From positions 1 through 64,000 of the forward strand of contig JAMLGI010000009.1 in the NCBI GenBank assembly GCA_023958085.1: a stretch of 64,000 nt of DNA, written 5' to 3'. The notes under the pieces are model-generated. The model ran no database searches, was not told the DNA's origin, and worked only from the letters and a program-made list of their open reading frames with translations. The DNA comes from Solirubrobacterales bacterium. GTDB lineage: Bacteria; Actinomycetota; Thermoleophilia; Solirubrobacterales; 70-9. Positions 1 through 64,000 of the stretch are shown piece after piece. The translations under genes were made by a program, and so were the position numbers. Numbering within the stretch: the first letter of the stretch is position 1; each line of letters starts with the position of its first letter.

Positions 1-18
1 GGCGGCGTCTGCGGCGTC

Positions 19-78
19 ACCGGAAGGAAACGACCAGCTCAGGTACGTGGGTACGATCGCGGGCCGTTTCCTTCCGGT
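19..78. repeat. 14-bp perfect inverted repeat (stem-loop)
   Basis: The arms ACCGGAAGGAAACG (19-32) and CGTTTCCTTCCGGT (65-78) are exact reverse complements separated by 32 nt. The loop holds a short GTAC/GTAC pair. There is no T-run after either arm, so it is not a classic intrinsic terminator. It lies just upstream of the structured repeat module at 111-183. It may be the 3' end signal of a gene left of the window or part of the same composite repeat. Confidence 0.7.
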
Positions 79-110
79 TCCTTGCATCCATCCGCTCTGG
101 AGGCTCCTGC

Positions 111-183
111 GAACCACCCGCAGTGGTCCTTCGGCTTTCGAGGGGAGGGTTGTCGCTCAATAGGACCGAGAGGTCTCCTGTCG
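111..183. repeat. Structured repeat module A, copy 1
   Basis: This 73-nt stretch aligns without gaps to 32534-32606 at roughly 70% identity. The best conserved blocks are GAACCACCCGC, TCGAGGGGAGG and TGTCGC. In both copies a short stem encloses the TGTCGC loop (GGTT with GACC here, GTCT with AGAC in the other copy), so pairing is kept while sequence changes. No ORF frame accounts for it. The whole stretch 1-280 shows no convincing gene, only this module and the inverted repeat at 19-78. Confidence 0.6.
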
Positions 184-280
184 AAACCCTGAAGTTTGCG
201 CATTTTGGGAGATGTGAAGGTTTTCCGTCCGATGAGACGAAGTAGCTTTCCATAACCCCTTCCGGAGGAGGAGAAAGCGC

Positions 281-469
281 ATGGCCAAAGAGGTATTCGA
301 CCAGGCTCAACCGCATAGCGACAAGGCCCGGCTGTTCGCCGAGGCGTTTCGTGGCTGCGACGAGTGGACGATTCCCCCGCGCAAGCCGCGTCGGAACACC
401 CGTCCGGTCTACAGCACACCGAGTCATCGAGCGGAGATCTTCGACCTGAACTTCCGTCAGGCAGCCTGA
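281..469 (+). CDS. Small uncharacterised protein, 62 aa
   Basis: I do not recognise this protein. It is short, soluble-looking and mixed in charge, with a basic proline-rich centre (PPRKPRRNTRP) and a C-terminal segment RAEIFDLNFRQAA. There are no cysteine pairs, membrane segments or signal peptide. The ATG start has a strong Shine-Dalgarno sequence (GGAGGAGGAG about 8 nt upstream), which is the main reason to believe it is translated. It stands alone between a structured repeat and rpmE, in the same direction. Its function is unknown. Confidence 0.55.
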   Translation: MAKEVFDQAQPHSDKARLFAEAFRGCDEWTIPPRKPRRNTRPVYSTPSHRAEIFDLNFRQAA

Positions 470-549
470 TCCGGACATCCGAGCGCTTTCCCGCCGCCCG
501 TTTCGGGGCCGATCAGGTCGGTCTCCCAGCGGCCGGTTGACCGGTTCCG

Positions 550-555
550 TAGAAT
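550..555 (+). promoter_or_regulatory. -10 box TAGAAT for leaderless rpmE
   Basis: TAGAAT ends 7 nt before the rpmE ATG, which places the transcription start on or next to the start codon. No -35 match is seen at 17 bp. There is no Shine-Dalgarno sequence before the ATG. This is the same arrangement as several other genes in the window. Confidence 0.55.
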
Positions 556-562
556 CTGTCCA

Positions 563-784
563 ATGAAGGCCGATATCCATCCCGAATACGTCGTCGCGAA
601 CGTCACCTGTTCCTGCGGCAACCAGTTCTACACCCGCTCCACCAAGCCCGATCTTCACGTGGAGCTCTGCTCGGCCTGCCACCCCTTCTACACCGGCAAG
701 CAGAAGCTGGTCGACACCGGTGGCCGGGTCGAGCGCTTCCAGCGCCGCGCCGCGAAGAAGGCCAAGGCCAACGCCGGCAGCTAG
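563..784 (+). CDS. rpmE: 50S ribosomal protein L31 (zinc-binding form)
   Basis: This is ribosomal protein L31, a peripheral protein of the large subunit near the central protuberance. The 73-residue length is typical. The four zinc ligands C16, C18, C36 and C39 (CSC and CSAC) are all present, so this is the C+ form rather than the zinc-independent paralogue. The motif [18 protein letters not shown] is characteristic. The C-terminus is rich in Lys and Ala. It is probably transcribed as a leaderless mRNA. Its stop codon overlaps the stop of the convergent GMC oxidoreductase through a shared CTAG. In many Actinobacteria rpmE lies just upstream of prfA, as here apart from the inserted oxidoreductase. 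Confidence 0.97.
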
Positions 785-2361
785 CCGGCTCGCCCGAGGA
801 TCAGGTCGGCCGCCTTCTCGGCGATCATGATCGTCGGTGCATTCGTGTTCCCGCCGGGAATCAGCGGCATCACTGACGCATCGACCACCCGCAGGCCGGC
901 AACGCCCCGCACCCGCAGTTCCGGGTCCAGCACCGCGGCATCGTCGCTGCCCATCCGGCAGGTCCCTACCGGGTGGTAGAGCAGTTCGGTGCGATCCCGG
1001 ATGTCGTCCTCGATCGCTTCGTCGTCAACGGTGTCAGCCCCGGGGTAGATTTCCCGTCCGGTCCGCGACCCCAGCGGTTCCGCAGCGGCGATTTCCCGGG
1101 CCAGGCGCACCCCGTGGACCATCGCCGCCATGTCTTCGGGCTCGGCGAGCGCGTTGGTCAGGATGGCCGGTTTCGCTCCGGGATCGGGACTCTTCAGGGT
1201 CACCTCGCCGCGAGCCTTCGGTGAGATCAGCACCGGTCCCAGGGTGATTGCATCCCGGTCGTACTTGTCAGCTCCATGCTGACTGAAGTACCCGGGCACG
1301 AAATGGAACTGCAGATCGGCGGCCGGCAAGCCGGGCCGGCTTCGGGTGAAGAGAAAGGCCTCGGCCACGGTCGAGGTGAGCGGCCCGGTGCGGCGCAGCG
1401 CCCATTCGGCCAGCGCCTTCGGTTTTTCGGCCGCGAGCAGTGAATCGCTGCCCGGTGCGTCCCAGATGCAGACCACGTAGGGGTGGTCCTGGAGGTTCAG
1501 GCCTACCCCCGGGGCGTCGGACTTGACCTCGATCCCGAGATCGGCGAGATGTCCGGCCGGGCCGATTCCGGAGAGCATCAGCAGCTGCGGTGAAGCGAGG
1601 GTGCCAGCCGAGAGGATTACTTCACGCCCGGCCCGGACGGTGGTCTGCCCGGCGCCTTTCCCGACCAGATAGGTCACCCCGGTCGCCCGTCCCTGTTCGA
1701 GCTCGATCCGGGTCACCGTTGCCCCGGTGATCACGCGGAGGTTGCGGCGCTTCCGGGCTGGCTTCAGATAAGCCTCGTTGCAGCCCCAACGTCGACCCCG
1801 GCGCTGGGTTCCCTGGGCCCAGGCAACCCCGTCCTGCTCCGGTCCGTTGTAGTCATCGATGAACGGATGACCGACCGTCCTGGCCGACTCGATGAAGGCT
1901 TCGGTCAGCTTCCTCGGCGAACGCGGGTCCTCCACCCGCAGGGGGCCCCCGGTGGCATGATCGTCCGAGGCACCCCTCGAACTGTCTTCTGCCTTGAGGA
2001 AGTACGGCTTCACGTCCTTCCACCCCCAGCCGGGGCAGCCGCCTTCCTCCCAGAGGTCGTAGTCGAGTGGCCGGCCGCGGACGTAGAGCATCGCGTTCAT
2101 CGCGCTGGATCCGCCCAGGCCCTTTCCGCGGGGAACGTAAAGCGAACGATCGTTGAGCGCCGACTCCGGTTCGGTGGCCAGATCCCAGTCGCGGCCGCTG
2201 TGGAACTGTTCGGCGAAAGCCGCCGGGATCATCACGCTCGGATGACGGTTTGATCCCCCCGCTTCGATCAACAGCACGCTGGTGCCCGAATCCTCGCTCA
2301 GTCGGTTCGCCAGGACGCAACCGGCAGAGCCGGCTCCGACGATGACGTAGTCGTAGGTCAT
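781..2361 (-). CDS. GMC-family FAD-dependent oxidoreductase (choline/alcohol dehydrogenase-like)
   Basis: This is a 526-residue glucose-methanol-choline oxidoreductase. The N-terminal dinucleotide-binding motif VGAGSAG (residues 8-14) with a following acidic strand end binds [11 protein letters not shown] (79-86) and the adjacent AMLYVRG form the GMC signature 1, and LSGIGP forms signature 2. The C-terminal catalytic HPVGTCRMG gives His463, and GGNTNAP gives the partner Asn507. The closest well-known relatives are choline dehydrogenase (BetA) and aliphatic alcohol dehydrogenases. The substrate cannot be told from sequence, and no betaine aldehyde dehydrogenase lies nearby. It is the only minus-strand gene between rpmE and prfA. 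A TATCCT box lies 6 nt before its ATG, suggesting a leaderless transcript. Confidence 0.93.
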
Positions 2362-2367
2362 GGGCGG

Positions 2368-2373
2368 AGGATA
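2368..2373 (-). promoter_or_regulatory. -10 box TATCCT for the GMC oxidoreductase
   Basis: On the minus strand TATCCT is followed by 6 nt and then the ATG, matching the leaderless arrangement seen elsewhere in the window. There is no Shine-Dalgarno sequence. Confidence 0.45.
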
Positions 2374-2507
2374 TCCCCGGCAGCACGGTCTGACCGGGAG
2401 TCAGCGCCGGTGTCGGCGGACTCCCGCGTCGGACCCGTTGGCCCGCTACGACCGGTTGCGGGGCGGTCTGCTCCGCCTGACCCGGCACTTGCCGTCACAA
2501 TAGGCTG

Positions 2508-3572
<1,065 letters not shown>

Positions 3573-3574
3573 GC

Positions 3575-4423
3575 GTGGCGGCCGCCACCTCTGGCGAAGC
3601 GATTCGTGCTGCGACTGATGCCCTGACCGCCGCCGGGATCGAGACCCCGCGTCTCGATGCCGAGGTGCTCCTGGCCGGCCTCCTGAACACCGGCCGTGCG
3701 GATCTGGTCGCTCGTCCGGACACCGAGCTTGATCCGCCGGTCTCCCGGGCCTTCTCCGAGGCGGTCCGGCGGCGGCTGAAACATGAGCCGGTGGCTTACA
3801 TTCTCGGCCGCAAGGGCTTCCGGTATATCGAGCTCGAGGTGGACCGGCGGGTGTTGGTGCCGCGACCCGAAACCGAGCTGCTGGTCGAGTTGGCGCTGGA
3901 GGTGGAACCGGCCACAGTGCTGGAGGTAGGCACCGGATCCGGGGCGGTCTCCCTGGCCTTGGCCGACGAGCTGCCCGAGTGCAGCCTGACTGCAACTGAC
4001 GTATCGTCTGACGCGCTGTCTGTCGCATTGTCGAATTCTCGGCGGCTTGGCTTCAGCGAACGAATTGCCTTCGTTTCCGGGTCGTTGCCGCCGGAGGGCG
4101 GAAAATTCGACTTGATCCTCGCGAACCTGCCCTACATTCCGGATTCCGACCGGTTGCCGAGCGACGTTGAAGCCTTCGAACCGCATCGGGCTCTTTTCGG
4201 CGGACCGGACGGCACCGACGTGATCGCGGAGGTGCTTGCCGCCCTCGCCGGTACCGGGATCGAGTCCCGGGTGATCGGACTGGAGATAGGCCCCGGGCAG
4301 GGCGAGACGGTCGCGGGAATGCTGCGGGCGGTGGGATACCCCAAGACCGAGGTGCGTCCGGATCTGGCCGGGATCGAACGGGTGGCGGTCGGTCACAGGG
4401 TCGGCCCGGGCACCGGCCGGTAG
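3575..4423 (+). CDS. prmC: Release factor glutamine methyltransferase
   Basis: PrmC (HemK) transfers a methyl group from AdoMet to the GGQ glutamine of RF1 and RF2. The N-terminal helical domain (about 1-80) is followed by a Rossmann-fold methyltransferase with the AdoMet motif EVGTGSGAVSLAL. The catalytic motif, normally NPPY, reads NLPY at residues 184-187 (ANLPYIP). NLPY is more typical of rRNA adenine methylases such as KsgA. The rest of the protein and its position directly after prfA are standard for PrmC. The GTG start lies 2 nt after prfA, which implies translational coupling. The length of 282 residues is usual. Confidence 0.93.
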   Translation: MAAATSGEAIRAATDALTAAGIETPRLDAEVLLAGLLNTGRADLVARPDTELDPPVSRAFSEAVRRRLKHEPVAYILGRKGFRYIELEVDRRVLVPRPETELLVELALEVEPATVLEVGTGSGAVSLALADELPECSLTATDVSSDALSVALSNSRRLGFSERIAFVSGSLPPEGGKFDLILANLPYIPDSDRLPSDVEAFEPHRALFGGPDGTDVIAEVLAALAGTGIESRVIGLEIGPGQGETVAGMLRAVGYPKTEVRPDLAGIERVAVGHRVGPGTGR

Positions 4424-4493
4424 TCGGTTGGAGGCCCCGCCATCGGAGGCCGTCCGGTCGTCCGCGGAAGCCGGGCTCTGCGAAAATCGGCGG

Positions 4494-5132
4494 ATGAAGG
4501 TTGTCCCCACCAACGTCAACGCCGGCGCCAGCGCCCGGCAGGCACTCGAGTCCTGCCTCAGTAAAGGTGGTGTGGCGTTGTTCCCGGCCGACGGACTCTA
4601 CGGACTGGCCTGCGACCCCCTGAACCAGGAGGCGGTCGAACGGATCCACACGATCAAGGGACGCGACGAGGGCAAGCCGTCCGCAGTCCTCTACCTCTCC
4701 CCGATGGCGATGCACGGCCTGACCCGGGACCTCGGTCAGCGGGTGAGCGAGGCCGCTGCCGCACTCCTGCCGGGTGCGGTCACCCTGATCGTCCCGAACC
4801 CCCGGCGTCGCTATCCCTTCGCCTGCCGCGACGATGAGCTGCGCCTCGGAATCCGGGTGATCGAGGGGCCACTGTCCGGAGTGCGTTTCCCGATGTTCCA
4901 GACTTCGGCCAATCTGAGCGGCGAGCCGGCCCCGAGTACATTCGGAGGAGTCGTTCCCGAGGTCCGTGACATGGTCGACCTGGCGATCGACGGCGGTGAA
5001 CTCACCGGCCTCCCGTCAACGGTGGTGGACCTGACCCGCTACGACGAGTACGGCGAGTGGGAGATCCTCCGGGAGGGCGGAATGAGCCGCGGTGACCTGA
5101 TCGCCGCGCTGGACCACCGTCCCCGGCTCTGA
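4494..5132 (+). CDS. L-threonylcarbamoyladenylate synthase (Sua5/YciO/YrdC family)
   Basis: This enzyme makes threonylcarbamoyl-AMP for t6A37 in ANN-decoding tRNAs. The YrdC fold is recognised by ALFPADGLYGLACDP, the ATP-binding IKGRDEGKP and the later QTSANLSGEPAP and PSTVVDL motifs. At 212 residues it is the short form without the Sua5 C-terminal domain. I start it at ATG 4494 because GAAAAT lies 6 nt upstream (leaderless pattern) and the family begins about here. The frame is open back to a TTG at 4428, which would add 22 residues of low similarity. It follows prfA-prmC in the order common in Actinobacteria. Confidence 0.88.
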   Translation: MKVVPTNVNAGASARQALESCLSKGGVALFPADGLYGLACDPLNQEAVERIHTIKGRDEGKPSAVLYLSPMAMHGLTRDLGQRVSEAAAALLPGAVTLIVPNPRRRYPFACRDDELRLGIRVIEGPLSGVRFPMFQTSANLSGEPAPSTFGGVVPEVRDMVDLAIDGGELTGLPSTVVDLTRYDEYGEWEILREGGMSRGDLIAALDHRPRL

Positions 5133-5176
5133 ATCCGCCCCACCGGTCCCCGGGTTTCGGATTTGCCCGCCGACGG

Positions 5177-5182
5177 TATTCT
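5177..5182 (+). promoter_or_regulatory. -10 box TATTCT for leaderless rpiB
   Basis: TATTCT is followed by 7 nt and then the GTG at 5190. This supports GTG 5190 over an upstream TTG as the real start of rpiB. Confidence 0.5.
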
Positions 5183-5189
5183 CAACCAC

Positions 5190-5636
5190 GTGAAAATCGC
5201 GATGGGATCAGATCACGCCGGGTTCGAGCTCAAGGAACAGGTCAAAGCCTCGCTGGAAGGCGAAGGCCACCAGATCGAGGATGTCGGTACGCACAGCGCC
5301 GAGTCAACCGACTACCCGCCGTTTGCCGCTCGGGCAGCCGAACTGGTCGCCTCCGGTGATGCCGAGCGCGGGGTGCTGGTCTGTGGTTCCGGCAACGGAG
5401 TTGCGATCGTCGCCAACAAGGTGGACGGCATCCGGGCGGTCAACGCCCACGATTCGGCCGAGGCCGAGATGAGTCGCCGCCACAACGACGCCAACGTGAT
5501 CACCCTGTCCGGTCAGCGACTCGACCCGGAACGGGCCGGCTCGATCGTCGAGACCTTCCTCGCCACCGATTTCGAAGGCGGTCGTCACGCCCGCCGGGTG
5601 GGCGAGATCGCCGAACTCGAAAAGGGCAACCTCTAG
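5190..5636 (+). CDS. rpiB: Ribose-5-phosphate isomerase B / RpiB-LacAB family
   Basis: This enzyme interconverts ribulose 5-phosphate and ribose 5-phosphate in the non-oxidative pentose phosphate pathway. The protein opens with VKIAMGSDHAGFELK, a family hallmark. It has the active-site Cys in VLVCGSGNGVAIVANK and the later SRRHNDANV segment. The 148 residues counted from GTG 5190 match the family. The frame extends upstream to a TTG at 5163, but the -10 box at 5177-5182 would then lie inside the gene, so I prefer GTG 5190. It lies between sua5 and an MMPL exporter. Confidence 0.9.
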   Translation: MKIAMGSDHAGFELKEQVKASLEGEGHQIEDVGTHSAESTDYPPFAARAAELVASGDAERGVLVCGSGNGVAIVANKVDGIRAVNAHDSAEAEMSRRHNDANVITLSGQRLDPERAGSIVETFLATDFEGGRHARRVGEIAELEKGNL

Positions 5637-5653
5637 AGACCGGGTCGGGCCGG

Positions 5654-7810
5654 ATGACCGCAAGGCTCGACCGCCTCGCCAGGTTCTCGATTCGCCACCA
5701 CCGGCTTGTGGTGGCGCTCTGGGTGGCGGTCGCGGTCGCTGTATCGCTGCTTGCCGGCGGGGTCGGCAAGCAGTTTGCCGACAACCTCACCCTGCCCGGC
5801 AAGGACAGCCAGGAGGCCACCGACCTGGTCGCCGCCCACTTCCCCGACCAGGTGAACGGCACCAACCCGGTCCTGTTCAAGACGAAACAGGGGAAGGTCA
5901 CGTCGGGCGAGGCCAGGCAGGCGATCGACCAGACGGTGAAGCGCCTCGAGGGCGAGTCCGGGGTGGCCGGAGTGGCCAGCCCGTTCAGCCAGGCCGGGCA
6001 GGCGCAGATCAGCAGGGACGGGCGGATCGCCTACATCTCGGTGACCCTGGCTGACGCCAACGGCGAGCTTTCCGACACCGACGCCGACCGGCTGGTTGAC
6101 GCCGCCACCCGGGATCAGAGCAGCAAGGTCGAGGTGGCGGTCGGCGGCTACCTCGGCCAGCAGGTTTCGAAACCGGCAACCGAGTCGAGCGAGGCGGTCG
6201 GGCTGGCGGTGGCCGCGGTTGTGCTCCTGCTCACTTTCGGAAGCGTGGTGGCGATGGGACTGCCGCTGCTGACCGCCCTGATCGGGCTGGTGATCGGCAT
6301 GGGGTTGATCGGTCTGCTCAGCCACGCCACCACGATCTCGACCACCGCTCCCACTCTTGCGACCATGATCGGACTCGGGGTCGGGATCGACTACGCGCTG
6401 TTCATCGTCACCCGCCACAAGACCGGGATGGCCGGTGGGCTGGAACCGGACGAGTCTGCCGCCCGGGCCACCGCGACCGCCGGCGGGGCGGTGCTTTTTG
6501 CCGGGATGACCGTGGTGGTCGCCCTGCTGGCCCTCGGGCTGGCCGGGATTCCCCTGGTCTGGACCCTCGGCTACAGCGCCGCAGTCGCGGTGGTCCTGGC
6601 GATCCTGGCCGCGCTCACCTTCCTGCCGGCCGTTCTCGGCTGGATCGGTCACGGCATCGATCGCCTGCGGATTCCCAGCCGCCGGACGAAACAGGATGAG
6701 CACGCCCGGGGCTGGATCCGCTGGGCCGAAGGGGTCGCGAACCATCCCTGGCCGGCGGTCATCGTCGCGGTGCTCATCCTGGTGATCCTCGCCTGGCCGG
6801 TGACCGACCTCAGGCTGGGTCAGAAGGATCTCGGCGACATGCCGGCCGACACCCAGACCCGGAAGGCCTACGACCTGAACACCGAGGGCTTCGGGGTCGG
6901 CCAGAACGGCCCCTTCCTGGTCGCCTCGAAACTGAACGGGGACCGGAACGCCGCCTCCAGCCTGGCCCGGTCAATTTCGAAGGACCGGGATGTCGCTTCG
7001 GTTTCCCCTCCCCGGATTTCCAAGGATGGCGAGGCGGCGATCTTCAACGCGGTCCCGAAGTCGAGCCCTTCCTCCTTCACCACCGAGGATGCCGTCGACC
7101 GGGTGCGTACCACCACCATTCCCGAGGCACTCGGGGACAGCAGGGCCGAGGCGCACCTCGGCGGGGTGACCGCGGGATACGTCGACCTGGCCGAGTCGAT
7201 CTCGGCCAGCCTCCCGTGGCTGATCCTGATCGTGGTTGCGCTCTCGCTCTTCCTGCTGCTGCTCGCCTTTCGTTCGATCGTGATTCCGCTGCAGGCCGCG
7301 GCGATGAACCTGATCTCGATCGCCGCCGCCTACGGGGTGGTGACCGCCGTCTTCCAGAAGGGCTGGGGGGCTTCCCTGATCGGTCTCGAAGGGCCGACTC
7401 CGGTGGTCAGCTTCCTGCCACTGGTCATGTTCGCGATTCTTTTCGGACTCTCGATGGACTACGAGGTGTTCCTGATGTCCCAGATTCGGGAGATCCATGC
7501 CCGTTCCGGGAAGAACCGGCATGCCGTCATCCACGGTCTGGCCAGCTCCGCCCGGGTGATCACGGCCGCCGCAGCGATCATGGTTGCGGTCTTCGCCAGC
7601 TTCGTGCTGAACGGCGATCCGGTGGTCAAACAGTTCGGTGTCGGGCTGGCATTCGCGGTGTTGATCGACGCGACCGTGGTTCGCTGCTTTCTGGTGCCGG
7701 CCCTGCTGGTGGTGTTCGAACGCTGGAACTGGTGGCTGCCCGGATGGCTCGACCGGTTTCTGCCCCGGGTCGACATCGAGGGCAACTCCTTCTACGAAAA
7801 CCGCCCGTAG
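5654..7810 (+). CDS. MMPL/RND-family transporter
   Basis: This is a 718-residue integral membrane transporter of the MmpL/RND type, driven by proton motive force and typically exporting lipids or hydrophobic molecules. It has two tandem halves, each with one membrane helix, an extracytoplasmic domain and then five helices. The paired Asp-Tyr proton-relay motifs are GVGIDYALFIVTRHK in the first half and FGLSMDYEVFLMSQIRE in the second. The C-terminus ends soon after the last helix (FYENRP), without the long cytoplasmic tail of mycobacterial MmpL3. The substrate is unknown. It begins 17 nt after rpiB but no related partner gene is adjacent. Confidence 0.92.
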   Translation: MTARLDRLARFSIRHHRLVVALWVAVAVAVSLLAGGVGKQFADNLTLPGKDSQEATDLVAAHFPDQVNGTNPVLFKTKQGKVTSGEARQAIDQTVKRLEGESGVAGVASPFSQAGQAQISRDGRIAYISVTLADANGELSDTDADRLVDAATRDQSSKVEVAVGGYLGQQVSKPATESSEAVGLAVAAVVLLLTFGSVVAMGLPLLTALIGLVIGMGLIGLLSHATTISTTAPTLATMIGLGVGIDYALFIVTRHKTGMAGGLEPDESAARATATAGGAVLFAGMTVVVALLALGLAGIPLVWTLGYSAAVAVVLAILAALTFLPAVLGWIGHGIDRLRIPSRRTKQDEHARGWIRWAEGVANHPWPAVIVAVLILVILAWPVTDLRLGQKDLGDMPADTQTRKAYDLNTEGFGVGQNGPFLVASKLNGDRNAASSLARSISKDRDVASVSPPRISKDGEAAIFNAVPKSSPSSFTTEDAVDRVRTTTIPEALGDSRAEAHLGGVTAGYVDLAESISASLPWLILIVVALSLFLLLLAFRSIVIPLQAAAMNLISIAAAYGVVTAVFQKGWGASLIGLEGPTPVVSFLPLVMFAILFGLSMDYEVFLMSQIREIHARSGKNRHAVIHGLASSARVITAAAAIMVAVFASFVLNGDPVVKQFGVGLAFAVLIDATVVRCFLVPALLVVFERWNWWLPGWLDRFLPRVDIEGNSFYENRP

Positions 7811-7855
7811 TCGCTACCCTCAGCTTCCCCGTCCACGAAAGGTCTTTCCGCTGAA

Positions 7856-9124
7856 ATGAGCTCCGCATCCGACGCCCTTCTCGATGCCTCCCTGGCCGAT
7901 ATCGACCCGGCGGTAGCAGCTGCCCTGGAGGGCGAGCTGTCCCGCCAGCGCAACACGCTGGAGATGATCGCCTCGGAGAATTTCGTGCCGCGAGCGGTAC
8001 TGGAGGCGACCGGTTCGGTGCTGACCAACAAGTATGCGGAGGGTTATCCGGGACGGCGCTACTACGGTGGCTGCGAACAGGTTGACATCGTCGAACAGCT
8101 CGCGATCGACCGGGCGAAGGAGCTGTTCGGGGCCGAGCACGCCAACGTTCAGGCCCACGCCGGCGCCCAGGCCAACAACGCCGCGTACATGGCGCTACTG
8201 GACCCCGGTGACCGGATCATGGGCCTGGCCCTCGACCATGGTGGCCATCTCAGCCATGGGATGAAACTGAACGTCTCCGGCAAGCTCTACGACGTGGTGC
8301 CGTACCACGTCTCCCGCGAGAACTTCCGGGTCGACATGGACGAGGTCGCCCGGCTGGCGGAAGAGACCCGGCCGAAACTGATCGTGGCCGGCTGGTCTGC
8401 CTACCCGCGTCAGCTCGACTTCCCCCGCTTCCGCAAGATCGCGGATTCGGTCGGCGCCCGTCTGATGGTGGACATGGCCCATTTCGCCGGGCTGGTTGCG
8501 GCCGGGGAGCACCCGAACCCGGTGCCACACGCCGACGTGGTCACGACCACGGTTCACAAGACTCTGGGTGGCCCCCGTTCCGGAATGATCCTTTGCACCG
8601 AGGAACTCAAGGCCGATGTGAACCGGGCGATCTTCCCGGGACAGCAGGGCGGTCCGCTGATGCACGTGATTGCCGCCAAGGCGGTGGCGCTCGGAATCGC
8701 CTCGGGCGAAGAGTTCGCCGAACGCCAGCGGCGTACCGTGGCCAATGCCCAGGCTCTGGCGACCGGGCTGATCGAGGGTGGCATCGACGTGCTGACCGGC
8801 GGCACCGACGTCCATCTTGTACTGGTCGACCTGAGTTCCACCGGACTTGACGGCCAGACCGGGGAGGACCGGCTCGACCAGGTCGGGATCACGGTCAACC
8901 GCAACGCGATTCCGTTTGACGAGCGTCCGCCGATGAACCCCTCCGGCCTCCGGATCGGTACCCCGGCGCTGACCACCCGGGGCTTCACCCCGGAGGACAT
9001 GGCCGAGGTGGCTGCGATCATCGCCACCGCGCTTTCCGACCGGTTCGATGCCGAACGCGAAACCCTGGCCGCCCGGAGTCAGGCCCTGATGGATCGCCAC
9101 CCCCTCTATCCGGGCCTCGGCTGA
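7856..9124 (+). CDS. glyA: Serine hydroxymethyltransferase
   Basis: This PLP enzyme converts serine and tetrahydrofolate to glycine and 5,10-methylene-THF. The PLP-binding lysine is about K235 in [13 protein letters not shown]. Other family motifs are [26 protein letters not shown] and [14 protein letters not shown]. The length of 422 residues is standard. A TACCCT box at 7815-7820 and a weak AAAGG upstream suggest its own promoter with a short leader. It is followed 10 nt later by the DUF354-like gene, and then by a strong hairpin. Confidence 0.96.
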
Positions 9125-9134
9125 GCCTGCTCGC

Positions 9135-10187
9135 GTGACCCCTGTCACCGAGCAGTCCGGCGATCGTCCCGTCGCCGGAATGAAGGTCTGGTTCGACTGC
9201 ACGGCGGCGGCCCATCCGCTGGTCCTGAAACCGTTGATCGACCGGTTCACGGCCACCGGGGCCGAGGTGCTGGTCACCGCCCGTGAGTACGGGCAGACGG
9301 TCGGCATCCTCGAACGTCTGGAGATTCCGCATCGGGTGGTCGGCCGACACGGTGGTGGTTCGCGTCCCGGCAAGCTGATGGCGCTGGCCGGACGTTCGGC
9401 AGGGCTGGCCCGGGTGATCTGGAACTTCCGGCCCGATCTGGCGATCGCTCACGGGTCGGTCGATCTCGCCCTGCTTTCGGCGGTTCTCTTCATCCCCTCG
9501 GCCCAACTTCAGGACTACGAGTACGCCGGTCTCCAGCGGAAGCTCGCATTCCGGATCGCAAGAAGGGTCCTGGTTCCGGATTCGATCCCGGTCGAACGGA
9601 TGGAGGCGATCGGAGCCGGTGGGGAAAAGCTGGTCAGGTACCCCGGCCTCAAGGAGGATTACTACCTGGCCGGTTTCGAACCTGACCCGGCGGTCATCGC
9701 CGAACTCGGGCTCGACCGGGAGCGGGTACTGGCGGTGGTTCGGCCTCCGCCGGAAACCTCCGAATATCACGCCGAGAACCCGCTCTACGAAGAGGTGATC
9801 GAGCGCCTGGCTGTAGCCGACGGGGTGACCGCGGTGGTGATCCCGCGGACCGAATCCCAGGGCACCCGGACCCGGACACTCGGCTCCCCGAACCTGGTCG
9901 TGCCGGACAGGGCGATCGACGCCCAGAGCCTGATCGCCCTCTCCGACCTGGTGGTGTCCGCCGGCGGCACCATGAACCGCGAGGCGGTGGCCCTCGGCAC
10001 TCCGGTCTACACAACCTTCGCCGGGAAGATGGGCGGGGTGGATGAAGCCCTGATCGCCGACGGCCGTCTCAAAGTGCTCGAAGGCGCCGATCAGCTCGAA
10101 CTGGTCAAGAGGACCGGATCAGCCGGCCCCCGCGAACCGCAGGATCCAGCGGTCCTGATGCAAGGAGTCCTCGGCGCCCTCCACTGA
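9135..10187 (+). CDS. DUF354-family protein (GT-B-like, putative nucleotide-sugar enzyme)
   Basis: This 350-residue protein matches the DUF354 family: an opening MKVWFDCTAAAHPLVLKPLI, a central nucleotide-fold section and a C-terminal SDLVVSAGGTMNREAVALGTP resembling the donor-binding site of UDP-GlcNAc 2-epimerase and GT-B glycosyltransferases. DUF354 proteins are widespread in archaea and some bacteria and lack a firm biochemical role. I infer a sugar-nucleotide or glycan function. The start is GTG at 9135; a second candidate is ATG 9180, which matches the usual family N-terminus more closely. It is co-directional with glyA and ends just before a terminator-like hairpin. Confidence 0.75.
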   Translation: MTPVTEQSGDRPVAGMKVWFDCTAAAHPLVLKPLIDRFTATGAEVLVTAREYGQTVGILERLEIPHRVVGRHGGGSRPGKLMALAGRSAGLARVIWNFRPDLAIAHGSVDLALLSAVLFIPSAQLQDYEYAGLQRKLAFRIARRVLVPDSIPVERMEAIGAGGEKLVRYPGLKEDYYLAGFEPDPAVIAELGLDRERVLAVVRPPPETSEYHAENPLYEEVIERLAVADGVTAVVIPRTESQGTRTRTLGSPNLVVPDRAIDAQSLIALSDLVVSAGGTMNREAVALGTPVYTTFAGKMGGVDEALIADGRLKVLEGADQLELVKRTGSAGPREPQDPAVLMQGVLGALH

Positions 10188-10192
10188 TCCCC

Positions 10193-10252
10193 CCGGTGGG
10201 GCCCGCAGGTGCCCGTATGGATACTGGTTGGCCCCACCGGTTCGATTTCGTT
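10193..10252 (+). terminator. Hairpin after the glyA-DUF354 pair
   Basis: An 11-bp perfect stem is formed by CCGGTGGGGCC (10193-10203) and GGCCCCACCGG (10230-10240). It is followed by the T-rich TTCGATTTCGTT. This fits a terminator between DUF354 and the wecA-ATP synthase block, although the 26-nt loop is long. Confidence 0.6.
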
Positions 10253-10301
10253 GGGTCCATCCCGCCGTTTGGTTGGGGCTCGTGAGATTCTTTAGGGCAT
10301 C

Positions 10302-11384
10302 GTGGATGCATCCGATGCCGCCTTCGCCTTTCTGACCGCAGCGGTAGTGGCTTGGCTGCTGGTGCCGGTGGCCGAGTGGCTGGCCCGGCGGGTCGGGGCG
10401 ATCGACAGCCCGGGGCCGCGAAGCGAACACTCGGTGCCGACCCCGAGCATGTCCGGCCTGGCGATTCTCGTCGGGGTCGAGGTGGCCGGGTGGATCTGGC
10501 TGCCGATCTACGACCAGACCGTCTCGATCCTGCTGGGCGCGGTCGCGATCGCTCTGGTCGGAATGCTGGATGACATCTTCGACCTGCCCGCCCTGGTCAA
10601 ACTGGCGGGCCAGGTCGGGGCCGCGGCGATCCCGGTCAGCGCCGGGGTCCAGCCGGAAGTACTCACGATCCCGTTTTTCGGAGGATTCGAGCTCGGCTGG
10701 GTCGCCTGGCCGCTGACCGTGCTCGGGATCGTTGCAGTGGTCAACATCGTCAACCTGATCGACGGAATCGACGGTCTGGCGGCCGGGGTGACCGTCATCG
10801 CGGCCACCGCGATGGCCGTGATCGCTGCCTCGCTGGATCGCAACGAAGCCGCCGTCCTCGCGGCCATGGTCGCGGGCGGCGCGCTCGGCTATCTCCGTCA
10901 CGGCTTCCCGCCGGCGAGCAGCTTCATGGGTGATACCGGATCCAATCTCCTCGGATACATGATCGCGGTGGCCTCGGTCCAGGGAGCCCTCAAGACCAAC
11001 GCGGTGGTCGCTCTCGCCTTCCCCCTGGTGCTGCTTGCCGTGCCGATCCTGGACACCGCGTTCGTCGTCCTGAAGCGGATCAAGTACCGCCAGCCGATCT
11101 TCCAGGCGGATCGCTGGCACTTCCATCACCGGATGTCGAACATCGGTTTCTCCCAGCGACGCACCCTCGTTTACCTCTACGGATGGACCCTGGTCCTGGC
11201 TCTGCTGGCCCTGGCTCTCCGCTTCGTCCCGTACAGCGACAACCGGGGCAACTTCGACCCGGTCTGGACCGCGATCATGGCGATCGTCCTGTTGGTGGCC
11301 CTGGTGGTCAGCGTCTACCTGGCGGTGGTCCTGGAGATCATCAAGCGACCGAGCTGGCGGGACGAGGATCAGGGCCAGAGCTGA
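10302..11384 (+). CDS. WecA/TagO-type polyprenyl-phosphate glycosyl-1-phosphate transferase
   Basis: This 360-residue membrane enzyme belongs to the MraY/WecA family, which moves GlcNAc-1-phosphate or a related sugar from UDP-sugar to polyprenyl phosphate, the first step of envelope polymer assembly. It has about ten or eleven membrane helices. Catalytic motifs are VGMLDDIFDLP (DDxxD), NIVNLIDGIDGLA, SSFMGDTGSNLLG and the histidine motif WHFHHRM, which points to the WecA/TagO branch rather than MraY. The GTG start lies 8 nt after TTTAGG. In mycobacteria the homologue (Rv1302) also sits just upstream of the atp operon, so the order is conserved. Confidence 0.92.
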   Translation: MDASDAAFAFLTAAVVAWLLVPVAEWLARRVGAIDSPGPRSEHSVPTPSMSGLAILVGVEVAGWIWLPIYDQTVSILLGAVAIALVGMLDDIFDLPALVKLAGQVGAAAIPVSAGVQPEVLTIPFFGGFELGWVAWPLTVLGIVAVVNIVNLIDGIDGLAAGVTVIAATAMAVIAASLDRNEAAVLAAMVAGGALGYLRHGFPPASSFMGDTGSNLLGYMIAVASVQGALKTNAVVALAFPLVLLAVPILDTAFVVLKRIKYRQPIFQADRWHFHHRMSNIGFSQRRTLVYLYGWTLVLALLALALRFVPYSDNRGNFDPVWTAIMAIVLLVALVVSVYLAVVLEIIKRPSWRDEDQGQS

Positions 11385-11520
11385 GGGCGGGTTTTCCGCT
11401 CCGCCAAGCGATTAGTGGCACCCGTCACTTGCCCCCACCGGACCGCGCCGAACCGCCCCTCTCGGATATAGTCGCCGCGCCTTGACGACGTTTGCCGCAA
11501 AGACCTCGCTCGAAGGGGAT

Positions 11521-11916
11521 ATGGGGAACCGCAGCCATTTCGCAATCGCCTATCTGGACCTCCTGATCCTGGCGATCGCGCTTCCCGTCTTCATCGTCGC
11601 GGGATTCGACCTGGCCGGCTACGCGCTGGCCGCGGTTGTCTGGCTGGCCCAGCGTTTGGTTCAGGTCTGGGCGGAACGCAAGGCGAAGGCCGATCTCGCT
11701 GCCGGTCGTCGTAATCACGCGATGGGCGCGGTTGCCGCGACCTCGCTCGGACGTCCCTGGGCCATGTCCGCGATCGTCCTGATCGCCTGCATCGTCGACC
11801 GCGAGATGGGCCTCTATGCCGCGGCACTGCTGGTCCTGCTGTTCACCGTCAATATCGCCACCCGCGGGTTGACCCACCTGCTCGGCAAGAACGCCCCGCC
11901 CGAGGAGGCTCAATGA
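11521..11916 (+). CDS. Small membrane protein at the atpI position
   Basis: The protein has about 131 residues and roughly four hydrophobic segments, and sits where atpI is found in other ATP synthase operons. I see no clear AtpI signature, so the name is positional. ATG 11521 has a Shine-Dalgarno sequence (GAAGGGG). The frame is open back to a TTG at 11482, itself 9 nt after a good -10 box TATAGT at 11467-11472, so the operon promoter probably lies there. The gene overlaps atpB by 4 nt (ATGA), which indicates coupling. In other bacteria AtpI assists c-ring assembly. Confidence 0.7.
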   Translation: MGNRSHFAIAYLDLLILAIALPVFIVAGFDLAGYALAAVVWLAQRLVQVWAERKAKADLAAGRRNHAMGAVAATSLGRPWAMSAIVLIACIVDREMGLYAAALLVLLFTVNIATRGLTHLLGKNAPPEEAQ

Positions 11917-12869
11917 GCGAAGTGGTCCACGAAGAGACGCCGGCTGCGAAGTCCGGTCTCGGGGTCAAGGCCAAGGTCTTCCTCGGTCTCGGCCTCTGGC
12001 TGGCCACGGCAGCCGCCTTCGGCCTGATTTTCGGCAGCAACGGCAAGCTCGAGACCTTCAAGCCTCACTTCGAGTTCAAGCTCGATCCCTGGATCAACAT
12101 CAACCTTGCCGGGATCGACATGTCGATCAACCGGGCGGTCTTCTACCTGATGCTCGCCACCGTGCTGACCATCGCGATCATGGTCTGGATCGCCAACCGG
12201 ATGCAGCAGAAGCCGAACCGGATCCAGACCGCGATCGAGCTCGCCTACGAAGTGACCCGGACCAACATCACCGGCCAGAACATCGAAGACGAACGGATGG
12301 CCAAGAAGTGGTTCCCGTTCCTGGCGACGCTCTTCTTCTTCATCTTCTTTTCGAACATGCTCGGCTACATCCCGCTGCCGACCAACACCCACGAGACGAT
12401 CAACATTTTCGGCCTCGAGATCCCGGCTTTCGCCCTCTACGCGGCAACCGCGAACATCTCGATTCCGCTGGTCCTCACCCTGGTCGTCTGGATCTCGTAC
12501 CACATCGAAGGGATCCGGACCAAGGGTCTTTTCCGGTACTTCGCCGGCTGGCTCCCCTCCGGGCTTGAAGACATGAACCCGTTCGGCAAGGCCGCCATCT
12601 TCCTGATCGAGGTGGTTTCGCACTTCGTCCGGCTGATCTCGCTCTCGGTTCGACTTTTCGCCAACATCCTCGCCGGACACCTGCTCCTGCTCTTCATGGG
12701 TGGCGGGCTGGCGGTCCTGCTCGGAATTGCGGCTCTCGGCGTGCTCACCTACCCGATGGGCTTCGCCTTCTACATCTTCGAGGTCGGCATCGTGGCCACC
12801 CTGCAGGCCTTCATCTTCTCCATCCTGGCAGCCATCTACATCGGCGAAGCAACCGCCGCAAGTCACTAA
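11913..12869 (+). CDS. atpB: ATP synthase Fo subunit a
   Basis: Subunit a forms the stator proton channel next to the c ring. The 318-residue protein has several membrane helices. The essential stator arginine is in ISLSVRLFANILAGHLLL, equivalent to E. coli Arg210. The N-terminus carries about 40 extra cytoplasmic residues before the first helix. The start overlaps the preceding gene by 4 nt and is preceded by GAGGAGG. It is the first core gene of the nine-gene F-ATPase operon. Confidence 0.97.
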   Translation: MSEVVHEETPAAKSGLGVKAKVFLGLGLWLATAAAFGLIFGSNGKLETFKPHFEFKLDPWININLAGIDMSINRAVFYLMLATVLTIAIMVWIANRMQQKPNRIQTAIELAYEVTRTNITGQNIEDERMAKKWFPFLATLFFFIFFSNMLGYIPLPTNTHETINIFGLEIPAFALYAATANISIPLVLTLVVWISYHIEGIRTKGLFRYFAGWLPSGLEDMNPFGKAAIFLIEVVSHFVRLISLSVRLFANILAGHLLLLFMGGGLAVLLGIAALGVLTYPMGFAFYIFEVGIVATLQAFIFSILAAIYIGEATAASH

Positions 12870-12884
12870 AAAAGGAGTGCTTTA

Positions 12885-13154
12885 ATGGATCCCAGTTCCA
12901 TCATGCCGCTCGCCGAAGTCACCGGCGACGTAACCGACGCCGGCAAGGCGATCGCCCTCGGCGTCGGCGCCGGACTCGGTTCGATCGGTGCCGGCATCGG
13001 TATCGGCTTCATCTTCGGCAAGGAGATCGAGTCGGTCGCCCGTCAGCCCGAACTCGCTTCCGAGCTTCAGTCGATCCGCTGGCTCGGCTTCGCACTGACC
13101 GAGGCCGTCGCCTTCTACACCTTCATCTTCGCGCTGATCGCGTTCTTCCTCTAG
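12885..13154 (+). CDS. atpE: ATP synthase Fo subunit c
   Basis: Subunit c is the proton-carrying rotor proteolipid. The protein is an 89-residue helical hairpin. The glycine-rich first helix reads [14 protein letters not shown], the polar loop is ARQPE, and the proton-binding carboxylate is Glu73 in [12 protein letters not shown]. There is no sodium-type Gln/Ser pattern that I can be sure of, so protons are the likely coupling ion. The start has a strong ribosome binding site (AAAAAAGGAG about 7 nt upstream), matching the need for many copies. Confidence 0.97.
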
Positions 13155-13161
13155 GCCGATC

Positions 13162-13746
13162 GTGGAGCCAGTTCTCTCACACATAGCGGCCGCCCTGCCC
13201 CTGGCGGCAGAGGCGGTCGAGGAGGGCGGCGACTTCCTGGTGACGCCGGGTCTGGGTCTGATGATCTGGACCCTGGTGCTGTTCGGATTCACCCTCTGGG
13301 TGCTGGCCAAGTTCGCCTTCCCGAAAATCGGGGAGGCTCTCGACAAGCGGGCGGCGACGATCCGTGAAAGCGTCGAGGCGGCCGAACGGCAGAAGGAAGA
13401 GTCGGACAAGCTGCTGGCCGACTACCGCCAGCGTCTGACCGAGGCCCGTGAGCAGGCTGACGAGATCGTCAGCAAGGCTCGCAAGGCTGCGGAGCACACC
13501 AAGACGGAGGCCGCCACCCAGGGTCAGGCCAAGCGCGAAGAGCTGGTCGAGGCTGCCCGCAAGGACATCGAGGCCGAGACCCGCCGTGCCCTGGACGACA
13601 TCCGCAAGGAGGTCGCCGACCTGACCGTCCTCGCCACCGAGCGGGTCACCCGCCGGTCGCTCGATGAGGCCCAGCAGAAGAGCCTGGTCGAGGAGGCGCT
13701 CCGCGAGGTCGACTTCTCCGCTCTGGCCGGAGACCGGAACAACTGA
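13162..13746 (+). CDS. atpF: ATP synthase Fo subunit b
   Basis: Subunit b is the peripheral stalk. The 194-residue protein has one membrane helix near residues 29-50 (GLMIWTLVLFGFTLWVL) followed by a long charged coiled coil. It starts at GTG and its stop overlaps the atpH start (TGATG). This is a stand-alone b subunit, so the operon lacks the b-delta fusion seen in mycobacteria. Confidence 0.95.
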   Translation: MEPVLSHIAAALPLAAEAVEEGGDFLVTPGLGLMIWTLVLFGFTLWVLAKFAFPKIGEALDKRAATIRESVEAAERQKEESDKLLADYRQRLTEAREQADEIVSKARKAAEHTKTEAATQGQAKREELVEAARKDIEAETRRALDDIRKEVADLTVLATERVTRRSLDEAQQKSLVEEALREVDFSALAGDRNN

Positions 13747-14279
13747 TGGAAGAGCTCGCGAGGGTATATGCGGAGTCACTCTTTGGCGTGGCCAAGGAGA
13801 ATGGTTCGGTCGATGCCGTGCGCGAGCAGCTGGCGCAGCTCACCGAGGCGCTCGAAGGGAGCCGCGAGCTGGAGGTGTTCTTCTTCAGCCCGTACTTCTC
13901 CTCCCAGGAGAAGCTCGACGGCCTGCACCGGGCGGTGACCGACGCCGACCCCCGGCTCCTGAACTTCCTTGAACTGCTGATCGAGAAACACCGGATGCCG
14001 GCCATTTTCCGGATCCGCCAGCGGTTCGAGGAACTCTGGAAAGAGGAGAACCGCATGCTTGAAGTGACCGTCACCAGCGCGGTCGAGCTCGATCCCGCGG
14101 TGGCCCGCGAGGTCGGGGCCGAGGTCGAGCGCCAGACCGGAAAGTCGGTCGAACTCAACAGTCGTGTCGATGAGTCGATCATCGGCGGGCTCGTGCTTCA
14201 GGTCGGGAACATGGTTCTCGACACCAGTATTCGCAACAACTTGGAGAAACTCCGCCAGAGCGTCGCTCGGGCGGGCTAA
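13746..14279 (+). CDS. atpH: ATP synthase F1 subunit delta
   Basis: Subunit delta (OSCP) joins the peripheral stalk to the top of F1. The 177-residue length is normal. Typical features are the N-terminal [18 protein letters not shown] and the C-terminal region with [23 protein letters not shown], a family hallmark. The start overlaps atpF by one base (TGATG). Confidence 0.95.
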
Positions 14280-14295
14280 GGAGGATCGGAACCCG

Positions 14296-15906
14296 ATGCA
14301 GATCAAGCCAGACGAGATTGCCAGCATTCTGCGGCAGCGCATCGAGGGCATTGACCCCGGCAGCGCCGACCTGTCCGAGGTGGGCACCGTGCTCTCCGTC
14401 GCCGACGGTATCGCCCGAATCCACGGGCTGGACAACTGCATGGCCCTGGAGATGCTCGAACTGCCGCACGGGGTCACCGGACTCGCCCTGAACCTCGAGG
14501 CGGACAACGTCGGGGCCGTGCTGTTCGGCGAGTGGGACAAGATCGTCGAAGGCGACACGGTGAAGCGCACCGGACGCCTGCTCGAGATCCCGGTCGGCGA
14601 GGAGTTCCTCGGCCGCATGGTCGACCCGCTCGGCCGTCCGCTCGACGGCAAGGGCGACATCAACTCCGGCCAGACCCGTCCGGCCGAGTTCAAGGCCCCC
14701 GGTGTGATCAGCCGCCAGCCGGTCCGTGAACCGCTCCAGACCGGCATCAAGGCGATCGACGGAATGATCCCGATCGGCCGTGGCCAGCGGGAGCTGATCA
14801 TCGGCGACCGCCAGACCGGCAAGACCGCGGTCGGAATCGACACGATCATCAACAACCGCGACTCCGGAGTGATCTCGGTGTACGTCGCGATCGGTCAGCG
14901 GATGTCCACAGTGGTCCAGGTACGTGAGGTGCTGGAGGCCGCCGGAGCGATGGACAACGCAATCATCGTCGCGGCCCCCGCCGACGAGGCGGCACCGATC
15001 AAGTTCATCGCGCCCTACGCCGGAACCGCGATGGCCGAGTACTTCCTCTACAAGGGTGGTCACGCTCTCTGCGTCTACGACGACCTGACCAAGCACGCGT
15101 ACGCGTACCGTCAGATGTCGCTGCTGCTGCGACGTCCGCCGGGTCGTGAGGCTTACCCCGGCGACGTCTTCTACCTCCACTCGCGGCTGCTCGAGCGGGC
15201 GGTCAAGCTGAGCGACTCCGAGGGCGGCGGATCGCTGACCTCGCTCCCGATCATCGAGACCCAGGCGAACGACGTCTCGGCCTACATCCCGACCAACGTG
15301 ATCTCGATCACCGACGGCCAGATCTTCCTCGAGTCGGACCTGTTCAACTCGGGCGTCCGGCCGGCGATCAACGTCGGCATCTCGGTCTCCCGGGTCGGCG
15401 GTGACGCCCAGACCAAGGCGATGAAGAAGGTCGCCGGCAAGATGAAGGGCGAGCTCTCCCAGTACCGGGATCTGGCTGCCTTCGCCCAGTTCGGTTCCGA
15501 GCTCGACGCCGAGACCCAGCGCACCCTCGCCCGTGGCGAGCGCCTGGTCGAGCTGCTCAAGCAGAACGAGCGGAACGCCCTTCCGGTGGCCGACCAGGTC
15601 GCCTCGATCTACTCCGGAACCGGCGGCTACCTCGACCGGATCAAGGTCGAGCGGGTCAAGCAGTTCCTCGAGGATCTGCTGACCCGGCTCAATTCCGAGG
15701 AAGGCGACCTCTTCGCCCGGATCAACGAGACCGGCCAGTTCCCGGAGGAAGACGAACAGGCACTCGGCGACGCGATCGCCCGATTCGTGGATGACTTCGG
15801 TCCCGACTTTGACGAGCAGGGTGAACCGCTCGCCGCCGGTGAGTCCGACCGGGTCGATGCGGCCGGCGCGGAAACCGAGGCCGAGGAGGCCCCTGCCGCC
15901 GCCTAG
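14296..15906 (+). CDS. atpA: ATP synthase F1 subunit alpha
   Basis: Subunit alpha forms the non-catalytic half of the F1 hexamer. The true start is ATG 14296, preceded by TAAGGAGGA; an open frame further upstream overlaps atpH out of frame. It has 536 residues. The Walker A motif is GDRQTGKT. The C-terminus extends about 30 acidic, Ala/Glu-rich residues past the helical domain (from [12 protein letters not shown] to EEAPAAA), longer than E. coli alpha (513). Mycobacterial alpha also has a C-terminal extension that restrains ATP hydrolysis, but this tail is not obviously related in sequence. Confidence 0.97.
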
Positions 15907-15942
15907 GCGGTCCCGTCGAGGTCCGAAACCGGAAGCTGAGCA

Positions 15943-16863
15943 ATGGCCAACCGCAAAGAAGTCACAAACCAGATCTCGAGCGTGAAGAACATCCGCCAGA
16001 TCACGCGTGCGATGGAGATGGTCGCCGCGGCCCGGCTGCGCCGGGCAGAGATGCGGATCGCGGACCTGCGACCGTACGCCCAGGCCATGCGCCAGCTGAC
16101 CAAGCGGGCGGCGGCCGAGGCCGGCACCGTCTGGCAGGTCCCGGTGCTGGAGGAACGGGAACAGGTCGGGCGGGTGGCGATCCTGCTGATCACCGGCGAC
16201 CGCGGTCTGGCCGGCGCCTTCAACGCGAACATCCTGCGCGAAGGTCTGCAACTGCGTGACGAGCAGCTGGAGCAGGGTCGCGAGGTCGTCTTCTACGCGG
16301 TCGGTCGGCGTGGCGACGGGGCACTCACCTTCCGCAAGCAGGAGGTTGCGGGCTCCTGGACCGGGTTCACCGACCGCCCCGCGTTCAGCAACGCCCGGGA
16401 TATCGGGGACACCCTGATCTGCGACTACATCGAGGGTCGGGTGGACCGGGTCGAGGTCATCTACAACCGGTACGTCTCGCCGCTGACCCAGCACGTTCAC
16501 CGTCAGCGCCTGCTGCCGGTGCAGCAGGCCGAGGTCGTCGGTGAGGGCGCCGAGGATGAACACTCGATCAAGCTCTCGGGCGAGGCGGCCGAAGCTCACG
16601 CCCGTTCGCTCTGGGAGTACGAACCTGATCCCGAGGAACTGCTGGCCGAGCTGATCCCGGAGTACGTCAACATTTCGCTCTACCGGACGCTGCTGGAGTC
16701 GGCGGCTTCCGAGCTCGGTGCCCGAATGACCGCGATGCGCAGTGCGGCGGAGAACGCCGAGACCATGATCGACGATCTGACCCTCGAAATGAACCGGGTC
16801 AGGCAGGCCGAGATCACACAGGAGATTCTGGAAGTAGTCGGCGGCGCCGAGGCGCTGGGCTGA
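15943..16863 (+). CDS. atpG: ATP synthase F1 subunit gamma
   Basis: Subunit gamma is the central rotor shaft. The 306 residues show the conserved N-terminal EVTNQISSVKNIRQITRAMEMVAAARLRRAE and the C-terminal AMRSAAENAETMIDDLTLEMNRVRQAEITQEI. Compared with E. coli there are insertions in the middle, common in Actinobacteria. It lies between alpha and beta as usual. Confidence 0.96.
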   Translation: MANRKEVTNQISSVKNIRQITRAMEMVAAARLRRAEMRIADLRPYAQAMRQLTKRAAAEAGTVWQVPVLEEREQVGRVAILLITGDRGLAGAFNANILREGLQLRDEQLEQGREVVFYAVGRRGDGALTFRKQEVAGSWTGFTDRPAFSNARDIGDTLICDYIEGRVDRVEVIYNRYVSPLTQHVHRQRLLPVQQAEVVGEGAEDEHSIKLSGEAAEAHARSLWEYEPDPEELLAELIPEYVNISLYRTLLESAASELGARMTAMRSAAENAETMIDDLTLEMNRVRQAEITQEILEVVGGAEALG

Positions 16864-18330
<1,467 letters not shown>

Positions 18331-18333
18331 GAA

Positions 18334-18744
18334 GTGGCCGGAGAAAACACATTCACGATCGAGGTTCTCACCCCGGAGGGTGAGCTGTTTCGCGGGGATG
18401 CGATCCGGCTGTCCACCCGGACCACGGTCGGTGAGATCGGCATTCTGGCCAATCACGTTCCGGTGCTGGCCCAGCTCAAGCCGACCCGCCTCCAGGTTGC
18501 GCTTCCCGGCGACGAGAGTCGCGACTGGGCCCAGGGACACGGAATGCTCCAGGTGTTCGGCAACCACGTCCGGGTTCTGCTCGAGGAAGCGGTAGATCCC
18601 GACACCCTGGACCGGTCCCGGCTGGACGAACAGCGGGCGGACGCCGAGGCAAGGCTGGCCGACTCCGGGACCGGCGAGAGCGAACGGAAGTTCGCCGCGC
18701 GTGACCTGGAGCGGATCGAAGCCTTCCTGAAGATCGCGGCCTGA
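18334..18744 (+). CDS. atpC: ATP synthase F1 subunit epsilon
   Basis: Subunit epsilon sits on the rotor and can inhibit ATPase activity. The 136 residues begin with the beta-sandwich domain (FTIEVLTPEGELFRGDA, GEIGILANHVPVLAQL) and end in the helical part. The start is GTG, 3 nt after atpD. It ends the ATP synthase operon. The 230 nt before the next gene contain only short GC hairpins. Confidence 0.93.
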   Translation: MAGENTFTIEVLTPEGELFRGDAIRLSTRTTVGEIGILANHVPVLAQLKPTRLQVALPGDESRDWAQGHGMLQVFGNHVRVLLEEAVDPDTLDRSRLDEQRADAEARLADSGTGESERKFAARDLERIEAFLKIAA

Positions 18745-18976
18745 CCACGGGTTCGGGCCGTCCCGGCCGATTCCGGGAAGCCGTTCCGGCCCGCCTGCCA
18801 ACCGGTCGAACCGCTACCGTTTGCGGATCAGTTTCCGTCATTGCGGCACCCCTCGACCGGTCCGGACGGCCCGGCCGGGGCGCCGTGGTCAGCGAACTCA
18901 ATTCAGATGCACCCCGGACCTCAAAGCCTTCAGCCCCTGATCCTCCCGGATTTAGCCCCGGACCGAAGGGCCGACG

Positions 18977-21010
18977 GTGAGTGACGAAGAAGAGGACCGC
19001 GACTCCGGGCCGGAGGAGCCGCAAGGCGATCCTGGCCCCGTGCCGGAGCCACCGCTGGAGCAGCCGACCGAGGAGATGTTCGCCTTCGAGGCCAGGATCC
19101 TCGACGAAGGCGAGGTGCCCGAGCTCGACCCGGCGGTCCGGGCGGCCCTGCTCGAAAGCGACCAGGAAGCGGACAGCGCGACCTCGCCCCCGCGTCCGCC
19201 GGCCGGCGTTGAGGCAGGTACGGGCGAAGATCCGGCCGCTCGTACCGGCGAGCACACCGCCGAGGATCTCGCGGAAACCGGTGAGTACGAACCACCCGAC
19301 AGCTCCGAGTGGGATCTCCCGTCGGAAGCCGCGATCGCCGCCGAGGAAACTGCCGTGCTGGCCGAACAGGCCCGGGACGAGGTTCGTGCGGCCGTCGATC
19401 ACGCCCGGAAAACCGGCCGTCCCTGGGATCCGGCCCGCCCGCCCGCGGGGGGGGACTTCCAGGAGCCGGGCCGACGGCCGCGCTACTGGTGGCGCTTTCT
19501 GCTCGCGACCCTGATCATCGTGTTCGCGTTCGCGGGAGCGACCTCCGCCTCGGTACTCCACGTGGTCAACGACATCGCCTCGAAACTGGAGATCCCCAAA
19601 CAGAACCGCCTGCCGAACTGGCTGGTCAAGGATGCCGGCGGTGGACCCCAGACGATCGCGATCATCGGCTCGGACGCCCGCACCGGCGGTGGCTCCCCGG
19701 ACGGTGACAAGGGAAGGTCAGACACCACGATCCTGCTCCGCCTCGATCCGGACTCGGGCCAGATCGCGATGCTTTCGATCCCGCGAGACCTCAAGGTCGA
19801 GATTCCCGGCTACGGCACCGACAAGTTCAACGCCGCCTTCACCTACGGCGGCACCGCGCTCACCCTGAAGACGATCAAGGAACTCACCGGACTCCAGATC
19901 AACCACGTGATCAACGTCGACTTCCAGGGTTTCGCGATGCTGGTCGATGCGGTCGGCTGCGTGTTTGTGGATGTCGACCGCAAGTACTACCACTCGAACG
20001 AAGGGCTGGCGCCTTCGGAGATGTACGCCGAGATCGACATCGATGCCGGCTATCAGAAGCTCTGTGGGCCGGACGCTCTCGACTTCGCCCGGTACCGCCA
20101 CACCGACACCGATCTGGTTCGCGCCTCCCGCCAGCAGGACCTGCTCGGGGAGGTTCGAAACCGGCTCTCCTTCTCCGAGATCATCAAGCGACGTGACGAG
20201 TTGATCAAGGCCTTCACCAGGAACGCCACCTCCGACATCAGCAGCGGCACCCAGATCCTCGACCTGTTGCGGCTGCTCTTCGACTCCCGCAGCGCCCGCA
20301 CCGCGGAGGTCAAGTTCCCGACCACCTTCACCATGGACAACGGCATCTCCTACGTGGAAGCGACCCCGGAAGAGATCGATGCCGCGGTCGACCAGTTCCT
20401 CGGCTTCAAGGAGAGCAAGGGAGCGATCGGCACCCTGAGCGAAGGGGACGGGTCCAGCGCCAGGTCCAGGGCAGCCCGGAAGAAGCGGGCCAGGAAGCAG
20501 GCCCGGAAGTCGGTCCAGCCCTCGGTTGCCAAGATCCCGGGGAAGAACGGGGACGGTCTGGCCGACGCGGCAGGAAACGGGATGGAGCTGGCTTCACGCC
20601 TCACATCCGAGTTCAAGGTGCCGAACCTCCCGGTCTACTATCCCCGCCGGCTCCCGGAGGGCACGACCTTCCCCGAGGGGAGTCGGGTCTACTGGATCCG
20701 GGACACCGAAAAGAAGCCGCGCAAGGCCTACCGGATGGTGATGGCGCTCCAGCAGGCCGATGGCCTCCACTACTTCGGACTTCAGGGAGTCGCGGGCTGG
20801 AGCGATCCGCCGATCCTCGAAGCACCCCACGAGGAGGTCGAGATGTCGGGACGGGACTACCTCGTGTACTTCGAGGGGGATAGGGTGCGTCTTGTCGCCT
20901 GGTTTGATCGTGGCAACACGTACTGGATTTCCAACTCCCTCCTCCTCACCCTCACCAATGACCAGATGCTGGGCATGGCCCGTTCAACCCGCCCCTTCAC
21001 ACCGAACTGA
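18977..21010 (+). CDS. LytR-CpsA-Psr (LCP) family cell-wall glycopolymer ligase
   Basis: LCP proteins attach anionic or arabinogalactan-type polymers to peptidoglycan outside the membrane. This 677-residue example has an unusually long acidic cytoplasmic tail (about 170 residues), one membrane helix at about 172-195, then the LCP domain: IAIIGSDARTGG, RSDTTILLRL, SIPRDLKVEIPGYG, KFNAAFTYGG and DFARYRHTDTDLVRASRQQ supply the usual Arg and Asp residues that bind the polyprenyl pyrophosphate. A basic linker (about 495-520) is followed by a C-terminal domain of unknown type. It starts the envelope-sugar cluster with ugd. Confidence 0.88.
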   Translation: MSDEEEDRDSGPEEPQGDPGPVPEPPLEQPTEEMFAFEARILDEGEVPELDPAVRAALLESDQEADSATSPPRPPAGVEAGTGEDPAARTGEHTAEDLAETGEYEPPDSSEWDLPSEAAIAAEETAVLAEQARDEVRAAVDHARKTGRPWDPARPPAGGDFQEPGRRPRYWWRFLLATLIIVFAFAGATSASVLHVVNDIASKLEIPKQNRLPNWLVKDAGGGPQTIAIIGSDARTGGGSPDGDKGRSDTTILLRLDPDSGQIAMLSIPRDLKVEIPGYGTDKFNAAFTYGGTALTLKTIKELTGLQINHVINVDFQGFAMLVDAVGCVFVDVDRKYYHSNEGLAPSEMYAEIDIDAGYQKLCGPDALDFARYRHTDTDLVRASRQQDLLGEVRNRLSFSEIIKRRDELIKAFTRNATSDISSGTQILDLLRLLFDSRSARTAEVKFPTTFTMDNGISYVEATPEEIDAAVDQFLGFKESKGAIGTLSEGDGSSARSRAARKKRARKQARKSVQPSVAKIPGKNGDGLADAAGNGMELASRLTSEFKVPNLPVYYPRRLPEGTTFPEGSRVYWIRDTEKKPRKAYRMVMALQQADGLHYFGLQGVAGWSDPPILEAPHEEVEMSGRDYLVYFEGDRVRLVAWFDRGNTYWISNSLLLTLTNDQMLGMARSTRPFTPN

Positions 21011-21034
21011 CAGCCCGGTCCGGAGGACCGAGTC

Positions 21035-22330
21035 GTGACTCCCCGGGATTCCTCCCCGATCGGGGTGATCGGTACCGGCTGGGTCGGTCTGGTCACCGCC
21101 GTCTGTTTCGCCGAGCTCGGTCATCGGGTGATCGCCCGGGACGTTGTTCCCGAGAAGATCGAGGCTCTGAAACGCGGTGAGGTGACGATCCATGAGCCGG
21201 GGCTGGCCGAACTTCTCGAAAGGAACCGGGACCGGCTGACCTTCACGCTCGAGATCGAACCGGTGCTCGAAGCGGCCCGCCTGCTCTTCGTCTGCGTCGA
21301 CACCCCCCCGACCTACTCGGGCGACGCCGACCTCTCCCGGGTCCGCAAGGTGCTGGAAGAACTGGGGCCGGACGCCAACCACGTTCTGGTGATGAAGAGC
21401 ACCGTGCCGGCCGGGACCGGGGAGACCGTCCGCCGGGAGCGGCCCGGCATGGCCTACGTCTCATGTCCCGAGTTCCTCAAGGAGGGAACCGCGGTCGAGG
21501 ACTTCCTGAATCCGGACCGGACCGTGATCGGAGCTGCCCCGGAAGACGCCGCGGCCGCGGCCGAGGTGGCGGCCCTCTACCGACCCCTCGGTGGTGAGAT
21601 CGTGAGCACCGACACCTCCAGCGCCGAGATGATCAAGCTCGCTTCGAACGCCTATCTGGCGACCCGGATCTCGTTCATCAACGAGATCGCCAACGTCTGC
21701 GAGGAGGTTGGGGCGGACGTGGTCGAGGTCGCCCGGGGCATGGGCATGGATCGGCGTATCGGGCCGCAGTTCCTCCGGCCGGGGATCGGTTTCGGGGGTT
21801 CCTGCTTCCCCAAGGACGTCAACGCGTTGAAGCTGCTCGCCGGAAACTCCGGCTACCACTTCCAGCTCCTGAACTCGGTGATCGAGGTCAACGAGCTCCA
21901 GAAGCGGCGCGTGGTCAACAAGCTCCGGGCGCGTCTCGGTTCGCTGGTGGACCGGAAGATCGCGCTGCTCGGCCTCGCCTTCAAACCGGAGACCGACGAC
22001 ATGCGCGAGGCGTCCAGCCTGGTGCTCGCCGCCCGGCTGATGGGCGAGGGCGCCAACGTGGTTGCCTACGATCCGGTGGCGATGGAGCGGGCAAGGACTC
22101 TCCTGCCCGGGGTAGAAATGAAGGAGAAACCCGAGGACGCGCTTACCGGGGCGGACGCTGTGGTACTGGTCACCGAGTGGCCGGAGTTCCGGGAGCTCGA
22201 CTGGGCCGGTGTGGCAACAGGGATGAACCACCGATTGATGATAGACGGAAGAAACTTTCTCGACCCGGAAGACCTGCGTCAGGCAGGGTTTTCGTACGAG
22301 GGCGTAGGTCGCGCCGGGACGGGAGCATGA
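21035..22330 (+). CDS. UDP-glucose/GDP-mannose dehydrogenase family protein
   Basis: This enzyme oxidises a nucleotide sugar twice to the uronic acid using NAD. It has 431 residues: an N-terminal Rossmann motif GVIGTGWVGLVTAVCFAELGH, the central catalytic Cys257 in GGSCFPKD, and the C-terminal LGLAFKPETDDMREA domain. UDP-glucose 6-dehydrogenase is the best guess, giving UDP-glucuronate; GDP-mannose or UDP-ManNAc specificity cannot be excluded. The start is GTG. The next gene starts 16 nt later, so it is probably co-transcribed with the nucleotidyltransferase. Confidence 0.9.
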   Translation: MTPRDSSPIGVIGTGWVGLVTAVCFAELGHRVIARDVVPEKIEALKRGEVTIHEPGLAELLERNRDRLTFTLEIEPVLEAARLLFVCVDTPPTYSGDADLSRVRKVLEELGPDANHVLVMKSTVPAGTGETVRRERPGMAYVSCPEFLKEGTAVEDFLNPDRTVIGAAPEDAAAAAEVAALYRPLGGEIVSTDTSSAEMIKLASNAYLATRISFINEIANVCEEVGADVVEVARGMGMDRRIGPQFLRPGIGFGGSCFPKDVNALKLLAGNSGYHFQLLNSVIEVNELQKRRVVNKLRARLGSLVDRKIALLGLAFKPETDDMREASSLVLAARLMGEGANVVAYDPVAMERARTLLPGVEMKEKPEDALTGADAVVLVTEWPEFRELDWAGVATGMNHRLMIDGRNFLDPEDLRQAGFSYEGVGRAGTGA

Positions 22331-22346
22331 AAGTGAGTTACAGAGA

Positions 22347-23315
22347 GTGCAAGCACTGGTACTTGTCGGGGGTCAGGGCAGCCGGCTGAGGCCGTTGACT
22401 GCGGAGATTCCCAAACCGGTCCTTCCCTTGGCCGGACGCCCGTTCCTCGGGTACATGATCGATTGGCTGGAACGATACGGTGTGGATCACATCGTGTTCG
22501 CCTGTGGCTTTCTCCCTGACCAGATGCGGCAAGTGCTGGGTGAGTCCAGCGCGAACGGAACCCGTTTCACCTACCTGGTCGAACCGGAGGCGCTCGACAC
22601 TGCGGGGGCCATCCGGTTCGCGCTGGAGCATCTCGATGAGACCTTTTTCGCCCTCAACGGCGACTCGCTCGCCGATCTCGACCTCGGGTTGCTCTTGCAA
22701 CATCACCGTGAACATGGCGCCAAGGCGACCCTCGGGCTCTACCCGGTGGAAGACGCAAGCCCGTACGGGCTGGTTGAACTCACCCCGGACGGAGAGGTGA
22801 CCGGATTCTTCGAAAAGCCGGAAGCGGGACGGTCCGGCCTGATCAGCGCCGGAATGTACGTCCTCGACCGCGAGGTGATTGCCGCCCTGCCGGAAGGCCG
22901 CCCCATCTCGATCGAACGCGAGGTGTTCCCGAAGCTGGTCGGCCACGGGCTCCACGGTCGCGCCCTGGATGGCTACTGGAAAGACATCGGCACCCCGGAA
23001 CGCTTCTTGGAAGCCACCTGGGACATCGTCGAGGGAAGGGTTGACACCACGGTCCCGGTTGATCCCCTCGGAGTCATGGTCGATCCCGACAGTCACATCG
23101 ACCCCGCGGCGGTGATCGGACCGCGTGCGGTTATCGGACCCGGCTGCGAGATCGGTTCGGGGGCGGTGATCGCCGGATCGGTTCTGCTGGGGGACTCGGT
23201 TGTCGGTGCCGGAGCGAAGATTTCCGGATCGATCTTTTCGTCTGGAGTGAAGGTCGAGTCCGGGGTCGGGGTCGAGAATATGGTCCTCGGCAGAGACGAG
23301 GCCGTGCATGCGTGA
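22347..23315 (+). CDS. Sugar-1-phosphate nucleotidyltransferase with beta-helix domain
   Basis: The 322-residue protein has an N-terminal nucleotidyltransferase domain with the signature LVLVGGQGSRLRPLTAEIPKPVLPLAGRP and a metal-binding NGDSL, followed by a left-handed beta-helix of hexapeptide-like repeats (VIGPRAVIGPGCEIGSGAVI). It resembles mannose-1-phosphate guanylyltransferases and glucose-1-phosphate thymidylyltransferases. The start is GTG. It overlaps the following isomerase by 8 nt. It probably supplies an NDP-sugar for the envelope pathway together with ugd and the isomerase. Confidence 0.88.
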   Translation: MQALVLVGGQGSRLRPLTAEIPKPVLPLAGRPFLGYMIDWLERYGVDHIVFACGFLPDQMRQVLGESSANGTRFTYLVEPEALDTAGAIRFALEHLDETFFALNGDSLADLDLGLLLQHHREHGAKATLGLYPVEDASPYGLVELTPDGEVTGFFEKPEAGRSGLISAGMYVLDREVIAALPEGRPISIEREVFPKLVGHGLHGRALDGYWKDIGTPERFLEATWDIVEGRVDTTVPVDPLGVMVDPDSHIDPAAVIGPRAVIGPGCEIGSGAVIAGSVLLGDSVVGAGAKISGSIFSSGVKVESGVGVENMVLGRDEAVHA

Positions 23316-24285
23316 AGACGTCCTCGCAATCCCGGATCAGATCCGGGACGCCCTCTGGCGCATCGACTCGGCCCAGCTCTCGTCCAGAAAGTCGACCGGT
23401 CTGGTGGTTGCCGGCATGGGTGGTTCGGCGATCGGGGCCGAACTCGCCCGCGGAATTCTCGGTGATCGGCTGATCGGGCCGCTCGCGGTCTGGCGGGACT
23501 ATGAGCTCCCTCACTGGCTTGGACCGGAATGGGCCCTGCTCGCCTCCAGCTACTCCGGCAACACCGAGGAGACCCTGGCCGCCTTCACCTCGGCCGGGAA
23601 GCTCGGTCTTCATCGCTGGGCCGCCGGGACCGGCGGTGCGCTGGTCGAGGAAGCGCGATCAAACGGGGTCGAGGTCGTGGGGCTGCCCGGACTCTTCCAG
23701 CCGCGGGCGGCGGTCGCCTACATGGTGGTGGTCGCGCTTCACGCGGCTCATCTGGCCGGGGTCGCGACCGACGTTCGGGACGAGCTCGAGTCGTCGATCC
23801 CGTTCCTGGAGAGTCAACGCGAGAACCTGGCTCGGAGGGCGGCCGAGATGGCGGCCCGGATCGGGGAGGCTCCGATGGTGGTCCACGGGGCCGGTCCGAC
23901 GATTCCGATCGCCCGGCGCTGGACCAACCAGTTGAACGAGAACGCAAAGCAGTTCTCCTTCGCGGTCGAGATCCCGGAAGCCAACCACAACCTCACCGAG
24001 GCCTGGCCGGCCGGACGGGGTGGGCTCGGGGCGATCTTTCTCGCCGATCCGGACCAGCATCCGAACGATCGCCGCCGGATCGAGATCAGCCGGGAGATGA
24101 TCGAACGGACCGGCGCCCGGGTACTCTCCGTGGAGTGCGAGGGCAGCTCGGCCACCGAACGGCTGTTCTGGTGCGTGATGCTTGGTGATCTGATCTCACT
24201 CGAAGTTGCGGACCTGCGGGGCATGGATGCGGCTCCCGTGGAGGGGATCGAAAATCTGAAAAGGAGACTCAGAGAAACCCGATGA
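23308..24285 (+). CDS. SIS-domain phosphosugar isomerase (bifunctional PGI/PMI type)
   Basis: The 325 residues match the bifunctional phosphoglucose/phosphomannose isomerase family: GMGGSAIGAELARG opens the first SIS domain, SSYSGNTEETL is the phosphate-binding segment, and NQLNENAKQFSF with EANHNLTEAW provides the catalytic Glu/His region. It would interconvert fructose 6-phosphate with glucose 6-phosphate or mannose 6-phosphate, feeding the adjacent nucleotidyltransferases. It overlaps genes on both sides (8 nt before, 4 nt after), a tight operon. Confidence 0.88.
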   Translation: MREDVLAIPDQIRDALWRIDSAQLSSRKSTGLVVAGMGGSAIGAELARGILGDRLIGPLAVWRDYELPHWLGPEWALLASSYSGNTEETLAAFTSAGKLGLHRWAAGTGGALVEEARSNGVEVVGLPGLFQPRAAVAYMVVVALHAAHLAGVATDVRDELESSIPFLESQRENLARRAAEMAARIGEAPMVVHGAGPTIPIARRWTNQLNENAKQFSFAVEIPEANHNLTEAWPAGRGGLGAIFLADPDQHPNDRRRIEISREMIERTGARVLSVECEGSSATERLFWCVMLGDLISLEVADLRGMDAAPVEGIENLKRRLRETR

Positions 24286-25286
24286 AGGCAATGGTGCTGG
24301 CGGCAGGCCTGGGGACGAGGCTCAGGCCGATCACCCGGGCGATTCCGAAACCGATGGTTCCGGTGCTGAACCGCCCGGTGATGGAGCACATCGTTCGTCT
24401 TCTGGCCAGGCAGGGGATCCCCGAGGTGATCGCGAACCTTCACTGGTTCCCGGACACGATCCAGGATCACTTCGGCGACGGATCCGATTTCGGCGTCAAT
24501 CTCACCTACAGCCACGAAGCCGCCCTTCAGGGCACGGCCGGCGGGGTGCGTCAGGCGGCCGACTTTTTTGAAGAGTCGCTGCTGGTGATCTCGGGTGATG
24601 CCCTGACCGACATCGATCTCGTGGCGATGCAGGCGTTCCATGAGTCCCACGACGGAATCGCCACGTTGGCCACCAAGCCGGTTGACGACACCTCCGGCTT
24701 CGGTGTGGTGATCACCGACCAGGAGGGACGGGTCCAGGGCTTCCAGGAAAAGCCGGCCCCGCCCGAAGCGCTCTCGAACCTCGCCAACTGTGGCATCTAC
24801 ATGTTCGACCGTGCGATCTTTGACCACTTCCCCGCGCCTGGCGGCAGCGTCCTCGCCGGAAGGGACGATCCCCCCGGTTTCGCCGACTGGGCGACCGATG
24901 TGTTTCCGTCGCTGCTCGATGCCGGGATCCCGTTCTATGCCCACCGGTTCGACGACTACTGGAACGACATCGGCACCATCGCTGAGCTGATCCAGGGCAA
25001 CTTCGATGGTCTGGCCGGATCGGTCGAACTCGAGATCGCCGAGGCCGATCGGGGGAACGGGGTCCGGGCCGGCGAATGCGAAGGACTCGACCGGATCTCG
25101 ATCGAGGGCCCGGTCCTGATCGGTGACGGCTGTCGTTTCGGCGACGGGGTCGAGTTGATCGGTCCGGCGGTGATCGGTCCAGACTGTGATCTCGGGGACC
25201 GTTCCGGGGTCCGCGAGACCGTGCTGCTCCGTGGGTCCGGCCTCGCCCCCGGCGCGTTCGTGGCCGGCGGAGTCCTCGGTATCTGA
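24282..25286 (+). CDS. Second sugar nucleotidyltransferase (mannose-1-P guanylyltransferase-like)
   Basis: The 334-residue protein begins with the signature AMVLAAGLGTRLRPITRAIPKPMVPVLNRP, has the metal site SGDALTDID, and a C-terminal beta-helix (VLIGDGCRFGDGVELIGPAVIGPDC). It is a paralogue of the gene two positions upstream but clearly diverged, so the two probably use different sugars or act in series. It overlaps the isomerase by 4 nt (ATGA). A hairpin follows the stop. Confidence 0.88.
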   Translation: MKAMVLAAGLGTRLRPITRAIPKPMVPVLNRPVMEHIVRLLARQGIPEVIANLHWFPDTIQDHFGDGSDFGVNLTYSHEAALQGTAGGVRQAADFFEESLLVISGDALTDIDLVAMQAFHESHDGIATLATKPVDDTSGFGVVITDQEGRVQGFQEKPAPPEALSNLANCGIYMFDRAIFDHFPAPGGSVLAGRDDPPGFADWATDVFPSLLDAGIPFYAHRFDDYWNDIGTIAELIQGNFDGLAGSVELEIAEADRGNGVRAGECEGLDRISIEGPVLIGDGCRFGDGVELIGPAVIGPDCDLGDRSGVRETVLLRGSGLAPGAFVAGGVLGI

Positions 25287-25299
25287 AAAGCCGGTTTCA

Positions 25300-25326
25300 G
25301 GTCACACTCCTGCGACCGGTGTGACC
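25300..25326 (+). terminator. Hairpin after the envelope-sugar operon
   Basis: An 8-bp stem GGTCACAC (25300-25307) and GTGTGACC (25319-25326) with an 11-nt loop lies 14 nt after the stop. There is no T-run, so termination there is only suggested. Confidence 0.45.
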
Positions 25327-25359
25327 CACCGTTGATCCGAACTGCTTCAGGGTCGGGTC

Positions 25360-26028
25360 ATGCCGTCCGCAGCCTCGGACCCGACCGCTTCGACCGTACG
25401 GAGGTTCCTCCGCCTCCTGCTCCCGCCGCTCTGCCCCGGTTGTGGGCTTGGTCTCGCCGCGGACCGGATCATCTGTGGCGCCTGCATGAAGGAACTCAAC
25501 CGGGCCGAGGTCATGCGAAACGATCCTCCACCCGGGGTCTCGACGGTGGTGTCCTGCGCCCCGCATGAAGGGGTTGCCCGACGCCTTCTGGTGGCCTACA
25601 AGTTCGAAGGAGTGATCGCCCTGGAAGACCTGATCGGGGGCTACATGGCCGACCTGGCCGGTCCGACGGGCCCCGGGCTCAGCGTGGTCCCGGTCCCGGC
25701 CAGCCCGCTGCGCACCCGACTCAGGGGGTTCGATCCGGTGGTGCGTCTGGCGGAGCGGATTGCCGGCTCACTGGACGGAGCCATTCTCGAACCGAACCTG
25801 GTGGTGCGTCGGGGTCTCGGCCGTCAGCGGGGACGGGGCCGTGCGGGGCGACTCGGCGACCCGCCCGATATCCGTCCGGTCGGCAATCCGCCGGGGCCGG
25901 GCACGGCCGGTGTTCTCCTGGTGGACGACGTCTTCACCACCGGCGCCACGCTCGCAGCCACAGCGTCGGCAGTGCGGACGCTCGGCGGCGGTCCGGTCCG
26001 GGCGGTCACTTTCACCCGCCGGCCCTGA
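25360..26028 (+). CDS. ComF-family phosphoribosyltransferase-like protein
   Basis: The 222-residue protein has an N-terminal zinc-finger-like pair CPGCG and CGACM and a C-terminal phosphoribosyltransferase fold with the PRPP motif VLLVDDVFTTGAT. This is the ComF/GntX family, linked to DNA uptake in naturally competent bacteria and also found in others with no known role. The middle segment is basic (RRGLGRQRGRGRAGR). It lies directly before the hpf promoter and is otherwise unlinked to competence genes, although a ComEA-like HhH protein occurs 17 kb away. Confidence 0.85.
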   Translation: MPSAASDPTASTVRRFLRLLLPPLCPGCGLGLAADRIICGACMKELNRAEVMRNDPPPGVSTVVSCAPHEGVARRLLVAYKFEGVIALEDLIGGYMADLAGPTGPGLSVVPVPASPLRTRLRGFDPVVRLAERIAGSLDGAILEPNLVVRRGLGRQRGRGRAGRLGDPPDIRPVGNPPGPGTAGVLLVDDVFTTGATLAATASAVRTLGGGPVRAVTFTRRP

Positions 26029-26040
26029 CCGCGGAAGTCC

Positions 26041-26069
26041 TTGTCAACGACCGTACCGCGAGCTACTAT
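26041..26069 (+). promoter_or_regulatory. Sigma-70-type promoter for hpf
   Basis: TTGTCA (26041-26046) and TACTAT (26064-26069) are separated by exactly 17 bp. Transcription would start near 26076, leaving a short leader of about 28 nt with a strong Shine-Dalgarno sequence before ATG 26104. This is one of the best promoter matches in the window. Confidence 0.75.
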
Positions 26070-26103
26070 CGCGGCAGGAACATCAACCCCGCGAGGAGGT
26101 CCC

Positions 26104-26472
26104 ATGCGAATTGAGATTCGTGGCCGCAACGTCGAAGTGAATGACGATCTGCGAGCGCAGGTGGCCCAGCGGTTCAAGCGGCTCGGGGAACAGGTTTCGC
26201 CGCTTGCCCGCATCGAAGTTGTCGTGTCCGAGGAGCAGAATCCGGCGATTCCGGATCGCTGTCTCGCCGAGGCCACGCTCCATCTGAAGGGAGTCACCCT
26301 TCACGCCCACGAGGCATCGCCGGACATGGCGCACACGATCAACGAACTCGGTGAGGACATGCGCCGTCAGGTAAAGCGGCACCGCGAGAAACGTCGCAAG
26401 CGCAGCCAGACCAGGCGCCTGGTGAACGAGATGCAGGGCCGTTCGGCCGGAGGTGCCTCGGCCACGATGTGA
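26104..26472 (+). CDS. Ribosome hibernation promoting factor, short form (HPF/RaiA/YfiA)
   Basis: HPF-type proteins bind the 30S decoding region and silence ribosomes under stress. This protein has about 122 residues from ATG 26104 (Shine-Dalgarno GAGGAGG), which opens MRIEIRGRNVEVNDDLRAQVAQRF. It has the S30AE domain and a very basic tail (KRHREKRRKRSQTRR) but no dimerisation domain, so it is a short form. A longer RafH-like paralogue lies at 46446. It precedes secA, a neighbour pairing also seen in other bacteria. It has its own promoter. Confidence 0.9.
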   Translation: MRIEIRGRNVEVNDDLRAQVAQRFKRLGEQVSPLARIEVVVSEEQNPAIPDRCLAEATLHLKGVTLHAHEASPDMAHTINELGEDMRRQVKRHREKRRKRSQTRRLVNEMQGRSAGGASATM

Positions 26473-26494
26473 TCCCGCCCGGTTGGACGGGATC
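26471..26494 (+). terminator. Hairpin after hpf
   Basis: GATCCCG (26471-26477) pairs with CGGGATC (26488-26494) around a 10-nt loop starting at the stop codon. Two more hairpins follow before secA: a 10-bp stem with a GAAA tetraloop at 26533-26556 and a short CCCCG/CGGGG stem at about 26569-26582. There is no T-run. Confidence 0.5.
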
Positions 26495-26634
26495 CGAAAC
26501 AAACGGCGGCAGGTGTCACGCCCGGCCGCCGACGGGAGCCCCGAAAGGGGCTTCCGCCTGCCGTCAGACCCCGGATCGGGGGCCTGGCGGATCGAAACGC
26601 CGGAGCCTTTCGGTGCCTGCCGCACGCCACCGGC

Positions 26635-26640
26635 TAATCT
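26635..26640 (+). promoter_or_regulatory. -10 box TAATCT for leaderless secA
   Basis: TAATCT is followed by 6 nt and the secA ATG. No -35 match or Shine-Dalgarno sequence is seen. Confidence 0.55.
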
Positions 26641-26646
26641 TGACCA

Positions 26647-29490
<2,844 letters not shown>

Positions 29491-29521
29491 CCGGCGGACC
29501 TTCGTTCTCGAGACCGGAAAC

Positions 29522-29899
29522 GTGACCCCGCAGGAGAAGGTCGCACGGGAGTTTGTCTCGGCCTTCAATCGGGCGGAGCTCGACTCCTTCGTCGCCATCC
29601 TCGATCCGGAGGTTGAACTCCACTCGATGCGTGGGCTGAAGAGGGGGCGGGAGGAGGCTCGGATCTGGGCGACCAGGGCACCCGGAGGGGTCCAGCAGAG
29701 CGTGACCATCAACTCGGCCGAATCGGTCGGTGACCGGGTGTTGCTCGAGATCGAACGCCACTGGCACTGGGCCGAGGACGATACTCACGCCTCGACCGAG
29801 AAGATGGCCTGGCTCTTCACGGTCCGGGATGGACTGATCACCACCTGGCATCCCTACGAGGACCGGACCGAAGCCAGAACCGCCTTCACCACCCCCTGA
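29522..29899 (+). CDS. SnoaL-like/NTF2-fold protein
   Basis: This is a 125-residue protein of the NTF2 superfamily. Hallmarks are the opening VAREFVSAFNRAELDSFVAILDPEVELH and the closing RDGLITTWHPYEDRTEA, typical of SnoaL-like domains. Members act as small-molecule isomerases, cyclases or binding proteins, and no specific substrate can be assigned. The start is GTG 29522; the open frame extends upstream into secA in another frame. No clear ribosome binding site is seen. It is followed by the structured repeat. Confidence 0.75.
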   Translation: MTPQEKVAREFVSAFNRAELDSFVAILDPEVELHSMRGLKRGREEARIWATRAPGGVQQSVTINSAESVGDRVLLEIERHWHWAEDDTHASTEKMAWLFTVRDGLITTWHPYEDRTEARTAFTTP

Positions 29900-29954
29900 A
29901 GCCGCCATCTGCCTGAGAAACCTTCCCCCGGTGACCTGGGTTGTGATTCACACC

Positions 29955-30055
29955 GAGGGACCAGCCGTTGTGGCCGGCGGGTCCTGTCCGCGTTTTTTCT
30001 TTTCACATTCGCTACCGCTCGGTGTGAAAAGCAAAAAACCCGGCCACCCGCTGGA
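29955..30055. repeat. Structured repeat module B, copy 1
   Basis: This stretch aligns closely with 32631-32735. It contains the shared blocks GGCCGGCGGGTCCTGTCC and CCCGGCCACCCGC around a long stem. The stem is formed by 29992-30007 (G, six T, C, four T, CACA) and 30023-30039 (TGTG, four A, GC, six A, C), with one bulged C. The inner four pairs are CACA/TGTG here and GGCA/TGCC in the other copy, so two base pairs have changed on both sides. It lies between the convergent SnoaL-like and cation efflux genes; the whole gap 29900-30263 has no gene. Confidence 0.8.
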
Positions 30056-30094
30056 GGGGCGCCGGTGGAACAGGCCGCAACCAAGGCGGGTCGG

Positions 30095-30122
30095 TTCACG
30101 TTCACTGAGTTGCCGGTACCAC
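30095..30122. repeat. Conserved 28-nt block C, copy 1
   Basis: This 28-nt block, beginning TTCACGTTCACTGAGTTGCC, matches 32774-32801 at 27 of 28 positions, whereas flanking sequence diverges. It may be a protein binding site or the core of a mobile or RNA element. Confidence 0.7.
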
Positions 30123-30163
30123 TACCACTGTTGATGGTCGGGTGATGGGGGTTTTGGCGGTGT

Positions 30164-30247
30164 GCAACGAGATCCTCACCGCCCGGCCTGACCACCCAAC
30201 CCGGGGGAATGGCAACGAGATCCCCGACGCCCGGCCTCACCACCCAA
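30164..30247. repeat. Tandem pair of 36-nt block D
   Basis: Units 30164-30199 and 30212-30247 begin GCAACGAGATCC and end CCACCCAA, and repeat with a 48-nt period. A third unit lies at 32832-32867. The spacer between units is only 12 nt and there are no cas genes, so this is not a CRISPR array. Confidence 0.7.
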
Positions 30248-30263
30248 GCGGGGGGAGGGCGAG

Positions 30264-31208
30264 CTAGTGCGGGTGGGCGTGGCGGTCCAGGTCCGTGTCT
30301 TCGAAGGAGGCCGGGTCCTCCAGAGGCTCGAGGTGGGTGAAGACCGTGGCCTGTTCGAACCTCGATCGGAGGTCCTCCTCGATCCGCTCGACCAGATCGT
30401 GGCCCTGCTGGACGCTCCAGCTGCCCGGCACCAGCACGTGGATCGAGATGAACGCCCGCCGTCCTGCGGCCCGCGTTCTGAGCGCGTGAAAACCGATCTC
30501 GTTCGAGCTGTAGGAGTCGAGCACCCGGTTCACGGTTGCGAGGTCCGCCGGTGGCAGGGCCCGGTCCATCAGGCCGGACATGGCCTCCCGGACCAGTGAC
30601 ACACCGGTCCGGACGATGTTGGCGGCGACGACCAGGGCGATCAGCGGGTCGAGGGTCTGCCAGCCGGTCAGCCAGACCATGGCTACTCCCGCGATCACCC
30701 CGAGCGAAGTCCAGACGTCGGCCATCAGGTGGCGACCGTCGGCGTCGAGCACGGTCGATGATTCCTCCCGGCCGGTCCGGATCAGGAGTCGCGCCACGGC
30801 GAGGTTGACCACCGTCGCGATTACCGAAACCGCGATGCCGAGGCCAAGTGTTTCCAGCTCGGTCGGGTGTATCAGCCGGTTCACGGCAGCGTAGGCGACC
30901 CCGACCGCAGCCAGCACGATCAGCGCTCCCTCGAACCCGGCGGCAAGGTAGTCGGCTTTCTCGTGACCGTAGGTGTGGTCCTCGTCGGCGGGTCGGGTTG
31001 CCCAGAGGATCACGATCAGCGCCACCCCGGCGGCGACCAGGTTGATCACCGATTCGGCGGCGTCCGAGAGCAGGCCGACCGAACCGGTCATCGCCCAGGC
31101 GGTGAACTTGAGGCCGATCGTGAGGATGGCGGCAACGATCGAAACGGTGATCACCCGGATCAGCCGACTCCGCCTGCGTTCCTCTCTTGGTTCGACCGTC
31201 GGTTTCAT
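30264..31208 (-). CDS. Cation diffusion facilitator (CDF) metal efflux transporter
   Basis: CDF proteins export Zn, Fe, Mn or Cd in exchange for protons. The 314 residues have about six membrane helices and a cytoplasmic C-terminal domain. The metal site is formed by SDAAESVIN in helix 2 and HLMADVWTS in helix 5, plus HTYGHEKADYLAA in the loop. The His/Asp pattern (HD-HD-like) is closer to Zn/Fe transporters. The C-terminus ends in a His-rich DRHAHPH. A TACGGT box at 31237-31232 and a GGGGTGA ribosome binding site precede the ATG. It is divergent from prfB. Confidence 0.9.
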   Translation of the reverse strand: MKPTVEPREERRRSRLIRVITVSIVAAILTIGLKFTAWAMTGSVGLLSDAAESVINLVAAGVALIVILWATRPADEDHTYGHEKADYLAAGFEGALIVLAAVGVAYAAVNRLIHPTELETLGLGIAVSVIATVVNLAVARLLIRTGREESSTVLDADGRHLMADVWTSLGVIAGVAMVWLTGWQTLDPLIALVVAANIVRTGVSLVREAMSGLMDRALPPADLATVNRVLDSYSSNEIGFHALRTRAAGRRAFISIHVLVPGSWSVQQGHDLVERIEEDLRSRFEQATVFTHLEPLEDPASFEDTDLDRHAHPH

Positions 31209-31282
31209 GGCTGCTCACCCCGCACTCCCCAACCGTACCCGTGAGGCCGGTGGTGCGGAGGCCACCGGCGGCCGCCGGGGTT

Positions 31283-31288
31283 TAGGCT
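31283..31288 (+). promoter_or_regulatory. -10 box TAGGCT for leaderless prfB
   Basis: TAGGCT is followed by 6 nt and the prfB ATG. The same hexamer occurs just before prfA (2501-2506), although there it is too close to the start codon to be a -10 box for a leaderless mRNA. Confidence 0.5.
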
Positions 31289-31294
31289 TCGCCA

Positions 31295-32401
31295 ATGGCC
31301 GAGGCCGCGAACATGGAGTCCGTGCCGGCCCGCATCGCCGCGGTGACGGAACATCTGGTGCTGCTGGCCGATTATCTCGATCCGGCCGGGCTTGAATCCG
31401 AGGTTGACCGGCTTGAAGCCGAGATGCAGCAGCCCGGTTTCTGGGACAGCCAGGAAACAGCGGCTTCGGTATCCGCCGACCACGCCCGGGCCCGGAAGAA
31501 ACTGTCCGACTTTCGCTCGCTTCAGTCCGAGGTCGGTGATCTCGAGGAGATGGCCGAGATGGCCGAAGAGGATGAGGAGATGGCGGCCGAACTGGGGTCC
31601 CAGCTCGCCTCGATCGAATCCCGTCTGGCCGAGCTCGAGGAGGACCGGCTTTTCAGCGGGACCTACGATCGAGGTGGCGCGATCGTCAGTGTGCACGCCG
31701 GAGCGGGTGGGACCGACTCCCAGGACTGGGCCGAGATCCTGCTGAGGATGTATCTGCGCTGGGCCGAGAACCGCGGCTTCACGGTGGAGATGAGGGAGGC
31801 ATCGGCCGGTGACGAGGCCGGGCTGAAATCGGCCACCTTCATGCTTTCCGGGGAGAACGCATACGGGTTGATCGCCGCCGAACGCGGGGTGCACCGCCTG
31901 GTCCGGATCTCGCCGTTCGACTCATCGGCCCGGCGCCACACCAGTTTCGCCCAGGTTGACGTCGCCCCGGTGGTCGATGAGAACGTCGAAATCGAGATTG
32001 ACGATGCCGACCTGCGGATCGACACCTACCGGGCTTCCGGAGCCGGTGGACAGCACGTAAACAAGACCGACTCCGCGGTGCGGATCACCCACGAACCGAC
32101 CGGGGTGGTGGTGCAGTGCCAGAACGAGCGCTCCCAGACCCAGAACAAGGCGGTCGCGATGCAGATGCTCCGTTCCAAGCTGATCGAGCTGGAGGAGCGC
32201 AAGCGGGCCGAGGAAGTCAACAAGGAGCGGGGTGAGGTCAAGGACGTCGCCTGGGGCTCACAGATCAGGAGCTACGTGCTTCAGCCGTACACGATGGTCA
32301 AGGACCACCGCACCGAGTTCGAGGTCGGGGACGCCCAGCGGGTTCTGGACGGTGATATCGACGGTTTCATCCGGGAGTACTTAAACCGAACCGCCGGCTA
32401 G
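31295..32401 (+). CDS. prfB: Peptide chain release factor 2
   Basis: RF2 reads UAA and UGA. The 368 residues carry the codon-recognition SPF in ISPFDSSARRHTSF and the catalytic GGQ in ASGAGGQHVNKTDSA. The frame is continuous: the site that in many bacteria holds a programmed +1 frameshift (CUU UGA) reads YLDPAG with an ordinary CTC GAT here, so autoregulation by frameshifting is absent. It probably starts leaderless. In many Actinobacteria prfB is followed by ftsE-ftsX-smpB-ssrA; here 4.7 kb with ogt, nadC, nadA and a protease intervene. Confidence 0.96.
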   Translation: MAEAANMESVPARIAAVTEHLVLLADYLDPAGLESEVDRLEAEMQQPGFWDSQETAASVSADHARARKKLSDFRSLQSEVGDLEEMAEMAEEDEEMAAELGSQLASIESRLAELEEDRLFSGTYDRGGAIVSVHAGAGGTDSQDWAEILLRMYLRWAENRGFTVEMREASAGDEAGLKSATFMLSGENAYGLIAAERGVHRLVRISPFDSSARRHTSFAQVDVAPVVDENVEIEIDDADLRIDTYRASGAGGQHVNKTDSAVRITHEPTGVVVQCQNERSQTQNKAVAMQMLRSKLIELEERKRAEEVNKERGEVKDVAWGSQIRSYVLQPYTMVKDHRTEFEVGDAQRVLDGDIDGFIREYLNRTAG

Positions 32402-32410
32402 GGCGGGCGG

Positions 32411-32489
32411 GCTCAGGAACCACCAGCCGCACTCTGGCGGCGTCATATCGCTCGAAGGCTTGCCAGAGCACGGCTGGAGGCCCCTGAGC
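32411..32489. repeat. Large nested hairpin after prfB
   Basis: The outer stem is GCTCAGG/CCTGAGC (32411-32417 with 32483-32489). The inner stem is CAGCCG-CA-CTCTGGC with GCCAGAG-CA-CGGCTG (32424-32438 with 32462-32476), 13 of 15 pairs. The loop is 23 nt. It begins 10 nt after the prfB stop and could act in 3' end formation, but no T-run follows. Confidence 0.6.
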
Positions 32490-32533
32490 TCCGCCCGCGA
32501 TATGGAGGTCCCGGGTGCAGCACCTCCCGCAGG

Positions 32534-32606
32534 GAACCACCCGCGGCGGTCCCTCAGCCATCGAGGGGAGGTCTGTCGCACCATGAGACTGAGAACACTC
32601 CCCTCG
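32534..32606. repeat. Structured repeat module A, copy 2
   Basis: This is the ungapped partner of 111-183. Here the flanking stem is perfect: CGAGGGGAG (about 32562-32570) pairs with CTCCCCTCG, enclosing a small GTCT/AGAC stem around TGTCGCACCAT. The stretch 32402-32894 has no gene; it carries this module, module B, block C, one unit of block D and several other hairpins, including a GGAGGT/ACCTCC stem at about 32505-32527. Confidence 0.65.
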
Positions 32607-32630
32607 TGGCTGGGGCTGTGAGTTAGCGCT

Positions 32631-32735
32631 GAGGGACCAACCTGGTGGCCGGCGGGTCCTGTCCACGTTTTTTCTTTTGGCATTGGATCGCTCCCGCTCG
32701 GTGCCAAAAGCAAAAAACCCGGCCACCCGCCGGAG
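32631..32735. repeat. Structured repeat module B, copy 2
   Basis: This is the homologue of 29955-30055. The stem is 32667-32682 with 32702-32718, again with a single bulged C, and a loop 4 nt longer than in copy 1. The loop keeps the shared CCGCTCGG segment. The paired differences in the inner stem and the indel in the loop argue for conserved structure rather than coding. Confidence 0.8.
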
Positions 32736-32773
32736 AAACCCTCATTTAGCACTCCGCACCCGAGGTGGGTCTA

Positions 32774-32801
32774 TTCACGTTCACTGAGTTGCCGGTATCA
32801 C
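32774..32801. repeat. Conserved 28-nt block C, copy 2
   Basis: This block is 27 of 28 identical to 30095-30122. It is followed in this copy by a CGAAC/GTTCG stem. Confidence 0.7.
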
Positions 32802-32831
32802 GAACCTCGTCGAAGTTCGGTTGGTGGAAGG

Positions 32832-32867
32832 GCAACAAGACCCCCATCGCCCGGCCTCGCCACCCAG
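32832..32867. repeat. 36-nt block D, single unit
   Basis: This is the third unit of the block seen twice at 30164-30247. It begins GCAACAAGACC and ends GCCACCCAG. It lies just before the 3' end of ogt. Confidence 0.6.
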
Positions 32868-32894
32868 GTCGGAGGGGAGCCACCGGGGTCGGGT

Positions 32895-33416
32895 TCAGAT
32901 GGCGTGCCGGGTCTGTTCCAGGTCGAGGAGGCGCTGCTTGAGGGCGGTTCCGTGGGCGCCGCCTCCGTAACCACCGGTGGTGCCGTCGGCGCGGATCACC
33001 CGGTGGCAGGGGATGATCAGGGCGATCGGATTGCGGGCCAGGGCGGTCCCGGCTGCCCGAGCCCCCCGAGGGGCACCGGCCAGTTCGGCGACCTCGCCGT
33101 AGGAGAGAGTCTCTCCATACGGGATATCGGCGACGGCCTGGAGCACCTCGCGGTTGAAGCCACCGATCAGCCGCCAGTCCAGCGGCAGCTCGAACTGCCT
33201 GAGCCGGCCGGCCAGGTAGGCGACGATCTGATCGGCGGCACGGTCGACCAGATCGCCACCTTCAGTCGGGTTCAGGCCGGTCCGGGCCATGACTTCCTCG
33301 ATCACCGAATCGGGATCCTCGCCGGGCAGATCCGAGCGCAGGATTCCGGATCCGGTCGCCGCCACGGTGACCGGACCGAGCTCGGTGTCGAAGGTGATGT
33401 GGGTGAAATCGGCCAC
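32895..33416 (-). CDS. Methylated-DNA--protein-cysteine S-methyltransferase
   Basis: This Ogt/AdaC-type suicide protein removes alkyl groups from O6-methylguanine. The active-site motif is IPCHRVIRADGTTGGYGGG with the acceptor Cys, and the helix-turn-helix reads SYGEVAELAGAPRGARAAGTAL. I start it at GTG 33416 (173 residues); the open frame continues to 33632 but would overlap the divergent nadC and adds a low-complexity Arg/Pro region. It ends beside the repeat region. It is divergent from nadC. Confidence 0.85.
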   Translation of the reverse strand: MADFTHITFDTELGPVTVAATGSGILRSDLPGEDPDSVIEEVMARTGLNPTEGGDLVDRAADQIVAYLAGRLRQFELPLDWRLIGGFNREVLQAVADIPYGETLSYGEVAELAGAPRGARAAGTALARNPIALIIPCHRVIRADGTTGGYGGGAHGTALKQRLLDLEQTRHAI

Positions 33417-33494
33417 AGGCGTCCACGTCGGGACCCTGCGTGGCCCGACCGGAGACAGATTACGCCGCGGCAGCACCCGGCCGCGACCGGCTCG

Positions 33495-33500
33495 TAAACT
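33495..33500 (+). promoter_or_regulatory. -10 box TAAACT for leaderless nadC
   Basis: TAAACT is followed by 7 nt and the ATG of nadC at 33508, with no Shine-Dalgarno sequence. Confidence 0.5.
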
Positions 33501-33507
33501 GGCTCCG

Positions 33508-34362
33508 ATGAACGACCTGCCCAACGGGACCAGAGAGCTGATCGCCACCGCTCTGGCCGAGGATCTCGGTGCCGGGGATGTCACCGCCGCCGCAACCGTC
33601 CCCGAGGACCTCAGCGCGGCGGGCCGCATCATCCAGAAGGAGGCCGGGGTCCTGTTCGGCCTGGATCTGGTCGAGGAGACCTTCCGTCAGGTCGGAGTCG
33701 AGCAGCTGGACCGCGCCTCGGAGGAGGGCAGCTGGCACCAGACCGTGCCGCAGGATGTGCTTCGCCTCCGCGGTCCGGCCCGGGCCTTGCTGGCCGGAGA
33801 GCGGGTCGCCCTCAACTTCCTGGGCCACCTGTCAGGGATCGCCACCCTGACCGCCCGGTACGTCGAGGCGGTTGCCGGAACCGACGCCCGGATCCTCGAT
33901 ACGAGAAAGACAACCCCGGGACTCAGGACCCTGGAGAAGATGGCGGTCGCGGCCGGGGGAGGAGTGAACCATCGCTTCGGCCTGTACGACGCGATCCTGA
34001 TCAAGGAGAACCACATCGCGGTTGCCGGCGGGGTGGCGGCAGCGATTGCGGCCTGTCGTGAACGCAGCCCGGAGCTCAAGATCGAGGTCGAGACCGAGAC
34101 TCTGGCCGAGGTCGCCGAGGCGATCGCCGCCGGGCCGGACCGGATCATGCTCGACAACATGGAGCCGGATCTTCTGCTCCAGGCGGTTGCGCTCCGGGAC
34201 GGGAGCGGGGCCAAGATCGAACTCGAAGCATCGGGTGGGGTGACGCTGGAGAACGTGCGGGCGATCGCCTCGGCCGGGGTCGATTTCGTTTCGATCGGTG
34301 CCCTCACCCACTCGGCGTCGCAGCTCGACCTCTCGATGCTGATCACGCCCATCCCCGGCTAG
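33508..34362 (+). CDS. nadC: Nicotinate-nucleotide pyrophosphorylase (quinolinate phosphoribosyltransferase)
   Basis: NadC converts quinolinate and PRPP to nicotinate mononucleotide in de novo NAD synthesis. The 284 residues from ATG 33508 include the family motifs DTRKTTPGLRTLEKMAVAAGGGVNHRFGLYDAILIKENHI, EVETETLAE, IMLDNM and EASGGVTLENV. The open frame continues upstream over the ogt start but lacks similarity. nadA follows 46 nt later with its own -10 box. nadB is not in the window. Confidence 0.95.
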   Translation: MNDLPNGTRELIATALAEDLGAGDVTAAATVPEDLSAAGRIIQKEAGVLFGLDLVEETFRQVGVEQLDRASEEGSWHQTVPQDVLRLRGPARALLAGERVALNFLGHLSGIATLTARYVEAVAGTDARILDTRKTTPGLRTLEKMAVAAGGGVNHRFGLYDAILIKENHIAVAGGVAAAIAACRERSPELKIEVETETLAEVAEAIAAGPDRIMLDNMEPDLLLQAVALRDGSGAKIELEASGGVTLENVRAIASAGVDFVSIGALTHSASQLDLSMLITPIPG

Positions 34363-34395
34363 CCGGCCGGCCCGGGGCCGGGGTTCACGGGTGCG

Positions 34396-34401
34396 TACAA
34401 T
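34396..34401 (+). promoter_or_regulatory. -10 box TACAAT for leaderless nadA
   Basis: TACAAT is followed by 7 nt and ATG 34409. It supports 34409 rather than GTG 34391 as the nadA start. Confidence 0.55.
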
Positions 34402-34408
34402 CGGACCC

Positions 34409-35443
34409 ATGGCGACCCGCATCCCCCTCCTCCCGTCCGATGTGCCGCCTCCGCTGGACCCCACCGAAATTGCGGAGCTGAGTGAAGAGGTTCGTGAGCT
34501 TGCCCGACAACGGGAAGCGACAATCCTCGCGCACAACTACCAACTGCCCGAAATCCAGGAGGTCGCCGACTATCTCGGTGATTCGCTTGGCCTGGCTCGC
34601 CAGGGTGCCGCCACCGATTCACCGGTGATCGCCTTCTGCGGCGTTCACTTCATGGCCGAGACCGCCTCGATCCTCTCCCCGGAGAAGACCGTTCTGCTTC
34701 CCGATCTGGGAGCCGGCTGTTCACTCGCGGACTCGATCACTGTGGAGCAGCTCCGGGAGTGGAAGGCGAAATTCCCGGGTGCGATGGTGGTCATGTACGT
34801 GAACACCACGGCCGAGGTGAAGACCGAGACCGACTACTGCTGTACCTCCTCGAACGCGGTCAAGGTGGTCGAGCACATCTGGAAGGAGCACGGACCGGAA
34901 ACCGAGATCCTGTTCGGCCCCGACATGTGGCTCGGGGCTTACGTCGAGCGGGCGACCGGACTCAAGGATGACCCGGCCCGGGCCGCCCGTTTCCACGTCT
35001 GGGACGGGGAGTGCCACGTCCACGCCGGTATCCGGCCGGACGACATCACCCGCACCCGCCGGGAGAACCCTGACGCCGAGTTCCTGATCCACCCCGAGTG
35101 CGGTTGCTCGACCCAGGCGATGGAGTACGTCGCCTCCGGCGAGATCGACTCCGAGGGGGTTCACATGCTCTCCACCTCCGGGATGATCGAGCACGTCAAG
35201 CAGAACCCGGACCGGGAGTACATCGTCGCCACCGAGAACGGGATGCTCTACCCGATCCGCAAGCAGGTGCCGGGAACCAACCTGATCGAGGCCAACCGCA
35301 TGGCCTTCTGCAAGTTCATGAAGATGATCACGCTGCCCCGGCTCCGTGACTCCCTCCGCGACATGCAGTACGAGGTGAGGGTCAGCGAAGAGGTCGCCGC
35401 CAAGGCCCTGCTCCCGATTGAACGAATGGTCTCAATCGGCTGA
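34409..35443 (+). CDS. nadA: Quinolinate synthase
   Basis: NadA condenses iminoaspartate with dihydroxyacetone phosphate to quinolinate using a [4Fe-4S] cluster. The 344-residue length is typical of the longer bacterial form. Candidate cluster cysteines occur in AFCGVHFM, YCCTSSNAV and HPECGCSTQAM. The HNYQLPEIQEVADYLGDSL and NTTAEVKTETDYCCTS motifs are diagnostic. The start is ATG 34409, placed by the adjacent -10 box. It is next to nadC in the same direction. Confidence 0.95.
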   Translation: MATRIPLLPSDVPPPLDPTEIAELSEEVRELARQREATILAHNYQLPEIQEVADYLGDSLGLARQGAATDSPVIAFCGVHFMAETASILSPEKTVLLPDLGAGCSLADSITVEQLREWKAKFPGAMVVMYVNTTAEVKTETDYCCTSSNAVKVVEHIWKEHGPETEILFGPDMWLGAYVERATGLKDDPARAARFHVWDGECHVHAGIRPDDITRTRRENPDAEFLIHPECGCSTQAMEYVASGEIDSEGVHMLSTSGMIEHVKQNPDREYIVATENGMLYPIRKQVPGTNLIEANRMAFCKFMKMITLPRLRDSLRDMQYEVRVSEEVAAKALLPIERMVSIG

Positions 35444-35482
35444 GCCGGACTGGTTCCTTGCGGACGGGACCGGGCGATCTGG

Positions 35483-35794
35483 CTACTGGCCTGAACCGGG
35501 GGGCTTCGGGCCGCCGGGGCGGTCCGAGATCACGTCGTCCGGAGCGTGATCCCGCTTGTCCCCGGCACTGGCCGGGTTGTGACCCCGCTCCGGTTTGCCC
35601 TGGTGTTCCGTATGAGCTTCGTTCACTCCGGTCGGACGGGCATTCTCCTTGCCACCGGCCGGGGGAGCGGGAGCAGCCGGTTCGCTGCCGGTGCCACAGC
35701 CGGACAGGGAGGAGAACGCCAGGAGACCGGCCAGAAGCATCGAAGGAGCGAGCAACCGGGGTGACTTCGGGTTCGAGGGAGCCATGGGCTTCAT
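35483..35794 (-). CDS. Small predicted lipoprotein
   Basis: The 103-residue protein has a short basic N-terminus, a hydrophobic segment and a lipobox LSGC (MLLAGLLAFSSLSGCGTG), so it should be lipid-anchored on the outer face of the membrane. The rest is a hydrophilic, proline- and glycine-rich low-complexity tail with no known domain. Its ATG overlaps the stop of the upstream protease by 4 nt (ATGA), so the two are translationally coupled. I do not recognise a family. It may assist or tether the protease, but that is inference. Confidence 0.7.
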   Translation of the reverse strand: MKPMAPSNPKSPRLLAPSMLLAGLLAFSSLSGCGTGSEPAAPAPPAGGKENARPTGVNEAHTEHQGKPERGHNPASAGDKRDHAPDDVISDRPGGPKPPGSGQ

Positions 35795-36960
35795 GTTGCC
35801 ACCCAGATCCGCAGGCGGTATCCGACCGGGGCCAGCCAGCCGGGGTAACGGGCGACCCGAAAGACCCTTCCCCGGCGACCCTGTCCACTGAAGTCCCTGA
35901 GAACCACTCCCAGGGCGCAGCGGTTCCGCTTCAGTTTCGCCCGGGCCTGGCGAACCGTCAGATCCCAAAGGTTCGGCACCCGGCACCATGCGGGAGCAAG
36001 CGGGGCGGTTCCACCCGATCCGACCACACTCACTCCGGTGAGTCGACGGGCGGTGGAGGCGACCCAGTACCGGATCGGGCCGCCCGCGACGCGGGTGTAC
36101 GCCGACGGCACGAATCCACGGCAGAGATCATCGCCGAAGCTGGTCAGGCCGACCAGCCGGTGTTCGGTACGACCGCCGCTAGTCACCGGGGCGACGAGCG
36201 GACCCCCACTGTCGCCGCCGCAGGTTGAGGCGCTGCCCGCCGGTCCGCCGGCACAGTCCATCAGCCTCGGGTTGAACTGCCGGCCGTACTCCAACCGGCA
36301 GACCCGGTCGGACAGCATCACCTGGCGGGTGACGCGAAGCCGTGGGCTGACCCTGTTGGCCCGGGCGGAGGTGATCCCCCAGCCGGTCGCCCGGACCGTG
36401 TGCCCCGGGGTCCAGCTCGAGTACTCCCCGGGGCCGGCGAGCCGGATCGTCCGGGCGGAGAGCGGCCGCTCGAGCCGCAGCAGCGCCACATCCCAGGACG
36501 CGGTCCCCTGGATCTCCCTGAACAGCGGGCGGCCGGTCCTGGCGGACTTTGGCATCAGCACCCGGGCGACCGGACTCACCTGCCCCCGGGACCGGTGGTT
36601 CAGCCAGGTTCGTCCGGAGATCACCTCGATCCGCTTCGCCTTCGGGAACTTGAGAAAGCTCACACAGTGGCCGGCAGTGATCACCAGACGGGGGGTGAGC
36701 AGGGAACCCCCGCAGAAGGTTCGGCCGGCCGGGCTGGCACTGCTTCCGGCCCGGGGACGAAAAGCGATTGCAATCTGCCAGGGGGAGTCCGCGATCCGGG
36801 CCGGTTTTCCGTTCACGATCGAGATTCCGGCGCCGGTCGCATCGATCCGGGAGGCCCCGGAGCCGGAGGCTGCCGCCCCGGATGGGAGCAGCGCTGCCGA
36901 CATTACGAGAATGAGCCCGAGCAGGGCAACCCGGACGGCTGTGGGGGCGACCCTGAACAT
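35791..36960 (-). CDS. Secreted chymotrypsin-like serine protease with C-terminal PASTA-like domain
   Basis: The 389-residue S1 (trypsin-fold) protease has a signal peptide (about 1-31). The mature start IVNG (about 48-51) implies activation by cleavage before Ile. The catalytic triad is His98 (TAGHC), Asp157 (WDVALLRL) and Ser251 (GGDSGGPL). The residue six before Ser251 is Ser245, equivalent to chymotrypsin position 189, so large hydrophobic residues are preferred rather than Lys/Arg. Residues about 326-389 (CRVPNLWDLTVRQARAKLKRNRC) resemble a PASTA domain, which in other proteins binds peptidoglycan. A small lipoprotein follows, coupled by overlap. Confidence 0.88.
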   Translation of the reverse strand: MFRVAPTAVRVALLGLILVMSAALLPSGAAASGSGASRIDATGAGISIVNGKPARIADSPWQIAIAFRPRAGSSASPAGRTFCGGSLLTPRLVITAGHCVSFLKFPKAKRIEVISGRTWLNHRSRGQVSPVARVLMPKSARTGRPLFREIQGTASWDVALLRLERPLSARTIRLAGPGEYSSWTPGHTVRATGWGITSARANRVSPRLRVTRQVMLSDRVCRLEYGRQFNPRLMDCAGGPAGSASTCGGDSGGPLVAPVTSGGRTEHRLVGLTSFGDDLCRGFVPSAYTRVAGGPIRYWVASTARRLTGVSVVGSGGTAPLAPAWCRVPNLWDLTVRQARAKLKRNRCALGVVLRDFSGQGRRGRVFRVARYPGWLAPVGYRLRIWVAT

Positions 36961-37127
36961 TGCAGGAATCCTACCGGCCGACCTGAAGAACCCCTCAAGG
37001 GCCGGGGTGCGGTGCTAGGTTCGCCCCGATCTGAAGATTTCGAACCTCGCTCCCGTTGATCGCGGACACCGGTCGTGGCCGCCCGGGAGGAGGATTACCC
37101 CGGCTCGGGGAGAACAGGGCGTCCCAG

Positions 37128-37997
37128 ATGGCTTTCGGAAAGAAGAACAAGAACGCAGGCTCCGAGCTGGAGGCAGCACGGGCCCGCAAAAAGGCGGAGC
37201 GTCCCCGCAAGGGCGGCGCCCCGATCATCGAGCTGCGCGACGTGAGCAAGGTGTACCCGGGCGGGCACCTGGCCGTTGACCGCGTGAACCTGGCGATCAA
37301 CCGCGGGGAGTTCGTCTTCCTGGTCGGTCCGACCGGCTGCGGCAAGTCGACCCTGATCAAGACCCTGATCCGGGAACTTGAGCCGACCGACGGCACCGTC
37401 TCGATCGCCGGCCGCGACATCGGCAAGCTTCCCGAGAAGAAGATTCCCCAGCTGAGACGCAACATCGGGACCGTGTTCCAGGACTTCAAGCTGCTGCCCA
37501 GCCGCACCGTCTACGACAACGTCGCCTACGCCCTTCAGGTGATCGGCGCCTCCAGGGCCGAGATCCGCGAGAAGGTCCCCGAGACCCTGCGCCTGGTCGG
37601 CCTCTCGACCAAGCTTCACAACTACCCGGATGAACTGTCCGGCGGTGAACAGCAGCGTGTGTCGGTTGCCCGCGCTTTCGTGAACCATCCGCCGCTGCTT
37701 CTGGCCGACGAACCCTCCGGCAACCTCGATCCGGTGACCTCGGTCGGGATCATGCAGCTGCTCTACCGGATCAACAAGACCGGCACCACCGTGGTCGTGG
37801 TCACCCACGACCGGGAGATGGTCGACCGGATGCGACGCCGGGTGGTCGAGCTCTACGAGGGCCGGGTGATCCGTGACGAGATCGCCGGCGGATACACCGA
37901 GGAGTCCACCACCGAGTTCGGCGTACGGATGCGGGCCGAGATGGGGGTCGGACTCGAAGGCCACTCCAACGGAGTCCATGAAGGGAGCGCAAAGTGA
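37128..37997 (+). CDS. ftsE: Cell division ATP-binding protein FtsE
   Basis: FtsE is the ATPase of the FtsEX complex, which controls peptidoglycan hydrolases at division. The P-loop is GPTGCGKST, the signature [13 protein letters not shown] and Walker [15 protein letters not shown] start it at ATG 37128; the frame is open back to 37056. The product has 289 residues, longer than usual, with about 32 basic residues ([25 protein letters not shown]) before the ABC domain and an extended C-terminus. It overlaps ftsX (GTGA). Confidence 0.93.
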
Positions 37998-38899
37998 AGA
38001 TCTTCTTTTTCGCAGGGGAGGCCTTCCGCGCAATGCGCCGCAACGCCGCCCCGACCACTGCAGCCGTGGTGACCACGGTCCTGACCGCGATCCTGATCGG
38101 TGTGCTCATCCCGGTGTTCCAGACCACCCAGAGCAAGAGTGAAGAGGTTCGCGGTCAGCTCGAACTGCGGGCCTTCCTCTACGACGATGCGACCAAGGCA
38201 GAGACCGAGGCGCTCAAGTCGAAGGTCGAGGCGCTGCCGCACGTGACCTCGGTCACCTACCTGAGCAAGCAGGAGGCCCTGGCCGAGTTCAAACGAGACT
38301 TCCAGCAGCAGGACCGCGACGTTCTCAAGGAACTGAAGGGCAACCCGCTGCCGGCGAACTTCATCATCAAGCCGGACGACGCGGCCAACCTCGATGCGAT
38401 TCGGGCGGCGATCCAGCCGCCGAACGCGAGCGGCAAGCCGACCTTCATCTCGCCGATCGTCCGCGAGGTGGACGACCGACAGGCGACCGCCGACAAGATC
38501 GAGGAGGTAACCGGCGCCCTGAAACTGGTGCTGACCGTGATCACGGCGCTGCTGATCGGCGCCTCGTTGCTCCTGATCGGCAACACGATCAGGCTCTCGA
38601 TCTACACCCGACGTCGGGAGATCGAGGTCATGCGTCTGGTCGGGGCTACCCGCTGGTTCATTCGCTGGCCGTTCATGATCGAAGGCGTGGTGGTCGGCGT
38701 GATGGGCGGCGCGATTGCGATACTGATCCTGTGGGTCGGCAAGATCACAGTTCTGGATCCCCTTTCCGACAGTTTCGCGCTGATGAAGGCGCAGGACTCG
38801 GTCTCTTTCGCGGTGCTCGTCGCCAGTCTGTTCGGGGCTGCCGTCCTGGTTTCCGCGGTCGGTTCCGGGCTGACTCTGCGCCGGTTCCTGAAGGTTTGA
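37994..38899 (+). CDS. ftsX: Cell division protein FtsX
   Basis: FtsX is the membrane partner of FtsE. The 301 residues show the expected topology: one N-terminal helix (TTAAVVTTVLTAILIGVLIPVF), an extracellular domain of about 130 residues, and three further helices. The segment SIYTRRREIEVMRLVGATRWFIRWPFMIEG is a family hallmark. It starts at GTG overlapping the ftsE stop. A perfect 8-bp hairpin follows. Confidence 0.94.
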   Translation: MKIFFFAGEAFRAMRRNAAPTTAAVVTTVLTAILIGVLIPVFQTTQSKSEEVRGQLELRAFLYDDATKAETEALKSKVEALPHVTSVTYLSKQEALAEFKRDFQQQDRDVLKELKGNPLPANFIIKPDDAANLDAIRAAIQPPNASGKPTFISPIVREVDDRQATADKIEEVTGALKLVLTVITALLIGASLLLIGNTIRLSIYTRRREIEVMRLVGATRWFIRWPFMIEGVVVGVMGGAIAILILWVGKITVLDPLSDSFALMKAQDSVSFAVLVASLFGAAVLVSAVGSGLTLRRFLKV

Positions 38900-38907
38900 C
38901 CGGATCG

Positions 38908-38927
38908 GCCCCTCCGGGCGGAGGGGC
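38908..38927 (+). terminator. Compact hairpin between ftsX and ctpA
   Basis: GCCCCTCC (38908-38915) pairs with GGAGGGGC (38920-38927) around a 4-nt loop GGGC. It is a strong GC stem followed by GGTTCTG rather than a T-run, so it may attenuate or separate the ftsEX and ctpA transcripts. Confidence 0.5.
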
Positions 38928-38957
38928 GGTTCTGCCCTGAGCCAGGCCACGAAGAAG

Positions 38958-40169
38958 GTGCTGCGGGGCTACCTCGTCCTGCTGCTGGTGGTCGCCGGGC
39001 TGTTCGCCGGGATCTGGATCGGCGGGCACCCCGAGAACCTGCCCGCCACGGTTCGCAGTACGTTCGATCTGACGCCGTCCGGCTCGGTCACCGACGAGGC
39101 GGCCGCCCTGATCCGGAAAAAGTACTTTCGGGAGACGGACCCGGACCAGGTCGAGGATGCATCGATCCGGGGAATGGTCAAGCGGCTCCGGGAGGAGTAC
39201 CACGACCGTTTCACCCACTACTTCGACGCGAAACAGAATCGGAAGCTCACCGAGTCGCTGGAAAGCCGGTTCAGCGGGGTGGGGATGAGCGTCGGCTCCG
39301 ACACCAAGCATGGGCTCGAGGTCATTCACGTGTTCCGTAACTCGCCGGCCCGCGAGGCCGGAATCAAGGCCGGGGACGTGGTGGTCAGCGTGAACGGCAA
39401 GTCGGTGATCGGTGAAAGCGTGAACCTGATCGTGGCCAAGGTGAAGGGTCCCGAGGGCACCGAGGTGACGCTCGGGGTCCGGGCCAGGGGCAAGGGCAAG
39501 CCGATCGAGCAGACCATGACCCGTCGGGAGATCAGGGTGCCGGTCACCTCGACCAGGATCCGTCGGGTCGATGGCCGCAAACTCGGATACGTCTATTTCT
39601 CGAACTTCAGCCGGGGGGCCGACCGGGCCCTCCGGAGGGCGGTGGACAAGGTCATCGACCGGGGCGCCGAGGGCGTGGTGCTCGATCTGCGGGCAAACGG
39701 CGGTGGGTTGCTGGACCAGGCGGTGCTGACCTCCAGCATCTTCCTGAAGGAGGGATCCACCGTGGTGGAAACCCGGTCCCGGACCGAGGGGCGGCACGTC
39801 TACCGGGCGGTCGGTGGCAACATCGACCCTCCACCGATGGTGGTCCTGGTCGATCGGGGAACGGCTTCGGCCGCCGAGATTCTCGCTGCCGCCCTGCAGA
39901 GCGTGAACCGGGTTCCGGTGGTCGGCACCCGCACCTTCGGCAAGGGCCTCTACCAGCAGGTGATCCCCCTCGACAACGGGGGTTCCCTCGATCTTTCGGT
40001 CGGCGAGTTCTTCACGGCCGACGGGGTTTCCCTCGCCGGCAAGGGGTTGGTCCCGGACGTGAGGGTCGGGCAGCCCCGGGATGCGGAGCGTGACCTTCAG
40101 CTTGACCGGGCGCTCCGGGTTCTGGCCGGGGAGGTCTCCCGGACCGACAGCGGCGACCGGGGCGGCTGA
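38958..40169 (+). CDS. Carboxyl-terminal processing protease (S41 family, CtpA-like)
   Basis: The 403-residue protein has an N-terminal membrane anchor (LVLLLVVAGLFAGIWIG), a PDZ domain (FSGVGMSV through VVVSVNGKSV) and the S41 protease core with the Ser/Lys dyad: Ser304 in DRGTASAAEIL and Lys329 in RTFGKGLYQQ. It acts outside the membrane on proteins by trimming C-termini. In some bacteria Ctp proteases control peptidoglycan hydrolases, which would fit the adjacent ftsEX. GTG 38958 is the first start after the ftsX hairpin. The stop overlaps the rnr start (TGATG). Confidence 0.9.
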   Translation: MLRGYLVLLLVVAGLFAGIWIGGHPENLPATVRSTFDLTPSGSVTDEAAALIRKKYFRETDPDQVEDASIRGMVKRLREEYHDRFTHYFDAKQNRKLTESLESRFSGVGMSVGSDTKHGLEVIHVFRNSPAREAGIKAGDVVVSVNGKSVIGESVNLIVAKVKGPEGTEVTLGVRARGKGKPIEQTMTRREIRVPVTSTRIRRVDGRKLGYVYFSNFSRGADRALRRAVDKVIDRGAEGVVLDLRANGGGLLDQAVLTSSIFLKEGSTVVETRSRTEGRHVYRAVGGNIDPPPMVVLVDRGTASAAEILAAALQSVNRVPVVGTRTFGKGLYQQVIPLDNGGSLDLSVGEFFTADGVSLAGKGLVPDVRVGQPRDAERDLQLDRALRVLAGEVSRTDSGDRGG

Positions 40170-42019
40170 TGGCCCGCCGGCGCGGTGGAGGTCGCTCCGG
40201 CCGGAGCTCCTCGAAGCCGACCGGGAGAACTCCAGGGCAGGGGGGTGGCAGCCGCTCCGGCAGCCGGCGCGGGGACGGTTCCCGGCGGACCGCCGGCCGG
40301 ACTCCACCTGAACTCCGGCGGGTTGCCGTGGTGGAACGACGCGGCCGGTTCAACGTCGCCACACCGGTCTTCGAACGGGGTGAGCAGGTTCCGCTCGATC
40401 GGCGGGGCCGATTCGCCGACGGGCAGCTCGTCTGGGCCGGGATCGCCGCGGGCCGGGCGCGGGTCCTGCGTGAGCTGGGGCGGATCGACAACGCCCGCGA
40501 CGTCTGCGAAGCGCTGGCCCTTCAGCGGCTGGGTCGGCGGGGCTTCTCCCGGGCAGTCGAGGAGGCGGCGATGGCCGCCACGAGCGGTGCGGCCGACCCG
40601 CCCGGCGGCCGTCTCGATCTGCGGGACCTCCCAACCTTCACGGTAGATCCCGCCACCGCCAGGGACTTCGATGACGCGGTCTCGGCGCGTCGCGACGGCG
40701 ATGCGATTCGGCTCTGGATCCATATCGCCGACGTGGCCGCCTTCGTTCGTCCCGGGTCGGTGCTGGACCGGGAGGCCCTCGACCGGGCCAACAGCACCTA
40801 CATCCCGACCTCGGTTGAGCCGATGCTTCCGGCAGCCCTGAGTGCCGGCGCCTGTTCCCTTTCGCCGGGCGACGACCGGCTGGCCGTGACATCGGAGATC
40901 GTGGTCGGGACGGATGGCGAAGTCCGTTCGGCCGCCTTCTTCCGGAGTCGGATCAGGTCCGACGTCCGGCTCGACTACGACCAGCTCGACCGGATCTTCG
41001 CCGGTCAGGAGAAACCGCCGGAACTCGTCGCGACGCCTCTCTCCCTCGCCCGAAAGGCTGCCGCTGAACTGGCCGGACGGCGCAGTTCCGGTCTCGAGGT
41101 GAGCTCCTCCGAACCCTCTTTCGGGTTCGACCGGGAGGGGAACGTCACCACCGCCGCGGCCGAACGCCAGACCGAGGCCCACCGCCTGATCGAGCAGCTG
41201 ATGGTGCTGAACAACGAGCAGGTGGCCACGGTCCTCGAGGCCCGCCACACCCCGACTCTCTACCGCGTGCATGAACAGCCGGATCCGGACCGGATCGAGC
41301 GGCTGTTCGATCAGCTCGCCTCGCTGGGGGTGCCGCTGCCCCCGGTCGGCGGAGGGCTGGGGCCGACCGGGGCGGGGGAGCTTGCGGTCGAGGCCTCCCG
41401 TGCTGCGACCCGGGAGGCGGGCGTGAGGGGTCACGGAGCCCGGGCCTGGTCCTCGCTCATCCTGCGATCGCTGAAGCCGGCCCGCTACTGCGAGCAGAAT
41501 CTCGGTCACGCCGGGCTCGGCAGCGAGGCCTACACCCACTTCACCTCACCGATCCGGCGCTACCCCGACCTGCTGGTGCATCGCGGGCTGCTGGCCGGGA
41601 TCGGTGCCGGAGAGGAGGCCCCCGCTGCCGGGGAGGTGGCCGAGGCGGCGATCCACTGCTCCGAACGTGAACGTGAGGCAACCAGGCTCGAACGGGACGG
41701 TGACGATGTCTGTGCCGCCTTCCTGCTCGAACGCGAGCTGTTCGAGGGGGGTTACAGACGGGAGTTCGAGGGTGAGGTTTCCGGCCTCGTCGGAGCCGGG
41801 GCGTTCGTCGCGTTCGGGGGTGACCTCGGCGATGTGTACGAAGGTTTCCTCCCGGCCCGGAGACTGCGTGGCGAGCGGTTCGAGATCAACGAGCCGGAAA
41901 CGGCCCTGATCGGTTCGCGTACAGGCAGGGCGGTGCGGATCGGGGATCCGGTGACCGTAACCGTCGACCGGGTGGATGCGGTCCGAGGTCGGGTCGATCT
42001 GGCTCCGGCGGCCGGCTGA
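40169..42019 (+). CDS. rnr: RNase II/RNase R-family 3'-5' exoribonuclease
   Basis: This hydrolytic exoribonuclease degrades structured RNA and, with SmpB and tmRNA, the defective mRNAs removed by trans-translation. The 616-residue protein is shorter than E. coli RNase R (813). It has a basic low-complexity N-terminus (about 1-45), an abbreviated OB region, the RNB catalytic core with VDPATARDFDDAVS (four acidic metal ligands) and a C-terminal S1-like domain (FEGEVSGLVGAGAFVAF). Its place just before smpB supports a role with trans-translation. Whether RNase R or RNase II is the better name cannot be decided here. Confidence 0.9.
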   Translation: MARRRGGGRSGRSSSKPTGRTPGQGGGSRSGSRRGDGSRRTAGRTPPELRRVAVVERRGRFNVATPVFERGEQVPLDRRGRFADGQLVWAGIAAGRARVLRELGRIDNARDVCEALALQRLGRRGFSRAVEEAAMAATSGAADPPGGRLDLRDLPTFTVDPATARDFDDAVSARRDGDAIRLWIHIADVAAFVRPGSVLDREALDRANSTYIPTSVEPMLPAALSAGACSLSPGDDRLAVTSEIVVGTDGEVRSAAFFRSRIRSDVRLDYDQLDRIFAGQEKPPELVATPLSLARKAAAELAGRRSSGLEVSSSEPSFGFDREGNVTTAAAERQTEAHRLIEQLMVLNNEQVATVLEARHTPTLYRVHEQPDPDRIERLFDQLASLGVPLPPVGGGLGPTGAGELAVEASRAATREAGVRGHGARAWSSLILRSLKPARYCEQNLGHAGLGSEAYTHFTSPIRRYPDLLVHRGLLAGIGAGEEAPAAGEVAEAAIHCSEREREATRLERDGDDVCAAFLLERELFEGGYRREFEGEVSGLVGAGAFVAFGGDLGDVYEGFLPARRLRGERFEINEPETALIGSRTGRAVRIGDPVTVTVDRVDAVRGRVDLAPAAG

Positions 42020-42068
42020 TCCCGGGTGGATCCGGATGCGGCGGGCTGCGAAGGGCTCCGGCTGGAAG

Positions 42069-42074
42069 TAGATT
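42069..42074 (+). promoter_or_regulatory. -10 box TAGATT for leaderless smpB
   Basis: TAGATT is followed by 7 nt and the smpB ATG at 42082. Confidence 0.5.
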
Positions 42075-42081
42075 CCCGGCG

Positions 42082-42567
42082 ATGGGCAAGAAGTCGAAAA
42101 AGCGGGCCCCCGCCTCCGGGGACGTCGCCACCAACCGGCGGGCGCGCCAGAAGTTCGAGCTGGTCGAGAAGATGGAGGCCGGCATCTCGCTGCTCGGCTC
42201 CGAGGTCAAGTCGCTGCGCGATGGCGAGGCCCAGATGAGCGATGCCTACGCGGTGGTGGAGGAGGGTCAGGTCTGGCTCAGGAACCTGCACATCCCGCCG
42301 TACGCCCCGGCGACGATCAACAATCACGAGCCGGAGAGGCCGCGGAAACTGCTGCTCCACCGGGCCGAGATCGAACGGTTGATCGGAACCACGCAGCAGA
42401 AGGGCCTGACCCTGATTCCCACCCGGATCTACTTCAAGGGGCCGCGGGCCAAGGTGGAACTCGCCCTGGCCCGCAACAAGGAAGGCCGCGACCGGCGGCG
42501 GGAGATCGCCGATCGGGACGTGAGACGGGATGTGGAACGGGAGTTCAAGGGGCGGTATCGTTCCTGA
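42082..42567 (+). CDS. smpB: SsrA-binding protein SmpB
   Basis: SmpB binds tmRNA and brings it to ribosomes stalled on mRNA without a stop codon. The 161 residues include the diagnostic EVKSLRDGEAQMSDAYA and HIPPYAPATINNHEPERPRKLLLH, plus the basic C-terminal tail (KEGRDRRREIADRDVRRDVEREFK) that enters the empty mRNA channel. The tmRNA gene is 2.5 kb downstream, separated by two unrelated genes. Confidence 0.97.
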   Translation: MGKKSKKRAPASGDVATNRRARQKFELVEKMEAGISLLGSEVKSLRDGEAQMSDAYAVVEEGQVWLRNLHIPPYAPATINNHEPERPRKLLLHRAEIERLIGTTQQKGLTLIPTRIYFKGPRAKVELALARNKEGRDRRREIADRDVRRDVEREFKGRYRS

Positions 42568-42642
42568 TCCGGCCGCCATTCAGGATTCGCCGGGACACCG
42601 TTCAGGACCCGTTAACGATGACCGTGTAAGGATCGGGGATCA

Positions 42643-44355
42643 ATGATCAAGTACCGTCGAGTCGTTTCACGCATCCTGCCCCTGATTCTCGCTGCGCTGC
42701 TGCTGCCCGCTCTCGCCTCTGCCGCAACCCCGACCGGGGCCGGCGGGGTGACCAGCACCGGCACGACGAGCTCGACGGTGCCGTCGACCGAAACGACCGA
42801 CCCGGCCACCACGGCGCCGATCACCCTCGACCCCGATGAGGTCCAGGCGATGCAGGATGCGGCCGACGATCAGAACGGCAGCAGGAGCGTCTTCGAGAAG
42901 GCGGCCGACTTCGTCACCGACAACGCACCCTTCTTCATCATCGGGATCATCGTCCTGGCGGCGATCATCGCCGGGATCCTGATCGTCAAGGGCCGCTCCG
43001 GCAGCCGCCCGTCGACCGGGCCGAGCTCCGCGGAACGTCGCCGGAGCAAGCGTGCCGAAACCCAGCGTGCCCGACAGGAGGAGCGACTTCGGCGGCAGGC
43101 CCGCCGCAGCGGTGGCCGGAATCCCGCCCTCGGTCCGCCCGCCGCGGCCTACGCCGACCCCGCCCGGGCGGCGATCGAGGCGGAGAAGGCCGGTGCCGAC
43201 CAGGATCGGGTGGCCGGTGCCGTGGCCCGCTCGCAGGGGGCGATCGCCGCTCCCTACAGCCCCAGCCAGACCGCTCCGGCCCCGGGGGTGCTCACGGCTC
43301 CCCCCGTGGCCGGCGGCGTGCCGGCAGCCCCGGTTGAAGCGCCCACGGCCAGCCTGCCGCTGCCGGAACCTCCGCTCTACGAACCGTCGCTCGAGGCACC
43401 GGGCGCGGACGCGACCGTGGGCCGCAACGCGGCGGCGTTCGTCGCTGCCACCGGTGCCGGGGCGATCGCCGGTCGGGCCGCTTCGCGGTCTGCCGAAGGC
43501 GGGTATCACGAGGACCTTCCGGGGGAGTTCCCGCCGGCATCCCGGGATGTGGCGGGCTCCCCGGCCCCCGTGGTCGATGATCGACTTCGGGCCACTCTCG
43601 ATGACCTGAGAGGTCCGCGGCGGGGCGGTCATGCGGATCCGGATGCCGAACGGATGCGGACCGGTTACGAGGGCGGACCGGCCGCCCGACCGGAAGAGAG
43701 CGAGCTCTCGGTGGGTCTGGCCGCGGTCGAACGCCGACTCAGCGCCGAGCGCGAGGAGCGAGACCGGACCCTGAGGGACGCCGAGGATCGTCTGCGTCGG
43801 GTCGAACAGAAGGCGGAGGACGCCGAGCGCCGCGCGGCGTTCGCGGAGCGACTGACCCAGCTGAAGCTGGAAGAGTCGGAGCGCGAACAGCGGCTCCGGG
43901 ACGTGGTCTCCGGCATCGAGCGGGCGGAACAGCGGGCCGAGGATGCGGAAAGCCGGGCCCGGGCCGCCGAGATTTCGGCGGCAGCAGCGCTGGACCGTCC
44001 CGACTCCCGGGAGCCAGCCCGGAGTCGCGTTGTGACCGAGATGCCTCGCCCCGATGAGTCGGTGTCCGTGCCGGAACCGGCCGAACCGGCGCGGCGCGAA
44101 GACCGGCCGACATCGCCACCGGTCCCGGAGCCGGTCGATGTGGATCGAGGCAGCCGGACGGATGCCGGCACCGTGAACCTGAACCAGGCCACCTTCGAGG
44201 AGCTCCGGGAGCTCGGACTCTCGGTCACCCAGGCGACCCGGATTCTCGCCTACCGGGAACGATTCGGCGGTTACGGCTCACTCGACGACCTGGGCAAGGT
44301 CCCCGGGTTCTCCCCGGAAAAGATCGAGAGCATGCGCTCCCGGTTTTCGGTCTGA
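42643..44355 (+). CDS. Membrane protein with coiled coil and ComEA-like helix-hairpin-helix
   Basis: The 570-residue protein has an N-terminal signal-like segment (ILPLILAALLLPALASA), a Thr/Ser-rich stretch, one membrane helix at about 89-110 (FFIIGIIVLAAIIAGILIV), a long charged and Pro/Ala-rich region with coiled coil (about 345-450, rich in RAEDAE-type repeats), and a C-terminal HhH domain (VNLNQATFEELRELGLSVTQATRILAYRERFGGY). The HhH part resembles ComEA, a DNA-uptake protein, but the rest does not. After the helix the basic stretch (RRSKRAETQRARQEERLRRQARR) suggests the bulk is cytoplasmic. The function is unknown. It follows smpB. Confidence 0.75.
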   Translation: MIKYRRVVSRILPLILAALLLPALASAATPTGAGGVTSTGTTSSTVPSTETTDPATTAPITLDPDEVQAMQDAADDQNGSRSVFEKAADFVTDNAPFFIIGIIVLAAIIAGILIVKGRSGSRPSTGPSSAERRRSKRAETQRARQEERLRRQARRSGGRNPALGPPAAAYADPARAAIEAEKAGADQDRVAGAVARSQGAIAAPYSPSQTAPAPGVLTAPPVAGGVPAAPVEAPTASLPLPEPPLYEPSLEAPGADATVGRNAAAFVAATGAGAIAGRAASRSAEGGYHEDLPGEFPPASRDVAGSPAPVVDDRLRATLDDLRGPRRGGHADPDAERMRTGYEGGPAARPEESELSVGLAAVERRLSAEREERDRTLRDAEDRLRRVEQKAEDAERRAAFAERLTQLKLEESEREQRLRDVVSGIERAEQRAEDAESRARAAEISAAAALDRPDSREPARSRVVTEMPRPDESVSVPEPAEPARREDRPTSPPVPEPVDVDRGSRTDAGTVNLNQATFEELRELGLSVTQATRILAYRERFGGYGSLDDLGKVPGFSPEKIESMRSRFSV

Positions 44356-44952
44356 TCAGAGTTCGAAGAAGCGCCCCGAGGGGCCCAGGTTCACGATCTC
44401 GGTCGGGCCGACGGTCGAGGTCTGGCCCCAGGCTTCGTGGATGTGACCGCAGACCGCGAGCCGAGGTCTGCGCTCCTCGATCGCGGTGAGAATCGCCTTG
44501 CTGCCGAGATGCAGCCCGTCACCGGCCTGGTCGCAGTGTCCCCGGGGTGGTGAATGGACGATCAGCACGTCACCCTCCCGAATCCCGGTGAGCATGTCCG
44601 CGGCCGCTTCCTCGTCCAGGTCGAAACTCCACTCCCACGGAGTGACCGGAATCCCGGCGCCGAGGCCGAAAAAGCCAACTCCGTCGATCTCGGTCCGTTC
44701 CCCGTGGAGTACGGTTGCCGATGGCCATGCCGGTGCGGCCTCGCGCAGAGCCTCGATCGTTTCGTTGTTTCCCGGCACCAGCAGACTCGGCTTGCCGATC
44801 CCCGAGAGACCCTCAATCATCTCTTCGAGGCCCTGATGAATCGAGCCGAAGTCTCCCGCCCCGATCACGACGTCCGCATCGGCCGACATCTCCACCAGGG
44901 TGGCGGCTTGTTCGAGGTCACAGTGAATGTCGCTGAAGGCGAGGATGCGCAT
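44356..44952 (-). CDS. Metallophosphoesterase (calcineurin-like)
   Basis: The 198-residue protein has the dinuclear metal motifs in order: AFSDIHCDLE (DxH), VIGAGDFG (GD), LLVPGNNE (GNH variant with Asn for His), and HSPPRGHCDQ / CGHIHEAWG (H and GHxH). It is a small soluble calcineurin-like phosphoesterase. The substrate is unknown. The GNN in place of GNH is a noticeable variant, also seen in some YfcE-like families. It ends back-to-back with the HhH gene and is transcribed away from tmRNA; a TACAGT box lies 6 nt before its ATG. Confidence 0.85.
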   Translation of the reverse strand: MRILAFSDIHCDLEQAATLVEMSADADVVIGAGDFGSIHQGLEEMIEGLSGIGKPSLLVPGNNETIEALREAAPAWPSATVLHGERTEIDGVGFFGLGAGIPVTPWEWSFDLDEEAAADMLTGIREGDVLIVHSPPRGHCDQAGDGLHLGSKAILTAIEERRPRLAVCGHIHEAWGQTSTVGPTEIVNLGPSGRFFEL

Positions 44953-44958
44953 GGCGCA

Positions 44959-44964
44959 ACTGTA
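44959..44964 (-). promoter_or_regulatory. -10 box TACAGT for the phosphoesterase gene
   Basis: On the minus strand TACAGT is followed by 6 nt and the ATG, again the leaderless arrangement. Confidence 0.5.
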
Positions 44965-45013
44965 GATGATTTCCGGGGCATCACCTCCGGCCTGAGCGAG
45001 TACACACGACCCG

Positions 45014-45042
45014 TTGACCCTGCCGGCCCGGAGCGGTAGAAT
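45014..45042 (+). promoter_or_regulatory. Sigma-70-type promoter for ssrA
   Basis: TTGACC (45014-45019) and TAGAAT (45037-45042) are separated by exactly 17 bp. Transcription should start near 45049, about 10 nt before the mature tmRNA 5' end, leaving a short leader for RNase P to remove. Confidence 0.8.
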
Positions 45043-45059
45043 GGCCGGGCTTCACTCCC

Positions 45060-45417
45060 GGGGACGACAGGCTTCGACGGAGTCTTTCGTGCGGGAGGTT
45101 GCAGGTCGAGGACGCCGATGGCCTCGTAAAAAATCGGCACAAACCAATACGTGCGGACCATGAGTTCGCCCTCGCTGCCTAGCTGATACCTAGGCGATGA
45201 GAGTCGGTCCACCCTCGGCCCGTGGGGTGGGGCACCGGCTTCAGAAACGGGCTTACCCAAAGGGAGCGCCTCGGCCCCGCGGGGACATTCAAGGGGCTCT
45301 GTCTCTCGCAGTGCCGGTCGGCGCGGACCCCGGGAGACGAGAACAAAGCGCCGGCTAAGCCTGTAGACGCCTTTCGACACGTGGCTGCGGACGCGGGTTC
45401 AATTCCCGCCGTCTCCA
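45060..45417 (+). ncRNA. ssrA: Transfer-messenger RNA (tmRNA)
   Basis: tmRNA rescues stalled ribosomes and tags the nascent chain for degradation. The acceptor stem GGGGACG (45060-45066) pairs with CGTCTCC (45410-45416) with one G-U pair. The T-arm carries GGTTCAATTCC, and the 3' CCA is not encoded (the sequence after the discriminator A is TGA). The tag is read from GCG at 45153 to TAG at 45180-45182 and gives ADHEFALAA, ending in the usual LAA degron. The sequence before the resume codon (AATACGT) resembles that in E. coli. It has a clear promoter and a strong terminator. Confidence 0.95.
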
Positions 45418-45420
45418 TGA

Positions 45421-45450
45421 AAAGACCCGCCTTCCAGGCGGGTCTTTTTC
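45421..45450 (+). terminator. Intrinsic terminator of ssrA
   Basis: AAAAGACCCGCC (45421-45432) and GGCGGGTCTTTT (45438-45449) form a perfect 12-bp stem with a 5-nt loop ending in five T. It also reads with a T-run on the other strand, so it could serve the convergent gene ending at 45470. Confidence 0.93.
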
Positions 45451-45469
45451 GAGGACGGGTGGGGCCGGG

Positions 45470-46306
45470 TCAGTGAACCGGGGGCGGGGGCAGGGGCATC
45501 GAGTCGATGTAGCCCGAACCGCGAGTGGCCAGCTCCCGGACGAAACCCCTCTGGGTGTCGCTGCGGGTCCTGGCGGCCCGCCGCTGGATCCGGAAGGTCT
45601 TGCGCCAGGCCCGGCCGGCCTCGACGACCTGGGCCCTGGCCCGCGTCTTCGCCCTCGCGACTTTGGCGTTGAAGAGGTCGTTCACCGCCGAGATCCGGGC
45701 CGCGTAGCGATCGTTGACGTCGTCGATGTCGTCCTGGCGGGCGGCCGAAAGGTCGTTGATCCGACCCTGGATCTGTCTGATCTGACGGGTGAGCGTGGCT
45801 CGCCTGGTCGGGTTGGTCGTCTTGAGCAGCTTCCGCCGGAGCTTGCTTCGCTGGTTGACCAGTCGGTTGATGCCCGGTCCGTACCGATCCTGAACCTGCC
45901 CGATTTCAGCCGCCTGTCGGGCCTGGAGCCCGTTGATCCGGTCGTTCTGATCCGAACGCAGTGCCCGCACCTGCCGGTTGCGGGCGCGGCGGATCCGCTG
46001 GACCTGGCGACGCTCCCAGCGGTCGTCCTTCCGGGCCAGCCGGGTCAGGGTCTGGCGAAGCAGCAGATTCACCTTGGTGTAGGCGTTGGTGCGGCGGGTG
46101 GTCAATGTCTGCCGGTAGATCGACTTGCGGGCGGCAGGGGTGACCTTGTCGTGCCTTGCCTGAAGGAAGGAGACGTAGTTCTTCAACGACTTGTAGGCCG
46201 GGGTCTGCTTGATCCCCGGAATCGGTTTCTCGGCGGTGGCCGGTGAGGCACACAGGGCGATTCCGAAGGCGGACAGGGCGACGGCTGTGAGCATGCGGAT
46301 CTTCAT
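45470..46306 (-). CDS. Secreted basic coiled-coil protein, unknown function
   Basis: I start it at ATG 46306 (278 residues); the frame extends further but the signal peptide (MLTAVALSAFGIALCASPATA) begins here. After cleavage the protein is strongly basic, rich in Arg, Gln and Asn, with long helical stretches (RQIRQIQGRINDLSAARQDDIDD, LTRLARKDDRWERRQVQRIRR). There are no known catalytic motifs and no cysteines in the mature part. A rod-like exported structural or envelope-binding protein is plausible. It is divergent from the RafH-like gene and convergent to ssrA. Confidence 0.65.
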   Translation of the reverse strand: MKIRMLTAVALSAFGIALCASPATAEKPIPGIKQTPAYKSLKNYVSFLQARHDKVTPAARKSIYRQTLTTRRTNAYTKVNLLLRQTLTRLARKDDRWERRQVQRIRRARNRQVRALRSDQNDRINGLQARQAAEIGQVQDRYGPGINRLVNQRSKLRRKLLKTTNPTRRATLTRQIRQIQGRINDLSAARQDDIDDVNDRYAARISAVNDLFNAKVARAKTRARAQVVEAGRAWRKTFRIQRRAARTRSDTQRGFVRELATRGSGYIDSMPLPPPPVH

Positions 46307-46432
46307 TGGCGGTGATTCAAGTAAACCCGGACGATCCGGGTCGGTTGCGGTGACGCTGGGCGCGATCCTGCGACAGCCGGATCGTCCTGGCCGCGCGGAG
46401 CTCGGGCTGACCGAGCCGCCGCGGGCGTCTTC

Positions 46433-46438
46433 TATGGT
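46433..46438 (+). promoter_or_regulatory. -10 box TATGGT for the RafH-like gene
   Basis: TATGGT is followed by 7 nt and ATG 46446. It supports 46446 as the start, not the upstream in-frame ATGs. Confidence 0.5.
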
Positions 46439-46445
46439 TTGGGTC

Positions 46446-47222
46446 ATGAATGTCGACGTGACGACCCGTGGTTCCGTTCCTCCCGAGATGGTCTCGCTGG
46501 CCGAGGAAAAGATCGGTGAGCTGGAGGACGCGATTCAACGTCCACTCACTCACGCCCGGGTGGTCCTCCTCCAGGAGGAGAATCCGAGCATCACCCGCTC
46601 GGCCCGGGCTGAAGGCGAGGTTTCGCTGAACGGCAAGACGGTTCGAGGCCGGGTCGAGGCGGACAGCGTGTCACAGGCAGTCAGTGAACTGGTCGAACGG
46701 CTCCAGCACCAGTTGCGCCGCCACATCGACCGGCTCACCACCCGCAAGCGACAGCCCAGCGAGACCCCCGAGGGCATGTGGCGTCACGGCACCTGGGTGC
46801 CGCCTCGTCCGGGCCAGTCGGTCCGTCCCCCCGGTGAGCGGGAAGTGATCCGGCGCAAGGTGTTCGCGCTTGAACCGTTGAACCCCGGGGACGCCGCCTC
46901 GGTGATGAGCGAGCTCGACCACGACTTCTACCTTTTCCATGATTCGGAGACCGGAGCCGACTCGGTCGTATATCGCCGGGACGACGGTCAGCTGGCCGTG
47001 ATCGCGCCACAGGATGCCCCGGAATCGGAAGCTGGACAGCCGGACGGGATCGTGCGTGAACGGAGCCACTTCTCGGAGGCGCTCGCCCTGCCCGACGCGG
47101 TCGGTCAGATGGACGAACTGAACCACCGGTTCATGTACTTCACCGACTCGGCCAGCGACCGCGGGGCGGTCCTCTACCTGCGCTACGACGGCAACTACGG
47201 CCTGATCGAGCCCGAGGCCTGA
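46446..47222 (+). CDS. Ribosome hibernation factor with two C-terminal domains (RafH-like)
   Basis: The 258-residue protein has an N-terminal S30AE/HPF domain (about 1-100) and two copies of the HPF C-terminal domain: REVIRRKVFALEPLNPGDAASVMSELDHDFYLF to AVIAPQD (about 132-190) and SHFSEALALPDAVGQMDELNHRFMYF to YGLIEPEA (about 207-258). Mycobacterial RafH, a dormancy ribosome factor, shows the same domain doubling. It should bind and protect idle ribosomes, probably with the short HPF at 26104 acting under other conditions. The open frame continues upstream to 46209, but the -10 box and the divergent gene favour ATG 46446. Confidence 0.85.
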   Translation: MNVDVTTRGSVPPEMVSLAEEKIGELEDAIQRPLTHARVVLLQEENPSITRSARAEGEVSLNGKTVRGRVEADSVSQAVSELVERLQHQLRRHIDRLTTRKRQPSETPEGMWRHGTWVPPRPGQSVRPPGEREVIRRKVFALEPLNPGDAASVMSELDHDFYLFHDSETGADSVVYRRDDGQLAVIAPQDAPESEAGQPDGIVRERSHFSEALALPDAVGQMDELNHRFMYFTDSASDRGAVLYLRYDGNYGLIEPEA

Positions 47223-47272
47223 CCAAGCCGGGGTCGGCAGCGGAACCGCCGGGATGGTCCCTCCCCCGGGCG

Positions 47273-49246
47273 CTACCGGGTGCTGTCCGGGGGCGAGGGG
47301 CGCAGATGATGTTCGTGCGCTTCCTGCTCGGCCCGGATCACGTGCATCACCGCGTTGATCAGGGCCAGATGGGTAAATGCCTGGGGGAAGTTCCCCAGGT
47401 GCCGGCCCGAGCGGGGATCGATCTCCTCGGCATAGAGCTGTAGCGAGGAGGCGAAGCCGAGCAGGCGCTCACAGAGCTGACGGGCCTGGTCGAGTTCACC
47501 GATCTCGACCAGCGCGGAGACCAGCCAGAAGGAGCAGATCGTGAAGCTGCCTTCCTCGCCGTTCAGTCCGTCGTCGGTCTGGTCGGTGCGGTAGCGCAGG
47601 ACCAGTCCATCGACCGAGAGCTCGTCGCCGATCGCCAGCACCGTGTCCCTGATCCGGGGGTCTGTCGCCGGCAGGAAACGGACCAGCGGCATCAGCAGGC
47701 AGGAGGCATCGAGTGCGTCGGTGTCGTAGTGCTGGGTGAACACCCCCCGTTCGTCGAGTGCGTTCTCACAGATGTCGGCGTGGATCTCGTCGGCGGCCAG
47801 CTGCCACTCTTCGGCCAGGCCGTGTTCATCCCGGAGCCTGGCCAGACGGGCGCCGCGATCCGCGGCCACCCAGCACATCAATTTCGAGGAGGTGAAGTGG
47901 CGCGGCTCCCCCCGGACCTCCCAGATCCCGTGATCCGTCTTCCGCCAGTTCTCGAGCGCCGAATGGACCTGGCGCTTCAGTACCGGCCAGATCTCCTCCG
48001 GCATCCCGTCTCGCGATTTTGTGTGGAGGTAGAACGAGTCCAGGACCGTCCCCCAGACGTCGTGCTGGCGCTGACCGTAAGCCCCGTTTCCGATCCGGAC
48101 CGGTGAGGCTCCCTCGTAACCGTGGAGGTGATCGAGGATCTCCTCGTCCAGCTGTCTGGTGCCATCGACCCCGTACATGACCTGGAGTTCGTCGCTCTCG
48201 GCGGCAACGTCGGCGATGAAGTAGAAGAAGTCGTTTGCTTCCCAGTCGAATCCGAGGGTGTAGAGACCCCAGAGGGTGAAGGTGGAGTCCCGGATCCAGG
48301 AGTAGCGGTAGTCCCAGTTGCGTTCCCCGCCGGGAGTTTCCGGGAGGGAGGTGGTTGCGGCGGCGATCAGGGCGCCGGTCGGTGCGTAGGTCAGCCCCTT
48401 CAGGGTGAGTGCCGAGCGCTCGAGATAGCTTCGCCAGGGGTGGTCGGGGAAGTTTCCGCGGGCGAGCCAGTTCTGCCAGTGGTGAGCGGTCCAGACCAGT
48501 CGGTCGTAGCCCTCGTCGTAGTCGGCCGGCCCCGGATTGTCGCTCCAGGAAAGCGCGACGTAGCGTGTGTCACCCTGCCGGAGCAGGGTCCGGGCGGTGG
48601 CCCGGGGACCCTCGAAGCCGAGGTTCAGGTCGGTCTTCAGCTTCAGTTCGAGATCGACTCCGTCGGCGGTCGCCATTCCCTCGTGATAGGCGTCACCGGT
48701 GTACTCCCACCGGGCCGGGCGGCGGCCGTAGTCGAACACCGGGGTGCAGTCCAGCGTGAGCTGGACTTCGCCGTAGACGCAGCGAACCATCCTGAGCAGC
48801 ACATGCTCGGCGTCGTAGTCGGTCGGTGCCCGGCGGTGGGTGTTCGACCGGTCCTGCCGGTGGCGCCAGGGACCGATCAGGAGAACGTCGCGGACGATGA
48901 TCCAGCCGTCACCGGTACCCCAGCTGGTCTCGAGAATGTTGGTGCCGGGCAGGTAGTGACGGGCGGCCGGCACATTGATCTCGGCGGGGCCGAGCCGGAA
49001 CTTGCCGGCGCTGCGGTCGAGGATCGAGCCAAAAACTGAGGGTGAGTCGAAGCGGGGCAGGCAGAGCCACTCGATGTTCCCGCTGGGGGCGACCAGGGCG
49101 GCCACCTCGCCGTCGGAGAGAAAACCGTAGTCGGCGATCGGCGGGTAGGGAGAAACCCCATGGGTGGGCCCGGAGCCGGGCTGGGTCTCCCAGACCGGAC
49201 CGAACTGGCCGCTGCCGGGGATCGGTTCGAAGGTTCCGTTGCTCAC
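47273..49246 (-). CDS. Glycoside hydrolase family 15 protein (glucoamylase/trehalase-like)
   Basis: The 657-residue protein from GTG 49246 has an N-terminal beta-sandwich starting PIADYGFLSDGEVAALVAPSGNIEWLCLPRFDSPSVFG and the catalytic alpha/alpha barrel with GGERNWDYRYSWIRDSTFTLWGLYTLGF and the acid/base region NGEEGSFTICSFWLVSALVE. GH15 enzymes with this N-terminus include mycobacterial trehalase, so hydrolysis of trehalose or alpha-glucans is likely. No signal peptide is seen, so it is cytoplasmic. The frame is open to 49336 but that would overlap the divergent ABC-F gene. Confidence 0.88.
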   Translation of the reverse strand: MSNGTFEPIPGSGQFGPVWETQPGSGPTHGVSPYPPIADYGFLSDGEVAALVAPSGNIEWLCLPRFDSPSVFGSILDRSAGKFRLGPAEINVPAARHYLPGTNILETSWGTGDGWIIVRDVLLIGPWRHRQDRSNTHRRAPTDYDAEHVLLRMVRCVYGEVQLTLDCTPVFDYGRRPARWEYTGDAYHEGMATADGVDLELKLKTDLNLGFEGPRATARTLLRQGDTRYVALSWSDNPGPADYDEGYDRLVWTAHHWQNWLARGNFPDHPWRSYLERSALTLKGLTYAPTGALIAAATTSLPETPGGERNWDYRYSWIRDSTFTLWGLYTLGFDWEANDFFYFIADVAAESDELQVMYGVDGTRQLDEEILDHLHGYEGASPVRIGNGAYGQRQHDVWGTVLDSFYLHTKSRDGMPEEIWPVLKRQVHSALENWRKTDHGIWEVRGEPRHFTSSKLMCWVAADRGARLARLRDEHGLAEEWQLAADEIHADICENALDERGVFTQHYDTDALDASCLLMPLVRFLPATDPRIRDTVLAIGDELSVDGLVLRYRTDQTDDGLNGEEGSFTICSFWLVSALVEIGELDQARQLCERLLGFASSLQLYAEEIDPRSGRHLGNFPQAFTHLALINAVMHVIRAEQEAHEHHLRPSPPDSTR

Positions 49247-49300
49247 CGCCCCGGATGCTGACAGAACAACTCCCCGGCTGGATGCGACACTTGAGGCTGA

Positions 49301-51208
49301 ATGTCGGTAGTCATCGCAACCTCGATCGGGATCCACGTGGCCGGAGAGCCACTGTTTTCCGATGTCTCCTTCCGGCTCGGCCGGGGTGACCGGATGACGC
49401 TGTCCGGGCGAAACGGGGCCGGCAAGTCAACCCTGCTCAGGATTCTTGCCGGCGAGGCCGACAACGACTCCGGTTCGATCAAGCTCACCAAGGGCGCAAG
49501 GGTTGCCCTTCACGATCAGCGGCCGCCCCGAGACCGGAACCTGGAGCTCGGCGAGTACGTCTTCTCCGGCCGGGCCGACGTGATCGAGACCGAGCGGGAA
49601 CTGGAACGGCTGGAGCAGCTGATGTCGGAGGGCGATCACGGCGAGGCGACGATGGCGGAGTACGCCTCGGCCCAGCAGCGGCTCGATCTGGCCGGCGGAT
49701 ACCGGTGGCGCGACGAGGTGAGAACCGTGCTTCGAGGCCTCGGCTTCCCGGACGAGCAGCTTTCGCGGCCACTCACGAGTTTCTCCGGCGGTGAACTGAC
49801 CCGGGCGTCACTGGCCCGGGCGCTCGCCGCGGGGGGCGACCTGTTGCTCCTGGACGAGCCCACCAACCACCTCGACATCCCCACCCTGGAGTGGCTTGAG
49901 GGATATCTGGTTGATCTCGACGTGGCCGTGGTCCTGGTCGCCCACGACCGCTGGTTCCTCGAGTCGGTCGGTACCTCGGTCCTCGAGCTGGAGGCCGGCC
50001 GGGCCCGCTTCTTCGCCGGTCCATGGCACGCCTGGCGCAAGGAGCAGGCGGCCCGCGAGGTGGCGCTCGGCAAGCAGATCGAGAAGCAGGAAGCCGAGAT
50101 TGCCCGCATGGAACGCTTCGTCGAACGCTTCCGCTACAAGGCGACCAAGGCGAGGCAGGCCCAGTCCCGGCTCAAGCAGATCGAGAAGGTCAAGGCGAAG
50201 GCGGTCTCCCGGGACCCGAGCGACGATCGCCGCATGGAGTTCTCCTTCCTCAACCCGGAGCGGGCCAGTCGGGTGGTACTCAGGCTGGTCAACGGAAGGA
50301 TCGAGGTGCCCGGAAGAGTTCTGCTCGAACACGCGGACTTTCTGGTCGAACGGGATGAACATGTGGTGCTGATCGGGCCGAACGGAGCCGGCAAGACCAC
50401 CCTGATGGCCACCCTGGCCGGAGAACGCAAGCCGGCCTCCGGCTCGGTCCGTCTCGGGCACAACGCCAGAGTCGGGTACCTGTCGCAGCACGCCGAGAGC
50501 GCGTCCGGAGACGGGACGGTGCTGGAGGCGGCGGCCCGGGAGACCGGTCTCACCGGCCAGAAGGTCCGGGACCTGCTCGGACAGTTCCTGTTCTCGGGGG
50601 ATGAGGTCAACAAGAAGCTGACCGACATCTCGGGCGGGGAGCAGCGACGGCTTTCACTGGCGATCCTGGTCGCATCGGGGGCCAACCTGCTGCTGCTGGA
50701 CGAGCCGACCAACCATCTCGACATCGAAAGCCGCGAGGCTCTGGAGGACGCCCTGCGAGCCTTCCCCGGGGCGCTGATCCTGATCTCGCACGACCGGGCA
50801 CTGCTTGAGGCGGTCGGGGACCGCACTCTGCTCTGCGAGGACGGAAAGCTGAGCAATCACATGTTCGGCTGGGCCGAGTTCCAGAAGCGCCGCGACGAGG
50901 AAGATCAACGAGAGCTCGAAACCTCCCGGCCGCAGCGCTCCGCCTCGGCCAACGCCAGGCGGGGAGGCTCACCGGGGAAGGAAGCGGCCCGGGCCAGACG
51001 CCGGGTGGCCGGGCTCGAAGCAAAGATTGAGCGGGCCGAGCGAAATCTGGCCGAGCTCGAGGACGAACTTGCCGATCCGGCCCGCTGGTCAACCCCGGAA
51101 AAGAGCGAAACGGCCAACCGACTTCACCGGGAGGCCAGGGATCGGGTCGCCGAGCTCTACGAACAGTGGGAAGAGGCCGATCTCGCCGCCGCGGCGGCGG
51201 GTGGGTGA
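49301..51208 (+). CDS. ABC-F family ATPase
   Basis: ABC-F proteins are cytosolic ATPases with two ABC domains and no membrane part; they bind the ribosomal E site and relieve stalling or protect against antibiotics. The 635 residues contain P-loops SGRNGAGKST and GPNGAGKTT, signatures SGGELTRAS and SGGEQRRLS, and Walker B LLLDEPTNHLD in both halves. A linker of charged helices lies between them, and a C-terminal coiled coil (AEQNLAELEDEL-type) closes the protein. Whether it is an antibiotic-resistance or housekeeping (Uup/EttA-like) member is unclear. Confidence 0.92.
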   Translation: MSVVIATSIGIHVAGEPLFSDVSFRLGRGDRMTLSGRNGAGKSTLLRILAGEADNDSGSIKLTKGARVALHDQRPPRDRNLELGEYVFSGRADVIETERELERLEQLMSEGDHGEATMAEYASAQQRLDLAGGYRWRDEVRTVLRGLGFPDEQLSRPLTSFSGGELTRASLARALAAGGDLLLLDEPTNHLDIPTLEWLEGYLVDLDVAVVLVAHDRWFLESVGTSVLELEAGRARFFAGPWHAWRKEQAAREVALGKQIEKQEAEIARMERFVERFRYKATKARQAQSRLKQIEKVKAKAVSRDPSDDRRMEFSFLNPERASRVVLRLVNGRIEVPGRVLLEHADFLVERDEHVVLIGPNGAGKTTLMATLAGERKPASGSVRLGHNARVGYLSQHAESASGDGTVLEAAARETGLTGQKVRDLLGQFLFSGDEVNKKLTDISGGEQRRLSLAILVASGANLLLLDEPTNHLDIESREALEDALRAFPGALILISHDRALLEAVGDRTLLCEDGKLSNHMFGWAEFQKRRDEEDQRELETSRPQRSASANARRGGSPGKEAARARRRVAGLEAKIERAERNLAELEDELADPARWSTPEKSETANRLHREARDRVAELYEQWEEADLAAAAAGG

Positions 51209-51341
51209 GAGGCCCCGGGGCCAACCGGGCGGAACGCCCCGGCTGCCGGCTCGACTGGTCGGCAGGCGACGGCGGTGATAGTTTCGAACTGCCTTGAGTC
51301 TTGGGGAAAGTTGGCCGGGCGACATCAGGGGAAAGCAGGCG

Positions 51342-54300
51342 GTGGAGAGAAACTCAGACGAGGGTCGGATCGCGGAGGAGGCGCGGGTCAGGGATCAGTT
51401 CGGCCGGGCCCTGCTTGAACGTGCCGCCGCGTCTCCCCCGGTCGCCGACCGCCGTACCGACGAGCTCCGGGCGTTCGAGTCGGAGGATGGCTATCTGAAG
51501 ATCTGGCGCCGGGTGATCAGGCACGGGTCCGTGGTCGGGGTCACGATCGGCCTGATCGCCACCCTGATCGCCCTGCTGGAGCAGCTCTCCGGTCGAGCCC
51601 TGGTGACCAGCGAAACCCTGGCCGGTGTTCATCCGACCGCGCTGCTCACCCTGGTCCTGTTGCTGCTGCTCGGCACGGCGATCGTCAGCCTGATCGAGAC
51701 GCCGGTTTCGCCGTGGCGTCGTCGGCTGGCCGACCTCCTGGCCGGGCTGGTCTGCCTGCTGGCGCTGGCCGGTTTCGCCGCGATCCTCCTGCTCGGCGAT
51801 CCGGTTGCATGGCGCGATACCGGTTTCTTTCGGGATCCGTCGATGGCGGCCCTGCTGCTTTCGGCCCTGGTGGGGGTGGGTCTGCTGGCGGTCGATCGCA
51901 GCCCCCCGGGGTCGAGCGTGGAGTTCTGGCTGGTCCTGACAATCGGGCTGGTGGCGGAGGTCGGGTTCCTCAGCCGCGGGTATCGGGTTCCCGAGGTCTC
52001 CGAGACGATATCCCTCGACCTCTCCCTGATCGGCCTGTTCGGGGGAGCGATGCTGATCTTCGCCTACCTTGCGCTCAGGCCCCGTCGAGGACTGGCCGGG
52101 TTCCTCGGCGCGACCGGGGCAGGACCGGCGATGGCCCGGCTGCTCGCCCCGGTGGTTCTGGCGATCCCCTTCGTGCTGACGATGGGTCGGGAACTGGCCG
52201 GGCTGGCCCTGTCCGAACCGTCGGAGCTGATCTGGCTGATCGACGAGATCATCGTGGTCACCTCACTGTTCCTGATCGTCACCTACGCCTCCCGCCGGCT
52301 CCAGGTCTACTTTGAAGACTGGCGCGAGGCGGCCGACGAACTCAGTGAGCAGGCAGGGGTGCTGTCCGCGATGGCCGAGGGGGTCGCCCTGCTGAAGCTC
52401 GAGGACGAACGGATCGTTTTCACCAATCCGCAGTTCGACCGCATGCACGGCTACCCCCCGGGCGCGATGCTCGGCGAATCGATCCACATCATCCGTCCGC
52501 CGGACTCCACCGCCGAAGAGGTTCAGGACTGGCGTCGGGTTGGCCGGGAGCTGCTCGAAGACGGCCGGACCGAGTTTGAAACCCGGTCGCTGCGCCGGGA
52601 CGGAACGATCATCTGGTGCCGGTCGACCTCGATCCTGACCAACGACCCCCGGCACGGTCCGGTGATGATAATCGTCAGGAGCGACATCACCACCGAGCGC
52701 GAGGCGAAGGAAGCCGGTGCGGTGGCCGAAGCCAGGTTCCGCCAGGTGTTCGAGCAGAGCCCGATCGGCCTCGCCCTGGTCCGGCCCGACGGTGGTTTCG
52801 AACGGGTCAACCGAACCTTCGAGGAGATCACCGGCTACCCGGCCGCCGAACTCGAGGGCATGACCTTCGGCGAGATCACCCACCCCGACGACCTGGCCGA
52901 GGACGTGAGACAGGTAGCCGCCACATTCAGGGGCGAGATCGACGGTTATCAGCTCGAGAAGCGCTACATCCGCAAGGACGGTGCGACGGTGCGGGTTGAC
53001 CTGAGCGTGGTGATGCTGCGCGACGAGTCCGAGGACCGGAACGTGGCGCTGGGCATGGTCCAGGACGTGACCGAGCGGCACGAACTGAGCCGCAAGCTGC
53101 GCTTTCTGGCCGACCACGATCCGCTGACCGGGCTCTTCAACCGTCGGCGCTTCTCGCAGGAACTCGCCGGGGCGGTGGCTGCCGCGGACGGCGAGACCGG
53201 GCGTGGAATCGCGGTGATGGTCATCGACATCGACAACTTCAAGTACATCAACGACCGGTACGGCCACACGGTTGGTGACCGGGTGATCGTCCAGACCGGG
53301 GAGGTGCTGCGGGCCAGGATGCGGATTGGTGACGTGATCGCCCGGCAGGGGGGCGACGAGTTCGTACTACTGCTGACCGACATCGAGCTCGGTGCCGTCC
53401 CGGGGCTGGCCGAGGATCTGGTGAGGGAGATCTCCTCGAAATCCCGGACCGAGGGTCCGGGATTTCTGCCGGAGGTGACGGTCAGCATCGGTGTGGCGGT
53501 GAGCATCGTTCTCGGCAGCGAGGATCCGGAACGGCTGATCGGCGCCGCGGACCTCGCGATGTACGAGGCCAAGGATGCCGGGCGGAACGGCTTCCGGATC
53601 TTTGAACCGGGGGAGCGTTCCGGGTTCTCCCGTGGCGTGAACTGGTTCAACCGCATCAGGGAGGCGCTGGATCGGGATGAGTTCACGCTCTACTGCCAGC
53701 CCCTGGTGAGTCTCAAGGGCGACCCGACTCCGCAGTTCGAACTGCTGCTTCGGCTGCCCGCCCCAGACCGGGAGCCGGTTTCACCGAATGCCTTCATGCC
53801 GGTCGCCGAACGGCACAACCTGGTGGGCGAGATCGACCGCTGGGTGGCCCGGCAGGCGATCTCGATGTTGAGGGAGTGTGGCCCTTCCTGCCCGACCAGG
53901 CTCTTCGTCAACCTGTCGGGGCAGTCGGTCGGCGACATGGAGCTGGTGGCGATGATCGAGGACGAACTTCACCGCGCGGGAGTCGACCCCGGGCGGCTCG
54001 TTTTCGAGATCACCGAAACCAGCGCGATCGCCGATATCGACCGGGCCCGGCGCTTCACCTCGGAGATGTCCCGGGTCGGCTGCCAGATGGCGCTCGACGA
54101 TTTCGGGGCGGGGTTCGCCTCGTTCTACTACCTCAAACATGTGGCCGCCGACTACATCAAGATCGACGGAGAGTTCATCCGCAACCTGGTCGACGATCCG
54201 ACCAGCCAGCACCTGGTCCGGGCCCTCACGGACCTCGGGCGAGGCCTCGGCAAGCGGGTGGTGGCCGAGCATCTGGAAGACCAGGCGGCGATCGAACTGC

Positions 54301-54407
54301 TGGTCGGGTACGGGGTGGACTACGTGCAGGGCTTTCACTTCGGGCATCCCGGTCCGGCCACAATCGAGACGCTCACCGCGGCCAGAGAGCTCGGTCCTGC
54401 CGGCTGA
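51342..54407 (+). CDS. Membrane sensor with PAS, GGDEF and EAL domains (c-di-GMP signalling)
   Basis: The product has about 1021 residues. The N-terminal third has roughly seven or eight membrane helices, followed by two PAS domains (MHGYPPGAMLGESIHI and ITGYPAAELEGMTFGEITHP), a GGDEF domain with an intact RQGGDEF near residue 670, and an EAL domain from about 775. The EAL motif itself reads ELL (FELLLRL), but the other metal and catalytic residues look present: FVNLSG, FEITETSA, DDFGAGFASF, KIDG, VVAEHLED and YVQGFHFG. I chose GTG 51342 for its ribosome binding site (AGGGGAAAG). A TTG at 51294, 9 nt after TAGTTT, is the alternative. Confidence 0.92.
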   Translation: MERNSDEGRIAEEARVRDQFGRALLERAAASPPVADRRTDELRAFESEDGYLKIWRRVIRHGSVVGVTIGLIATLIALLEQLSGRALVTSETLAGVHPTALLTLVLLLLLGTAIVSLIETPVSPWRRRLADLLAGLVCLLALAGFAAILLLGDPVAWRDTGFFRDPSMAALLLSALVGVGLLAVDRSPPGSSVEFWLVLTIGLVAEVGFLSRGYRVPEVSETISLDLSLIGLFGGAMLIFAYLALRPRRGLAGFLGATGAGPAMARLLAPVVLAIPFVLTMGRELAGLALSEPSELIWLIDEIIVVTSLFLIVTYASRRLQVYFEDWREAADELSEQAGVLSAMAEGVALLKLEDERIVFTNPQFDRMHGYPPGAMLGESIHIIRPPDSTAEEVQDWRRVGRELLEDGRTEFETRSLRRDGTIIWCRSTSILTNDPRHGPVMIIVRSDITTEREAKEAGAVAEARFRQVFEQSPIGLALVRPDGGFERVNRTFEEITGYPAAELEGMTFGEITHPDDLAEDVRQVAATFRGEIDGYQLEKRYIRKDGATVRVDLSVVMLRDESEDRNVALGMVQDVTERHELSRKLRFLADHDPLTGLFNRRRFSQELAGAVAAADGETGRGIAVMVIDIDNFKYINDRYGHTVGDRVIVQTGEVLRARMRIGDVIARQGGDEFVLLLTDIELGAVPGLAEDLVREISSKSRTEGPGFLPEVTVSIGVAVSIVLGSEDPERLIGAADLAMYEAKDAGRNGFRIFEPGERSGFSRGVNWFNRIREALDRDEFTLYCQPLVSLKGDPTPQFELLLRLPAPDREPVSPNAFMPVAERHNLVGEIDRWVARQAISMLRECGPSCPTRLFVNLSGQSVGDMELVAMIEDELHRAGVDPGRLVFEITETSAIADIDRARRFTSEMSRVGCQMALDDFGAGFASFYYLKHVAADYIKIDGEFIRNLVDDPTSQHLVRALTDLGRGLGKRVVAEHLEDQAAIELLVGYGVDYVQGFHFGHPGPATIETLTAARELGPAG

Positions 54408-54425
54408 TGCCGATGCGGCTGGCGG

Positions 54426-54887
54426 TCAGCCTCGGCGGGCCCGCCAGGCAACCAGCTTGCGGCCGAAGGCCGGGGTCGCACTGGAGGCGAGGTGCTCGGC
54501 CTCGGCCTGGGCTTCGGCCGGGTCCAGCCCGAGCACGTCGTGGGTGAGATCCCGGGCCGCGGTTCTCCGGGAAGTGAGGACCAGGGCGGCGCTGGTGCCC
54601 TGCGGGGTGAGGCTCAGGTCCTCGGCCGAGATCAGACCCATTTCACGGATCCGGCGCACCATCTGCAGGGCGGACGGCTGCGAGACCTTGAGCTCCCGGG
54701 CGAGCTCCGCCTGGGTCGGTGGCCGGCCCTCATGATTCAGGTCGAACAGGGCCAGCACGTAGCGAGCGACCCCCTCGCTCATCTCCACGCAGGGGGCCTC
54801 CGGAAGCGGCAGCGAACCCTCGCTCGGCGCTTCGGAACTGCCAGCCGGGCCGTCGTCCGTGGTTCTGTCGGTCGATTCCGCGTTCAA
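54426..54887 (-). CDS. DtxR/MntR-family metal-dependent regulator
   Basis: The 153-residue protein has the DtxR winged helix-turn-helix (GVARYVLALFDLNHEGRPPTQAELARELKVSQPSALQMVRRIREMGLI) and a dimerisation part, but ends shortly after (AFGRKLVAWRARRG) with no SH3-like third domain. Classic metal-binding residues of MntR are not clearly seen. The first 35 residues are a Ser/Glu/Pro-rich tail; ATG 54782 is an alternative start that would remove it. A TAGAAT box at 54904-54899 precedes TTG 54887. It is divergent from the amino-acid importer and may regulate it, which is inference. Confidence 0.75.
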   Translation of the reverse strand: MNAESTDRTTDDGPAGSSEAPSEGSLPLPEAPCVEMSEGVARYVLALFDLNHEGRPPTQAELARELKVSQPSALQMVRRIREMGLISAEDLSLTPQGTSAALVLTSRRTAARDLTHDVLGLDPAEAQAEAEHLASSATPAFGRKLVAWRARRG

Positions 54888-54898
54888 GTGTGATTCGG

Positions 54899-54943
54899 AT
54901 TCTACCGCCGACCCGGCATCACCGGGGCCGCTTCAACTACGCT
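54899..54943. promoter_or_regulatory. Divergent promoter region between the DtxR-like gene and glnH
   Basis: The minus strand has TAGAAT (54904 down to 54899) reading towards the regulator, and the plus strand has TACGCT (54938-54943) reading towards glnH, about 33 nt before its start. An operator for the regulator would be expected here, but I see no clear palindrome. Confidence 0.4.
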
Positions 54944-54975
54944 GGCCTGCGTCCCTCGTCCGATCGGAGAGAACC

Positions 54976-55848
54976 TTGATCAGAAAATCGCTTGCTTTCC
55001 TGCTTTTCGCCATGCTCGCGCTGGGCCTTGCCACGGGTTGTGGTTCGGAGTCATCCAGCGACAAGAGCGGGGGTGCAACCGGGGAAAGCACGGCCGCCAA
55101 GGACTGCAGTCCGGAGGGCCTGGACACGCTCAAGTCCGGGGTCCTGACGATCGCCACCGACAGCCCGGCCTATCCGCCCTACTTCGAAGACGACGATCCC
55201 AGCAACGGTCGTGGTTTCGAGAGCGCGGTGGCCTACGCGATCGCCGGGGAGCTTGGCTTCACCGATTCCCAGGTGGAGTGGGTCAAGGTTCCGTTCAACG
55301 CTTCGTACGCGCCGGGTGAAAAGAAGTTCGATTTTGACGTGAACCAGATCTCGATCACCGCGGCCCGGGAGAAGGTGGTCACCTTCTCGGTTCCGTACTA
55401 CACCGCCAACCAGGCGATCCTGGTTGCCAAGGACTCGGACCTGAAGGACATCACCAGCCTCGACCAGCTCTCCGACGCCAGGATCGGGGTACAGATCGGG
55501 ACCACCAGCCTGGAAGCGGTCAAGGAGTCGATCGACCCGGCGACCGACCCCAAGGTGTTCGACAACTCGAACGACGTGGTCACCGCCCTCAAGCAGGGTC
55601 AGGTTGACGCGGTTGTTCTCGATCTGCCGACCGCGATCTACCTGCGCGATGCCGAGCTGCCGGGTTCCCGGGTGCTGGGTCAGTTCGAGGCTGAAGGAGG
55701 CGATCAGTGGGGCGCTCTGATGGCCAAGGACTCGCCGCTCGCCACCTGCGTGAACAAGGCGATCGAGTCGCTCGAGTCGAGCGGGCGTCTGGAGGAGATC
55801 ACCAACAAGTGGATGAGCGAGTCAGCCGCCGCGCCGATGCTGGACTGA
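54976..55848 (+). CDS. Amino-acid ABC transporter substrate-binding lipoprotein (GlnH/FliY type)
   Basis: The 290-residue protein from TTG 54976 (Shine-Dalgarno GGAGAG) has a lipoprotein signal: a basic start, a hydrophobic core (LLFAMLALGLATGC) and a lipidated Cys, so it is anchored outside the membrane. The mature part is a periplasmic-binding-protein type 2 fold (GVLTIATDSPAYPPYFEDDDP, FDFDVNQISIT, LSDARIGVQIGTTSLEAVKE). The ligand is probably glutamine, glutamate or another polar amino acid. The permease and ATPase follow. Confidence 0.88.
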   Translation: MIRKSLAFLLFAMLALGLATGCGSESSSDKSGGATGESTAAKDCSPEGLDTLKSGVLTIATDSPAYPPYFEDDDPSNGRGFESAVAYAIAGELGFTDSQVEWVKVPFNASYAPGEKKFDFDVNQISITAAREKVVTFSVPYYTANQAILVAKDSDLKDITSLDQLSDARIGVQIGTTSLEAVKESIDPATDPKVFDNSNDVVTALKQGQVDAVVLDLPTAIYLRDAELPGSRVLGQFEAEGGDQWGALMAKDSPLATCVNKAIESLESSGRLEEITNKWMSESAAAPMLD

Positions 55849-56702
55849 GCCCGCCGGACCCCCCGGTTGCGGGTTCCCCTTCCGGGGGTGATCGTCGCCA
55901 CGCACGGGCACGGGCGCGCCACGTCCGTGCCCGCCGTGGCCAGGCGATCGCGGTGGTCTCCTCGATCGTCGTCCTCGGCGGTCTGCTCACGGCGATCCTG
56001 ACCAGCTCCGGCTGGCCGGACGTCCGTGAGACCTTCTTTTCGGCCGAGTCCTTCCGCACCAACTTTCCGGACATCCTGCGCGGGTTCTGGCTCGACGTGA
56101 AGATGTTCATGGCGGTAGAGGTGATCGTGCTCGTCCTTGGCCTCCTGATCGCCGTCGTCCGCACCAGCCGAAACCCGGCGCTTTTCCCGATCCGCCTGCT
56201 GGCCGCCGCCTACTGCGACTTCTTTCGTGGCGTTCCGGTGATCCTGCTGGTCTACCTGGTCGGTTTCGGACTGCCGGCACTTGAGCTCTCGGGGGTGCCG
56301 TCCAACCCGATCATCCTCGCCTGCCTCGCCCTCTCCCTCGCCTACAGCTCCTACGTGGCCGAGGTCTACCGGGCCGGGATCAAGTCGATCCACCCGAGCC
56401 AGATCGATTCCGCCCTGGCGATCGGCCTGACCCGGATTCAGGCCCTGCGACACGTGGTTCTGCCGCAGGCCATCCGTCGGGTCCGGCCACCCCTCCTGAA
56501 TGACTTCATTTCGCTGCAGAAGGATGTCGCCCTGGTTTCGGTGCTGGGCATCGCCGAAGCCTTCCGGATCGCCCAGATCGAGTCGCTGGCCTCGTTCAAC
56601 TACACCCCCCTGCTTGCCGCGGCCTCGCTCTACCTGCTGGTGACGATCCCGATGGCCCGTCTGCTGGATCACATCACCGACCGGGAGGAGATCAACGCAT
56701 GA
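55809..56702 (+). CDS. Amino-acid ABC transporter permease (GlnP/HisM type)
   Basis: This permease forms the membrane channel of the importer. It has an N-terminal helix (AVVSSIVVLGGLLTAILTS) and a core of about five helices. The EAA loop reads EVYRAGIKSIHPSQIDSALAIGLTRIQALRHVVLPQAI. The start is uncertain: GTG 55809 (about 298 residues) overlaps glnH by 40 nt and has GGAGGA upstream; no ATG or GTG lies between the glnH stop and the first helix in this frame, though a CTG at 55845 overlaps the glnH stop. The glnQ start overlaps its stop by 4 nt. Confidence 0.85.
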   Translation: MDERVSRRADAGLSPPDPPVAGSPSGGDRRHARARARHVRARRGQAIAVVSSIVVLGGLLTAILTSSGWPDVRETFFSAESFRTNFPDILRGFWLDVKMFMAVEVIVLVLGLLIAVVRTSRNPALFPIRLLAAAYCDFFRGVPVILLVYLVGFGLPALELSGVPSNPIILACLALSLAYSSYVAEVYRAGIKSIHPSQIDSALAIGLTRIQALRHVVLPQAIRRVRPPLLNDFISLQKDVALVSVLGIAEAFRIAQIESLASFNYTPLLAAASLYLLVTIPMARLLDHITDREEINA

Positions 56703-57448
56703 GCGACGTCGTCCTCGATGTGGCCGGGGTGACCAAGTCGTTCGGGGAGCGCCGGGTGCTCCGGGGCATCGACCTGACGGTCCGGGAGCATGAGGCGATC
56801 GCCCTGATCGGCGCTTCCGGTTCCGGCAAGTCGACCCTGCTGCGATGCATCGACCTGTTGGTCGAGATCGACGACGGCGACATCTTCCTCGACGGAGAGG
56901 TGATTACCGACCCGTCAGTGGATCCGGTCGCGGTTCGGCGCAAGCTCGGCTTCGTCTTTCAGCAGTTCAACCTGTTTCCCCACATGACCGTCCTCGACAA
57001 CGTGGTCCTCGGCGCGGTCCGGGCGCACGGCCTGCCCCGCAAGGAGGCCGAGGAGCGGGGGCGGGAGCTACTCGAACGGTTCGGGCTCGGCGGGCGCGAG
57101 GGTGACCGGCCGGACCGGCTCTCCGGCGGACAGCAGCAGCGGGTGGCGCTCACCAGGGCCTTCGCCGGTCGGCCCCGGGTGCTCCTGCTGGACGAGGTGA
57201 CCAGTGCCCTCGACCCGGAACTGGTCGGCGACGTGCTCGAAACGGTGCGGGAACTGAAGGCCGAGGGGATGACCATGGTGCTGGCCACCCACGAGATGAG
57301 CTTTGCCCGCGAGGTCGCCGACCAGGTCGCCTTTCTCCACGAGGGCCGGATCGTCGAGCTCGGTGACCCGAAGCGGGTGCTCACGGAACCTGACCAACCG
57401 GAGACCCGACAGTTCCTCCGGCGCCTGCTGGCCGCCGGCCGAGCCTGA
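56699..57448 (+). CDS. Amino-acid ABC transporter ATP-binding protein (GlnQ type)
   Basis: The 249-residue ATPase powers the importer. It has the P-loop GASGSGKST, Q-loop VFQQFNLFPHMT, signature LSGGQQQRVALTRAF, Walker B VLLLDEVTSALDPE and the switch His in LATHEMSFAREVADQ. The sequence belongs to the polar amino-acid uptake group. Its ATG overlaps the permease stop (ATGA). After its stop comes a C-rich stretch and then the palindrome at 57515. Confidence 0.93.
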   Translation: MSDVVLDVAGVTKSFGERRVLRGIDLTVREHEAIALIGASGSGKSTLLRCIDLLVEIDDGDIFLDGEVITDPSVDPVAVRRKLGFVFQQFNLFPHMTVLDNVVLGAVRAHGLPRKEAEERGRELLERFGLGGREGDRPDRLSGGQQQRVALTRAFAGRPRVLLLDEVTSALDPELVGDVLETVRELKAEGMTMVLATHEMSFAREVADQVAFLHEGRIVELGDPKRVLTEPDQPETRQFLRRLLAAGRA

Positions 57449-57514
57449 GCCCCAAGAACCGGGAATCCAGCCCCCAAACCCACACTCACGCACCAACGCA
57501 CCCCCCTCAAGCGC

Positions 57515-57560
57515 TTCTGGAGCCGATAGTGGCGCTATATGGCCACAATCGGCTCCAGAA
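57515..57560. repeat. 46-bp near-perfect palindrome between convergent genes
   Basis: TTCTGGAGCCGAT (57515-57527) pairs exactly with ATCGGCTCCAGAA (57548-57560). After one A/A mismatch the stem continues with GTGGC/GCCAC around an 8-nt loop GCTATATG. A competing inner stem ATAG/CTAT is possible. There is no T-run on either side. It lies at the 3' ends of glnQ and the subtilase gene, so it may be a bidirectional end signal or a mobile palindromic unit. Confidence 0.75.
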
Positions 57561-57588
57561 CGGTTCCGGGGCCGGGTGCAGGGGTTGG

Positions 57589-60500
57589 TCAGCCGCGCTT
57601 GGCTCGGCTGATGCAGCGGACCCGCTTCTTCCTGTTCTTCTTGAACTTCTTCTTGCACTTCCTGATCGTCGGCCCTGCGTTGTACTTCTTGATCTTGACT
57701 CTGGTCAGCGGGGACCAGTTTCCGGCCCTGTCGCGAGTACGGATCGCGATCCAGGCGGTCTTCTTCTTGCCGAGCTTCACGGTCAGCCGCTGGGTCCTGC
57801 CCGGGGCGGCGATCCCGGCCTTGAGCCGTTTCGCCTTGCCGAGACCGGCGACCGTGACCGCCTTCTTCGAGCGGTAGATCTGCAGGGTCCTGACCTTGCC
57901 GTTCGAGACGCCGTTGTCTCCGGCTGCCTTCCAGGTGAGGACGGCCTTGCTGCCGGTCCGCCTGATCTTCACGGCGGCCCCGGCCGGAGGACGGGTGTCG
58001 TTTCCGAAGCGGCCCGAGTTGTGTTCGTCGTGGCGGTACTTCCACCACTGGTCGTTGCGTTCGGCCTTGCCGCCGACCTTCCAGAGGAAGAGCTGCCCTT
58101 CCCGGGTGCCATAGGCCAGATACTGGCTGCCGTTCGCTTTCGGATCACCGACGGCACCGCCGAATCCGGTCCACTGGCCGGTCCACTTCGGGAATCCGGG
58201 AGCTTCCTTGCCGTCCGGTCCGCGGGCATGGATCCAGTACGAGTCGTTCGAGGAGATCATCGAACGGCTCTTGCCGCTGCCGAGTCCGGTGATCAGCGGG
58301 GAGGAGTAGAAGGCGAAACCGTCCTGGTCGGTCGGGAAGTCCGGCAGCTGTGCGCCGCTCACCGGATCCCAGACCGAGTCGTATACGTGGGCGAGCAGCG
58401 CGGTGCCGTCGGCGTCGAATGCCTGCATCAGGCTGGTGCCGCCGGCCACCGACTGCGCGTAGTTCAACTTGCCGTTGCCGGTCATGTCGCCAAAGGCGGA
58501 CTGGCCGGAGAGGCCGATCACCATGCCGTCCGGCAGGTAGTAGGGCGGGATCCCCTTGCAGGTGGTCGTCTTGCATGATCCGGACAGGTTCTTGAAGATG
58601 CTGCCGTCCGCGTTGATGATCTGGGGGAACCCGCCGGCGGCGGTGAAGGCGATCCGCTGCGTCCCGGAGCCGTCGACATCGGCGATCGTGGCGCCGTTGC
58701 CGCCCTCCTGGACGAAGTCGATCGACTCCTGGTAGCAGCCGGCCATACCGCCCGACTTCACCGGCCACCCGGGCATGAATGCCCCGCCGGCATGGTCGTT
58801 GCCGTCGGACTGGATCCCGTACAGGAATACCGCCCCGGTCTTCTTGTCACACTCGAAGCTCGGCAGGAAGACCTGGTCGGTGCCGGTCCCGAGCACGTCG
58901 CCGACCGCCGGAGGCTGGATCAGCTTCGGATCGCGGACGTACTTGCCGGCCTCGATCGCGTTGGCCTGGGATGCCGGCAGTTTCACTTCCACCGGCCAGC
59001 CCGGGACCGCCTGGCCGTTGGGCTGCCAGGCGTAGAGATGACCGTCGAACGATGTGGTGAGAATCGAGAGTTTGCCGTTTCCGGTGAGGTTGGCCAGCAC
59101 CGGCGCGGACCAGTTGCCGCGAATCGGCAAACGGCTGCCCGGTCCCTCCGGCTGACCCGGCGACTGGGCCGACGGGGTCGGTGAGGGCAGGGAGTTGTAC
59201 TGCGGGTCGGGCTTGGCCGGGAAGCCGGAGCGGAGCTTGCCGGTGGTGGCACTCCAGGCGTAGGTCCAGCCGGAGAATGTGGTTGCCACGATCGACTGGT
59301 CGCCCCGGCCTTCGAGGTCCCCGATCGCGATGCCGCTGATCGGGTCCCGGGTTTCGCGCAGGGCTCGGACGGACCTGTAGGCCTCACTGGGGAAGCCCTG
59401 CGGCAGGTTCGAGTCGACGTAGCGGAGCTGGCGGGTCTTCAGGGGGAAGTTCTTCGCCTGCTTGCCGTCCGGGCCGATCGCGTTGACCACTCCGTCGTAG
59501 GTGCCGAAGACCAGGTCAAGCCGGCCGCGGCCCTGGAGGTCGGCGAAGGTCGGGGCGGCGCTCATTTCGGTCCCGATCGACTTCGGGTAGCCCGGGGCCA
59601 GGCCCCGGTCGGTGCGGGCGCCGAACGAACGCCGGTCCTCGCCCTTGAGCCCGTTGCCGTCCCGGGCGCGGAGGCGGACCGAGACTGTGTACTGCTCCGG
59701 TCCCTTCGGCGGCAGGGTCACGCCGGGCGTCTTCTTCGCGTAGGCGGCCAGAGCCTTGGTGCTGATCGTCCCCAGCACCCCGGACTTGCCGCTCTTGCCG
59801 GTCGAGATGGTCTTGAAATCGGAGTCCTTGGGGTCGGCCCCGAAGGCCCACTCCAGGGTCCAGGCCACGCCCTGCGATCCCCAGGCGGACGGCTGGACGG
59901 AGCCCTTCACCTGAACGCTCTTCTGGCGGCTCGGATCGACGTACCGGTACCAGCCGGGGGAGGTCAGTCGGGCGGTCGGCGGCACCTTGCCGTCCATGAC
60001 CAGCTTGGTTGCCTTGCCGATGTTCGGGCGCCCGTAGCCGTACTGGGTGGACCAGTTCGTGTGGGTCGCGTCGGTCTTCGAGTCCGGGTTGCCGGGCCAC
60101 TGTTTCGGGATCTGCGGGTAGTCGGTTTCCGGAACGATCGGGCTCATCGTGTTGATCAGCACCTGCTTGACCTCGTTCACCGTCAGTTCGCGCGGATACA
60201 GGCTCTGATCGACCGCGTTTCTCGCGGCCGACTGGACCATTGCCAGGAAGGCGGCCTGGAACGGGGTCGCGCCCGAAGTCGTGGCGCTGTTGCCGGAGAA
60301 GATCGAGTGCGTGCCGTAGCTGGTCACCGTTCCGCGACCGCGGTAGGTCTGCACCTTGCCGCTGCCGTCCTTGGCCCGGACCAGCCCGTTGCCGGGGAAG
60401 ACATCATCAAACAGGTGCCCGTCGGTGTGGTCCATCGAGTCGAAGTCGTTCGAGTCCATCGACATCAGGACGTTCTTCTTCACCGCGTACGCAACCGCTT

Positions 60501-61596
60501 CCCGGAGCGCACTCGAGTAGGCGTAGGAGACGACCACCGAGGAGACCGCGTCGGCCCCGATGTCCACCGCGTAGGTGATCGCGGGGGCGAGGCCGTCGGC
60601 CTTGCCGATCGATTCCGCGCCGGACTTGATCGGGATCACCCGGCACTGGGGGCAGCCGCCCATGCCGCTGAAGTTGTTGTTCATCTGGCCGGCGATGTCG
60701 GACATCAGGCCGGAGGCATGGTCGTAGTCGAGGTTGTCGGTCTGGGGGTCGTTGGTGTTGTGGTAGGCGTTCCAGCCGGAAACGTCGTTGGGGTAGCCGT
60801 TGCCGTCATTGTCGAAGCGCCCGTCGTTGGGGCAGTTCGCCACCCGGCCGTCGGTGATCCTGCACTTGCCGAAGACAGCGACCAGGTCATCGGGGGAGAG
60901 GTAGGCGGTCTTCGGGCCGTTGATGTTCACCTTGTGGATGTACTCGTGCTGGCCGCCGTTGATGCAGGTGCGGGTGGTTCCCTCGGCGAACTTGACGCTG
61001 TCATCCGGGTTGCCGGCACAGTCCGGGTTGACGCGCGGGTCGTCCTGGTAGTCACGAATGTCGAAACGGCCGTTGCCGTCGTAGTCGTGTCGACCGAGGT
61101 CGCTGCCGTCGCGCTTCTGCGGATAGGGGAGCTCACCCTTGTTCAGGTAGACGTTGTTGAGCGCGTCCCGGATCGAGTTCGAGCTGTAGTTGACTCCGCC
61201 CTCGATGTAGGCGACCAGGACGTCGTCCCGGCCGACGTTGCCCTGGGCCCAGGCGCCGGTGGTGTTGATGCCGGCAGCCCCCTCGGGGTCGACCGCGTCG
61301 GGTGTGTTGCACGGCAACCCGCCGGCAGGACGGTCGGTGTTGTAGTCGGCCGGGTTGGAAGGGGTGCCCCCGGTGTCGAGGCACTTGCCGGGCATCCTGC
61401 CCCAGAGTTCCCAGCCGCCGTCGCCGACGTAGTTGGGTCCGACCGAGCCCCACTCGTTCGGCCAGTTGGGGTCGCCGGGCTGAAGGATCGGTCCGGTCGG
61501 GAGGTTCGGGGCCGGGTCGGCGGCCGCGGATGCGGTCTGAATGCCGACAGGGGCCAGCAGGCAGGCCAGCAATGCAATGACTCTTCTAACGCTCAA
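57589..61596 (-). CDS. Very large secreted divergent subtilase (S8) with FG-GAP-like repeats
   Basis: The 1335-residue protein starts at TTG with a strong Shine-Dalgarno sequence (GGGAGGAAG) and a signal peptide (about 1-24). Subtilase landmarks are present but altered: AYIEGGVNYSS has Glu132 where Asp is expected; NDGNGYPNDVSGWNAY leads to DHASGLMSDIAG with His293; MDSNDFD may hold the oxyanion Asn383; TTSGATPFQAAF has Ser441. From about residue 690 come repeats of the type DLxGxGRLDLVFGTYDGVVNA (FG-GAP/VCBS-like propeller), then an Fn3-like domain and a very basic Lys/Arg tail. It may be an active protease with Glu in the triad or a pseudoenzyme that binds the surface. Confidence 0.8.
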   Translation of the reverse strand: MSVRRVIALLACLLAPVGIQTASAAADPAPNLPTGPILQPGDPNWPNEWGSVGPNYVGDGGWELWGRMPGKCLDTGGTPSNPADYNTDRPAGGLPCNTPDAVDPEGAAGINTTGAWAQGNVGRDDVLVAYIEGGVNYSSNSIRDALNNVYLNKGELPYPQKRDGSDLGRHDYDGNGRFDIRDYQDDPRVNPDCAGNPDDSVKFAEGTTRTCINGGQHEYIHKVNINGPKTAYLSPDDLVAVFGKCRITDGRVANCPNDGRFDNDGNGYPNDVSGWNAYHNTNDPQTDNLDYDHASGLMSDIAGQMNNNFSGMGGCPQCRVIPIKSGAESIGKADGLAPAITYAVDIGADAVSSVVVSYAYSSALREAVAYAVKKNVLMSMDSNDFDSMDHTDGHLFDDVFPGNGLVRAKDGSGKVQTYRGRGTVTSYGTHSIFSGNSATTSGATPFQAAFLAMVQSAARNAVDQSLYPRELTVNEVKQVLINTMSPIVPETDYPQIPKQWPGNPDSKTDATHTNWSTQYGYGRPNIGKATKLVMDGKVPPTARLTSPGWYRYVDPSRQKSVQVKGSVQPSAWGSQGVAWTLEWAFGADPKDSDFKTISTGKSGKSGVLGTISTKALAAYAKKTPGVTLPPKGPEQYTVSVRLRARDGNGLKGEDRRSFGARTDRGLAPGYPKSIGTEMSAAPTFADLQGRGRLDLVFGTYDGVVNAIGPDGKQAKNFPLKTRQLRYVDSNLPQGFPSEAYRSVRALRETRDPISGIAIGDLEGRGDQSIVATTFSGWTYAWSATTGKLRSGFPAKPDPQYNSLPSPTPSAQSPGQPEGPGSRLPIRGNWSAPVLANLTGNGKLSILTTSFDGHLYAWQPNGQAVPGWPVEVKLPASQANAIEAGKYVRDPKLIQPPAVGDVLGTGTDQVFLPSFECDKKTGAVFLYGIQSDGNDHAGGAFMPGWPVKSGGMAGCYQESIDFVQEGGNGATIADVDGSGTQRIAFTAAGGFPQIINADGSIFKNLSGSCKTTTCKGIPPYYLPDGMVIGLSGQSAFGDMTGNGKLNYAQSVAGGTSLMQAFDADGTALLAHVYDSVWDPVSGAQLPDFPTDQDGFAFYSSPLITGLGSGKSRSMISSNDSYWIHARGPDGKEAPGFPKWTGQWTGFGGAVGDPKANGSQYLAYGTREGQLFLWKVGGKAERNDQWWKYRHDEHNSGRFGNDTRPPAGAAVKIRRTGSKAVLTWKAAGDNGVSNGKVRTLQIYRSKKAVTVAGLGKAKRLKAGIAAPGRTQRLTVKLGKKKTAWIAIRTRDRAGNWSPLTRVKIKKYNAGPTIRKCKKKFKKNRKKRVRCISRAKRG

Positions 61597-61687
61597 GGTA
61601 CTTCCTCCCTATACATGACTTTCACCCACAACACACCCCGCGGGCTCCCGTTGCAGAATGTATCGCGAATTCGTTGCGAGGGACGAA

Positions 61688-62716
61688 TCAGCCGCCGGGG
61701 GGATCCGGCGCTTCCGCCTCGGGCGTCGACTCCCCAATCGCGGGAGGCGACGGGTTTTCGAATGTCTCCACCGGTTCGTAGAGCACCTCGGTCCGGCCCA
61801 GCCGGTCGTGGAAGCCGCGACGATCTCGGCTCAGAAGGACGCCGAGGAAGCCGAGGCAGAACGGGAGCACGCACAGCCAGAAGCCGACCAGCCGGCGGAA
61901 GGCAGGGCGACCTCCGAGGCCGTTCCCGGGCTTGATCTCGATGTTGAGGAAACGCATCCCCGGGGTCTGGCCGGAGAGCGCCCAGAAGGTGAACAGATAG
62001 ACCGAGGCGAGCCCGAACCAGGTGGTCGCTCCGACCACGGCCGTCGAACGGCTGTCCGGATCGATGTTGAGTCCGAGGAAGGAGGTGAGAATGCCGAAGA
62101 TCGCGGTGGCGCTGACCAGCCCGATGTTCACGATCAGGGCGTCGATCGCGAGGGCCAGGGCCCGGGTCACCACGCCTACCCGATCGGTCGGGTCGGTCCG
62201 GGGCTTGCGGAATGTGAGCCGCCAGGCCACCCGTTCCACCAGGGAGTCGACCAGGCGGCTGACCGAGGCCACCCCGCCGCCGATCTGATCGACCAGGCCG
62301 ATCCCGTGGGCGGCGATCGCATTGCGGATCTCGGGCGAGCCGGCGATGTGTTCGATCAGCTTCTGGGTCTCCTCGCTGTCGAGGACCCGGGCCCAGACCC
62401 GGTCGGTCAGGTCCGAGTCGACCACGTCGAGAATCGCCTGTTCGACCGCCGGACTCCGCAGTGCCTGTTCGACCGCCTGTTCGACCACCGGACCGTTGAG
62501 GATGCGGCCGACCGCGCGTTCGGTCGCCTCGCTTTCGACTGCCCTGACGATCGCCTCCTCGATCGCGGTCTCCAGCGTCTGGCCGAGGCCGGTCGCCGAA
62601 GCCACGCGCTGCGCCCTTCCGGCCCCACCGGCGACCAGCCGTCCGGCCAGGGACCGGTCGGTCCCGGAGTCGGGAGACTCGATGGTTTCGGACTCGGCAT
62701 CCTCCGACTCGGTCAC
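61688..62716 (-). CDS. RDD-family membrane protein
   Basis: The 342-residue protein has an acidic N-terminal tail, a helical region with repeated Glu/Ala/Val motifs (ETAIEEAIVRAVESEATERAVGRIL, VVEQAVEQALRSPAVEQAIL) and then a C-terminal RDD domain with about three membrane helices (ALALAIDALIVNIGLVSATAIFG, WFGLASVYLFTFWALSGQTPGMRFL, LVGFWLCVLPFCLGFLGVLLSRDRRGFHDRL). The RDD family is poorly defined; some members affect ion or Na+/H+ handling. The start is GTG, 9 nt before the stop of the upstream lipoate-ligase-like gene, with which it may be co-transcribed. Confidence 0.82.
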   Translation of the reverse strand: MTESEDAESETIESPDSGTDRSLAGRLVAGGAGRAQRVASATGLGQTLETAIEEAIVRAVESEATERAVGRILNGPVVEQAVEQALRSPAVEQAILDVVDSDLTDRVWARVLDSEETQKLIEHIAGSPEIRNAIAAHGIGLVDQIGGGVASVSRLVDSLVERVAWRLTFRKPRTDPTDRVGVVTRALALAIDALIVNIGLVSATAIFGILTSFLGLNIDPDSRSTAVVGATTWFGLASVYLFTFWALSGQTPGMRFLNIEIKPGNGLGGRPAFRRLVGFWLCVLPFCLGFLGVLLSRDRRGFHDRLGRTEVLYEPVETFENPSPPAIGESTPEAEAPDPPGG

Positions 62717-62725
62717 GAAACGACC

Positions 62726-63571
62726 TTACTGCCTGCCGGTCCGGGTTTCAGCATCCACCGGCGGGATCGATCGGCCGGCGGGGTCGGGAGGTCGGAATCG
62801 GTCGGCGAGTGACCTGGCCTGTTCCAGGGTGGTCGGATCGAGGCGACCCGGGACCAGGTCGGCGATCAGTCCCAGCCGGGTGAGCAGTGCTTCCTCGACC
62901 TGGTCGAGGGTGGTTCCGGGCTGAAGGTCGTCGACCGCACCGACCGTGGCTGGATCCCAGGTCAGATCCAGGGCCGCGTGGACGGGGCCGAGAACCGAAC
63001 GGATCACCGCCGAGTCGCTGGCCACGATCACGAATCCGACGTGTGCCGCCCCGCGCACGATTCGCTGTCCGACCCCTGCCAGCTTGATTCGTCCTGCTCC
63101 GTTGATCGACCACTCGCCCGGACAGTACTCACCCGGAACCGGGCCGACCCTGGCGTCCAGTCCGAGATCGGCGAGGGTGTCACGCATGAGCTCCGCGCTC
63201 CGCCGGAACCGGAGCGTTGTGCCGGCCGCGGGTTCGATCTCCGGTGTGGTCAGCGTCAGCACCATCGTCCCTTCGGAGTGGGCTGCAACCCGGCCGCCGG
63301 TCAGGCGCTCCATCCCCCGGAAGCCCGCTTGCTCCATCGCCCGGATCGCCTCCCGATATCCGGGCGAGACGGTATCCCGACGGCCGAAAGCGACCACCCG
63401 GCCCGGTCGGGAAATTCTCACCGTTGCCGGTCGTGCCCCGGAGGCGACCTGGCCGAGGATGATCCGGGCCAGGGCGGGTCCGGCCGCGGGATCGTCGGGG
63501 AAGGCAGAGCGAATCAGCTCAAGGCGTGATGGCGGGAAGCCGGAAGGTCTGGTATGTGTTTCCGCTAACAA
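62726..63571 (-). CDS. Lipoate-protein ligase-like protein (BPL/LPL family)
   Basis: The 281-residue protein matches the LplA/LipM fold: RLTGGRVAAHSEGTMVLTL corresponds to the RRxxGGGAVYHD motif, and GRIKLAGVGQRIVRGAAHVGFVIV to the KIAGxAQ motif with the catalytic Lys. The Asn of the usual SINGRGRIK region is present as SINGAGRIK. It may ligate or transfer lipoate or octanoate to the E2 and GcvH proteins. It starts at TTG; AATTCT lies 7 nt upstream, a possible leaderless arrangement. It is divergent from the RPF-like gene. Confidence 0.82.
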   Translation of the reverse strand: MLAETHTRPSGFPPSRLELIRSAFPDDPAAGPALARIILGQVASGARPATVRISRPGRVVAFGRRDTVSPGYREAIRAMEQAGFRGMERLTGGRVAAHSEGTMVLTLTTPEIEPAAGTTLRFRRSAELMRDTLADLGLDARVGPVPGEYCPGEWSINGAGRIKLAGVGQRIVRGAAHVGFVIVASDSAVIRSVLGPVHAALDLTWDPATVGAVDDLQPGTTLDQVEEALLTRLGLIADLVPGRLDPTTLEQARSLADRFRPPDPAGRSIPPVDAETRTGRQ

Positions 63572-63607
63572 TGTCGAAAGAATTCACAAATTCTTGGTCG
63601 GGGACCC

Positions 63608-64000
63608 ATGCTTAGCCGAAAGGGGTCGGCCCTGATTCTCGTCCTGATTGCGGTCATGGTGCTGACCGGTCGGCTGCTGACCGATGGTGCTGACCGGACC
63701 GTACCGGCCGAGGCGGCAGCCACCTCCGACCTGGTGGCATTTGATCTCGGTTCCCGGGTGGATCGGTACCGGGTCGAGCTGGCTGAGGCCCGGCTTGCCC
63801 GGGCCGAGGAGCGACGGGAGGAAAGGCGGGAAGCGATCCGACGCGAGCGGGCGAAGTTCCGCGACCTGCCGGGATCGGTGAGCCGGCAGACCCTTGAGTC
63901 GATCGCCTCCTGCGAGTCTGGCGGCGACCCACGGGTTGTTTCGTCGAACGGCCTCTACCACGGGAAGTACCAGTTCAGTCTCGACACCTGGGCATCGGTC
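63608..64000 (+). CDS. RPF/transglycosylase-like secreted protein (truncated by window end)
   Basis: The first 131 residues are visible. A signal or anchor (ALILVLIAVMVLTGRLL) is followed by a basic coiled coil (LARAEERREERREAIRRERAKF) and the start of a transglycosylase-like/Rpf domain: LESIASCESGGDPRVVSSNGLYHGKYQFSLDTWASV, with the conserved catalytic Glu in CESGGDP. Resuscitation-promoting factors cleave peptidoglycan and help dormant cells regrow. The gene runs past the window edge, so its C-terminus is unknown. Confidence 0.85.
   Translation, partial: MLSRKGSALILVLIAVMVLTGRLLTDGADRTVPAEAAATSDLVAFDLGSRVDRYRVELAEARLARAEERREERREAIRRERAKFRDLPGSVSRQTLESIASCESGGDPRVVSSNGLYHGKYQFSLDTWASV

Follow-up and report, generated by a model that had tools for sequence, protein, structure and literature searches.

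The product of P0001, an S8-family gene in the 64,000-nucleotide stretch of Solirubrobacterales DNA analysed here (the window), carries a glutamate, Glu132, at the position of the catalytic aspartate, and comparison with its relatives indicates that this residue is real, conserved and lineage-specific. The clade to which P0001 belongs is best read as a distinct S8 subfamily, and we put at about one in two the probability that its members act through Ser441, His293 and Glu132, with an aspartate in the oxyanion hole, as proteases that are probably specific and possibly acid-active.

Assignment of P0001 to the subtilase family begins with its Pfam match (PF00082, 39 bits against a cut-off of 21.8); curated equivalogs gave matches far below cut-off only (T9SS M6i and mycosin). 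The TTG start is preceded by AGGGAGGA-AGTACC, and the positions of this and the other features are collected in the table below. AlphaFold2 models were built with the family alignment for two constructs, residues 26-1225 (pLDDT 87.5, pTM 0.90) and the catalytic domain, residues 98-555 (pLDDT 85.4, pTM 0.90). The best 50 Foldseek matches listed for the catalytic-domain model were S8 proteases throughout, with no sedolisin among them, and included deseasin MCP-01 (3vv3, TMt 0.71), PvSUB1 (TMt up to 0.70) and subtilisin BPN' (TMt 0.65). By its modelled fold and its profile match P0001 is as such an S8 subtilase. A family search recognised no prodomain family in P0001 or in the scanned relatives, including the canonical relative L045. 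The propeller-like repeats suspected in the first-pass annotation are in agreement with the best Foldseek match of the full-length model, the designed Cake8 propeller 6tjg (TMt 0.86), and with FG-GAP or FG-GAP_3 matches in the relatives L045, L107 and L039. The tail is indeed very basic, as had been annotated, and reads CKKKFKKNRKKRVRC; similar lysine- and arginine-rich tails with two cysteines are present in most relatives of the same genus (for example L002-L006, L008 and L010) and are rare or absent in most others. One might guess that this tail binds to surfaces.

Features of P0001 and its upstream region, with positions in the window
Feature	Position	Strand	Basis
S8-family gene P0001, 1335 aa, TTG start	57589..61596	-	ORF; PF00082 match; one copy in genome
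Shine-Dalgarno-like GGGAGGA, 6 nt 5' of TTG	61603..61609	-	sequence
Predicted signal peptide, aa 1-25, RR...ASA-AADP	61522..61596	-	read off sequence by eye
S8 subtilase-fold domain, aa 98-540	59977..61305	-	AlphaFold2 model and Foldseek
Glu132 at catalytic-acid (Asp32) position	61201..61203	-	conservation; alignments; model strand
DNDGNGYPND loop, likely Ca-binding	60784..60813	-	aligned to FDDDNNG of SUB1 4lvn
His293 at catalytic-base (His64) position	60718..60720	-	invariant 107/107; opens helix 196-205 of model
Asn383 at Gly154 position	60448..60450	-	Asn 76/76 in Glu clade; A/D/S in Asp clades
Asp384 at oxyanion-hole (Asn155) position	60445..60447	-	invariant in both clades; profile alignment 1dbi/1thm
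Ser441 at nucleophile (Ser221) position, within TTSGATP	60274..60276	-	invariant 107/107; start of helix 343-366
Beta-sandwich (Ig-like) linker, approx. aa 541-672	59581..59976	-	strands 535-635 of full model; approximate boundaries
Beta-propeller, ~8 blades, FG-GAP-like, approx. aa 673-1190	58027..59580	-	Foldseek; FG-GAP in relatives
Fn3-like C-terminal domain, aa 1196-1300	57697..58011	-	sequence pattern VLTWKAAGDNG...YRS by eye; inferred
Basic tail, aa 1306-1335	57592..57681	-	15/30 residues K/R, D/E none, two Cys

The placement of Glu132 at the aspartate of the S8 triad, proposed in the first-pass annotation from motifs, is agreed upon by HMM profile alignment to 1dbi and 3vv3, by the family alignment and by the secondary structure of the catalytic-domain model, in which Glu132 is the final residue of the first core strand (30-35 in the numbering of the model). 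His293 and Ser441, which had been described as retained, align with His64 and Ser221 and lie at helix starts in the model, with Thr440-Ser441 opening a long helix and Asp384 three residues past its strand; all codons for Ser441 are TCN. We take the sites of Glu132, His293, Thr440-Ser441 and Asp384 to be those of subtilisin Asp32, His64, Thr220-Ser221 and Asn155. Acid, base and nucleophile thus follow one another in the model as in S8, the acid, here glutamate, on strand 1 and the other two on helices. Asn383 had been taken for the retained oxyanion asparagine, and this assignment is ruled out by the family and profile alignments: profile alignment to AK.1 protease (1dbi) and thermitase (1thm) places Asp384 under the oxyanion asparagine and Asn383 under Gly154, and the same correspondence is given by ungapped alignment with the nearest canonical relatives (ASGNEF in L069, AAGNEF in L045). 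With Asp384 at the Asn155 site and Glu132 in place of the canonical acid Asp, two catalytic positions and therefore not one alone are non-canonical. Other candidate acids (D283, D288, E328, D389 and a sedolisin-like acid on the base helix) were rejected because they are not invariant, are distant by alignment or are absent, and neither the model nor the alignments put another aspartate at the acid position.

Conservation of these residues was assessed in two sets of relatives. A whole-protein search of 399 genomes of the class found relatives in 51, and scanning GTDB contigs yielded 76 loci, a large share of which repeated sequences already found; identical sequences were removed from the catalytic-domain alignment, in which a few near-duplicates stay (L017/L082 and L036/L118). 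Because the seed patterns of the scan included SNDF and QYGYGR, part of the invariance of residues 382-390 and 518-522 in the scan set is by construction. The invariance of E132, H293 and S441 does not arise in this way, and positions 132, 293, 383, 384 and 441 are all invariant in 17 sequences picked from the unseeded class set. At these five positions the 76 sequences of the Glu clade, mostly from Actinomycetota, read E-H-N-D-S and the 31 sequences of the sister clades read D-H-(A/D/S)-D-S, with D-H-G-N-S in canonical outgroups. Conservation of the glutamate among homologues, which the first-pass annotation had set as a check, is as such complete (76/76), among relatives as little as 32% identical in pairwise comparison, in an alignment with 30 fully invariant columns out of 551 and on a subtree with a length of 18.55 substitutions per site. 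The Glu132 codons are GAG in 60 and GAA in 16 sequences, with Asp one third-position base away. With the trait columns left out of tree building and the tree rooted among Asp-bearing proteins, the change from Asp to Glu at position 132 occurs once (SH-aLRT 100) with no reversal. By this reconstruction from sequences the swap arose a single time and was never reversed over approximately 18.6 substitutions per site. Single origin and retention in every close relative found therefore indicate a built-in feature rather than a random defect. That Glu132 is a chance mutation, a sequencing error or the mark of a decaying copy in one genome has next to no probability left, being refuted by this conservation, with the reading frame and ribosome binding site of P0001 also intact.

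Other positions have changed in the Glu clade. The position of Ser125 is mostly V or T in the Glu clade and A in the Asp clades, and that of Gly127 is A or V in the Glu clade and G in the Asp clades. Gly219 and the HGTH motif are altered in the Glu clade, the change away from GHGTH having been recognised at first pass. Thr440, equivalent to Thr220, never varies in the Glu clade, and the Asp clades have G or S in its place; Thr220 positions the oxyanion residue (PMC11593635). Further clade-specific invariants include Y130, N136, E328, N383, F385, D389, R421 and Q518, among others, and by alignment these would map in part to substrate pockets.

P0001 shares with S8 subtilases (PF00082; subtilisin, thermitase, deseasin MCP-01 and SUB1) the fold, the order and position of acid, base and nucleophile, a Ca-type loop, and the serine and histidine. 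It differs from them in having Glu for Asp32, Asp for Asn155 and altered HGTH and SLG motifs, in its lack of a recognised prodomain, and in the addition of a propeller. The Asp132 sister clades of Thermoleophilia (for example L028, L039 and L043) have the overall domain order, the oxyanion Asp and the lack of a recognised prodomain in common with P0001, but retain Asp132 and HGTG or HGSG and are without Asn383 and Thr440. We infer that in a working enzyme Glu132 would orient and charge His293, which would activate the nucleophile Ser441, while a protonated Asp384 would take over from Asn155 at the oxyanion hole, as an aspartate does in sedolisins and PC2. Such a role for Asp384 would imply an optimum at mildly acidic pH and a range narrowed to particular substrates, which the C-terminal beta-propeller and Fn3-like domains of this secreted protein may present or capture.

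By analogy, each of the two changes has a precedent elsewhere. A Ser-His-Glu triad like that proposed for P0001 is found in the S66 peptidase LdcA, which belongs to another family and has another substrate (PMC4087270). A natural oxyanion Asp occurs within S8 in PC2 (S8B; PMC8551645), which differs in having an Asp-His-Ser triad, a prodomain and a P domain. The S53 sedolisins also have an oxyanion Asp (PMC11593635, PMC5935664), and kumamolisin, in which this residue (Asp164) is protonated, works best at pH 2-4 (PMC5935664). Sedolisins, however, have a Glu base, with an Asp acid four residues further along the same helix, whereas in P0001 the base is His293, the acid lies on strand 1, and residue 297, four on from the base, is L, E or Q in the family and so not a conserved acid. 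A non-exhaustive search of the open literature gave no subtilase that combines a glutamate acid with an oxyanion Asp, and a similarly non-exhaustive search for subtilisin D32E or Glu-for-Asp subtilases returned no relevant title.

The first-pass annotation left the choice between a protease of unusual chemistry and a dead scaffold, and both halves of that statement stand, with the balance towards the former. In the latter case the S8 fold would have been turned into a conserved module for binding or for a receptor function; E132, H293, D384 and S441 would make up a site for a ligand or metal, or a structural site, and adhesion would fall to the propeller. We regard this explanation as a serious contender at well under even odds. 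It stays live because several substrate-binding residues have been lost: the absence of Ser125, Gly127 and Asn155 and the changes to Gly219 and the HGTH motif, together with the prodomain search without a match, all tell against a working protease. CspC shows that S8 folds are able to turn into receptors (PMC6636752), and L194, which is from the same genus and related to a different Glu-bearing S8 gene, is without acid, base and nucleophile. However, CspC lost two catalytic residues, His and Ser (PMC6636752), both of which are invariant across the Glu and Asp clades (107/107 sequences), and the acid is conservatively changed. Invariant E, H and S, with the clade-specific pocket residues, favour on alignment grounds a working protease over a dead scaffold, although the invariance of E, H and S could have another source in a conserved ligand site without turnover. 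The remodelled pockets, with the clade-specific charged residues E328 and R421, are also what might be expected if, in place of general proteolysis, the protein performed some other acyl chemistry (self-cleavage, transpeptidation or ester hydrolysis), and a substrate gene linked to the locus was not found. This is unlikely, as the parent family is a peptidase family and there is no positive sign of such chemistry.

If the proposed working protease is correct, the Ser-His-Glu set and its oxyanion Asp would amount to a third arrangement. The broader claim, that the subtilisin superfamily has a third kind of triad, which evolved a single time, for the most part within Actinomycetota, and became fixed in a widespread subfamily of secreted, propeller-bearing, acid-active proteases, is one we advance tentatively, at a little short of an even chance. 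The homologous series with Asp/Asn, Asp/Asp and Glu/Asp as acid and oxyanion residues would allow the tolerance of the triad for a longer acid to be tested directly, as well as any coupling of the acid position to the oxyanion position. Even if inactive, these proteins constitute a large uncharacterised family of secreted actinobacterial proteins.

The same genome encodes other S8-like proteins. A second S8 gene (L178:889-2703, plus strand; G000:C3:80680-82494) carries Glu where subtilisin has Asp32 (LIEQGID, ungapped against BPN'), with the other motifs canonical (HGTAV, AAAGN and GTSFSAP). Among the 30 matched loci of its family, itself included, 5 have Glu, 24 have Asp and one, L194, has lost the catalytic residues as described above; S8 proteins have therefore undergone Asp-to-Glu change on more than one occasion, and its fates have been mixed. 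A third S8-like protein (L179:619-2988, minus strand; G000:C1) has the sequence VVSLEYFWNRDHEDL, in which the acid position is without an Asp. Glu is present in 8/8 sequences of its family, and the acid is ambiguous because 7/8 also have an Asp two residues earlier; in a profile alignment of the relatives a nearby Asp can fall at the acid position. Upstream of P0001 (61688-63571, minus strand) lie genes named by eye as an RDD-type membrane protein and a lipoate-ligase-like protein. In 10 close relatives (for example L071-L078) the RDD-type gene has a syntenic counterpart, within the genus only, and neighbourhood comparison gave no recurrent neighbour as a partner gene beyond close relatives. 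In at least two genomes the Asp-bearing sister clades adjoin, with one gene each (L039/L043 in G366:C24 and L044/L062 in G065:C6), an arrangement which suggests that these adjoining genes act as a pair.
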